A stretch of DNA of 41,655 bases from Methylococcaceae bacterium (GTDB lineage: Bacteria > Pseudomonadota > Gammaproteobacteria > Methylococcales > Methylomonadaceae): positions 1 through 41,655 of the forward strand of contig CANNKG010000025.1 of NCBI GenBank assembly GCA_947505105.1. The letters run 5' to 3'. Below are positions 1 to 41,655 of the stretch, piece by piece. The notes beneath the pieces are model-generated. The model ran no database searches. It saw nothing but the letters and a program-made list of their open reading frames with translations, and was not told the origin of the DNA. A program made the position numbers and the translations under genes. Every line of letters starts with the position of its first letter. Position 1 is the stretch's first letter.

Positions 1-108
1 TATTTTCATTTTTTCCATCTGCGCGAGCAACAGTGGAATATCGTCTACCCGTTCGGTTCTGGTAATGTTGATTGAAGTTTCTAATGGTAAATGCTGATAT
101 CTTGCCAT
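1..108 (-). CDS. Transposase, N-terminal fragment (runs off the window)
   Basis: The gene starts with ATG at 108 and reads leftward out of the window. The 36 visible residues begin MARYQHLPLETS and include the stretch VDDIPLLLAQMEK. From memory this resembles the N terminus of IS1634/IS4-like transposases with a DUF4277-type start, but no catalytic DDE residue is in view, so the family is tentative. The same protein start occurs in the opposite direction at 41550. What is seen is the duplicated start. The transposase identity is inferred from recall plus the inverted-repeat context. Confidence 0.65.
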   Translation of the reverse strand, partial: MARYQHLPLETSINITRTERVDDIPLLLAQMEKMKI

Positions 109-147
109 AATTCTACGAATCTTGGGTTAATTTGAGCGAACGATGAG
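3..147 (-). mobile_element. Left IS copy: terminal fragment, inverted repeat of the right window end
   Basis: This 145-bp stretch is the exact reverse complement of 41511-41655. The match stops abruptly at 147/148 on this side and at 41510/41511 on the other, which marks the outer end of the element. It contains the start of a transposase gene reading off the window. The element interrupts the methyltransferase gene to its right. The rest of the IS lies outside the window, so its family, other end and target duplication cannot be read. Confidence 0.85.
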
Positions 148-1202
148 ATATAACTCTTAATAGGACAGCCATTTAAAGGGCTCATGGCGCATTGCATCAG
201 TGTTCGATACGCAAGCCCCCAAATATAAACGGGCTTTTGAGAAGCCTTTAAAGCGCACAATTCCTGTTTATTAAAATCCTCTTGATCCTTGAACCAAGTT
301 ATTGCACTCTTCACTAATTGAAAATCTAAATACTCTGATTTTACCGATTGATTTAATACAATATCTGAGAAATCACTACTTGCAAGCGCCGCCTCCTTAC
401 GAAACAGACAATACATAATCGGCACAGGAAAAGGTTCGGCAATATCCAACATGCGTGTCCCAAAATCGACGGATTTAAATCCATAGATCTTAAATAACGC
501 CTGTAAATGCGGCATGTCAAAATGGTTGATATGCTCCAGGGTAAAATAATGTAGCGGATGATACTGCTCGAAGTGAGCGTACATACTGGCATCAGGAACT
601 TCAACCAAAACATAACCACCATTGGCAATTTTGTGGATTATTTCTTGAATGGATTCGTGTAAGGTAAATAAGTGCTCAAATATATTTTTGTAAATAAAAC
701 AATCCACCTTGTTTTCGTCGACAATCGGTAACTGCATAGATGAGCCCAGATAGGCGTTAAATCCGGCTTCGCGCAATCCATCGACGTACTCTGCACTTAA
801 TTCAACCCCGCTCAATTGCTTAAAACCACGCTGACGCATTTGCTTCAATAAATGCCCCGGACCACACCCCACGTCGACAATGTTAGCATTGAAAGAAATA
901 TGATTTTTGACCAAAATGTCTATCGAAGACTCGTTGTACGCTTTTTCGGCGGGATGGTCCGCTCTGTGTTGATAGGAATTAATAAAGTAATGCTTTTGGT
1001 AAAACTCTTCTAAATGACGCTCATCGAAATCGCCGTCATAATAGACAAAACCGCATGCCGCGCACCCCATCAAATGCATCCGGTTTGGCAATGGGTGGTG
1101 ATCAAACAAGCGGTAGTTCAGCACCTTTAGTAGATACGCTGTATCATATCGACAGCAAGGACAGGTTCGAAGGCTTTTAACTGTGGATAAATTCATCAAC
1201 AT
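81..1202 (-). pseudogene. Class I SAM methyltransferase, zinc-ribbon type, C terminus cut off by an IS
   Basis: Residues 14-17 (CPCC) and 47-50 (CAAC) form a likely N-terminal zinc-binding module. The SAM-binding motif VDVGCGPG lies near residue 110. A C-terminal Rossmann-like segment with YIWG begins near residue 330. This is the layout of sugar C-methyltransferases with a C-methyltransferase C-terminal domain. The intact neighbour at 1216-2385 carries roughly 55 more residues after the matching point. Here the native sequence stops at about residue 351, where IS sequence (147 and below) begins, and the last 21 residues are IS-encoded. The start at 1202 has AAGGA 8 nt upstream. It is the last gene of the minus-strand run from 8922. 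The core domain may still fold, but the shared C-terminal module is lost. Confidence 0.8.
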
Positions 1203-1215
1203 AAATTAATTCCTT

Positions 1216-2385
1216 TTAAAATAGAACAATTCTTGCAGCGAATTCAACTTCAGTTAACGTTTGCTGCATGGCAGGTGAAAAAAGAGCTTCCGGAATTAAT
1301 AAAACATCATTCCTATCAAGCTCCGCCAACTTTTCAACAGGCTCAACGCGGTGTCCTTGGAGAAATCGCCCTGCTTTAGCCGGGGACTTATCGATTAAAT
1401 ACCGCAGCCGGTCGCGAAGTGCAGAGGAGTTTCCAAGCAATAATTGCGTGTACTGGGAAATCCCCCAAATGCTAAAGCGTATATTCGAATGCGTTAACAT
1501 CCCGGCAAATTTGTCTGAAACGTCGGAAAATCGACTCAGTCTAGCGCGCATAAGCGTTAACAATTGCTTATCGGCTAGCGCGCTCGCTTTGGCTCCCTTA
1601 CTTGCCACCACCATACAACATTCATCAACATGTCCTTGTCCCGGCAAAAAAGGCCCGGTTATTGCGCTTATGATCTTTAGTCCAGCCCTTTTAAGTAAGG
1701 CTTCTAAATGCGCCATATCGAAATGATTGATGTGTTCAAAATAAAAATATCGCCATGGATTAGATGCATTGGCATACCATTGCGCATTAGGCACTTCGAT
1801 ATAAAACAATGCATGGTCATCGACTTTTGTGAGCAGCTCGGTTAATAATTCCAAGGGTTGAAAGGCATGTTCCAGCACATGTGAAAGAATTATTCTATCA
1901 ATTTTAGGTCCTGTTTCAGGCAATTGCTTCACTTCACTACAAACAGAAAGTGCTAACGTTTGCCGAATAGTTTCAGCACAAGCCGTGGATTTTTCTAACG
2001 CGATTAGATGACTATAGCCCTGAGCTTTACACCAGTGCAAAAAACCGCCTTTACCCGCCCCTACATCTAAAATACCCGAAGCTCGTTCTTCACTACAAGA
2101 TTCAAGCAGCCCGTCAATGCGCTGAAAGCGCGTACATTCCTCTTCTCCCAAGCCCCCTGAACCCAACGTTTCGGCAGCAGCATAATAAGCATTTTGAGTA
2201 TAGTAGCGCGAAAAATCCTGTTCTGAAGCGTTCGTTTGATGATAAACCATGCCGCAATCTTGGCAGGCTACCAGCTCAGCATACCCGTCTATAGCCAAAT
2301 CATCCCAAAGCGCATAGGTTAGTGAAGCAATCTCATGAACAACCTCACTTCGACATATCGGACAGGATCGCTGAGGTTTAGTCAT
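1216..2385 (-). CDS. Class I SAM methyltransferase with N-terminal zinc ribbon and C-terminal Rossmann module
   Basis: The protein has 389 residues. Cysteine pairs at about 8/11 and 41/44 suggest a zinc-binding N terminus. The SAM motif ILDVGAGKGG lies near 107, and a post-motif with EVPNAQWYA and HINHFD follows. The C-terminal third starts FSIWGISQYT and ends in an alpha/beta segment like the C-methyltransferase C-terminal domain. By family it probably methylates a nucleotide-linked keto-sugar or a related glycan precursor. ATG at 2385 is preferred over an in-frame TTG at 2391. It begins 2 nt after the TGA stop of the radical SAM gene upstream and has no clear ribosome site, so translation is probably coupled. 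It is paralogous to the truncated gene downstream. The exact substrate is unknown. Confidence 0.85.
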   Translation of the reverse strand: MTKPQRSCPICRSEVVHEIASLTYALWDDLAIDGYAELVACQDCGMVYHQTNASEQDFSRYYTQNAYYAAAETLGSGGLGEEECTRFQRIDGLLESCSEERASGILDVGAGKGGFLHWCKAQGYSHLIALEKSTACAETIRQTLALSVCSEVKQLPETGPKIDRIILSHVLEHAFQPLELLTELLTKVDDHALFYIEVPNAQWYANASNPWRYFYFEHINHFDMAHLEALLKRAGLKIISAITGPFLPGQGHVDECCMVVASKGAKASALADKQLLTLMRARLSRFSDVSDKFAGMLTHSNIRFSIWGISQYTQLLLGNSSALRDRLRYLIDKSPAKAGRFLQGHRVEPVEKLAELDRNDVLLIPEALFSPAMQQTLTEVEFAARIVLF

Positions 2386-2387
2386 TA

Positions 2388-3812
2388 TCAAGCAGCCAAT
2401 AGATTAACTTGACGTGCGGCGACACTAAAAAACTGTGTAGTATCAAATAATTTCCGAAAATATTTCAATTCTTCGATGTCCATATTGTACGGTTTAATAA
2501 AGAAGCGTATTTCGTCAGCAACAGGATCCAGATTGATATTACCCTTCCATAATTCATCCACGGCAAAATCGCCAATAAACAAATTATCGCGCTGCGCTTG
2601 TTGAAACACTTTTGTACCCGGAAATGGAATAATGTTAAAAACATAATTCAAATCCAATTGTAGGTCACAAATCATGTCATACGTATCTTGCAGGGTTTTG
2701 GAGGTATCTTCAGGGAAACCCATGATAAACATGCTACTGGTAAAAATTTTATACTTTTTGAGACTAGCAACCGCTTCATATATTTTTTCACGTTTTAAGT
2801 GTTTGCCGATGATGATATTACGCATTTCATCATTGCCATGCTCAATCGGCAATCTTACAAATACGCATCCAGCCGCGGCCATAGCATGAATCACTTCATC
2901 GCTCAGCGTACCGATGTGAACACCACAAGTGGTTTCAAATTGAATATTCAGACCTCGCCTTACTATCTCATTCAGAATATCAATAAAATGTTTTTTATGA
3001 AGATTTACCACATCATCGATAAAACCGAAATAATTCTGCCCATATTTTTCATGTAGCATTTGAATTTCATCAACCACCAATGAGGGAGTTCGCATCCGAA
3101 ACTTTCTACCCATTGTGGTAAAACAAGCGCAAAAATTACACGTAAAAGGGCAACTTCTAGAGGTCATAATGGGTACTGATAGACTAAAGTCTAGTTGCTT
3201 TGGATTATTCCAGGATGAAAGATCGCTGTAATAATCTTCAAAATTTAATAAATCCCAAGCAGGTGGCGGCAACTCATCAAGATCATCCAAATAGTCGATT
3301 CTTGGATTCTCGACCACCACGTCATCCATACGATAGGTAAGCGCTTCAATCACTTTCAATTGTTTCAAGTCGTTCTGTTCAAGAGCATTGGCCAATTGTA
3401 CTACCTGCAATTCAGCCTCCCCCGTGAATACAAAATCAAATGCCCGAGTACCAACTAAAATTTCTTTGGGAAACAAACTGGGGTGCGCACCACCAGTGGC
3501 AACAGGCATCGTCGGATAACATGCCTTTATGCCTTCGGCAATTTGTAAAACGCTCTGAAAATGCAGCGACGTAAAACAATTAATACCCACTAATCCAGGC
3601 TGCTCGCGAGCAATACAATCATTAATCTCCTGCCGAAAATAATCGTCAGGATTAACACCGTCAGGACACTTTTTAATCGACAGATCATAGATAAAAGGCT
3701 CATGTCCATCACGCTGTAAAATACTGGCTAAATGTAAAAGCGGAACCGGAACCGTTCCTTTGGTTTCTTTAAGTCCGGCCAGCTTTGCTGGCGATATGAG
3801 CATGACTTTCAT
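2388..3812 (-). CDS. B12-binding-type radical SAM protein
   Basis: The protein has 474 residues. The N-terminal part (about 1-150) resembles the cobalamin-binding domain of the BchE/Elp3-like class, with PVPLLHLASILQRDGH and GINCF stretches. The radical SAM cluster motif CxxxCxxC is Cys221, Cys225 and Cys228 (CPFTCNFC). FIDDVVNL and FIMGFPED follow, typical of this class. Such enzymes often methylate unactivated carbon or rearrange sugars and tetrapyrroles. The role here, in a glycan operon, is inferred. ATG at 3812 overlaps the TGA stop of the glycosyltransferase by 4 bp (ATGA). A strong AAGGAG lies 8-9 nt upstream. No classical B12-binding DxHxxG motif was seen, so cobalamin binding is unproven. 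Confidence 0.85.
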   Translation of the reverse strand: MKVMLISPAKLAGLKETKGTVPVPLLHLASILQRDGHEPFIYDLSIKKCPDGVNPDDYFRQEINDCIAREQPGLVGINCFTSLHFQSVLQIAEGIKACYPTMPVATGGAHPSLFPKEILVGTRAFDFVFTGEAELQVVQLANALEQNDLKQLKVIEALTYRMDDVVVENPRIDYLDDLDELPPPAWDLLNFEDYYSDLSSWNNPKQLDFSLSVPIMTSRSCPFTCNFCACFTTMGRKFRMRTPSLVVDEIQMLHEKYGQNYFGFIDDVVNLHKKHFIDILNEIVRRGLNIQFETTCGVHIGTLSDEVIHAMAAAGCVFVRLPIEHGNDEMRNIIIGKHLKREKIYEAVASLKKYKIFTSSMFIMGFPEDTSKTLQDTYDMICDLQLDLNYVFNIIPFPGTKVFQQAQRDNLFIGDFAVDELWKGNINLDPVADEIRFFIKPYNMDIEELKYFRKLFDTTQFFSVAARQVNLLAA

Positions 3813-5125
3813 AATGAGAACTCCTTATTTTTATAACTGTCTAATTGTTTACAAAGCGCCTGTAATTCAAAATCTTGCGGAAAAAAGCGTAAATAGTGAT
3901 AAGGCGATCCGCGCGTCGCGGAAAAGACTCCTAAGGAAAAATCACCCTGCGAAGGCCTGCGACCTCTACCCAGCAAATTTATAAATTTATTGCTCAAATC
4001 GGTTCCGGCGTATGCTTGTAACACTAATTGCATCGCTGCCGAAAAATTAAGCAAGTCTGCTCTTTTAGGAATAGTATGATGGCGTTTTTCTACTGTTAAC
4101 AAATGCTGATAAATGACAGACCACTCTTGAAGTAAGGTTTTTTTCGAGCTTTCTTGCATCTTTTGCCGCCCACTCTCCGACATCTCCCGTCGCTTATCCG
4201 CATGTAAATATAAATAAGAAATGGCAGCACTATACTCGTCCAAGCTCTTAGCAATAATGCCGGTTTTGCCATCCTCCACAATATAACGCTCACATCCTGA
4301 ATCCAAAACTACCGGCACCACCCCTGCCCCCATAGCCTCCAGTAATACTTGCTCGCCAGTACCATAATGGCCGGAATTCAGCGGATACCCCAATACATCA
4401 AGCTCAGTCCACACATCTTCAACATTATCGACGGGACCTCTAATATCAAAAAACGCATTTTTACCTAATGCCTGGACTTGATTTTGCAATTCCTGATGCC
4501 GCGGTCCACCACAAACAATAAATTTAGCGTTCGGTATCGCAACATTCAAACACAAATCGATAAACGCCGGATGCATTTTTATAGTGTCCACCGTACCAAT
4601 AAACCCAACGGTAAACATCGATAAATTCCTTAGCGGCTTACTTGGGAAAATCTTTACTTTTGCTGCACTCTGTACAATAGAAATCGAGTGTAGCTGATTC
4701 TTTAACCATTCAGACTCCAAACTATAAGGCGTTGCGACCACAAATTGATCAGGATAAGTCACTAATTCCCGAAAAAATGCCTGTGGCTCATGCATACCAT
4801 TAACATGCGACCATAGCACACAGCGAAAAACTACTCTGTTAGAATCACTCATCCACTGCATCAGCAATGGGTGGTTCCACCAATGCAGATGTACGATATC
4901 CGCCCGACTAAGCCACTCGTTTAATTTAGAGCCATCTAAGTTTGCATTCTCTAAACATGGCACTGCATATTGTCGCGCCCAGTCCTGCATTCGCTGATTA
5001 ATGCTTTCAAAAGCAATCAATCGAAGCAGATAACCCGCCTCAAGCTGACTCTCCAATAATGATCGAACCACTGTGCCAACGCCTCCACCATAATGCGGCG
5101 CTATATGGACAATCTCATTAGACAT
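3809..5125 (-). CDS. Glycosyltransferase, GT4-like (group 1)
   Basis: The protein has 438 residues with a GT-B fold pattern. The N terminus HIAPHYGGGVGTVV is the usual acceptor-side glycine loop. The middle FTVGFIGTVD starts the second Rossmann half. The donor-binding region has EQVLLEAMGAGVVPVV followed by a glutamate-containing IVEDGKTG segment, as in GT4 enzymes. It probably transfers a sugar from a nucleotide donor in the cytoplasm. ATG at 5125 is preferred because GGTGAG lies just upstream. An in-frame GTG at 5134 is possible. It overlaps the preceding radical SAM gene by 8 bp and the next gene by 4 bp, so it belongs to the same operon. Acceptor and sugar cannot be told from sequence. 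Confidence 0.88.
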   Translation of the reverse strand: MSNEIVHIAPHYGGGVGTVVRSLLESQLEAGYLLRLIAFESINQRMQDWARQYAVPCLENANLDGSKLNEWLSRADIVHLHWWNHPLLMQWMSDSNRVVFRCVLWSHVNGMHEPQAFFRELVTYPDQFVVATPYSLESEWLKNQLHSISIVQSAAKVKIFPSKPLRNLSMFTVGFIGTVDTIKMHPAFIDLCLNVAIPNAKFIVCGGPRHQELQNQVQALGKNAFFDIRGPVDNVEDVWTELDVLGYPLNSGHYGTGEQVLLEAMGAGVVPVVLDSGCERYIVEDGKTGIIAKSLDEYSAAISYLYLHADKRREMSESGRQKMQESSKKTLLQEWSVIYQHLLTVEKRHHTIPKRADLLNFSAAMQLVLQAYAGTDLSNKFINLLGRGRRPSQGDFSLGVFSATRGSPYHYLRFFPQDFELQALCKQLDSYKNKEFSL

Positions 5126-6404
5126 CGCTCTCACCGATCATATTGTCGGAAACCAGCTCTCCAGGCGCAATACGTTTTCTGGAATAGACACCGCAATATC
5201 GGTGGATACCTTTATCCATACAACGCTGACATAAATTACAATCTTCGCGCACTTTCATAATTTCAGTTAAGGAGGTGTCTAGATAATTATCGACCGCTAC
5301 GTTATCGGTTGGATAATAGTACATCATGCAATTACTGACTGATAAATCCCAATTAATATTGATGCAACGAAAGGTGTCACACGGCAAATGCTTTTCCATT
5401 TTTGCCTCAGCTAAGCCATGCTCCAAAGGCAGCAGCAACATCTCAGAAGTTGTTTGGGCGATCGGCGGCAGGGCTTTACCCTCCTGATAAGCTAGTACGT
5501 CATCCAGGGAAATTAAGTACGCATATACCGGATGCAGTTCAATTGCCAATTCTGCACAGGTTTTTTGCCATTGCTCCAACTCTGCCTGCTGGCTATGCTT
5601 ATAAAGATGAAAGAACACTTCGACTTTCATTTCAGGATGAATGCGGTTACGCAAGGCACATACTTCATACAGATGTTGCAGAAATACCGGCCATTTGCCC
5701 TGCGTGTGCGTTATCTCATAATGACTGCCCCAACCGGAAGTCGATAGTCTCAACCACTCGGGCTTAGCCTCGATAATCGCTTCAAAATCCGCCGGTACAT
5801 TTAGATTACTAGAAATTGCACATTTAATCCCCTGCGCATTCGCGTAACGCAACATGTCAGGCAATTGTTTATGCAAGGTTGGTTCGCCCCATTGATAGAG
5901 TTGTAAATTCCCCACAAACGGCGATTCTGCGACAATTTTATCGATCACCCGTTTAAAGTTTTCTAACGACATAACACCGCTACGCCGCTCAGCAGGATTG
6001 TTATAGGCGTGCGGGCACGAAACACATTTAAGATTGCACGCGCCAGTAATATCAATGGCGTAATCATTCGGTTTAAGTCGACTGTAGACAATAAAATCGC
6101 AATTTTCTTTAAACCCTGACAAACAACAGCGGCTTTTAATTTCTTCTTCGAAGTAAAAACTCGCAATAATAATAAACACTTGAGATGCTGATTTTGTCTG
6201 AATGATCAGGTTGGGAGATACTATCGGCAAACCAAGAGCTGTTTTACCCGCTAAATCAATCGCACTATCAATAAAACCGGCTACCGGAATAGCTTTCCTT
6301 TGCAAGGCTTGACATACCCCGCGTCCTTGATTTCCCGCACCCCATATCCATATTTGCCGATTTGCAACGAGCGTCAAAAAAGAGTCGAAATTTAAAGAGT
6401 TCAT
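5118..6404 (-). CDS. Radical SAM/SPASM protein, tandem paralogue 3
   Basis: The protein has 428 residues. The N-terminal 100 residues form a Rossmann-like module (IWIWGAGNQGRGV and GFIDSAID). The radical SAM motif follows at Cys123, Cys127 and Cys130 (CNLKCVSC). The C terminus holds a SPASM-like cysteine set with NWDLSVSNC and CNLCQRC. ATG at 6404 is chosen over an upstream ATG at 6473 because it makes a 4-bp ATGA overlap with the upstream gene's stop and gives the same 428-residue length as a paralogue. Family knowledge: SPASM radical SAM enzymes modify peptides or carbohydrates using extra Fe-S clusters. The substrate is unknown. It is one of three consecutive copies in this operon. Confidence 0.87.
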   Translation of the reverse strand: MNSLNFDSFLTLVANRQIWIWGAGNQGRGVCQALQRKAIPVAGFIDSAIDLAGKTALGLPIVSPNLIIQTKSASQVFIIIASFYFEEEIKSRCCLSGFKENCDFIVYSRLKPNDYAIDITGACNLKCVSCPHAYNNPAERRSGVMSLENFKRVIDKIVAESPFVGNLQLYQWGEPTLHKQLPDMLRYANAQGIKCAISSNLNVPADFEAIIEAKPEWLRLSTSGWGSHYEITHTQGKWPVFLQHLYEVCALRNRIHPEMKVEVFFHLYKHSQQAELEQWQKTCAELAIELHPVYAYLISLDDVLAYQEGKALPPIAQTTSEMLLLPLEHGLAEAKMEKHLPCDTFRCININWDLSVSNCMMYYYPTDNVAVDNYLDTSLTEIMKVREDCNLCQRCMDKGIHRYCGVYSRKRIAPGELVSDNMIGESDV

Positions 6405-7636
6405 AGTTTCTGAGTGAGCAAAGTTTCTTCTAAATACACACCTGTATACTGATGCAACCCATAACTTTTGCAATGCTCACAAAATTGACTTTGTTTACGC
6501 GCAGTCATTAAATCTTCAACCGTTTCGCTAAGAAAGTCATCCGCTAAAAACGGCTTGAAATAAACACCACAAAAACGCACACGCCGATCCCAGGTAATAG
6601 GCAAGCAACGTTCTTCAGGACATGGCAGATGTTTGCGCGCTTGAGACTTTTGCAACCCTTCTTCCAAAGTCATCAGCAATAGGTTCTTTACCTCTTGTGC
6701 TTGTTGCGGAATCGGCTTCTTTTCCAAGTCATCCATCACAATATCTAGCGGATAAACGTAAGCATGATTCGCCCGGAAAATAAGCTTCAACTCCTGACAT
6801 AGGGCCTGCATCTTATGATAATCGTCAGTGCAGTTGTGTTTATAAAGATGGTAATTCAGAACAATTTGCAACTCCGGGTGAATTCGATCACGGGTTTCGG
6901 CAAGACGATTAAGATTCGCCAGAAACACCTCCCATTTACCCCCGGTGTGAGTGATTTCATAATTAGGCCCAAAACCGGACGCTGACACTTTAATCCAATC
7001 CGGTTTTTCTACCAGAAATCGATCGTAAGCAACACTGACATTCAGGTTGGTCGAAATCGCAGTTAGCACTTTCGCCTCACGATTCATGGCGATTATTTCT
7101 GGCAATTTTTTATGTAAAAACGGCTCTCCCCATGTGTAAAGCTGGATACTTCCCAATAAGGGAATCTCGGCTAACAACTTGTTCAATACCAGTCGATAGT
7201 CTTCAAGCGACATAACGCCCTTAGGCGTAACATCCTCCATATTTCCGCGCGGGCAGGAAATACACTTAAGATTGCAACTACCAGCCACGTCGATACTTGG
7301 ATCGATATCGTTCAAATCTCGACTTAAAACATAATCCACATTTGCAACTAATCCTTTTTCAAGACAAATTGTTTCTATTTCTCGATCATAATGTCCAGAA
7401 CCGATAATAATCAGACGTTGATCTTTTCCATAAGTATCCAGTAAGGCTGGTGATTGAATGGCGTAACCCAATGCCATATTTTTTTGCAGTTCAAGACTCG
7501 AGTCTAAAAAGCCATGCACGGAAATATGGTGCCTTTCCAAAGAGCGACAAACCCCCTGACCTACAATCATGGCGCCCCAGATATAAATCGCTCTATCGGC
7601 TTTAATTGCCTGTAATTGCTGCACCGAAATTTTCAT
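6401..7636 (-). CDS. Radical SAM/SPASM protein, tandem paralogue 2
   Basis: The protein has 411 residues with the same plan as its neighbours. An N-terminal Rossmann-like module has YIWGAMIVGQGV and GFLDSS. The cluster motif is Cys121, Cys125 and Cys128 (CNLKCISC). A C-terminal SPASM-like region carries RVRFCGVY and FCEHCKSYG. The second glycine of the Rossmann motif (GAGxxG in paralogue 3) reads GAMIVG here, so nucleotide binding may differ. The start codon overlaps the TGA stop of the upstream paralogue by 1 bp (TGATG) and has no ribosome site of its own, implying re-initiation. Divergence between the three copies is clear, so they may act on different positions or substrates of one pathway. 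Confidence 0.86.
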   Translation of the reverse strand: MKISVQQLQAIKADRAIYIWGAMIVGQGVCRSLERHHISVHGFLDSSLELQKNMALGYAIQSPALLDTYGKDQRLIIIGSGHYDREIETICLEKGLVANVDYVLSRDLNDIDPSIDVAGSCNLKCISCPRGNMEDVTPKGVMSLEDYRLVLNKLLAEIPLLGSIQLYTWGEPFLHKKLPEIIAMNREAKVLTAISTNLNVSVAYDRFLVEKPDWIKVSASGFGPNYEITHTGGKWEVFLANLNRLAETRDRIHPELQIVLNYHLYKHNCTDDYHKMQALCQELKLIFRANHAYVYPLDIVMDDLEKKPIPQQAQEVKNLLLMTLEEGLQKSQARKHLPCPEERCLPITWDRRVRFCGVYFKPFLADDFLSETVEDLMTARKQSQFCEHCKSYGLHQYTGVYLEETLLTQKL

Positions 7637-8922
7637 CAGTCGAATACCGCCGCGACAATAGGGATGCTTTGTTTTTCATGAATCAGCTTTTCATCGCCAT
7701 AAACACAATAAACACGATGAATCCCTTTTGATTTGCATTTTTTGCAAAATTCACTTTGCTCACGAGCGTCCCACAACACATCGATCGGCGTATCTAAAAA
7801 ACTACTTTCGACGAGATTTAAATCTGGGCGATACCATTCCATACATTGCGCGACATGCAGGTCCCAATTAATCCATAAGTGAGTTTCATAAAAACAAGGC
7901 CGATCTTTCTGTGCTTGAGCAAGTGGAATCACGTCTTCCACTTTTAGAAATTGCAATTCACGGGTTAGCATGGAAGCAGGATCCAACGGTACGCCATCAA
8001 TAACTTTTTCAATGTTATCCAAAGGCGCTAAAGCTGCGTGACGATAGCGTAAAGTAAAACCCAGTTCATTGCACAAAGCTTGCATTTTTTCATAATCATC
8101 GCGATTATGCTGATAAATATGAAAAAACACCTCCACCAACATATCTGGATGATGTTGCTGTTTGTAATCTCTCAACTTATAGAGATTAGCTAAAAACAAC
8201 TCCCAATTAGCACCAGTGTGAGTTGTTTCATAATTTTTTCCCCAACCTGAATTAGAAACTCTAAACCAAGTCGGCTTTGCTTGAATCACCTTTTCAAAAT
8301 CTATTTTAAAACTCAAATTGGTCGAAATAGCCGTATGCACAGACTTTTCATTACTTAATTTAACAATTTCGGGTAAAGCTTTATTTAATAGAGGATCACC
8401 CCAGTTGTATAGAGAAATGATGCCGGTGTAAGGATCTTCACGCAAAATTTTATCGAGCACTTGGGCATATACATCTGCCGACATGAAACCTGCCGGACGA
8501 TGTTCATCAAAATTACCACGCGGGCAAGAAATACATTTCAAATTACAAATACCTGATATATCAACCTGATAATTGAAACGTTTTAATTCGTTGTAAACAA
8601 TAAAATCTCGCTTTTCTAGAAAGCCATGCTCTTCACATTGTTCAGAGATTTCATCGGCAAAAAAACCGGAAGCAATAATTAAAAAGACCTTGTCAAAAGA
8701 AAATCTTGAAAAGAAAACACTAGGTAAAAATATCTCCAACCCGAAAGCTTGTGTGCCTTGCAACGCCAAACTACTATCGACAAATGCCTCAACCGGGATA
8801 CCAAGTCGAGAAAATACTTGCAGTGTGGAATATCCTTCGTGGCGAGCCCCCCAAATAAAGACACCCCGCCCATCAATAGCGAAATTTAATTCTTCAACAC
8901 TCGGAATTGCATTTTTTTTCAT
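7636..8922 (-). CDS. Radical SAM/SPASM protein, tandem paralogue 1 (first gene of operon)
   Basis: The protein has 428 residues. The N-terminal Rossmann-like module reads VFIWGARHEG and AFVDSS. The radical SAM motif is Cys126, Cys130 and Cys133 (CNLKCISC), followed by PRGN as in paralogue 2. SPASM-like cysteines occur late (AQCMEW and FCKKCKSKG). The start at 8922 has AAGGA about 7 nt upstream and opens a seven-gene run ending at the left IS. The 280 bp before it (8923-9202) are AT-rich with no gene. A promoter is expected there, but I could not assign convincing -35/-10 boxes. Function is inferred only from family: Fe-S radical chemistry on a peptide or sugar. Confidence 0.86.
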   Translation of the reverse strand: MKKNAIPSVEELNFAIDGRGVFIWGARHEGYSTLQVFSRLGIPVEAFVDSSLALQGTQAFGLEIFLPSVFFSRFSFDKVFLIIASGFFADEISEQCEEHGFLEKRDFIVYNELKRFNYQVDISGICNLKCISCPRGNFDEHRPAGFMSADVYAQVLDKILREDPYTGIISLYNWGDPLLNKALPEIVKLSNEKSVHTAISTNLSFKIDFEKVIQAKPTWFRVSNSGWGKNYETTHTGANWELFLANLYKLRDYKQQHHPDMLVEVFFHIYQHNRDDYEKMQALCNELGFTLRYRHAALAPLDNIEKVIDGVPLDPASMLTRELQFLKVEDVIPLAQAQKDRPCFYETHLWINWDLHVAQCMEWYRPDLNLVESSFLDTPIDVLWDAREQSEFCKKCKSKGIHRVYCVYGDEKLIHEKQSIPIVAAVFD

Positions 8923-9202
8923 ATCAAATCCTTATAACTAGATCAATACTGAGTTTCTTCTTAACCATAAAATCACAGCAATTTTTTGATATTCAAATCA
9001 TCGCAACAACTTAACCAATCTCAAATATTTCTAGTATAAATCGGGGAATTTCACACTTGCTTAATAGTAATTTAGGCTGACATTAGAAAATAATCAAGGT
9101 CATTACCTACTTTTTTACTCAGAAATTATTTAGCAATCCAAATAAATTGTTTTGAAGAAATAAAACACATCTAATTATTATAAATAAAACATAAACTTAC
9201 TA

Positions 9203-9760
9203 TTAAATTCCTTTAAAATTCTGACTAAGAAAAGGCCTTTGATAATCTTTTTCCGAAATATCGGTAACGGCAAGTGGCCATCTAATTTCCAATCTAGGAT
9301 CGGCATAATGTAGACCCCCTTCTGATTCTGGCGCAAAAGGCGCTGAAACGATATAGACTATATCGACATTATCAGTCATTGCTTGAAAACCATGAGCGAA
9401 ACCCTCTGGAATCAGAAGACTTTTACCATTCTCTCTCGATAATATAACGCCATACCAATTAAGAAACGTTGGCGAGTCTTGACGCACGTCGACAACAACA
9501 TCATAAATTTCTCCTATTAAACACGTCACCAGCTTTGTTTCCTGATGCGGAGCATGCTGAAAATGCAATCCCCTTACTGTACCTCTCCTTGCCGTATAAG
9601 AAGTGTTTATCTGAGCGATCGATTTGCTAAAACCAAACTGTTGAAAAACTTCATGGCAAAACAGTCGAGAAAAAGATCCACGCGAATCATCAATGATGAT
9701 CCGTTGCATGAGACATACGCCGGATAATGGCGTTTCTTCAAGCAGAAATCGTGCATTCAT
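9203..9760 (-). CDS. rfbC: dTDP-4-dehydrorhamnose 3,5-epimerase-like sugar epimerase
   Basis: The protein has 185 residues, the usual RmlC length. The cupin core shows RGSFSRLF near the N terminus, RGLHFQ with the catalytic-type His, IPEGFAHGFQ and a C-terminal HYADPRLEIRWP block with the conserved Asp. ATG at 9760 is chosen over an upstream ATG at 9835 because it gives the family length and has an AAAGAG site about 8 nt upstream. In the context of rfbF and rfbG it probably epimerises a CDP- rather than dTDP-linked 4-keto-6-deoxy sugar, which is inference. It sits downstream of the MNT gene and toxin remnant that separate it from rfbG. Confidence 0.85.
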   Translation of the reverse strand: MNARFLLEETPLSGVCLMQRIIIDDSRGSFSRLFCHEVFQQFGFSKSIAQINTSYTARRGTVRGLHFQHAPHQETKLVTCLIGEIYDVVVDVRQDSPTFLNWYGVILSRENGKSLLIPEGFAHGFQAMTDNVDIVYIVSAPFAPESEGGLHYADPRLEIRWPLAVTDISEKDYQRPFLSQNFKGI

Positions 9761-9853
9761 GTTAAAACTCTTTCTATAAAAAATGTAAATATTGAAAAGC
9801 TTGGTCTTTGTCTTTGAACGATTTTCGAAAAACAATTAAAACAACTAGACTCA

Positions 9854-10068
9854 CTACTTTTGAGCCGTCATTTTTAGGAAAATTTTTCGAGATACTTGTT
9901 TAGTCGTTTGATATAAGCAAAAATGCTGCATTTCTTTTTTAGCTAATGCCAATACCAATTTTGCATTTTGCATTTTGCATTTTGCATTTTGCATTTTGCA
10001 TTTTGCATTTTGCATTTTGCATTTTGCATTTTGCATTTTGCATTTTGCATTAAGTAAATCAGACTCAC
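9854..10068 (-). pseudogene. HEPN (HepT-like) toxin gene remnant, disrupted by a 7-bp repeat and truncated
   Basis: A GTG at 10068 overlaps the MNT stop by 4 bp, exactly as in the intact pair at 16966. The sequence then reads SLIYL before entering 13 copies of TGCAAAA. Downstream, in another frame, NAKLVLALAKKEMQH matches NAKLVLDLAKKEMRH of the intact toxin. From the GTG the present repeat number runs out of frame and stops at a TAG shortly after the repeat. Adding one unit or removing two would restore the frame. Even then homology ends after about 15 residues and the frame stops near 9854, without the RX4HXY motif. So the toxin is dead whatever the repeat count. Confidence 0.75.
9959..10049. 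repeat. Heptanucleotide tandem repeat, 13 x TTTTGCA
   Basis: Thirteen perfect head-to-tail copies of the 7-mer TTTTGCA (TGCAAAA on the minus strand) run from 9959 to 10049, flanked by a partial unit. The unit length is not a multiple of 3, so copy-number change shifts reading frame. In frame, it encodes a 7-residue repeat (NAKCKMQ). The matching place in the intact toxin gene (about 16920-16935) carries only one unit-like sequence. Confidence 0.97.
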
Positions 10069-10364
10069 AATAAAACACCAGTGCGACGGGCAATTTCAAA
10101 AATAGGCGCTTCATTCGTTTTAGCGTCTTTCAATACAAGATCAAGTTTTTGCTCACCCAAGGCAATGATTAGCGCTGCATAAAGCTGACAGATACCCTCT
10201 GCTCGATTCGGAAGCGTCGCTTGGGTCTCAATCATCAGATCAATATCGCCTCCGCGTCGCTGATCATCGACACGCGAGCCAAATAACCATATCTGACAAG
10301 GTTCACCAATGACGTGATCAACGACAGTTTTGATAGTTTGGACTTGATTGGACGTTAAACGCAT
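10065..10364 (-). CDS. mntA: MNT-type minimal nucleotidyltransferase antitoxin (copy 1)
   Basis: The protein has 99 residues. The nucleotidyltransferase signature is Gly29-Ser30, then Asp40 and Asp42 (GS...DID). In studied MntA-HepT pairs this enzyme AMPylates a tyrosine of the HEPN toxin and so neutralises it. ATG at 10364 has AAGGA 8 nt upstream, conserved with copy 2 at 17262. It overlaps the rfbG stop by 10 bp, so it is now part of the sugar operon. Its partner toxin gene is broken, leaving an orphan antitoxin. The two MNT proteins are highly similar, so copy 1 could still act on the intact toxin. Confidence 0.85.
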   Translation of the reverse strand: MRLTSNQVQTIKTVVDHVIGEPCQIWLFGSRVDDQRRGGDIDLMIETQATLPNRAEGICQLYAALIIALGEQKLDLVLKDAKTNEAPIFEIARRTGVLL

Positions 10365-11449
10365 TGATTTTTTCCTTGATTAATTCTTTTAGCGTAATCA
10401 ACAATTGTTTGGTTACAAATTGTACGCATATCCTCGCCACTTAATGCCTGTTCATGCCATGTAACTATTTTTTCCAATGTTTCACCCAATGAGTAACGCG
10501 CATGCCAACCAAGCCGTTCTCTCGCCTTGGTGGAATCCAATTTTAATAACCGAGCCTCATGCACAGTTTCAGCCGTATCGTTTTCCCACTGGCCACCCTG
10601 CCATAAGCTGCACAGCTTTTCGACAATCCAGCGAACCGGTTTGGCATCATCGGGCATCGCCCCAAAATTCCAGGCTTCGGCATAAGCGTGACCTGTCAAG
10701 TAAAGCTGCTGAGCTAAGATCAAATAACCCGCTAAGGGCTCCAATACAAATTGCCAAGGCCTAACAGAATCAGGATTTCTAATTTTGACAATCTGGTGTG
10801 TTACAAATGCATTTAGGATATCTGGAATTAAACGATCTGTTGCCCAGTCGCCGCCACCAATCACATTGCCTGCTCTGGCACTGGCAATTGCCGGTTGACT
10901 CGCGCCTGAAAAGAACGATTGGCGATAAGAGGCGATCAACAATTCGGCGCAGCCTTTACTGCTGCTATAAGGGTCATGCCCGCCCATCGGTTCATTTTCG
11001 CGATAAGGCCACAGCCATTCCTGGTTTTCATAACATTTGTCGGTCGTCACTATCACCGCCGCTTTTACATCTGGACACGCACGAATGGCTTCGAGCACAT
11101 GCAAGGTTCCCATAACATTGGTTTGATAAGTCTCGACCGGCTTCAGATAGGATTCACGAACCAAAGATTGGGCGGCCAGATGAAAGACAATTTGTGGGCG
11201 ATGTTCCAGGAATACCTGCCTCAAGTCTTCCAAGTGACGAATATCACCGTGAATTGAACACATTCCCTCCGCCACCCGGGCCTTTTCAAACAAATTAGCT
11301 TTGGTCGGGGGATCTAGGGCAAAACCTACGACATTTGCGCCGAGTTGTTGCAGCCATAAGGCCAGCCAACTGCCTTTAAATCCGGTATGGCCAGTAATCA
11401 ATACCTTTTTACCTTGCCAGAAATCGGCCGTTATTGCCATACTTTCCAT
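10355..11449 (-). CDS. rfbG: CDP-glucose 4,6-dehydratase
   Basis: This short-chain dehydrogenase (extended type) has 364 residues. The N terminus [20 protein letters not shown] contains the NAD-binding TGxxGxxG motif. The catalytic [17 protein letters not shown] (YxxxK) and [11 protein letters not shown] blocks are those of RfbG. It converts CDP-glucose to CDP-4-keto-6-deoxyglucose in the cytoplasm, the entry to CDP-linked deoxysugars. Three in-frame ATGs compete. 11449 is chosen because AGGGCAGG lies just upstream, and 11440 is also possible. It overlaps rfbF by 19 bp upstream and the MNT gene by 10 bp downstream. No rfbH-like dehydrase is in the window, so the product is probably branched by methylation and epimerisation rather than 3-deoxygenated here, which is inference. 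Confidence 0.93.
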
Positions 11450-12204
11450 GGCGCCTGCCCTGAATCCCAAAGACTTTCCAAATAATTTTTATCGCGCAAC
11501 GTATCCATCGGTTGCCAGAAATCTTCATGCTTATAAACCGACAATTGCCCCTCTGCTGCCAAACTTTCGAGCGGTTCATGCTCCCAAGCCGTCAAATCGT
11601 TTTCAATATAATCAAGCACCTTGGGCGATAGTACAAAAAATCCACCATTAATCATGCCGTTATCGCCTTTAGGTTTTTCCTGAAACGAAACCACTCGATC
11701 ACCGGCGGTAATCAATGCGCCAAACTTGGCTTGAGGATAGGTTGCTGTTACGGTCGCCAAGGTTTTTTGGCGTCGATGAAAGTCAATAGATTCACTAATA
11801 TTAACGTTACCAACCCCATCTCCATAAGTAAAACAAAATATCTCTTCATTCCTTAAAAATCGTTCAACACGCTTTAAGCGCCCCCCCGTAGAACTGTCCT
11901 CACCAGTATCGACCAAGGTTACCGTCCAAGGTTCGGCCTTGTTCTGATGAATATGCATTTGATTATTTTTCATGTCAAAGGTGACATCGGACATGTGCAA
12001 ATAATAATCGGCAAAATATTCCTTGATCATGTACCCCTTGTAACCGCAGCAAATAATAAAATCATTAATGCCATGACTCGAATAAATTTTCATAATATGC
12101 CAAAGAATCGGCATGCCACCGATTTCGACCATCGGCTTAGGCTTTACAAAGGTTTCTTCACAAAGGCGCGTTCCAAGACCACCAGCTAAGATAACGGCTT
12201 TCAT
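11431..12204 (-). CDS. rfbF: Glucose-1-phosphate cytidylyltransferase
   Basis: The protein has 257 residues, the standard RfbF length. The N terminus [14 protein letters not shown] is the nucleotidyltransferase signature, followed by [10 protein letters not shown] and [11 protein letters not shown] typical of RfbF. DGVGNVNI and [17 protein letters not shown] complete the active site. It makes CDP-glucose from CTP and glucose 1-phosphate for RfbG. ATG at 12204 is preferred over GTG at 12216 because the GGA ribosome site is 8 nt upstream and the canonical start is kept. It follows flgL by 84 bp in the same direction, so sigma-28 read-through from flgL is possible. Confidence 0.94.
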
Positions 12205-12288
12205 ACTTTTTTCCACAGGTAGTATTCGAGTATTTAGGCGACAATATCGAAAACATCAATTTAACGATGACTGATGTTCGACGCACTG

Positions 12289-13644
12289 TTATAAATAATT
12301 AAACAACGACAAACTTTGGACCTTGGCAAATGATTGCTGAGCGGCTTGCAAGGTCATATTTTGCATATTGAAGCGAGTGAACGCTTCGGCGTAATCCAGA
12401 TCGCGGGTATCCGAGAGAGTCGTTTCAATATCCAGCATAAATTGTTCGTTCTGATCTTGCTGATCATCCAACGCGCGCCCCCGCGAGCCAACGCGGGCCT
12501 GTGCTTCACCAACGCTTTTGAAGGCCGCATCCAGGTCGGTTAGAACATCGCTGACGGTTTTGTCGTAGACCGCGCCCATATCTTTTGGCGTGCCATCAAC
12601 ATTAATCGAGGTGCTGGCATTGGCACCAACCGCCGATTCTCCTGCCGGGTTGAACCCTAAATCGGTCAACACGCCAGCGGTATCGTTGGAAATTGCCACC
12701 GAAGAGGTGGCTCCTGCAGTGGTGGAGACAAACTCAATATTGTTACCGGTACTTCTGGCGATGACAGTTCCCGTCAATCCCGATGCATTGATACCGGCAT
12801 TCACGGCAGTCACTAGATCGTCGACGTTTTGATAATTGCCGGCGGCGATTGAAACTGAAGTCGCGGCGCCACCATCGACGGTTAGATCGAAAGATTTGGC
12901 TCCGGCACTATAGTCCAATCCGTATTTTAAAAACCGATCCCCCTGAATTGCAGCGTTGACCGGCAAAAATTTGCCTGCCAAGGCATCGGCAAAAGTACTC
13001 AAGGTTTCAAAAATGCTTTGTTTGCCATTTTTGGCCACGGCCGCCAAACTCACCGAAGGAATATCTTCAAAAACGCTCTTGCCCAAATCACCGTCAGCTA
13101 CTTGACGCGCATCGCCAATTTGTAAGACCCGCTGATTGACCCCACCCTGATATACATAGCCGGTCGGCTCTGTTAAAGGCGGCGTCACCGTTGAATCATA
13201 TTTAAACGACGGCGTTCCCGATAAATCGCCCGAGAAGATATATTCCCCATTGGCATTTTTAGTGTTGGCAATTCCCAGCATATTATCGAGCAACTGCCGA
13301 ACTTCCTTTTCCATCGCTTGCTTATCTGCCGCAGTCAGTGTGCCGCTATTCAAGCCTTGCACCGCAAGCTCTCGCGCTCTTTGCAGGGTGTTGACCGCTC
13401 CATTTAAGGCTGAATCTTCAACATTGTTACGCGCCCGTGTCGATTCGATATTCGCCTGATATTGCTTGGTTTTATCAATACTATCTTGATAGTCCAGAAT
13501 TCTGACACTTGCCGCCGGATCATCCGCAGGCGTCAAAATTTTGTAACCAGTCGATAATTGTAGCTGAGTTTTAGAAACTTTTGCCTGTTGCGCTAATATC
13601 GCATTCAAACTTAATTGATGAGACCAAGTTGTTCCTATACGCAT
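12289..13644 (-). CDS. flgL: Flagellar hook-filament junction protein FlgL (HAP3)
   Basis: The protein has 451 residues. The N-terminal flagellin-like domain (about 1-140) has LSTGYKILTPADDPA and NTLQRARELAVQG, and the C-terminal helix has FNMQNMTLQAAQQSFAKVQ. A central insert around 265-335 (DLTVDGGA and NNIEFVSTTAG) looks like a flagellin-IN repeat. It is exported and links hook to filament. GGGGGAG lies just upstream of ATG 13644. It is preceded by a sigma-28 promoter and not by flgK, so the usual flgK-flgL pair is broken here, perhaps by the duplication seen at 17263-17690. Its location next to a sugar island parallels glycosylation islands sited between flgL and flagellin in Pseudomonas. 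Confidence 0.95.
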   Translation of the reverse strand: MRIGTTWSHQLSLNAILAQQAKVSKTQLQLSTGYKILTPADDPAASVRILDYQDSIDKTKQYQANIESTRARNNVEDSALNGAVNTLQRARELAVQGLNSGTLTAADKQAMEKEVRQLLDNMLGIANTKNANGEYIFSGDLSGTPSFKYDSTVTPPLTEPTGYVYQGGVNQRVLQIGDARQVADGDLGKSVFEDIPSVSLAAVAKNGKQSIFETLSTFADALAGKFLPVNAAIQGDRFLKYGLDYSAGAKSFDLTVDGGAATSVSIAAGNYQNVDDLVTAVNAGINASGLTGTVIARSTGNNIEFVSTTAGATSSVAISNDTAGVLTDLGFNPAGESAVGANASTSINVDGTPKDMGAVYDKTVSDVLTDLDAAFKSVGEAQARVGSRGRALDDQQDQNEQFMLDIETTLSDTRDLDYAEAFTRFNMQNMTLQAAQQSFAKVQSLSLFNYL

Positions 13645-14043
13645 TGCCGCTCCCCCGCTTTGACCGCCCCACCTTCCATTGCGTCGGCGATAAAATTTCT
13701 ATTGAATGCTATATGTCAATTTATCGACATTAACCGTGTAATCTTTAACTTGTGAGCATTTCTAAATGGTCATTATCAATGTTACGCTTTTTAAAACAAC
13801 AGGATAATGTTCACGAAATGTTATCTTTATAAACCATAAGCGATTTTTGTGCCAAAAATCGATTGATCGTTGCTCGATAGCTCCAGCCTACGCGCCAGAC
13901 TAATTTATTTTCGTTATCACACTATTCTGTGATCAAGTTCAGAGTATTTCGAAAAAATGCGACTTTAATATATACATAATTGAACTATTATTTTTATTAC
14001 TAATCTCGAATACATGCTTAGTTAATTTGACGATGTACGCATA
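13645..14043. other. Divergent intergenic region between flgL and the metalloprotease gene
   Basis: About 400 bp hold the flgL promoter and leader. The part up to about 13861 recurs in decayed form at 17480-17690. I saw no further gene. A promoter for the rightward protease gene is expected near 13960-14040 but was not assigned. Confidence 0.7.
13721..13747 (-). promoter_or_regulatory. Sigma-28 (FliA) promoter of flgL
   Basis: On the minus strand TAAAGATT (13747-13740) and GTCGATAA (13728-13721) are separated by exactly 11 nt. The FliA consensus is TAAAGTTT-N11-GCCGATAA, so 14 of 16 positions match with perfect spacing. It lies about 75 bp upstream of the flgL start, as expected for a late flagellar gene. 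Confidence 0.85.
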
Positions 14044-16161
14044 ATGGTGACCAAAATGAATATTAATTTTCCCAAACAAAAACTATTAGTAGCGACAATA
14101 GTCAGTGTATCGTCAATGATAAGTTGCTCTGGGATATCATCCAATCCCGCCGACGCTATAAATCATGAAATGGCTCATCAACCACCTGCCGCCAATAATT
14201 TGCAGCCAACCATCATTTATTATGCTGCGAATGGTGAAGCATTAGCCGATGCAATAACAAAAATAGCTAATCGCTCAGGAATAACCTTTAAAGTTAATAC
14301 TGATATTAGCCATGACTTGCTCAAAAAAACCGTTACCGCTGAAGATTGGAACAGTGCCGTAACCCAATTGCTGGAGGGTTACAATTATGCGAGCGTGAAA
14401 AATGGTTCCAAAATTGAATCAGTCACGATCATTGGCAGAGGTCAGCTAGGAGATACATCACAATTACCAATAGCCGCATCTAAGATGATTACCGTAACAC
14501 CCAAAAATGAGCTTCTCACCGGAAAATATCGAAATTTTCCAGCCGGAAGCGTAATGCCTATCGATTTACCCATCAAGGAGATTATGAGTGTTAAGGATAA
14601 CTCTGAAATAACGTTGGATCTACCGATTGGCAAATTCGGCGTTGTTCATGATCGCACCGCCGCTGAAATGGATGGATCTTCGACTTGGGTAGGTGATTTA
14701 AAGGATGATGGCGCTGGGTACCATGTGTTCTTATCTGAGGGCGCAGGCGGCATTATGGGACACATCAATACCCCAAATGGCACCTATACCTTTGAATCAG
14801 ATGGTTCTAATACTTACTTGGTTGATTCAAGCAAATTAATCAATGCCGGATTTGAAGGGGATACCATTTCCGCTCCGAATGAAATCCTCAATGCCGCTGC
14901 GACGACCACTAATCTAACAACTTTACAGCAAGCGGTTACCACGACTCAAACAGCGGTCACCAAGGCCCAAACGGCTTACAATACCGCAATGACTAACTTT
15001 ACAACCTATCAAGCCACTGTTTCCAAAAACTTGACAGCATACCAAACCGCTCAAAATGCCTATACGAGCGCTTATAATTTTTATGTAAATTCTGTAAACG
15101 CTTATAACAACACGGCGGTAAGCTATGCACGCTCACCAACCACGACCAATAAAGCCGCACTAACAAAGGCTCAAACAGCGGTAACAAATGCGATAAATGC
15201 AGTTAATACTGCCGCTAAGACGGCTAATACTGCCGCAACGACCTATAATAGCTCAATAGCCACCTTACAAACGAAGCAAAATGCTGTTATTACCGCGAAA
15301 GCCGCTTTGGATTCCGCCACAAACACTTTAAAAAATGCCCAAGCGGCACTAGCGGCAGCTCAAACGCCACCCAAGACGCCAACTGTATCAACGACTCCTT
15401 CTACGCTACCTCCTGCTACCACACCAAGTCCTTCTGCTTCGAGCTTGACCGAAATTGATATTATGGTCGTATATACCACAAATAAATTGACTGCCGCCGT
15501 TGCAAATCAAAGAATCGCTTATCTGGTAACCGCAAGCAATCAGGCTTATATTGATTCTAAAATTAATATGCGCCTAAGACTCGTTCATACGGAAGGTAAT
15601 GCCTATACAGATCAAAATGCTAACGATACCGCCTTAGCTGATCTTGCCGGCAATAAGGGAACTCTTTCAACGATTAATGCCACAAGAACCAAATACGGCG
15701 CCGATTTAGTGTTCTTATTCAGACCCTTGTACACCGCTGCCGGTAATTGTGGGGCAACTTATGTAGAGTTTGCCAAGGGAAGCTCAGCAAATCCGGCGAT
15801 TGGATATGGCACAATTAACGATGGCCATGCTATAGATGATAACCGTTATAATTGCGACATTAATACCTTTACTCATGAAATTGGTCATACCTTAGGCTTA
15901 GTTCACGAGCCCGTTAATTCAACATTTAGCGGCGTCTTTGCTGACTCCTATGCCTATGGTATTGCTGGTAAATTTGGTACGATTATGTCTTACATCTCGC
16001 CGGTGGTCATGTTATTCGCAACGCCTGACTTGCCCACTCAGTGCTCTAGCGGACCATGTGGCATACTTAATCAATCAAACCAAAATAAAGCCGTTAACTA
16101 CACAGCCCCCATTATTTCGAAATTTATGCCGACTGTAACAACAACCCCAGTGCTAAATTAG
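14044..16161 (+). CDS. Secreted STN-domain/coiled-coil/metzincin zinc metalloprotease
   Basis: The protein has 705 residues. A hydrophobic signal (LLVATIVSVSSMIS) ends at a cysteine, possibly lipidated although the lipobox is poor. Residues about 50-115 resemble the STN domain of secretins and TonB receptors (GEALADAITKIANRSGITF). Residues 280-440 are an Ala/Thr-rich coiled-coil stalk, then a Pro/Thr/Ser linker. The C-terminal domain has the zinc motif HExxHxxGxxH at His611, Glu612, His615 and His621, and the Met-turn at Met648 (GTIMSY), as in reprolysin-like metzincins. It is probably exported and degrades extracellular protein or acts on surface structures. ATG at 14056 with GGTGA 5 nt upstream is an equally good start. 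It is flanked by the two halves of a duplicated segment. Confidence 0.8.
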   Translation: MVTKMNINFPKQKLLVATIVSVSSMISCSGISSNPADAINHEMAHQPPAANNLQPTIIYYAANGEALADAITKIANRSGITFKVNTDISHDLLKKTVTAEDWNSAVTQLLEGYNYASVKNGSKIESVTIIGRGQLGDTSQLPIAASKMITVTPKNELLTGKYRNFPAGSVMPIDLPIKEIMSVKDNSEITLDLPIGKFGVVHDRTAAEMDGSSTWVGDLKDDGAGYHVFLSEGAGGIMGHINTPNGTYTFESDGSNTYLVDSSKLINAGFEGDTISAPNEILNAAATTTNLTTLQQAVTTTQTAVTKAQTAYNTAMTNFTTYQATVSKNLTAYQTAQNAYTSAYNFYVNSVNAYNNTAVSYARSPTTTNKAALTKAQTAVTNAINAVNTAAKTANTAATTYNSSIATLQTKQNAVITAKAALDSATNTLKNAQAALAAAQTPPKTPTVSTTPSTLPPATTPSPSASSLTEIDIMVVYTTNKLTAAVANQRIAYLVTASNQAYIDSKINMRLRLVHTEGNAYTDQNANDTALADLAGNKGTLSTINATRTKYGADLVFLFRPLYTAAGNCGATYVEFAKGSSANPAIGYGTINDGHAIDDNRYNCDINTFTHEIGHTLGLVHEPVNSTFSGVFADSYAYGIAGKFGTIMSYISPVVMLFATPDLPTQCSSGPCGILNQSNQNKAVNYTAPIISKFMPTVTTTPVLN

Positions 16162-16474
16162 AACTCTCTTTTACATTGAGCAGAGAGGGAGGCGCTTGCG
16201 CCTCCTGCTCTACTTCAAGTTTTGCGTTGACACGCTCCATTTGTCATCTTTACTAACCTCTTCCGAGGTTTTAACTTACGTCTGAGCTTTTATTGAGCTG
16301 AAATTAGGCATGCGCATTAAGTAACTTGATGACGCACATGGTTAGACAAGTTCTCGGCAACCGCTCCTAAGTTGGGCTAGCTCCTATGACCACGCAGTTA
16401 ATCACGAACGGCTTCGAAATTTTAAGTTGCTCGAGTTTTTTCATTCACGTTACGTTGGAGATTGATTTCACATT
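16162..16474. other. Intergenic spacer between convergent protease and toxin genes
   Basis: Apart from the stem-loop near its start, I see no gene or site. A 17-nt stretch near 16424 (TTTAAGTTGCTCGAGTT) recurs almost unchanged near 21023 before ppdK, hinting at a small dispersed repeat. Confidence 0.5.
16178..16210 (+). terminator. Stem-loop after the metalloprotease gene, possible terminator
   Basis: GGAGGCGC (16188-16195) pairs with GCGCCTCC (16198-16205), and an outer GAGCAG/CTGCTC stem encloses it. It starts 16 bp after the stop codon. The T-tract is weak, so factor-independent termination is only likely. Confidence 0.5.
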
Positions 16475-16966
16475 TCAATCTGTTTCTAAACCTATTTTCC
16501 GGGCATAGTCGATAATATTATTAACCACAGCCATCAGCATATGAGATGCCTGATCTGCCGATAGCAGCGCCTCAAGAAATAGTTCGGCATCGATCAGATA
16601 TTCATGTACTAATATATTTCTGAGCTTTCTCGCTGCAATAAACGCTTCAACATCGTCGATCCAGCACATTTTTTCGGCGTAATTCAAAACATCCAAAAGG
16701 GATTTAGGATTTTCACCTAGTAATTGTGCAAATTTTGGGATCAGTTTTTCCCCGATATGATCTTGCAATCGACTAAATCTACTTACAAAAGCATCTATTT
16801 TTTCGGATCGATCCTCTCGTTCAATAAGCGATTGAACCCATTGAATGTCGATAGTTTGATCGAATAAAGTGGAATGCGTATAGCTAAGATGCCGCATTTC
16901 CTTTTTGGCTAAATCTAATACCAATTTTGCGTTTTCAGCATATTCTACTAGATAGGTCAGACTCAC
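16475..16966 (-). CDS. hepT: HEPN-domain toxin, HepT-like (DUF86 type)
   Basis: The protein has 163 residues and is all-helical by composition. The HEPN RNase motif RX4HXY is complete: Arg116, His121 and Tyr123 (RNILVHEY). In the studied HepT-MntA family this toxin cleaves RNA and is silenced when MntA AMPylates the motif tyrosine. GTG at 16966 overlaps the MNT stop by 4 bp, the classic coupled arrangement. It ends 313 bp from the convergent protease gene. It is the intact counterpart of the remnant at 9854-10068. The length is somewhat above the common 110-145 residues because of extra central helices. Confidence 0.85.
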   Translation of the reverse strand: MSLTYLVEYAENAKLVLDLAKKEMRHLSYTHSTLFDQTIDIQWVQSLIEREDRSEKIDAFVSRFSRLQDHIGEKLIPKFAQLLGENPKSLLDVLNYAEKMCWIDDVEAFIAARKLRNILVHEYLIDAELFLEALLSADQASHMLMAVVNNIIDYARKIGLETD

Positions 16967-17262
16967 AATAAAACCCCAGTTCGACGAGCAATTTCAAAAA
17001 TCGGTGCATCATTTGTTTTAGCATCCTTCAAAACAAGATCAAGCTTTTGATCACCTAATGCGACTATTAGCGCCGCATACAGTTGACAAATACCCATTGC
17101 TCGATTCGGAAGCGTGGCTTCGGTCTCAATCATGAGATCAATATCGCCTCCGCGTCGATGATCATCGACACGCGATCCAAATAACCATATCTGACAAGGT
17201 TCACCTAATACTCGATGAACGACAGTTTTAATCGTTTGTATTTGATCGGACCGTAAGCGCAT
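16963..17262 (-). CDS. mntA: MNT-type minimal nucleotidyltransferase antitoxin (copy 2)
   Basis: The protein has 99 residues with Gly29-Ser30, Asp40 and Asp42 of the GS...DxD nucleotidyltransferase motif. It is nearly the same protein as copy 1 at 10065-10364. By family it AMPylates the adjacent HEPN toxin and blocks its RNase activity. ATG at 17262 is chosen over an ATG at 17307 because AAGGA lies 8 nt upstream and copy 1 starts at the same residue. The sequence upstream is a fossil of rfbG and flgL, so this pair is a duplicate of the one in the sugar operon. It is the first gene of a two-gene toxin-antitoxin module. Confidence 0.86.
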   Translation of the reverse strand: MRLRSDQIQTIKTVVHRVLGEPCQIWLFGSRVDDHRRGGDIDLMIETEATLPNRAMGICQLYAALIVALGDQKLDLVLKDAKTNDAPIFEIARRTGVLL

Positions 17263-17690
17263 ACTTTTTTTCCTTAGTGTATTTTTTGAGCGGACCTGCA
17301 AGTTCATGGTTACAAATTTTACACATAATCCTCTGCGCTTAATGCCTGTTTATGCCACTCAACTATTTTTCAACGTTTTACGCAATGAATCATGGGATTG
17401 TAGCTGAGTTTTAGAAACTTTTCCCTGTTGCGCTAATATCGCATTCAAACTCCTGATAAAACGCGGATGTTCCTATAGGCATTGCCGCTCTCCCACTTTG
17501 ACTGCCGTACATTCCATTGCGTCGGCAATGAAATTTCCAATGAATGCTAAAGGTCAATTTATCAACATTAACCAGATAATCTTTAACGTGTTACCATTTC
17601 TAAATAAGCATTATCAATGTTATGCTCTTTAAAACAGCTGGATTTAGCACACGGAAGCATATCTTTTAAATCACCAAGCGATTTTGTGCC
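17263..17690 (-). pseudogene. Duplicated fossil: rfbG 3' end joined to flgL 5' end and leader
   Basis: From about 17310 to 17396 the sequence matches the rfbG 3' region (about 10415-10496) with substitutions and small gaps. At 17397 it switches to the flgL 5' region (13557 onward) and follows it through the flgL start, leader and promoter to about 13861. The intervening 3 kb (most of rfbG, all of rfbF, most of flgL) are missing. No frame is open across it. It is a decayed segmental duplication with an internal deletion, not a working gene. Confidence 0.85.
17559..17585 (-). promoter_or_regulatory. Fossil sigma-28 promoter copy, reads toward the HEPN-MNT pair
   Basis: TAAAGATT (17585-17578) and GTTGATAA (17566-17559) on the minus strand keep the 11-nt spacing of the flgL promoter. 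One -10 base differs from the flgL copy (GTCGATAA). It now lies about 300 bp upstream of the MNT start with only fossil sequence between. Confidence 0.5.
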
Positions 17691-17856
17691 ACTTTGCCAT
17701 TGTGCTTGCGTGATCGCTCCGTCCCCCGGAAAGACTGATTTGTTTCGGGCCTTCATTGAAAAGTCACCTTTACGCATTATACTTTCTGTTAACAGGCAGC
17801 ATAGATCAGGTATCGCCTTAATTTTTCGAACCATAACCTTACTTCATGGAATTAAC

Positions 17857-20538
17857 ATGGGTCCACATTATCTAAATCGTTTTTTCACCCCCAAATCTGT
17901 TGCGATCGTCGGCGCTTCCGAACGTGAAACCAGTGTCGGCTATCGCTTGATGCTGAATATGCTGGAAGCCAAATTTAAAGGGGGGCTCTACCCGGTCAAT
18001 AACAAACGCGCCGAAATTCTCGGTTTGCCAGCATTTCCGGACTTAAACAGCGTTCCCGACGACATTGATCTGGTGGTTATTTCAACACCTGCCGCAACCG
18101 TCCCAGCCGTTATGCGCCAATGCGGTGAAAAAGGCGTCACCTCTGTCATTATTATTACCGCTGGCTTTGGTGAATTAGGCGAAGAAGGTCGGCATCTGCA
18201 ACAGGAAGTGCTCGATATTGCTCACCGTTACGGGATTCGGATTATTGGCCCGAATTGCTTAGGGGTTGCCAGACCCGGCGCATTTTTTAATGCGACTTTC
18301 GGCGACGGCACTATCAAAGACGGTAATCTTGCGCTGCTTTCTCAGTCTGGCGCGGTATGTACCGCGATTTTGGACTGGGCAAAATCGCAAGACATCGGCT
18401 TTTCTAGCGTCGTGTCAATGGGCGGCGCCGCGGATATTGATTTCGGCGAAGTCCTCGATTATCTTGCCACCGATAGCAAAACCAGCGGTATATTAATGTA
18501 TGTCGAGGGGATTCGTGACGCTCGCCGTTTTTTGAGCGGTCTGAAAGCTGCCGCACGCTTAAAGCCGGTGATATTAATTAAATCGGGTCGTCATGAAGCC
18601 GGTTGTAAGGCCGCGATGTCGCATACCGGCGCTTTGGTCGGCGGGGATAACGTCTTTGATGCCGCCATTGAAAGAGCGGGGGTGGTGCGCGTATATAACA
18701 TTGCTGAATTATTTTCAGCGGCACGAGTGCTCGCCAATAATTATGTCGTGAAAAAAGACCGCCTCGCCATCATTACTAATGCCGGGGGACCTGGGGTTAT
18801 GAGTACCGACCGGGCTGAAGATGTCGGCATTCAGATGGCCGAACTGAGCCCCGAAAGCATTGAGGAACTTAATAAAGTCCTGCCAAAGCATTGGTCTCAC
18901 TCCAATCCGATTGATATTCTAGGAGACGCCACCTCCGAACGCTATCAACAAGCCTTGGAAGTCTGTTTAAAAGACAAAAATATTGACGGGGTACTCGCTA
19001 TTTTAACGCCGCAAGCGATGACCAATCCTACTCAGGTGGCCCAATGCTTGATCGATGCCGCCAAAACTAGCAACAAGCCGGTGCTTGCGTCATGGACCGG
19101 AGGCGCTCGCGTTCAGGAAGGCCGAAATCTTCTCGATAATAGCAAAGTCGCGCATTTTAATACTCCGGAAACGGCGGTCGATGCCTTTTCATTTTTGGCA
19201 AAATATACCCAGAACCAAATTCTGTTGAAGCAAATTCCTTCTCCGTCGAAAGAGCTCTCCGCGCCGGATGTCACCGGCGCGCGCCTGATCATTGAACAAA
19301 TTCTATCCGAAGGGCGTCAGGTGTTGACCACTCAGGAATCCAAAGCCATTTTGGCGGCGTTTCATATTCCGGTGAATCATACGATTCAGGTCGCCAATGC
19401 CAAAGAAGCGATGATCGCAGGAGAAACCTTAGGCTTCCCGGTGGTCTTAAAAGTCAATATGGCAGAATTCAGCCATAAATCCGATATCGGTGGTGTGCGT
19501 TTGAACATTAATAGTGTTCAGGAAGTTTCGCGTAATTTCGTCGAGATGGAAACTGCTATCAAGTTAAAACACCCCGAAGTAAGGACGGTGTTTATGACCG
19601 TTGAACCGATGTTTAAAACCCCGAGCGGACGCGAGTTGATGATTGGTGTGGTCAGAGATCCGGTTTTTGGTCCTGCGATCAGTTTCGGCTTGGGCGGCAC
19701 CATGGTCGAAATTCTGCATGATAATGCGGTCGCCTTGCCACCACTCAATGCTTATATGGTTGAGGAAATGATCGCCAAAACCAAAGCCGCTCGCTATTTG
19801 AAGGCATTCAGACAACTGCCTGAAGCCAACAAAAAAGCCTTGGTTGAAACCTTACTCAATGTGTCAACCATGGTCAGCGAACTGCCGGAAATTATGGAAC
19901 TTGACATTAATCCGTTGATCGTCGATTCAAAAGGCGTCATGGCGGTCGATGCCCGCATTAAGGCCCAAGTATCGCATCAGATTACCCCATATGCGCACAT
20001 GGCGATTCATCCTTATCCACATGAATTGATTCAACATTATCAATTACCTAACGGCGTCAATATCACCATTCGACCGATTCGCCCAGAAGATGCCGATATG
20101 GAAAAAGATTTTGTGCATCGTTTGTCAGAACGCACCAAGTATTTTCGCTTTATGCAGGCGCTACAGGAATTGACACCCGAAATGATTGTGCGTTTTACCC
20201 AGATCGATTACGACCGCGAAATGGCTTTCGTGGCGATCAGCGATAATAATGATTTACCGAACGAAATGGGCGTATGCCGGTACATGATGAATCCAGACGG
20301 ACATTCCGCCGAATTCGCTTTGGTAGTCTCCGATGATTGTCAGGGAATGGGCATTGGTTCACGCCTGATGCGTACCTTGATGCAAACCGCCAAAAACCGA
20401 GGTATCTCAGTGTTTGAAGGCGAAGTGCTCGCGATTAACAAGCCAATGTTATCGTTAGTAAGCAAATTAGGCTTTTCTATCGAAACCTTAGACCAAGATC
20501 ATGAGATTGTCCGCGTGATCAAAAACCTAAGGGATTAA
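17857..20538 (+). CDS. pat: PatZ/YfiQ-type protein lysine acetyltransferase (acyl-CoA synthetase-like + GNAT)
   Basis: The protein has 893 residues, close to E. coli PatZ. In order: CoA-binding Rossmann domain (about 5-100, SVAIVGASER), two succinyl-CoA-ligase-like flavodoxin domains, an ATP-grasp domain (about 490-700) and a C-terminal GNAT domain (about 740-890) with the acetyl-CoA loop QGMGIGSRL near 829. PatZ enzymes acetylate acetyl-CoA synthetase and other proteins using acetyl-CoA. The histidine of SHTGA, at residue 256, is kept at the place of the phosphohistidine of ADP-forming acetyl-CoA synthetases. ATG at 17857 with GGA upstream is chosen. An open frame back to 17617 is only fossil sequence. 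ppdK follows in the same direction. Confidence 0.9.
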   Translation: MGPHYLNRFFTPKSVAIVGASERETSVGYRLMLNMLEAKFKGGLYPVNNKRAEILGLPAFPDLNSVPDDIDLVVISTPAATVPAVMRQCGEKGVTSVIIITAGFGELGEEGRHLQQEVLDIAHRYGIRIIGPNCLGVARPGAFFNATFGDGTIKDGNLALLSQSGAVCTAILDWAKSQDIGFSSVVSMGGAADIDFGEVLDYLATDSKTSGILMYVEGIRDARRFLSGLKAAARLKPVILIKSGRHEAGCKAAMSHTGALVGGDNVFDAAIERAGVVRVYNIAELFSAARVLANNYVVKKDRLAIITNAGGPGVMSTDRAEDVGIQMAELSPESIEELNKVLPKHWSHSNPIDILGDATSERYQQALEVCLKDKNIDGVLAILTPQAMTNPTQVAQCLIDAAKTSNKPVLASWTGGARVQEGRNLLDNSKVAHFNTPETAVDAFSFLAKYTQNQILLKQIPSPSKELSAPDVTGARLIIEQILSEGRQVLTTQESKAILAAFHIPVNHTIQVANAKEAMIAGETLGFPVVLKVNMAEFSHKSDIGGVRLNINSVQEVSRNFVEMETAIKLKHPEVRTVFMTVEPMFKTPSGRELMIGVVRDPVFGPAISFGLGGTMVEILHDNAVALPPLNAYMVEEMIAKTKAARYLKAFRQLPEANKKALVETLLNVSTMVSELPEIMELDINPLIVDSKGVMAVDARIKAQVSHQITPYAHMAIHPYPHELIQHYQLPNGVNITIRPIRPEDADMEKDFVHRLSERTKYFRFMQALQELTPEMIVRFTQIDYDREMAFVAISDNNDLPNEMGVCRYMMNPDGHSAEFALVVSDDCQGMGIGSRLMRTLMQTAKNRGISVFEGEVLAINKPMLSLVSKLGFSIETLDQDHEIVRVIKNLRD

Positions 20539-21095
20539 CCCATCGTTTAATACTTCCACTTGACGGCCTTGGTTGCGACCCAAATCGTAGCCAAAGGCCT
20601 CTACCCTCAGTTTGATCCGAGATAATTATTTTAAATTCTGCAATTAGTTTAGGGTTAAAATATTTAGATACACCCGGTGCGTATAGCCTTATCTAGATTT
20701 TTGGGTAGCTACTCGCCCCTTTGAATTTAGGGTGTAGATAATTGATTTAAAAGGACACGTGAATACATCCCTTTAGTTCTCTGCAACATCCATTTTGCTG
20801 AAGCCTTTTCAATCAATCACCTACCCCCCATAAAAATTTGAGGGACAAGTAGTTTCATTTTTTGTAAGCATTCACTCTTCCCAACCTCCCCCTTCTCAGG
20901 GGAGGAGTTTGGAGTTCCATCCACTGACAAGGGGAAGGGTGAAACCACGCTGTAGAGTAAACAACGTGTAGTAAAAACTTGTACAACTGGCTCCCCCCCT
21001 AGGAGAGGGCTGGGGTGAGGGAATTTAAGTTGCTCAAGTTATTACATGCGCGTTAACAATAATTACTATTTTTTCGACCTTCCAAGGAGTCGTTC
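20539..21095. other. Intergenic region before ppdK with G/C-run repeat motifs
   Basis: No gene is seen in these 557 bp. Between about 20880 and 21021 lie C-run and G-run segments (CCTCCCCCTTCTCAGGGG and GGAGAGGGCTGGGGTGAGGG) of a kind often dispersed in proteobacterial intergenic DNA. They can form G-rich hairpins. The ppdK ribosome site AAGGAG is at 21084-21089. Confidence 0.5.
20565..20599 (+). terminator. Stem-loop downstream of pat, possible terminator
   Basis: GGCCTTGG (20565-20572) can pair with CCAAAGGCC (20591-20599) with one bulged base, 27 bp after the pat stop. There is no T-tract, so termination is doubtful. Confidence 0.3.
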
Positions 21096-23861
21096 ATGAG
21101 TCATCAATATACTTATTCATTCAAAGATGGTAACGGTAAAGACAAGCAACTGTTAGGCGGCAAAGGGGCCAATTTATGCGAAATGACCCAAATCGGCCTA
21201 AACGTGCCTCCCGGCTTTGTCATTACCACCAAAACCTGTCTGACGTATTTGGAAAATCAAAAATTACCGGATGGGTTACTGGATGAAGTTAAACAACAAA
21301 TAGCCGAAATCGAAAAAGCCAGTGGCAAAACTTTCGGCAGCAATGAGAATCCGCTGTTAGTTTCAGTTCGTTCAGGATCGGCTATTTCGATGCCCGGCAT
21401 GATGGACACGATTTTAAACTTAGGCCTCAATAAACAAACCTTGAACGGCCTGATTCAACAAACCGATGACCCACGTTTTGCCTATGATGCTTATCGACGT
21501 TTTATTCAGTTATTCGGCAAGATTGCGCTCGGCGTTGATGACGCTAAATTCGACGCCCATTTTGAAGAAGTGAAACAACAAGCCGGCATCAAAGCTGATG
21601 TTGCTTTAGATGCTCAGCACCTGTGCGATATCAGCGAACGTTTTTTACAAGTCGTGCTTGAAGCCACCGGTCGGCCATTTCCGGAGGACGTGTACGAACA
21701 ATTGGAGTTGTCGATCAAAGCCGTCTTTAATTCATGGACCGGCAAACGAGCGATTGATTATCGCCGCGAATTCCATATTACACCTCAAATGGCCAATGGC
21801 ACCGCAGTTAACATCGTGATGATGGTATTCGGCAACATGGGTAACGATTGCGCAACCGGCGTCGGTTTCACACGCAATCCCGGCACCGGCGTTAACGAAA
21901 TGTATGGTGAATATCTGGTCAATGCCCAAGGGGAAGATGTCGTGGCCGGGATCCGCACCCCAAAACCGGTTCACGAACTGGCCCAAGAAATGCCGTTCTT
22001 GTATAAACAATTGGTCGAACTGCGCAATAAACTCGAAGCTCACTACAGGGAAGTTCAGGACTACGAATATACGATCGAAAATGGGATTTTGTATTGCCTG
22101 CAAACCCGCAACGGCAAAATGAACGCCACCGCGATGGTCAAAACTTCGGTCGATATGGTCAACGAAGGCTTGATTACCAAAGCTCAGGCCTTACTTAGAA
22201 TCAGCCCCGACTCATTAGAGCAATTGCTCCATCCACAACTCGACCCTCATCATAAAACCCCGGCATTAGCGCGCGGTCTTCCGGCTTCACCAGGAGCTGC
22301 CAGCGGCATCGCGGTGTTTGATGCCGATACCGCCGAACGTCTTGGCCGAGCCGGCGAAAAAGTCATTCTGATTCGCGAAGAAACCAAACCGGAGGATATT
22401 CACGGCTTTTTTGCCTCTCAAGGTATTTTGACCAGTCGGGGCGGAAAAACCTCACATGCCGCCGTGGTCGCTCGCGGCATGGGCAAGGCCTGCGTAGCGG
22501 GTGCCGAAGCAATTCAAATCGATGCCAAAGGACGACTCGCTATTATTGGTGACATACATATTCGCGAAGGAGACTGGTTAACGCTGGATGGCAGTAGCGG
22601 TGATATTTATTTCGGTAAAATTGCAACGATTGCGACTTCATTTTCCAGTGAATTGAAAATCTTACTGAGTTGGGCTGATGAAATCGCCGAATTGTTGGTT
22701 TACGCCAATGTTGACACCCCTGAAACAGCAAGGCTTGCGATGAGCTATGGCGCCAAAGGGATCGGCTTGTGCCGAACTGAACGTATGTTCAATGCGACGG
22801 ATCGCTTGCCGATCGTGATCGATATGATTATTGCCAATACCCCTGAACAGCGCCAAGTTGCGCTGGATAAATTATTTCCGATTCAACGGGATGACTTTAA
22901 GGCGATTTTCGAAGCCATGTCGCCCTACCCGGTCACAATTCGCCTGCTCGACCCGCCGATGCATGAATTTTTACCGAGCGAAAGTCAATTACAAGAAGAA
23001 ATCGACGCACTCCAGCATTATGTCACGATCGTCAGGGGTCAACGCATCACACTGGAATCGATTACCCATGATGAACAATTGCCGCGACCATTCAATTTGT
23101 TAAATGAAGAAGTCATTTACGAAGCGATCAACAAAAAAACTCACATGCTCAAAAAGGTGAAAGAGCTTTATGAGGTCAATCCGATGTTAGGACATCGCGG
23201 TGTGCGTTTAGGCATCAGTCATCCCGAAATCTACAAAATGCAGATGCATGCGATTTTAGATGCGGCAGCGCTCTGTAATAAACAACGTATGGAATGCGTC
23301 CCTGAAATTATGGTGCCGCAAGTGATTACCGCTGCTGAATTAAAACGCATCAAACACATGCTGCATGAAGTGCAAGCCGAAGTTGAAAGCCATCATGGCA
23401 TAAAACTGAAATATAAATTCGGCACGATGATCGAAACGGTACGTGCGTGTATCCGTTCGGCGCAACTGGCGGAAGATGCGGAATTTTTCTCGTTCGGCAC
23501 CAATGATTTAACGCAAGCGACCTTTTCGTTTTCCAGAGAAGACGCTGAAAATAAATTTTTACCGCTGTATAACCAGACTGATCTGCTCCATGATAATCCC
23601 TTCGAAGTCCTCGATATTAAGGGCGTTGGTCAATTGATGAAAATGACGGCTGAATTAGGTCGGAAAACGCGTCCTGATCTTAAAATTGGTATCTGCGGCG
23701 AACAAGGGGGACACCCAACCTCGATTAATTTCTGCCAGGAAATCAAATTATCCTATGTGTCTTGCTCCGCGTTGCGGATTCCGATTGCCCGACTTGCCGT
23801 CGCGCAAGCCAAATTGATCGAAATGAATACGCAATCTACTGCCGGTACTCAAAACCTCTAA
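21096..23861 (+). CDS. ppdK: Pyruvate, phosphate dikinase
   Basis: The protein has 921 residues, slightly longer than the 874-residue Clostridium symbiosum enzyme. The N-terminal ATP-grasp domain begins KQLLGGKGANLCEM. The swivelling phosphohistidine domain has GGKTSHAAVVARGMG with His454. The C-terminal TIM-barrel PEP/pyruvate domain has FGTNDLTQ and ends with GGHPTSINFC, with Cys880 as the likely proton donor. It interconverts pyruvate, ATP and Pi with PEP, AMP and PPi in the cytoplasm. With a PPi-dependent glycolysis it can run toward pyruvate, which would fit a methanotroph-like metabolism, but this is inference. AAGGAG lies 6 nt upstream of the start. Downstream lies the DnaA-box array. 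Confidence 0.97.
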   Translation: MSHQYTYSFKDGNGKDKQLLGGKGANLCEMTQIGLNVPPGFVITTKTCLTYLENQKLPDGLLDEVKQQIAEIEKASGKTFGSNENPLLVSVRSGSAISMPGMMDTILNLGLNKQTLNGLIQQTDDPRFAYDAYRRFIQLFGKIALGVDDAKFDAHFEEVKQQAGIKADVALDAQHLCDISERFLQVVLEATGRPFPEDVYEQLELSIKAVFNSWTGKRAIDYRREFHITPQMANGTAVNIVMMVFGNMGNDCATGVGFTRNPGTGVNEMYGEYLVNAQGEDVVAGIRTPKPVHELAQEMPFLYKQLVELRNKLEAHYREVQDYEYTIENGILYCLQTRNGKMNATAMVKTSVDMVNEGLITKAQALLRISPDSLEQLLHPQLDPHHKTPALARGLPASPGAASGIAVFDADTAERLGRAGEKVILIREETKPEDIHGFFASQGILTSRGGKTSHAAVVARGMGKACVAGAEAIQIDAKGRLAIIGDIHIREGDWLTLDGSSGDIYFGKIATIATSFSSELKILLSWADEIAELLVYANVDTPETARLAMSYGAKGIGLCRTERMFNATDRLPIVIDMIIANTPEQRQVALDKLFPIQRDDFKAIFEAMSPYPVTIRLLDPPMHEFLPSESQLQEEIDALQHYVTIVRGQRITLESITHDEQLPRPFNLLNEEVIYEAINKKTHMLKKVKELYEVNPMLGHRGVRLGISHPEIYKMQMHAILDAAALCNKQRMECVPEIMVPQVITAAELKRIKHMLHEVQAEVESHHGIKLKYKFGTMIETVRACIRSAQLAEDAEFFSFGTNDLTQATFSFSREDAENKFLPLYNQTDLLHDNPFEVLDIKGVGQLMKMTAELGRKTRPDLKIGICGEQGGHPTSINFCQEIKLSYVSCSALRIPIARLAVAQAKLIEMNTQSTAGTQNL

Positions 23862-23917
23862 AAAATAAATCGGCACATTCTTTTCCGATCCTCATCATAA
23901 AAAACTCAACAACATAC

Positions 23918-25289
23918 TTATCCACAAAAACTGTGGATAAGTATGTGTATAACACCTGATTAACCTCGCCAATACCTCGTTATTTGTAGTCCTCACGAAA
24001 ATTGTCGAAATTTTACACAACCCACTTATTAATAAAAAAACAATACCTTATAGCAAAATATTCAGCGATTTTAATTCCTTGATTAGCCCAAAATCAGGCA
24101 TTTTTAGCTGATATCTAAAAATGTGTATAAGTTGAACTGAAGTTCAAATTTTGAACATAAATGTTCGACCACCAATTCGAAAATCAACAATCAATCACCT
24201 ACACAAGTTTTCCACATATTCTGTGGATAAGTTTGTGTATAACGCCTTTTTAACTACGCCAATACCTTGTTATTTATGGCGCTGACTTAGATTGTCGAAA
24301 GTTTATACAACCCAAGTATAATTTTAAAAATCAATATGTTACATATATTAATTCAATGCTTTTAACTCCTTGATTAACTCAAAATCAGGCACTTGTATCT
24401 GATATCTAAAAATGTGGATAAGTTAAATTGAATTCCAAATTTTGAACATCAATGCTCGACCGCCCATTCGAAAATCAACAATCAATCACCTACATAAGTT
24501 TTCCACATATTCTGTGGATAAGTTTGTGTATAACGCCTTTTTAAATACGCCAATAGCTTGTTATTTATGGCACTGACTTAGATTGTCGAAATTTTATACA
24601 ATCTAATTATCCATTTAAAAATCAATATGTTATATATATTAATTCAATGCTTTTAACTCCTTGATTAACTCAAAATCAGGCACTTGTATCTGATATCTAA
24701 AAATGTGGATAAGTTGAAATGAATTCCAAATTTTGAACATCAATGCTCGACCGCCCATTCGAAAATCAACAATCAATCACCTACATAAGTTTTCCACATA
24801 TTCTGTGGATAAGTCTGTGCATAACACCTTTTTAACTGCGCCAATACCTTGTTATTTATAGGCCTGACTCAAATTGTCGCAATTTTACACAACATAAAAT
24901 ATCCTTATAAATTAATAATTTAAATTTACTCCACCTACTTTTTAGCAATAGCATAAAGTCATCAATCACGAAATTTTCACTTATTTGGCAAATGTGTATA
25001 AGTCAAAATTCGTCCAAAATTTTAGTATTGATGACTTGACTTTTAATCTGCCAATCAACAATCAATCACCTACAAAGTTTTCCACAAATTCTGTGGATAA
25101 GTCTGTGCATAAACACTTTTTAAGCACAGCCAAGCCTTATGATTTAAGGCGGTGACTTAGATTGTAGTTTTTTCAAACATATTTATTAGCTATTGATAAT
25201 CAACCAGTTACAAACATGCATCCACAGGTTCAGGCGAATTCTCTGAAAAAATTTTTATATGGAGTCGATACTTTTAACCATGTGTATAA
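23918..25289. repeat. DnaA-box array in about 290-bp tandem repeats: candidate replication origin or DnaA-titration locus
   Basis: Twenty-two sites match TTWTNCACA on either strand. Five triplets, at 23918, 24208, 24499, 24790 and 25078, each hold an inward pair (TTWTCCACA, 5 nt, TGTGGATAA) followed 3 nt later by TGTGTATAA or TGTGCATAA. Single boxes recur at 24122, 24413, 24704 and 24993. TTTTACACA occurs at 24011 and 24883, and a last box is at 25281. The spacing between repeats is 288-291 bp and the text between is also conserved. The first triplet forms a perfect 15-bp stem (23912-23946). The whole 1.5-kb gap (23862-25359) has no gene. There is only one GATC, so a Dam/SeqA-type E. coli oriC layout is absent. 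No dnaA, gidA or rnpA lies nearby. Confidence 0.85.
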
Positions 25290-25359
25290 CATTTGCCACG
25301 CATCAAAATAGCAGGGTGTGATAATCTAAGCCTACGATTAACAGCCAGCCCCCAATACT

Positions 25360-25866
25360 ATGCCTTTTTTTATCTGTCTCAATTTAGTACTCAGTTATCT
25401 GATACAGAGTCACAGCCCTTATCAGGCGTTCTTTTTATCGGCATGGGGTAATTATCTGGGGATTTGCTGCATGACCCTCAGCGTACTTGCCATGCTGACT
25501 TATAAACTGAACTTGTCATTGCGTTATGATTTATTTTGTTGCGGAAGTGTTTTAACTTGGCTGAGCACTTGGCCGAGCTATTTCAATGAAGACTCACCGG
25601 TGATTTTCTTTTATCCGATTTATTTTTGCTTAATTACGGTCTTTATCACGGTAGGCTTTATCCAACAGGCTCAAAAAATCGATTCACTGTCGCTGACCTT
25701 TATGTACAAATTTAATAATGCCAAGTTATTTAATCCCTATTTATTAATGGGCATTGTGGTTTTCGCCTTAAATTACATCGAGAATTATTTATTCTATCCA
25801 ACGGTCATGACGGTGTTGCTGGCAAAATATGCCTTCTCCAGCATACTGGAAGCTAACCAAGCCTAA
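25360..25866 (+). CDS. Small hydrophobic membrane protein of unknown function
   Basis: The protein has 168 residues with about four to five predicted membrane helices (LSYLIQ to FLSAW, YLGICCMTLSVLAML, VIFFYPIYFCLITVFITVGF, LLMGIVVFALNYI and a last one). I recognise no family. It has no visible ribosome site before ATG 25360. It begins about 70 bp after the last DnaA box and is followed after 46 bp by the helicase gene in the same direction. The composition resembles a genuine inner-membrane protein rather than a chance frame. Confidence 0.6.
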   Translation: MPFFICLNLVLSYLIQSHSPYQAFFLSAWGNYLGICCMTLSVLAMLTYKLNLSLRYDLFCCGSVLTWLSTWPSYFNEDSPVIFFYPIYFCLITVFITVGFIQQAQKIDSLSLTFMYKFNNAKLFNPYLLMGIVVFALNYIENYLFYPTVMTVLLAKYAFSSILEANQA

Positions 25867-25912
25867 AATCAGCTCCTGACCGCCCGCTATCTCACTTAAA
25901 CGATCCTCCACT

Positions 25913-27265
25913 ATGGTTTCACTATCCGACGATTCAACGCTGATCATTAGCGAACTCCCCCTCAATTCCGCCCTACTTTCTGCTGCGGCCGAGCTCGGCT
26001 ATATCACCACAACGCCGGTACAAAGTCAGGTTATTCCAGCTATTCTTCAAAAACAGGATTTACTGGTTAGCGCAGCGACCGGCAGCGGCAAAACTGCAGC
26101 ATTTCTGTTACCCGTTCTTGATCGCTTATTACAAGCCGCCTCCAGCGCCACACGGGCATTAATTTTAGTGCCTACCCGAGAACTGGCCGTTCAAGTTGCC
26201 AAAAATGCTCAGCAACTTTCAAAATCAACGACTTTGAAAATTGGCACCATTACCGGGGGGGAAGATTACAAAAAGCAGCATGGCTATTTAACCCGAGAAT
26301 TCGATTTGATCATTGCGACGCCCGGACGACTGCTGGAACATCTGGAACAAGCACCGGAAGTTCTGCAAAATATTGAGATACTCATTCTCGATGAAGCTGA
26401 TCGCATGCTAGATATGGGCTTTAGCCAGCCCGTACTCCAGATTACCGAAGCCTGCCCGGTTCAGCGACAAACACTTTTATTCTCGGCGACCTTGGAACAT
26501 CCAAGCGTACAAAAATTTGCGGCACAACTCGCCAACGCCCCGGAAACCATATCTCTTCAGACCGTCCATGACCAACATCTGGCGATTGAACAACATATTC
26601 TGCCCTGCGATGATGTGAAGCATAAACAAACCGTATTAACTTGGCTTCTTAACCACGAAACCTATCAAAAAGCGCTGATCTTTACCAATAGCAAAGCTCA
26701 GGCGGATGCCCTACAAGGCCCGTTACGCGGTAAAAAACTGCGCGTCAGCGTCTTGCATGGCGATATGGATCAAAAAATTCGCAAAAAAGTGCTGAGCGAT
26801 TATCGTGAAGGGATCATTCCGATCTTGATCAGCACCGATATTGCCGGGCGTGGTCTGGATATTGAAGGCGTCGATCTGGTAATTAATTTCGATATGCCCC
26901 GAACTGCGCATCAATATGTGCATCGCATCGGTAGAACTGGGCGCCACGAAAACGAAGGCCTCGCAATTTCATTAATCAATTCGACCGAATGGAATTTGAT
27001 GTCGGGCATTGAACGTTATCTCAAACAATCGTTCATCCGCCGGACGATTGAAGAAGTTGCAGGAAATTTTAAAGGTCCGAAAAAACTTAAAAGTTCCGGT
27101 AAAGCGGCTGGCTCTAAATCAACCAAAGCCCCCGCCAAAAAAGAAACCGTCAAAAAACCCAAACAACGGCAACGTGATTTGAAAAATATCGGTAAACGCC
27201 GCGCACCGAGCCAAATTGGGTCAGATACGTCATCAATCGAAACGGAAGACGATTCCAATCAATAA
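25913..27265 (+). CDS. DEAD-box ATP-dependent RNA helicase
   Basis: The protein has 450 residues with all DEAD-box motifs in order: Q motif (TTPVQSQVIPAIL), Walker A AATGSGKT, PTRELAVQ, TPGRLLEHL, DEAD, SAT, then in domain 2 LIFTNSKAQ, HGDMDQKIR, STDIAGRGLDI and HRIGRTGR. A Lys-rich basic tail of about 75 residues follows, likely for RNA binding, as in SrmB/RhlE-type enzymes. It unwinds RNA in the cytoplasm, typically in ribosome assembly or mRNA decay. The exact subfamily is not settled. It converges on the VanZ-like gene with only 9 bp between stops. Confidence 0.95.
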   Translation: MVSLSDDSTLIISELPLNSALLSAAAELGYITTTPVQSQVIPAILQKQDLLVSAATGSGKTAAFLLPVLDRLLQAASSATRALILVPTRELAVQVAKNAQQLSKSTTLKIGTITGGEDYKKQHGYLTREFDLIIATPGRLLEHLEQAPEVLQNIEILILDEADRMLDMGFSQPVLQITEACPVQRQTLLFSATLEHPSVQKFAAQLANAPETISLQTVHDQHLAIEQHILPCDDVKHKQTVLTWLLNHETYQKALIFTNSKAQADALQGPLRGKKLRVSVLHGDMDQKIRKKVLSDYREGIIPILISTDIAGRGLDIEGVDLVINFDMPRTAHQYVHRIGRTGRHENEGLAISLINSTEWNLMSGIERYLKQSFIRRTIEEVAGNFKGPKKLKSSGKAAGSKSTKAPAKKETVKKPKQRQRDLKNIGKRRAPSQIGSDTSSIETEDDSNQ

Positions 27266-27274
27266 TTGGACCCT

Positions 27275-27877
27275 TCATTCTTGAGGCACTCCGGGGATTT
27301 GCTCATCATACGTTGAATCCTCGTGAGTTTCCAACGTCCACAACACCAGACCACCCCATAAGACACCCAGCACATTCAGCAAAGCATCGCGCCAATTGAA
27401 CGGCCCGTCGGGATGATAAGCCTGATATAACTCATCTAGCAGTCCTAACCCTATACACAAGATCATCGCGCTCAAATAACGCCGTTTGAACGCCTGAAAC
27501 AGCACGATCACCAAAGCGCAATATTGAATAAAGTGAATGTATTCAATATCGAATTTGATTAAATCGACGTAGTAATAGCCCATGGTTAGCATCAATATCA
27601 ACCACGTCGCCGCCTTGAGCAGTCGTTGCGGCGTTCGCCATAAACGCCAAATACCCCAGAGGATAAAAACAATTAACAGTACAAGGCCGATAATTTGGAT
27701 TACCCGTCGATAGAGTTCAAGGCCATAACTATCACGCAGAAAATAGCATAATTCGGAAAACGGGATGTGTCCGACCAAATAAAACACATAAGTCAAGGTT
27801 CCCAAGATTAGACAGTTCAACTGAAAGCTGGAGCATTGATTCAGGATTTTTTTCATGAAATCATGTAAACCGCGCAT
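27275..27877 (-). CDS. VanZ-like family membrane protein
   Basis: The protein has 200 residues with about five membrane segments. The family block is at the C-terminal half: a polar DIEYIHFIQY, then LLDELYQAYHPD and NWRDALLNVLG, matching the VanZ pattern of DE..Q, a D and N..G. Family function is poorly known. VanZ lowers teicoplanin sensitivity. ATG at 27877 overlaps the TAA stop of the glycosyltransferase by one base (TAATG), so the two are translationally coupled. An upstream ATG at 27976 would overlap that gene by 100 bp and is rejected. Coupling suggests a joint role in a cell-envelope glycan. Confidence 0.78.
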   Translation of the reverse strand: MRGLHDFMKKILNQCSSFQLNCLILGTLTYVFYLVGHIPFSELCYFLRDSYGLELYRRVIQIIGLVLLIVFILWGIWRLWRTPQRLLKAATWLILMLTMGYYYVDLIKFDIEYIHFIQYCALVIVLFQAFKRRYLSAMILCIGLGLLDELYQAYHPDGPFNWRDALLNVLGVLWGGLVLWTLETHEDSTYDEQIPGVPQE

Positions 27878-28812
27878 TAATGCAAATTCAATAAAATAGT
27901 TAAGTTCAAAATAAAATTTTCGAGGGCGTGATTGCGTTGAATCTTGGTTTGTCGTAGAAATCGATATCGAACCCAAAGGCCGCTATGCTCCCTTAGCGAT
28001 AAAATTTCCCGAATAGTGGCCTGTTTTTCCGAAGCCAATTCAGGATAAGTTTCCAGAAAACAAGCCGCTTGCCGGAGGCTTTGCAAGCCTTGTCGATCTT
28101 TCAGAATATTCGCTAAAAATCCTCTCGATTTACGGAGCATCCCGGTCAATCGCTTGTTCCAGCCCACCGTATTAGTGGCGTGCTGTCGATAATAAATACC
28201 GGGTTCCGAATCGTAAATCACCTCGCCAAATGCGCCGGCCACCAGATACGCCCACCAGTCATGCATCATCATCCGTTCTGGATTCGCGGCCAACATTTTT
28301 TGCCGAATAATTTCACCAAACACCATCGTACAACCAATCGCAACATTTTCGACCAAGGCATTTTCAAAGCCGAAAAATCTGGGAATGGCTGAAGTTCCTA
28401 TGGGATGTAAGGCATTATCGGTATAAATCAAGCGCGAACAATAGAGTGCCGCCGAAGGATTTTTCGCCGCAGTTATGTTTACGGTTGCGCGGGCAAGTTT
28501 CTCCGGAAACCAGATATCATCCTGATCACAAAATGCATAGAGCTGTCCCGGTTCGACCGAACATTCGCGCACCAAGGTCATAAAACTCCCGATAACACCA
28601 ATATTGGAACCTTCAATCAAGGTTATATTGTCATGGCAAGTACGATACTGTCTAAGAATCTCAAGCGTTCGATCGCTAGAACCATCATCCCGCACCCAAA
28701 GCGAAAAATTTTGGGTCGTCTGAGCATAGAGACTATCAAGAAGCTCAACCAGATAATGTTCACCATTATAGGTCGAGAGTAATACCAAGACATGAGGAGA
28801 AGGTAGGTTCAT
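27877..28812 (-). CDS. GT2 family glycosyltransferase, rhamnosyltransferase-like
   Basis: The protein has 311 residues. The GT-A start VLVLLSTYNGEHYLVELLDSL, then VRDDGSSDRTLEI and CDQDDIWFPEKL, give the donor-binding DDGSSD and the DxDD-type metal site. The pattern resembles rhamnosyltransferases of O-antigen and wall polysaccharides. It is probably cytoplasmic or membrane-associated and works on an envelope glycan. It has no ribosome site at ATG 28812. Instead, a perfect 15-bp hairpin ends 7 bp upstream. It is coupled to the VanZ-like gene downstream. It marks the left limit of the integron region. Confidence 0.88.
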   Translation of the reverse strand: MNLPSPHVLVLLSTYNGEHYLVELLDSLYAQTTQNFSLWVRDDGSSDRTLEILRQYRTCHDNITLIEGSNIGVIGSFMTLVRECSVEPGQLYAFCDQDDIWFPEKLARATVNITAAKNPSAALYCSRLIYTDNALHPIGTSAIPRFFGFENALVENVAIGCTMVFGEIIRQKMLAANPERMMMHDWWAYLVAGAFGEVIYDSEPGIYYRQHATNTVGWNKRLTGMLRKSRGFLANILKDRQGLQSLRQAACFLETYPELASEKQATIREILSLREHSGLWVRYRFLRQTKIQRNHALENFILNLTILLNLH

Positions 28813-29112
28813 GGAAGCAATGGTAAGAGTTGAAAAAGTTCAACTCTTACCATAACGTAAAAACGCATCAGGCGTCTACTTATGTATTCCGATCAATACT
28901 GCCACCAACTCCGATAAAAAACCTACCAAATTTTGACGGCTGAAAATAGGCCAGTTTATTCAGAGATTTGAGCGTACGACGGCACTAAATTCGAGAGCAG
29001 TCACTTACGTAAAGCTCAGAAATACACAAAATCTAAATGACTCAGTTCTTTTGTCATTACATTAGCCTGTTTATCAATGAGAGATTCATATTGAAGATGC
29101 CCAACATAAAAG
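28813..29112. other. Spacer between the last cassette gene and GT2, with a core site at 29099-29105
   Basis: No gene is seen. A minus-strand GTTGGGC (29105-29099), a perfect GTTRRRY integron core site, lies 7 bp past the stop of the gene at 29113. No matching inverted partner was found, so the end of the cassette array is only suggested. Confidence 0.45.
28820..28853 (-). promoter_or_regulatory. Perfect 15-bp hairpin just upstream of the GT2 gene
   Basis: ATGGTAAGAGTTGAA (28820-28834) is followed by a 4-nt loop and its exact complement up to 28853. It ends 7 bp before the GT2 start codon. There is no T-tract, so an operator or a translation-controlling stem is as likely as a terminator. Confidence 0.6.
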
Positions 29113-29844
29113 TTAAGGGTTAACACATTCAACATAACCCTCTTTCTGCGAAATATTAGGACACCACCTCTCCACATTCACAATATAGGAATCACCACGG
29201 CGATTTTTTGCCTTGAACAGAAGGTGCTCAGCTTCCGAGCGATCAGAAGCTATTGCTACACTTCGAAATGAGCCTTGGCGAAAATAAATCGCTGCATTTG
29301 TAAGTTCAAATTTTTTGGCAATTGACCCAGTTTCGTATTGCGCAGAAGCAAGGTCGGTATCACCTCCATAAACAACACCCCATTTGACGATAGTTGAAGA
29401 TGAAGTTTGTGCTTTTTCTACTAACGCTGCATTTCCAGCAATCGTGGTTTGTATATTTGCTTCCACCCTAGCTGATGTGATCTTCAGCCTCTTGTTTTCT
29501 TCTTCGAGCTCAATTAAACGCTGTTTTTCAATGGAATCAATACTCTTTGATTGAACGTCATAGAGAGCTTTAGTTAGCTTCTCGTTTTGAGCTGCCAAAT
29601 CAGTAATATTGGCTTGGGCTTCTTTTAGCGCTTGGTCTGACTCAACAAGTTTTGCCTTCCATTTAAAACCAACAACGTTACCTTCCTCAAAGCCGGCATT
29701 AACTAGCAAGTCATTAAATTTGGTTGGAAAGAGTATCAATAAAATACCAAGAGCAAGTATTGCAGTATCTCGCACCACAGCTACCAAGTCTTTCCAGATT
29801 CCCAAAATAGATCGTTTGTTTTCTTGAGTTGGTTTATCAGTCAT
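29113..29844 (-). CDS. Membrane-anchored coiled-coil protein with C-terminal SPOR-like segment, candidate integron cassette gene
   Basis: The protein has 243 residues. A short cytoplasmic start is followed by one membrane helix (TAILALGILLILFP, about 28-42), a coiled coil at about 65-145 rich in Glu, Lys and Ala, and a C-terminal alpha/beta segment (about 155-240). That segment's repeated pattern, ending SYIVNVERWCPN, resembles a SPOR-like fold. Family not recognised. It has a perfect AGGAGG 6 nt before the start. It lies between an attC-like hairpin upstream (29863-29930) and a core site just after its stop (29099-29105), as a cassette gene would. Function unknown. Confidence 0.72.
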   Translation of the reverse strand: MTDKPTQENKRSILGIWKDLVAVVRDTAILALGILLILFPTKFNDLLVNAGFEEGNVVGFKWKAKLVESDQALKEAQANITDLAAQNEKLTKALYDVQSKSIDSIEKQRLIELEEENKRLKITSARVEANIQTTIAGNAALVEKAQTSSSTIVKWGVVYGGDTDLASAQYETGSIAKKFELTNAAIYFRQGSFRSVAIASDRSEAEHLLFKAKNRRGDSYIVNVERWCPNISQKEGYVECVNP

Positions 29845-29862
29845 TTAATACCTCCTGAATAC

Positions 29863-29930
29863 CGCTAACGTAGAAGCTACCGACCTGCGCGGCCCTTTTG
29901 CGCAGGTTCGGTGGACTGCCGGGTTGGGCG
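29863..29930 (-). repeat. attC-like recombination site (integron)
   Basis: On the minus strand GCCCAAC (29929-29923, RYYYAAC) opens the site. Inner arms CCGAACCTGCGC and GCGCAGGTCGG then pair perfectly except for one extra A on the 5' arm. The site closes with GTTAGCG (29869-29863), which departs from GTTRRRY. The 68-bp length, unpaired spacers, paired inner arms and one extrahelical base are the hallmarks of an attC site. It sits between two co-directional cassette genes. Confidence 0.7.
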
Positions 29931-29941
29931 ACTAGAATAGG

Positions 29942-30946
29942 TTAAGCATTTGGATTCAAAACAAAGTCATTGCTACCAACGTTACCAACCCCCGTTCTAC
30001 TAGGTATGGAGTTGCGATCAATCTTTCCTTTAAGCGTATATGCCAAATCGTCATACCAGATAGGGTCACCTAAATACCATGAATGCGAAACCATGCCATT
30101 AATGACTTTCTTGAGGTTTTCCTTTCTTTCGTCCTCAGGAATAGCTACGTAACGTGGACCACAATCGACATCGACAGCCTTCTCGTGAGCGGGTGTGTGA
30201 ATAGGCATACCAACACGCCCTACACGAGAGCTAATGTCGATGTTCTTCACGTTGGAAACTGCCAGCGCTTCATCGTGACCACTGAAATAATTTGTAAGTC
30301 GTCCACAGTGATTAAATACCGACACCATTTCGGTATTGTCGAGAGAAAAACAGTCTGAGGATAGGTCTGCTGCAAATAGAACAACCTGACCTATTCGCCA
30401 ATCATTGGCTAATTCTGAATTGCGACCTTTATCTACCGCACGAAACGCTTCGCGAACGACAAACCCGCCCATAGAATGAGCCATCACATGAATATTGATA
30501 GGACAATCTTTCAGCGTGTAGTTGACAAAAGGAATAATGCCAGCCTTGACAAGAAGATACGCGGCATTCTGCGCCTCAAAACGGTCATATGCGTATAGCA
30601 GAGCACTGCCAGCAGTTGGCCAGTCAAAGCCAACCACCATGCACTTGAAGCCACGATCTTTTAGCTCTTTCTCAACTAGTCGCTGCCGCGTCAATGATTC
30701 TTCTGGGGAGTTATTATAACCATGAACAAAGAAAACGATATCCAGCTTACTTGCTGGAGTCATTCCGGGAGTATTCGCTTGATTCACTATATCATCTAGC
30801 CATTGCCTTACCCCTCCGATTTTATGCGAGGGTCGTGGTACATTATCTTTTTCCGGAATCCGCAAGTATGAAACCGATCCGTGACCACTTCCGAACTTAT
30901 CTTCTCCAACAACCTTATCGCGGGTACATAGAATGAAACTATTCAT
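29942..30946 (-). CDS. Alpha/beta hydrolase, DUF900-type, candidate integron cassette gene
   Basis: The protein has 334 residues. The alpha/beta hydrolase core runs IVFFVHGYNNSPEES (oxyanion region), then MVVGFDWPTAGS, then the nucleophile elbow AHSMGG with Ser158, as in the DUF900 family of lipase-like proteins of unknown substrate. No signal peptide is seen, so it is probably cytoplasmic. AAGGT lies 9-10 nt upstream of ATG 30946, and a GTTAAAC core site lies 43 bp upstream (30989-30995). An attC-like hairpin follows its stop. The neighbours share strand but no obvious pathway, as in a cassette array. The substrate cannot be told. Confidence 0.85.
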   Translation of the reverse strand: MNSFILCTRDKVVGEDKFGSGHGSVSYLRIPEKDNVPRPSHKIGGVRQWLDDIVNQANTPGMTPASKLDIVFFVHGYNNSPEESLTRQRLVEKELKDRGFKCMVVGFDWPTAGSALLYAYDRFEAQNAAYLLVKAGIIPFVNYTLKDCPINIHVMAHSMGGFVVREAFRAVDKGRNSELANDWRIGQVVLFAADLSSDCFSLDNTEMVSVFNHCGRLTNYFSGHDEALAVSNVKNIDISSRVGRVGMPIHTPAHEKAVDVDCGPRYVAIPEDERKENLKKVINGMVSHSWYLGDPIWYDDLAYTLKGKIDRNSIPSRTGVGNVGSNDFVLNPNA

Positions 30947-30988
30947 AAGAATTTACCTTTTCTAGTTGATGAAATAATACGGTTGTAT

Positions 30989-31086
30989 GTTTAACGCCTG
31001 ACATAGCGCCAACCAGGCAAAGCCCTGAAAGCTAAAAAATAAAATTGCCGTATAACCACGCTACGTTTAAGTAGCATGTTCGGCAT
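30989..31086 (-). repeat. Degenerate attC-like spacer with GTTAAAC core site
   Basis: The minus strand ends in GTTAAAC (30995-30989), a perfect GTTRRRY core site. Upstream, TAGCG and GGCAA can pair with CGCTA and TTGCC, but the outer 5' core is not clear. It fills the gap between the CHAP gene and the hydrolase gene. Confidence 0.4.
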
Positions 31087-31088
31087 CA

Positions 31089-31610
31089 TTAAGGAAATAT
31101 TCTGATGTAACTCTTCACGAGGCTTGGCACACGCTCCTTAATCCACACGCCATCGCCAGTGTTGCTGTCTCGATCACCTTTACCATTGGTATTGCCTTCC
31201 ACCGTCTTGATCTTGGTTTTTACTGTTGGCTGATCTTCTAGAATTAACCCAATATGCGAAAAGTCAAAAACTACAAAATCGCCCGCCTTGGCTTGTTCAG
31301 TCTCGGGCAGTAGTAGGATATTTTTTTGTTTTGCCCACTTTTCCCAACCAAATGCGCTTGCATCTCTGCAACGCCACTTTTCGGCTAAAGAAAAGGACGA
31401 AAGATTTAAAGCAGCTCTAACCGGCTCATCTTCTAGCCACTCGCGCATGACCCAAGCGGTAAATGCAGCACACCAAGGCCATGCTCCGGGTGCCAGCCAT
31501 GTTGCACCTTGATACTCAACGATGCGTGCACCAGTGTTGTTAGCATTTCCCTCGCGCGTGCCGAATTCATTCTTAGCGATTGTAACCAACTTCATGATGT
31601 TTTCGTTCAT
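31089..31610 (-). CDS. CHAP-type peptidoglycan amidase (TIGR02594-like), candidate integron cassette gene
   Basis: The protein has 173 residues. The catalytic set of the NlpC/CHAP papain-like fold is visible: Cys47 in WPWCAAF, His119 in FSHIGLI and a polar third residue in VEGN near 138-140. Such proteins cleave cell-wall peptides and occur as phage endolysins and type VI effectors. There is no signal peptide, so export would need a holin-like or contractile system. GGAGAG precedes ATG 31610. The upstream genes include small membrane proteins, which makes a lysis-like or toxin-immunity grouping conceivable but unproven. It is an independent cassette by position. Confidence 0.83.
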   Translation of the reverse strand: MNENIMKLVTIAKNEFGTREGNANNTGARIVEYQGATWLAPGAWPWCAAFTAWVMREWLEDEPVRAALNLSSFSLAEKWRCRDASAFGWEKWAKQKNILLLPETEQAKAGDFVVFDFSHIGLILEDQPTVKTKIKTVEGNTNGKGDRDSNTGDGVWIKERVPSLVKSYIRIFP

Positions 31611-31786
31611 GTGATTCTCTCCGTAAGTAAAAAACTATCTTTTTTCCAACGCAAAGAGAAGCTCTTCTTCTCTTGATAGATGAGTTAATTACGATTGTTA
31701 TTTTGTTGGGTTGCTAGCGCAACCGAACGATGCGCTTCATTGCTCATCAACTATAGGTAGCGCACCTTATCGCGTTGAATTCACGA
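31611..31786 (-). repeat. Spacer with attC-like half-site and hairpin
   Basis: The minus strand has ATTCAAC (RYYYAAC) just after the small gene, then GGTGCGCTACC. Further on GGTTGC and GCAACC form a perfect small hairpin near 31710-31725. A possible closing core GCGTTGGAA lies near 31645. The site looks worn or unusual, so its attC nature is tentative. Confidence 0.35.
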
Positions 31787-31957
31787 TTATTTCTCGTTGC
31801 CGCCTCTCTCTTCATTTTCTTTCGGAGGATCAGGCCAAGGGTCAGGCGCTTGTACTCTTGTTATATCGCGATAATTTTCTTTTAGATGTTCATCATCAAT
31901 TAATTTGTCTTTTTGACGTTCAATTTCTTCTATTAACTTATCTTTTATGCCATTCAT
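31787..31957 (-). CDS. Small 56-residue charged protein
   Basis: ATG at 31957 opens a 56-residue frame ending in TAA at 31787. The N-terminal half is a charged amphipathic helix (KDKLIEEIERQKDKLIDDE) and the tail is Pro-rich (APDPWPDPP) and acidic. AGGGGA lies about 10 nt upstream. It starts 14 bp after the stop of the 2-TM gene, so the two probably share one cassette and mRNA. No family is recognised. It could be a partner or immunity-type protein for its neighbour, which is a guess. Confidence 0.6.
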   Translation of the reverse strand: MNGIKDKLIEEIERQKDKLIDDEHLKENYRDITRVQAPDPWPDPPKENEERGGNEK

Positions 31958-31971
31958 TTTTATTATTCCCC

Positions 31972-32442
31972 TTAGTCTAACCCTCTGGATTTTTTGACCT
32001 CTTCAAAGCATTTTATTATCAACGCCTTATCATCTGGTAATTTTGTTTCCTTTTTTTGAAGCGTTGATTCAATTTTTTTGAATTTTCTGTAAGCGCGTTC
32101 CAGCGCTTCTGGCTCTGCATGATTTCTTACTTGCCGCCATAGATCATCATATTCAATTCTTAATTCCCCCCACGTTCCTGCCAATAATGACATTTGTTCA
32201 ATTGATTTCTGATAATTCAATATTGGGGCGCAAATTGCAATAATCGCAGATATTGAGGAAAGACTTTTCCATAACCAAGGAAGCTCTTCCCAAAGCCCCC
32301 AACCTGCAACTGTCCCAGAAGCCATGACCGCTAAGAAAATCTTAAATCCCTTATCTCTTGCTGAGTAGCGATTGACTAAATATTTCCAGTATTTCGCATT
32401 CATATCTGCATCCAGCATCGAATTCCAAATTGCTGTTCTCAT
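31972..32442 (-). CDS. Two-TM protein with C-terminal helices (SLATT-like pattern)
   Basis: The protein has 156 residues. Two membrane helices lie at about 33-52 (GFKIFLAVMASGTVAGW) and 62-77 (SISAIIAICAPIL), followed by a long helical cytoplasmic part with WGELRIEYDDLWRQV. This 2-TM-plus-helices arrangement recalls the SLATT effector-like domains, but I cannot confirm it. ATG 32442 has AGGA about 10 nt upstream. It is followed closely by a 56-residue gene. In the integron context it is likely a cassette gene. If SLATT-like, a membrane-disrupting or sensing role would be expected, which is inference. Confidence 0.65.
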   Translation of the reverse strand: MRTAIWNSMLDADMNAKYWKYLVNRYSARDKGFKIFLAVMASGTVAGWGLWEELPWLWKSLSSISAIIAICAPILNYQKSIEQMSLLAGTWGELRIEYDDLWRQVRNHAEPEALERAYRKFKKIESTLQKKETKLPDDKALIIKCFEEVKKSRGLD

Positions 32443-32685
32443 AAATTCGTCATCCTTTGTTATTTCATTATCTAATAAAAATTATACAGCCCGCGTTAGG
32501 GTACCCCCCTGTGCCTGGATACTTGTCGCCTGTAATTCAAAATCAGAGGTGATTCATGAAAGCCAAATACATCATCACATTGTTTCGCGTGGGCGCAAAC
32601 GGCGGTGCCAACCTTGGTTAATTGATTTTTTATTTCCTTCCGCTTTGTTTAGGTTGCTTACCTTGGAGCGAATCCTTATGTCGTG
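32443..32685. other. Spacer between 3-TM and 2-TM genes with imperfect attC-like pairing
   Basis: On the minus strand GGTAAGCAACC and, about 40 nt later, GGTTGGCACC can pair with a bulge, like attC inner arms. No convincing outer core sites were found. A TATAAT (32480-32485, minus strand) could be a -10 box for the 2-TM gene. Confidence 0.35.
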
Positions 32686-33099
32686 CTATCCATTATGCTT
32701 TTTCTCTGTGGATCCGCTAGCACTAACATCATCCTGCGTATTACTATCTTTGCCCAATAGATAGCCTGCAATTGTTCCGAGTAGACCGATTACAGGAGAT
32801 ATTTGTTGCTGGGAGTATCCCGCAACTATTAGAAACAATGCACCTATGACAATTAATATAGTTCCAAACGGACGAAGTATGTTTTCTGCTGGGTGTTTTT
32901 TGATAATTAACAATGTTATGCACAAACATATGAATGCACCAAAACTAACAACGATTACACTAAGTAAAAAGCTGTCATTATATGCAGCAGAAACCATATG
33001 ATCAACGTCACCGACTGGATGCGATGGTATATCTATAGCTGTTTGATTTTTTAGCACTTCAATTTCAGCTAACAATTGATCTGTCGTTTTCTCAGTCAT
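32686..33099 (-). CDS. Three-TM small membrane protein
   Basis: The protein has 137 residues. A polar helical start of 42 residues is followed by three membrane helices (LLSVIVVSFGAFICLCITLLI, FGTILIVIGALFLIVA and PVIGLLGTIAGYLLG) and a polar tail. The last helix ending GYLLGKD resembles many phage-type three-TM holin-like proteins, but the match is only by pattern. Its ATG overlaps the TGA of the upstream secreted protein gene by 4 bp, so the two are coupled and probably act together. No family is recognised with confidence. Confidence 0.7.
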   Translation of the reverse strand: MTEKTTDQLLAEIEVLKNQTAIDIPSHPVGDVDHMVSAAYNDSFLLSVIVVSFGAFICLCITLLIIKKHPAENILRPFGTILIVIGALFLIVAGYSQQQISPVIGLLGTIAGYLLGKDSNTQDDVSASGSTEKKHNG

Positions 33100-33419
33100 T
33101 GACTACTTCCAGGTATTTGAGATTTGAGATTTGCAACAACTTCTTCATAATGCGAAATAATTAATTGTTGTTTTTTCACGGTGTCTTCTAGCTCAGAGAT
33201 TCTTTTGGTAAATGTTTCTACTTGAATTGATTGAACTAAAGATGCACGCCCAATGTGTTTCGTTGCCTCCTCCATGCCTCTAATTAGAGCCTTGTTTTCT
33301 GAAAATGCCTCCATGTTTGATATGCGATTAATATCTCTGATTGCATCGTCTAACGGACCTGCAACACTTGCAGACAGTGATAGAGCCACAAGGATGTTAA
33401 ACAAGATTAATTTGTACAT
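33096..33419 (-). CDS. Secreted coiled-coil protein, first gene of the cassette array
   Basis: The protein has 107 residues. A signal peptide (LILFNILVALSLSASVAG) is followed by a mature part that is nearly all helix, with a heptad pattern at about 65-100 (TKRISELEDTVKKQQL). AAGGAG lies 6 nt before ATG 33419, and the cassette core site GTTAGGT lies 20 bp upstream (33440-33446). It overlaps the 3-TM gene. Together they look like a periplasmic coiled coil plus membrane partner, which is the layout of spanin-like or holin-accessory pairs, although no lipobox is seen. Function unknown. Confidence 0.7.
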   Translation of the reverse strand: MYKLILFNILVALSLSASVAGPLDDAIRDINRISNMEAFSENKALIRGMEEATKHIGRASLVQSIQVETFTKRISELEDTVKKQQLIISHYEEVVANLKSQIPGSSQ

Positions 33420-33439
33420 GATAGCTCCTTCTTTATAAT

Positions 33440-33481
33440 ACCTAACAAGTAATTATACTGATTAGTATAATTACATCTAAC
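33440..33481 (-). promoter_or_regulatory. Candidate attI region: two core sites flanking a perfect palindrome
   Basis: Two minus-strand GTTRRRY sites, GTTAGAT (33481-33475) and GTTAGGT (33446-33440), are direct repeats. Between them GTAATTATACT and its exact complement form an 11-bp stem with a 4-nt loop (33449-33474). The proximal site lies 20 bp before the first cassette gene and 464 bp from the integrase start. Confidence 0.55.
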
Positions 33482-33909
33482 ATGCAATATCAGCAAGCCT
33501 TAAATAAATTCACTTATCAAAAACCTTGATTTACTAAACGAGATAACATACAGTTTTGTTATAATCACTGGATGTGTATAACGCAACGCATGCCACTTTT
33601 ACACAGCACTTTAGTACAACATCTTGGTACTTTTTTCGATCACCATGGACTTTCACAAAAAATGAAGCTAAATACTTAAATTTGGTTAGGCTCTTTTGGG
33701 GATTTTTGCATTAAATTTCATCACGATCTTTACCTAAGCAAAAACCTATAGCCGTTTTTGGATAAGTTATGGGCAAAAGAGCAATACAATTGGTAACCCA
33801 TACAAGCCCGGCAAACGATTATTTAGTTTTAGCGCCTTCAATAATATATGGCCGACTCAGTTCATACTATAGCCCCTGTTGAAATACCGGCAATTATCAG
33901 TCAACCAAA
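33482..33909. other. Intergenic region between attI candidate and integrase gene
   Basis: About 430 AT-rich bp have no gene. The cassette promoter and the intI promoter should lie here, but I could not assign them. One DnaA-box match (TGTGTATAA) is at 33573. I found no LexA box. Confidence 0.45.
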
Positions 33910-34977
33910 ATGTGGCACCTCAATCACGCCGTAAGTTATACCGCCCAGCAAATACAAATCAGCAATATGACTTTAAAAATGCAAAATCCTATTCCACCTG
34001 ATAACTCTAGCTGGGTATCTGTTTTTGAGACCCTGATTACAGAAATCAAACTTCGTCAATATTCGCCAAAAACCTTGAAATCTTATCGCTGCTGGACACG
34101 GCAATTTCAAACGTTCACCCAGTTCAAGGATTATCAGACGCTAACCCAACAAGATGTCGTAGATTTTCTAAGTCATCTTGCCGTAAAAAAACAAGTGTCG
34201 GCGGCCACTCAGAATCAGGCCTTTAATGCCTTACTGTTTTTATATCAACATGTCTTGAAACGGGATTTCAGCGAAATTAAAGGGGTAACACGAGCCAAAC
34301 GCAGACTCACCATTCCAGTGGTGTTATCCCGCGCTGAAATAGATTTAATTCTTGATCATTTGGATGAGCCAAACAGCCTGATCGCTCAACTTTTATACGG
34401 TTGCGGTTTGCGTTTGTTTGAATGCTTAACGCTCCGGGTGGGCTGTTTAAATTTTGAGGCAGGCGTCCTAACGGTATATGACGGTAAAGGCCAAAAAGAC
34501 CGTTCTGTCCCCTTGCCACAAACGTTGATTCCATCGCTAAAAAAACAATTGGAGAAGGTTTTTCATCTGCATGATGCCGACCTTAAAGCGCATTATGCGG
34601 GCACTTTTTTACCCGATCAATTGAGCCGAAAATATCCGAAGGCGGCACAGGAAATTGATTGGCAATGGTTATTCCCCGCACAATCACTGACCTTGATTCC
34701 CGAGAATGGCGAATACAGACGCTATCATATACATGAATCTGTGGTGCAAAAAGCGATTAAGCAGGCGGTGCGAGATGCAAAAATTACTAAACGCGCATCC
34801 GCACATACCTTTAGGCATTCATTCGCCAGTCATTTGCTGGCGGCGAATTACGATCTTCGTACAATTCAGGAACTATTAGGCCATAGCGACATTCGGATAA
34901 CCAAGATCTATACGCATACAGTGCAAAGTCGTGCCCCTAAAGAAGCCCAAAGTCCATTGGATTTTGATAGCGCTTGA
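33910..34977 (+). CDS. intI: Integron integrase IntI (tyrosine recombinase)
   Basis: The protein has 355 residues. A core-binding SAM-like domain (about 35-130) is followed by the catalytic domain with Arg168 (CGLRLFE), His299 and Arg302 (HTFRHSF), His325 (LLGHSD) and Tyr334 (IYTHT). The stretch RKYPKAAQEIDWQWLFPA with RRYHIHESVVQKAIKQAV is the extra segment that sets IntI apart from other tyrosine recombinases. It recombines attI with folded attC sites to insert cassettes. No ribosome site supports ATG 33910. ATG 33967 would give 336 residues, nearer the usual 320-340. The gene points away from the array, as in all integrons. Confidence 0.9.
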   Translation: MWHLNHAVSYTAQQIQISNMTLKMQNPIPPDNSSWVSVFETLITEIKLRQYSPKTLKSYRCWTRQFQTFTQFKDYQTLTQQDVVDFLSHLAVKKQVSAATQNQAFNALLFLYQHVLKRDFSEIKGVTRAKRRLTIPVVLSRAEIDLILDHLDEPNSLIAQLLYGCGLRLFECLTLRVGCLNFEAGVLTVYDGKGQKDRSVPLPQTLIPSLKKQLEKVFHLHDADLKAHYAGTFLPDQLSRKYPKAAQEIDWQWLFPAQSLTLIPENGEYRRYHIHESVVQKAIKQAVRDAKITKRASAHTFRHSFASHLLAANYDLRTIQELLGHSDIRITKIYTHTVQSRAPKEAQSPLDFDSA

Positions 34978-35188
34978 ATGAAATGCTATTGGTCTGTTTC
35001 AATGCCGAACTGGTTTCGGAATAGCAAAAGCCTAATGTTCCACTAATCTTGTTTATAAATTGCCCAACCCATCTAAATCGAGTCAACTTTTAATTTTGTT
35101 GATATTAGCGCCTAAGAATGAAATGATGAGTTTATTGCCTATCGTTTTCTCATAGACCCCATTTATTGCTCTAGCTAAGGAGTGCCAC

Positions 35189-36121
35189 ATGTATCATAAA
35201 TCCTCGCCCACTATTGCAGCTTCAGAAATTACCTCGCGCGAGCTATTTGAACAGCGGCGACAATTTATACAATTAATCGCTGGTCTAGGGTTGGCCGCCC
35301 TGCTCCCCTCTGAGCTATCGGCTGGCGAAAAATTAACAATTGTAAAACCGGCACTTTATACTCAGCCTGAAACACTCACACCGTATGAAGATGTCACGCA
35401 ATACAACAATTTTTATGAATTCGGGACCGACAAAGAAGCGCCGGCCAAAAATGCCGATACCTTGATAACCCACCCCTGGACAATTACGGTTGAAGGCGAA
35501 GTGCATAAGCCACAAGTCTTTGATATTGAGCGCCTGTTAAAACTTGCGCCATTGGAAGAACGGGTTTATCGACTCCGCTGCGTTGAAGCCTGGTCGATGG
35601 TTATTCCGTGGGTGGGCTATTCGTTCTCCGAATTAATCAAACAGGTCGAACCAACCGGTAATGCTAAATTCGTTGAATTCGTCAGTTTGCATGATCCCAA
35701 ACAAATGCCTGGACAGCTTAACCCCGTACTAAATTGGCCCTATCGGGAAGGTTTGCGTCTGGATGAAGCGATGCACCCATTGACTTTGTTGACGCTCGGA
35801 CTCTATGGTGAAGTGTTACCCAAGCAAAATGGTGCACCAGTCCGTCTCGTTATTCCTTGGAAATATGGTTTTAAAAGCGCGAAGTCGATTGTCAAAATTC
35901 GTTTTACCGAAAAACAGCCTATTTCAAGTTGGACAGCGTCTGGGCCTAATGAATACGGCTTTTATGCCAACGTGAATCCGGCGGTCGATCATCCTCGCTG
36001 GAGTCAGGCCAAAGAGCGACGCATTGGGGAATTTTTGAAGCGTAAAACTTTGCCGTTTAATGGCTATGCCGAGCAAGTCAGCCAGCTTTACGCAGGAATG
36101 GATCTGCAAAAAAACTTCTAA
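35189..36121 (+). CDS. msrP: Protein-methionine-sulfoxide reductase catalytic subunit MsrP (YedY)
   Basis: The protein has 310 residues. A Tat signal ([17 protein letters not shown], twin Arg at 23-24) leads to export as a folded molybdoenzyme. The molybdopterin-ligating Cys131 is in [20 protein letters not shown]-like and [10 protein letters not shown] blocks are typical of YedY. It reduces oxidised methionine in periplasmic proteins with electrons from MsrQ. AAGGAG lies 7 nt before ATG 35189. It is followed after 3 bp by msrQ, as usual. Confidence 0.96.
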
Positions 36122-36124
36122 GTC

Positions 36125-36739
36125 ATGCCGCTTAAAAATCTGTCCAATCTAATGGTCAGTCGCATAAAGGCACTGATTTTGGTACTCTCCTTGTTGCCTC
36201 TTTTTAAGTTAGGCGTCCTCGGCTATCTTGATCAGCTTGGCGCGAACCCGATCGAGAAACTGACCCGAAGCACGGGTTACTGGACCTTGACGTTGCTGAT
36301 GCTTGGTTTAAGTTTGACACCGATCAGATTATTGCTCGGCTGGCTGTGGGCGATTAGAGTGCGGCGCATGCTGGGCTTATTTGCTTTTTTTTACGCCAGT
36401 TTGCATTTTCTATGTTATTTGGTGCTCGACCAATTTTTCGATTGGGCTGCGATCGCCGAGGATATCTTAAAACGTCCCTACATTACGGTTGGCTTCCCAG
36501 CGTTTTTAATGCTAATACCGCTTGCGATCACCTCTACCAACAACATGATACGCCGATTGGGGGGCCAACGCTGGCGTAACTTACATAAGCTCGTATACCT
36601 GATCGCCGTAGGCGGCGTCATTCATTACTGGTGGCTGGTCAAAAAAGATCTTACTAACCCCATCACCTTTGCAGCGATTCTATTATTGTTATTTGGCATA
36701 AGGCTGAAATACCGAATGCTGAAGGTTTCTCGAAAATAA
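36125..36739 (+). CDS. msrQ: Heme-containing membrane subunit MsrQ (YedZ)
   Basis: The protein has 204 residues with about six membrane helices of the ferric-reductase-like fold. Likely heme-ligand histidines lie in YASLHFLCYL, NLHKLVYLIA and VIHYWWLV. TGYWTLTLLMLGLSLTPIR is typical of YedZ. It passes electrons from the quinone pool to MsrP in the periplasm. It starts 3 bp after msrP, so it is one operon. The 171-bp gap after it is AT-rich with nothing recognised. Confidence 0.95.
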   Translation: MPLKNLSNLMVSRIKALILVLSLLPLFKLGVLGYLDQLGANPIEKLTRSTGYWTLTLLMLGLSLTPIRLLLGWLWAIRVRRMLGLFAFFYASLHFLCYLVLDQFFDWAAIAEDILKRPYITVGFPAFLMLIPLAITSTNNMIRRLGGQRWRNLHKLVYLIAVGGVIHYWWLVKKDLTNPITFAAILLLLFGIRLKYRMLKVSRK

Positions 36740-36910
36740 TAACTACCGCCATCACCATTTTGATACTAATTGCAGAATTAAAAAAGTCATTAATTAAGTC
36801 AATAACATGTAGAATAATATGCATTATTTTCAATAAATAAATTAAGCTATTCAACATCAACGCTAAATTTCAATATGATAACTTTTGTGATGCCTCACGG
36901 TTATTAATTC

Positions 36911-37582
36911 ATGGCGAATTGCGATTTTTGTTCAGCGCCATTAGTGGCTAATAGCCAATTTTGCCGTTACTGCGGCAGTTGCAATGACGTTGACTTAAAA
37001 GGACACGTTGAATTCAGCGTCCCTGCTGAATCCAGTCAGTATCCTTGCCCACATTGCTTATATACGCTAACCTTTATTCAATTGAATGTCGGTAATGGTT
37101 ATCGAGTTGCCCGCTGCCAATCGTGCCTAGGTATTTTTTTGGAGCGGTGTATTTTAGAACGCCTACTTGAAGAGACCCCCAGTCCTGCCAATAGCATTAA
37201 TTTACAACAATTACGAGCTATTAACCTGGATCGTTTCTCTAGCTACCACCCGGTAAAATATATTCGCTGTCCAGTTTGCCTGAGTTTCATGAACCGAAGT
37301 AATTTCGCATACCGAAGTGGTGTTATTGTAGATATTTGCCGTGACCACGGTATCTGGCTTGATGCCGGGGAAATCCTACAACTAATAGAATGGAAAAAAG
37401 CTGGTGGTCAAATTTTGGCGGATCAGGAACTACAAGCGCAATCAAAGTCTAAAAGACCATCAAACCTCAGACACAACCATGTGGAAGTCGATACCAAGCC
37501 TTACCGGGACTGGTCGGGTCTATTTGATGTTGATTTATTGAATACCGTTCTTGATTTAATCGCTACTTGGCTTAAAAGCTAG
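36911..37582 (+). CDS. Protein with three zinc ribbons, zf-TFIIB-like
   Basis: The protein has 223 residues. The N-terminal ribbon is CDFC...CRYC, the second is CPHC...CQSC, and the third is CPVC with ICRDHGIWLDAGE, the signature of the zf-TFIIB-like family. The second ribbon also has GIFLE in place of GIWLD. A short C-terminal part has no recognised domain. The zinc-ribbon family is widespread, and its role is unknown, perhaps in protein or nucleic-acid binding. There is no signal peptide or membrane helix. It is not obviously linked to the neighbours. Confidence 0.82.
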   Translation: MANCDFCSAPLVANSQFCRYCGSCNDVDLKGHVEFSVPAESSQYPCPHCLYTLTFIQLNVGNGYRVARCQSCLGIFLERCILERLLEETPSPANSINLQQLRAINLDRFSSYHPVKYIRCPVCLSFMNRSNFAYRSGVIVDICRDHGIWLDAGEILQLIEWKKAGGQILADQELQAQSKSKRPSNLRHNHVEVDTKPYRDWSGLFDVDLLNTVLDLIATWLKS

Positions 37583-37671
37583 TTTACATGTCGTTATAAA
37601 ATCATTATGGTATGGTCTTGAGGATTAAAAATTGTCGGTTTATTTTTCATTTATTTTTTTGGAGCTTGACC

Positions 37672-38238
37672 ATGATAAAGTTTTCTAACAACGCATGGAC
37701 TCTGATCATTCGTCACCTGATCTTGATGAGTTTATGCATCTTAAGCGTAACAACCCTAACCTCATATGCGTCTGATAAAACCGATTCATGGCAAGCATCC
37801 ATTAATAGCTTGGGCCCAATCCAAATCGGCATGTCATTGCCCACACTAACGTCACTTGTCGGAGAACTTGAGCAACAAAAAGGCGATGGCGAGGGCTGCG
37901 TTTATTACAGCGCTTTAAACAGTGAGCGCGAGGTTTCGTTCATGCTCTTCGAGGGGCGCTTAGTACGCATAGATATTTACAGTCGAAAAACCGAAACCTT
38001 AAGTAGTTTACGAGTAGGCGACAGTACGGAGCGCATTAAACAAATATATGACGGCAGTTTGAAAACCATCACGCATCCGAATAATCCGGATAGTGAATTA
38101 CTTTCGCTGCATTCCTCCGCCCCAACGCTTAATAACTATCGAATAGTCTTCGAAGCCAACAACGGCATTGTAACCAATTATCGTCTGGGCTTATTGCCTT
38201 ATGTCAATTGGCTGGATGGATGTACAGGGGAACGCTAA
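37672..38238 (+). CDS. Secreted hypothetical protein
   Basis: The protein has 188 residues. A signal peptide (LILMSLCILSVTTLTSYAS) ends near residue 35, so the mature protein is periplasmic or outside. The mature part has ISLGP-like and IQIGMSLPTLTSLVG stretches, then VGDSTERIKQIYDG, a repeat pattern of short alpha/beta units seen in many periplasmic proteins of unknown role. ATG 37672 is chosen over an ATG at 37612 because GGAG lies 8 nt upstream and the signal peptide is then standard. A terminator hairpin follows. Confidence 0.72.
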   Translation: MIKFSNNAWTLIIRHLILMSLCILSVTTLTSYASDKTDSWQASINSLGPIQIGMSLPTLTSLVGELEQQKGDGEGCVYYSALNSEREVSFMLFEGRLVRIDIYSRKTETLSSLRVGDSTERIKQIYDGSLKTITHPNNPDSELLSLHSSAPTLNNYRIVFEANNGIVTNYRLGLLPYVNWLDGCTGER

Positions 38239-38257
38239 TAAACGTCATTAAGGGGGA

Positions 38258-38285
38258 AAAGGCTCTGGTTGCACACCGAGCCTTT
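38258..38285. terminator. Bidirectional terminator between the secreted protein gene and csp
   Basis: AAAGGCTC (38258-38265) pairs with GAGCCTTT (38278-38285), with A-rich flank on one side and T-rich on the other strand. It lies between two converging stop codons (38238 and 38309) and can serve both genes. Confidence 0.75.
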
Positions 38286-38308
38286 AAACATCTAGCTATT
38301 GGAACAGC

Positions 38309-38512
38309 TTATTGAGGAACAACATTGGTTGCCGTTAAGCCTTTAGGACCTGATTCAACATCAAAGTTTACTGCTTGACCTGGGGTTAAAGTTTTAAAAC
38401 CTTCACCTTGAATGACAGAATGGTGGACAAAAACGTCATCTTTACCTTCAGACTGTTCGATGAAGCCAAAACCTTTGGTGTTGTTGAACCACTTTACAGT
38501 GCCTTTTGCCAT
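38309..38512 (-). CDS. Cold-shock protein, CspA family
   Basis: The protein has 67 residues, the standard length. The RNA-binding motifs RNP1 (KGFGFI) and RNP2 (VFVHHS) are intact. It binds single-stranded RNA and DNA and melts secondary structure. AGGAG lies 8 nt before ATG 38512. The leader upstream (38513-38636) may be a thermosensing 5' UTR as in cspA, but no element was proven. Confidence 0.96.
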
Positions 38513-38636
38513 TTGGAAACTCCTACAATTTAAAACTTACTGGTTACACAGAACTTAAACATTGATAACCTTAAAACGTCACTCAAGGTGGTGCAAGTCA
38601 ACATCTGTCTTCTGATCCTAATTATTGTACTGCTAT

Positions 38637-39059
38637 TTACGCCTCTGTGTCATTAGCAAGTTGATAAAGGCCATCAAGCACTAACGAATTGGGGCTAACT
38701 ATTCCAAGTATAGCATCGTTTTCAATGACTGGAGCCCTGACTAAGTTGTAAGTGGCAAATAATCTGGAACAATGACGAATATCCATGTTCGGCGAGACAC
38801 TAATGACCGGACAAGTCATCACTTCGTAGACATTCACCCGACTAGGCGCTCTATCCTTGGCTAACACATGACGCGCAATATCGGCGGACGTAATAATGCC
38901 ATAATCATCATCAACATTGCGCTTGTTCACAATCAACACCGCCGTTCGAGCCTTCTTCATCAACTTTACCGCCTCACTGATGGTTGCCGTACATTCAATA
39001 GTCGCAAAGTCGGTTTTCATTACATCTTTTACGCGAATAATCAGTTTGGGCAAGTTCAT
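38637..39059 (-). CDS. CBS-domain pair protein
   Basis: The protein has 140 residues made of two CBS repeats: KDVMKTDFATIECTATISEA with GIITSADIARHVL, then YEVMTCPVISVSPNMDI with LGIVSPNSLVLDG. CBS pairs sense adenine nucleotides and regulate partner proteins. Its ATG overlaps the stop of the P-II-like gene by 4 bp, so it ends the DUF1538 operon and probably regulates those membrane proteins, which is inference from synteny. Confidence 0.9.
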   Translation of the reverse strand: MNLPKLIIRVKDVMKTDFATIECTATISEAVKLMKKARTAVLIVNKRNVDDDYGIITSADIARHVLAKDRAPSRVNVYEVMTCPVISVSPNMDIRHCSRLFATYNLVRAPVIENDAILGIVSPNSLVLDGLYQLANDTEA

Positions 39060-39406
39060 AGCTTATCTTCCAGTTCCTCGGTTAATATTTTGACCTGAGT
39101 CGTCAGACCAATGGCATCTTCTACATCAATTTTAAATGCAATACCGCTACCCGGCAGCTTGTCAAATTCGGCGGTTTTTGCAATTTCTTCCAAAATCAAG
39201 CGGCTCAAATGTTCTTCAACCAACATTAACACCACATCACGCGGCGTTTCGAGCGCCAAACCAAAAAACGTTTTGGACTGCTTGGTGCCTTCACCGCGCG
39301 CATGATTAATCACCGTAGCGCCCTTTGCCCCGTGTTTTCGGGCCGTCTCGAGCACACTATCGGTTTTGCTCTCCTCGACAAAGGCAATAATCAATTTAAA
39401 GTGCAT
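39056..39406 (-). CDS. P-II-like signalling protein of the DUF1538 operon
   Basis: The protein has 116 residues. The N terminus MHFKLIIAFVEES and the later GATVINHARGEG and DVVLMLVEEHL give the P-II ferredoxin-like pattern, with the T-loop region in between. P-II-like proteins bind nucleotides or small ligands and control membrane transporters. ATG 39406 is chosen over an ATG at 39517 because GAGG lies 5 nt upstream. The longer start would overlap the DUF1538 gene. It begins 7 bp after the upstream stop and overlaps the CBS gene by 4 bp. Confidence 0.85.
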   Translation of the reverse strand: MHFKLIIAFVEESKTDSVLETARKHGAKGATVINHARGEGTKQSKTFFGLALETPRDVVLMLVEEHLSRLILEEIAKTAEFDKLPGSGIAFKIDVEDAIGLTTQVKILTEELEDKL

Positions 39407-39413
39407 AATAACC

Positions 39414-40202
39414 TCAAAAATTAGAAGACATCTGTCTTGAACTCCACCACTGAGCCAATTGCGCCAGTTGCGCATAGAACAAGACTGCAATGATCGAATA
39501 TAGACTCGCAAAGGCAATCAAGCCGAAACCATCAATCATGACATTGCGCCCAGGAACGGTATGCGCGAGCCCAAGACCCAATGCAGTCATCAACGGAACA
39601 GTGACGATTGACGTGGTAACTCCGCCTGAATCGTAGGCGAGGCCGATAATGATTTTAGGCACGAATATCGTCTGCAACATCACCACGACATAACCTGCAA
39701 TCATAAAGTAATAAATATCAAAGCCGCTAATAATTCGGAAAACGCCCAAGGTAATTCCAAAGGCTACGCCAAATGACACAGCAATTCGCAACCCCCTAGC
39801 CTGAATAGCGCCCCCGGATATTTGCTGAGCTTTTTCCGCCACTGCTAACAATGAAGGTTCGGCGAGCGTAGTTGCAAAACCGATACTCGCGGCAAATACA
39901 TAGACCCAGGTGTACGCAAACCAATCTACGGTCGTTGAAGCAATATCCACATGAGTAAAACTGGGCGCGGCTAATTGGGTGGCCATTAATTTCCCCAATG
40001 GAAACAGAGCCATCTCCAAGCCTTCCAAGAAAAAAGTAATACCTAAAACGACGTAAACGAGGCCGATCAGGATTTTGAATGGATTAGGCAACGATTTACG
40101 AATAATCAACAACTGAAAAATCAAAATGATGGCGATAATGGGCAGCGTATTCCAACACGTCTCCACTAAAGCATCGACAAAATGCATCACGACAGTCTTC
40201 AT
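39414..40202 (-). CDS. DUF1538 membrane protein, second copy
   Basis: The protein has 262 residues with about seven membrane helices. Family landmarks are [41 protein letters not shown] and [23 protein letters not shown]1538 proteins are thought to be transporters but the substrate is unknown. The second half of the family motif repeats within the protein, suggesting internal duplication. Its ATG overlaps the stop of the first copy by 4 bp. It is followed by P-II-like and CBS genes. The two copies may form one heteromeric carrier. Confidence 0.88.
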
Positions 40203-40933
40203 AATATCAATCCATAAGCCATGACAAAAATAGTTGGCATTAAAGAAGCAAATGCAATCAAGCCAAAACCATCCAATAACGGATTTCGTCCCTTAATCAC
40301 TGAGGCCAATCCCACTCCCAGTGCAGCAACCAACGGCACAGTAATGACCGATGTTGCCACGCCGCCGGAATCATAAGCAATTCCAACAATCTCACGCGGT
40401 GCAAACGGCGTCATGATACCGATCGCTATATATCCCAGCAACATTAAATAATGCACTGGCCAGCCCCGAATAATCCGCAATACGCCTACCAAAATTGAAA
40501 AACCGACCGCTAAAGCCACCGAAATACGCAAACCCAACGCATACTCGTGCTTGGCCTGCTCAGTGACCGCAATAATTTTGGCCTGACTGGCAATCAACGC
40601 GGCTTGGTCAGCAATGCCAATGAGGGCAGGCTCAGCAATACTTGAACCAAATCCTAGGCAAAAAGCAAAAATTAATAACCAAATGACGCTGCCTTTACGT
40701 GCAAATGCAAACGCCATTGACTCACCAATTGGGAATAAACCTTGTTCCAAGCCTTGAATGAATAAAGAAAGTCCAAGGATGACAAAGAAAATACCCGTGA
40801 TAAGTTTGCTCAGATCAGGGATCGGTTGCTGAACAATAAAAATTTGAAAAATTAGAATGACGACCAAAATGGGGGCGAGATCCAGAAAACCATTGAATAA
40901 TCGCTTGAACAAGTAATTATGGAATCGAAACAC
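40199..40933 (-). CDS. DUF1538 membrane protein, first copy
   Basis: The protein has 244 residues with the same plan as the second copy: [60 protein letters not shown] and [16 protein letters not shown] at 40933 is chosen because GGGAGG lies just upstream. An ATG at 40993 has no ribosome site. It opens the four-gene operon running to 38637. About 125 bp separate it from mscL upstream, and the operon promoter probably lies there. Confidence 0.86.
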
Positions 40934-41059
40934 GGCAACCTCCCTAAGATTCAGCTTTGATTGTACCCCAAAGCAACGCCAGGGGCACGGCAAATCAATA
41001 AGACATTGACAGGCTCGTCGAGATCCAAAATTTTCCGGATTAACGCACCCAATTTCCAG

Positions 41060-41464
41060 TTATTTGCGATCCTTAAGTAGATCCCGAATTTCAGCCAGCA
41101 GCACTTCTTGCGCAGGAGGCGCCTCAACTTGCGCCTCGACCTCCTTTTCTTTACGCTTGAGGGAGTTCATCAATTTAATTGCGATAAACATAGCGAATGC
41201 GACTATGGTGAAGTCAACAATTGCCTGAATAAATTTTCCATAGCCCAGAACAATCGCCGGCGTTTCGCCGACTTTTTCCTGCAGCACTATCACCAACTCG
41301 CTAAAATTGACGCCGCCCAGTATTAAGCCGATTGGCGGCATAATCACGTCAGCCACCAAAGAACTGATTATTTTCCCGAACGCTGCGCCAATAACAATAC
41401 CCACCGCCATATCGACAGCATTACCCTTCACTGCGAAATCTTTAAACTCTTGCAAAATACTCAT
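41060..41464 (-). CDS. mscL: Large-conductance mechanosensitive channel MscL
   Basis: The protein has 134 residues, the usual length. The first membrane helix has [22 protein letters not shown], the second has [17 protein letters not shown]-like sequence, and a charged C-terminal bundle follows. It opens under membrane tension to save cells from osmotic down-shock. AGGAAAATCT precedes ATG 41464. An IS copy begins only 46 bp upstream (41511), so the native promoter may be cut off or replaced. Confidence 0.96.
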
Positions 41465-41510
41465 AGATTTTCCTGAAATTGATAGATTTAAAAAACTTTA
41501 TACTTTCTAA

Positions 41511-41655
41511 CTCATCGTTCGCTCAAATTAACCCAAGATTCGTAGAATTATGGCAAGATATCAGCATTTACCATTAGAAACTTCAATCAACATTACCAGA
41601 ACCGAACGGGTAGACGATATTCCACTGTTGCTCGCGCAGATGGAAAAAATGAAAA
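41511..41655 (+). mobile_element. Right IS copy: terminal fragment, inverted repeat of the left window end
   Basis: This 145-bp end is the exact reverse complement of 3-147. It holds the element's terminus, a short leader and the start of its transposase, reading rightward out of the window. The contig probably stops here because the IS is repeated in the genome. Confidence 0.85.
41550..41655 (+). CDS. Transposase, N-terminal fragment (runs off the window)
   Basis: ATG at 41550 starts 35 visible codons identical to those at the left end (MARYQHLPLETS...). The gene continues past the window. As for the left copy, the IS1634/IS4-like assignment is tentative because no catalytic residue is visible. 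Confidence 0.65.
   Translation, partial: MARYQHLPLETSINITRTERVDDIPLLLAQMEKMK

Follow-up and report, generated by a model that had tools for sequence, protein, structure and literature searches.

Clusters of DnaA boxes outside oriC exist in B. subtilis and Streptomyces. A DARS element is intergenic, lies between oriC and terC and stimulates the release of ADP from ADP-DnaA; the DARS2 subtype needs, to be active, an IHF site downstream of its core and also a Fis site. In E. coli, the timing of initiation is set by one DARS1 and one DARS2 element, with DARS2 oversupply leading to extra initiations, and both share a core of three DnaA boxes with equal spacing, in which box I is opposite to boxes II and III (passages of PMC5742627). 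The ADP-DnaA molecules on boxes I and II make head-to-head contact; ADP release, which IHF and Fis promote at DARS2, yields apo-DnaA, which dissociates and takes up ATP (passages of PMC4245941, PMC8682772, PMC5742627 and PMC10380432). In the K-12 sequence, the boxes of DARS1 (bioD-uvrB, L195:5108) and of DARS2 (rppH-mutH, L196:4136) lie at offsets 0, 14 and 26, box I again facing the other two, and this triplet is, by eye, what the two printed homologies of a DARS2 core deletion enclose (in part of PMC4585315).

The locus considered here lies in a window of 41,655 nt (the whole stretch of DNA that was analysed) from a host assembly of 5.1 Mb in 307 contigs. The host is probably a methanotroph, since it encodes a PmoA/AmoA-family protein (PF02461, E 1.5e-130). 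A first-pass annotation of the window had reported a dense array of DnaA boxes, and its count of 22 TTWTNCACA sites between 23918 and 25289 is confirmed, as are the arrangement in five phased units, the triplet starts at 23918, 24208, 24499, 24790 and 25078, the gaps of exactly 5 and 3 nt, and the single boxes recurring in mid-unit, found as reverse boxes at 24122, 24413, 24704, 24993 and 25281. Successive units are spaced by 290, 291, 291 and 288 bp. The window as a whole holds 29 such sites against 5.4 expected, a number that none of 100 shuffles reaches. Judged by sequence, the locus quite probably consists of five DARS2-like elements in tandem that reactivate DnaA; its features are as follows.

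21096–23861, + strand: ppdK, pyruvate phosphate dikinase, upstream neighbour
23918–23952, + strand: DARS-type core of unit 1, boxes I/II/III with 0/0/0 mismatches to TTWTNCACA at offsets 0/14/26
24004–24018, + strand: Fis-like site of unit 1 at +86, 1 mismatch
24011–24019, + strand: extra DnaA box of unit 1 at +93, overlapping the Fis-like site
24038–24050, − strand: IHF-like site of unit 1 at +120, 1 mismatch
24072–24084, + strand: second IHF consensus of unit 1 at +154, exact, with counterparts at 24363–24375 (unit 2) and 24654–24666 (unit 3)
24122–24130, − strand: distal DnaA box of unit 1 at +204, TTWTNCACA match
24208–24242, + strand: DARS-type core of unit 2, three-box geometry
24294–24308, + strand: Fis-like site of unit 2 at +86, 1 mismatch
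24329–24341, − strand: IHF consensus of unit 2 at +121, exact
24413–24421, − strand: distal DnaA box of unit 2 at +205, TTWTNCACA match
24499–24533, + strand: DARS-type core of unit 3, three-box geometry
24585–24599, + strand: Fis-like site of unit 3 at +86, 1 mismatch
24620–24632, − strand: IHF consensus of unit 3 at +121, exact
24704–24712, − strand: distal DnaA box of unit 3 at +205, TTWTNCACA match
24790–24824, + strand: DARS-type core of unit 4, three-box geometry
24883–24891, + strand: extra DnaA box of unit 4 at +93, TTWTNCACA match
24910–24922, − strand: IHF-like site of unit 4 at +120, 1 mismatch
24993–25001, − strand: distal DnaA box of unit 4 at +203, TTWTNCACA match
25078–25112, + strand: DARS-type core of unit 5, three-box geometry
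25198–25210, − strand: IHF consensus of unit 5 at +120, exact
25281–25289, − strand: distal DnaA box of unit 5 at +203, TTWTNCACA match
25360–25866, + strand: 168-aa gene downstream of the array, whose relatives mark the orthologous locus elsewhere

Each unit starts with box I in forward orientation, 5 nt, box II in reverse, 3 nt and box III in reverse, followed later by one reverse box at +203-205, so that the three boxes, the opposite box I and the spacing of DARS1 and DARS2 are present in all five; the distal reverse box is likewise exact in 5/5 units. As sequence matches, a downstream IHF-like site occurs at +120/121 with at most one mismatch in every unit (1, 0, 0, 1 and 0 mismatches in units 1-5, exact in three), and a Fis-like site at +86 in three of the five (1, 1, 1, 2 and 3 mismatches). 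The intergenic region holds 13 IHF sites with at most one mismatch against 3.95 per shuffle (largest shuffle 9), and six exact ones against 0.2 expected, although these are repeat copies and hence not independent; taken alone, the window's one-mismatch IHF sites are weak. Two exact Fis matches fall in the array, at 24123 and 24142 (1.0 expected), neither of them at +86. One-mismatch IHF-like sites also lie 18-19 bp ahead of cores 2-5 (24189, 24480, 24771 and 25060), and an IHF-like site ahead of the core is seen with several single modules in relatives. The description of the locus as five repeats stands as to the five phased units, but these differ in likeness: units 1-4 share 65-96% identity in pairs, whereas unit 5 shares 47-55% with the others. 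At 10.5 bp per turn, the 290-bp unit is no whole number of helical turns.

The array occupies the 1498-bp intergenic region between the end of ppdK (23861) and the start of the 168-aa gene (25360), and no window ORF of at least 100 aa covers it. Among 84 loci compared for box density, 80 of them ppdK relatives, L031, with 5 boxes per kb, is the only one to reach even 4; the window has 17. The product of the 168-aa gene, the membrane nature of which is judged by eye only, had no family match in Pfam or NCBIfam above the applied thresholds. A structured RNA was considered and rejected, as the three Rfam matches were to microRNA families, all far below gathering scores, and lay on the palindromic boxes of unit 1. 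Elsewhere in the window, at 9958-10051, there is a perfect 7-bp tandem repeat (ATTTTGC, 13.4 copies).

That the array is a chromosomal replication origin, one of the readings offered by the first-pass annotation, is suggested by its dense DnaA boxes and AT-rich DNA (31.7% GC in the intergenic region against 42.9% for the window), but GC skew argues so strongly against it that we consider it almost certainly wrong. For the host, within the window, no cumulative minimum lies at the array: in 2-kb bins, skew is negative in all but one of 21 (18001-20000), and so on both sides of the array. The orthologous locus can be recognised through the 168-aa gene in two relatives with near-complete chromosomes, G029 and G030, and their skew minima lie elsewhere. 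In G029, the sampled cumulative minimum is at 1.34-1.56 Mb (nearly flat to 2.0 Mb), an interval that includes dnaA (1.46 Mb), and the orthologous locus, at 0.556 Mb, is 0.90 Mb from dnaA. In G030, the sampled minimum is at 3.20-3.44 Mb and dnaA at 3.66 Mb, with the orthologous locus, at 4.12 Mb, 0.80 Mb from the middle of the minimum interval. A third relative, G026, has a broader sampled minimum at about 0.7-1.5 Mb, dnaA at 1.28 Mb and no core at the orthologous locus. The relatives' skew was sampled as 20 stretches of 20 kb per genome, which makes the minima coarse, with the locus still well away from them.

The host's dnaA, correctly stated to be absent from the window, was found on another contig, C21. 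Among the dnaA loci of 10 genomes (L105-L114, 3.2 kb each), those of the host, G029 and G030 hold no DnaA box within one mismatch, and that of G026 holds eight between dnaA and dnaN. A near lack of GATC had also been advanced against an E. coli-style oriC; the site is scarce in the intergenic region (1 against 3.2 in shuffles), but 3.4% of 500 shuffles have none at all, and GATC avoidance was dropped as too weak a signal.

Instead, the sequence evidence favours a region that controls the timing of replication. The host encodes all of DnaA, Hda, IhfA and a Fis homologue, IHF and Fis being the partner proteins of DARS2; its IhfA scores over the cut-off and its Fis homologue is 48% identical to E. 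coli Fis. Fis homologues were found in 7/8 genomes searched, G002 being the one without. HU/IHF-like matches number 12 in the host against 1-6 in five relatives searched. From the E. coli precedent we infer that the array would reactivate DnaA as DARS2 does: ADP-DnaA would bind boxes I and II head to head, bending of the DNA by IHF (and Fis) would lead to the release of ADP, and apo-DnaA would leave and bind ATP, raising ATP-DnaA ahead of the next initiation. Five copies would concentrate this capacity in one place, and the 22 boxes would also hold part of the cell's DnaA, titration being a likely side effect.

Titration could also be the whole function, the array delaying initiation as a pure DnaA sink with no nucleotide exchange. 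The earlier claim of a strong DnaA-binding locus is supported, as a prediction from the box array. In favour of a sink, this one locus holds 22 of the 439 TTWTNCACA sites found across the 5.1 Mb of the assembly, every counted box matches the consensus, and the window boxes are closer to it than those of the E. coli cores, which could favour the holding of DnaA. A sink, however, requires neither a fixed 5/3 geometry nor position-locked Fis and IHF sites nor single-copy modules across a whole class, and the comparative data below make this reading improbable.

With the two gaps left free (0-16/0-16 nt), 28 of 91 family genomes yielded a total of 43 matches, and in 39 the gaps were exactly 5 and 3 nt; the other four comprise two of 5/1, each overlapping a 5/3 match at the same place, one of 4/3, and one of 8/3 with dnaN in its flank. 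The host is itself counted within these 91 genomes, and within the 274 and 299 discussed below. For the family, class and phylum module counts, cores were accepted with at most three mismatches in total and at most two in any box, identical 50-bp keys being removed. The 65 family cores so defined, which still include a few overlapping reverse-strand pseudo-cores, have the exact reverse IHF consensus at +117-124 in 33 cases; if one mismatch is allowed, 46 have it. When the two arrays (that of the window and one in a congener) are set aside, the exact IHF consensus at +117-124 is found in only 26 of 56 cores, the same kind of pseudo-cores included, and the Fis consensus, within one mismatch, at exactly +86 in 42 of the 56, against a mean over offsets of 0.77. 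Some of these family modules are from genomes of one genus, so they are not independent. The octamer TTARATTG stands at exactly +79 in 33 of the 65 cores, and with one mismatch in 18 more; this position-locked motif (+79 to +86) overlaps the start of the Fis-like site.

The module also recurs across the class. The class search pattern comprised box II, a partial box III and the IHF site, but neither box I nor the distal box, and matched 68/274 genomes, with 84 matches listed (three of them units of the window); 206/274 genomes had no match to it. Match length was 116-122 in 80 of the 84 listed, where 103-133 was allowed, i.e. 7 of 31 lengths. Though absent from the pattern, box I was found exactly at -14 from box II in 23 of the 30 class loci read, with two matches two nt off and none at 20 other offsets tested. 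The same 30 loci hold 17 exact reverse boxes at +200-209 against five elsewhere between +40 and +330, and 20 of their 30 modules have the Fis consensus (at most one mismatch) at +86, where the mean over offsets is 0.43. No dnaA, rpmH, rnpA or mnmG was found in their flanks (about 1.5 kb). A phylum-wide draw gave matches in 37/299 genomes, 12 of them outside the class. Box I was within one mismatch in only six of the 11 phylum modules read (10 loci), and the distal box was present in five, which means that some pattern matches are incomplete modules; three of the misses belong to one genus. Class and phylum counts are, on the other hand, too low, because both patterns require TGTGGATA and an exact IHF core; the controls, in which the pattern was reversed, gave 0 in every row.

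In two genomes of the phylum draw (L292 and L293), the module lies between bioD and uvrB, the site of DARS1, with IHF at +121. By its geometry, its partner sites and this location in some genomes, the module is, as a sequence element, of DARS type. In G032, an element (L100:2234-3495) lies between uvrB and the 168-aa gene, which may link it to the uvrB-linked DARS1, although DARS1 is found on the opposite side of that gene. The eight placed elements of G029 and G030, four weaker G030 matches being left out, lie at 0.31-0.69 of the half-chromosome, where the E. coli values are 0.41 for DARS2 and 0.66 for DARS1; the orthologous locus is mid-arm in both relatives, and the host assembly is in 307 contigs.

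A further reading, in which DnaA regulates the downstream 168-aa gene from the array, draws on the last box, which ends 70 bp ahead of the start codon, and on the 11 of 20 orthologous loci read that carry a core upstream of this gene, at a loose threshold (box I of L099 has three mismatches). The other nine loci have no core, relatives carry single modules elsewhere in their genomes, and the module also stands beside unrelated genes, among them priA (L120, L126, L128, L131 and L242), hrpA (L119, with like-sized neighbours in L127 and L134), a HhH-GPD glycosylase gene (L121), ssb, and uvrB (class locus L259). We therefore regard promoter control as the main function as very doubtful. Genes of replication and repair recur among the neighbours at nine loci (the priA loci, L115, L121, L259 and L228), namely priA, ssb, the HhH-GPD glycosylase gene, uvrB and a YoaA-type helicase gene.

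Tandem copies are not confined to the window. The proposal that related genomes be searched for the repeat at this site was borne out by a congener, G001, where the same locus holds four 322-bp units. The host has, besides its five units, one more core upstream of an ssb gene; in G003, three cores fall within about 0.8 kb, elsewhere on the contig that holds its orthologue, with the YoaA-type helicase gene about 1.1 kb beyond the cluster; and G002 has none upstream of its orthologue, with others elsewhere in the genome. Cores also come in pairs, 200-465 bp apart, in G016, G026, G029 and G030, and in G543 from the phylum draw. Unit identity is 47-96% within the host array and 63-82% within that of the congener, but 45-54% between the two, a pattern that fits separate amplification or homogenisation.

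The first-pass annotation considered the repeat architecture to be undescribed. This does not apply to the triplet, as it is the DARS core, and DARS-like sequences have already been stated to occur in many proteobacteria (in part of PMC10380432); it may apply to the tandem arrangement, of which searches of open-licence PubMed Central, itself a part of the whole literature, turned up no report. A chromosome with five DARS-like units raises the question of how the cell tolerates such dosage. Speculatively, DARS copy number may be an evolvable dial, with some methanotrophs having concentrated reactivation in tandem DnaA-Fis-IHF-DnaA modules, amplified separately at the same locus and acting as a single centre that activates and titrates DnaA cooperatively and switches more sharply than scattered single DARS sites; we hold this to be possible, with the odds somewhat against it. 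The module also provides a sequence definition (core, +86, +120, +204) for seeking DARS-type sites across the Gammaproteobacteria, making DnaA recharging testable far outside E. coli.

Among the known elements, the locus had been likened to a datA-like sink, which names the right kind of locus but the wrong member. The array shares with datA the clustering of DnaA boxes with an IHF site, and its IHF-like sites have DnaA boxes on both sides as in datA, which would suit an element for IHF-driven hydrolysis of ATP-DnaA (DDAH). Against this, no DARS triplet was found in the 13-kb E. coli datA stretch, datA boxes are spaced and oriented otherwise, their arrangement around the IHF site is not that of the array, and the module is present at bioD-uvrB loci; datA was rejected on this geometry, and a datA-like role is very unlikely, if marginally less so than promoter control. 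With DARS1, the units share an identical core geometry, and DARS1 has AATTG at +82 where many modules have RATTG. DARS1 is, in contrast, a single element of 101 bp (in part of PMC5742627), and the K-12 copy has no IHF-like site within one mismatch, unlike the bioD-uvrB loci of the phylum draw.

The closest likeness is to DARS2, the core offsets and orientation of which are identical to those of the array units, its core being followed downstream by an IHF-like site in matching orientation, by Fis-like sites and by one more consensus DnaA box (passages of PMC4245941 and PMC8682772). Where E. coli has one element, the array has five; the single exact Fis match of E. coli DARS2 is at +145, after its IHF-like site, whereas the Fis-like sites of the array precede theirs; and the E. 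coli consensus box at +211 is in the opposite orientation to the distal box of the array. The IHF-like site of E. coli DARS2 is at +109, and those of the array units, at +120/121, are about 11 bp farther out, or about one helical turn; in E. coli, DARS2 kept moderate activity when its IHF site was shifted 10 bp from the core, and a shift of 5 bp was only partially effective (in part of PMC4245941).
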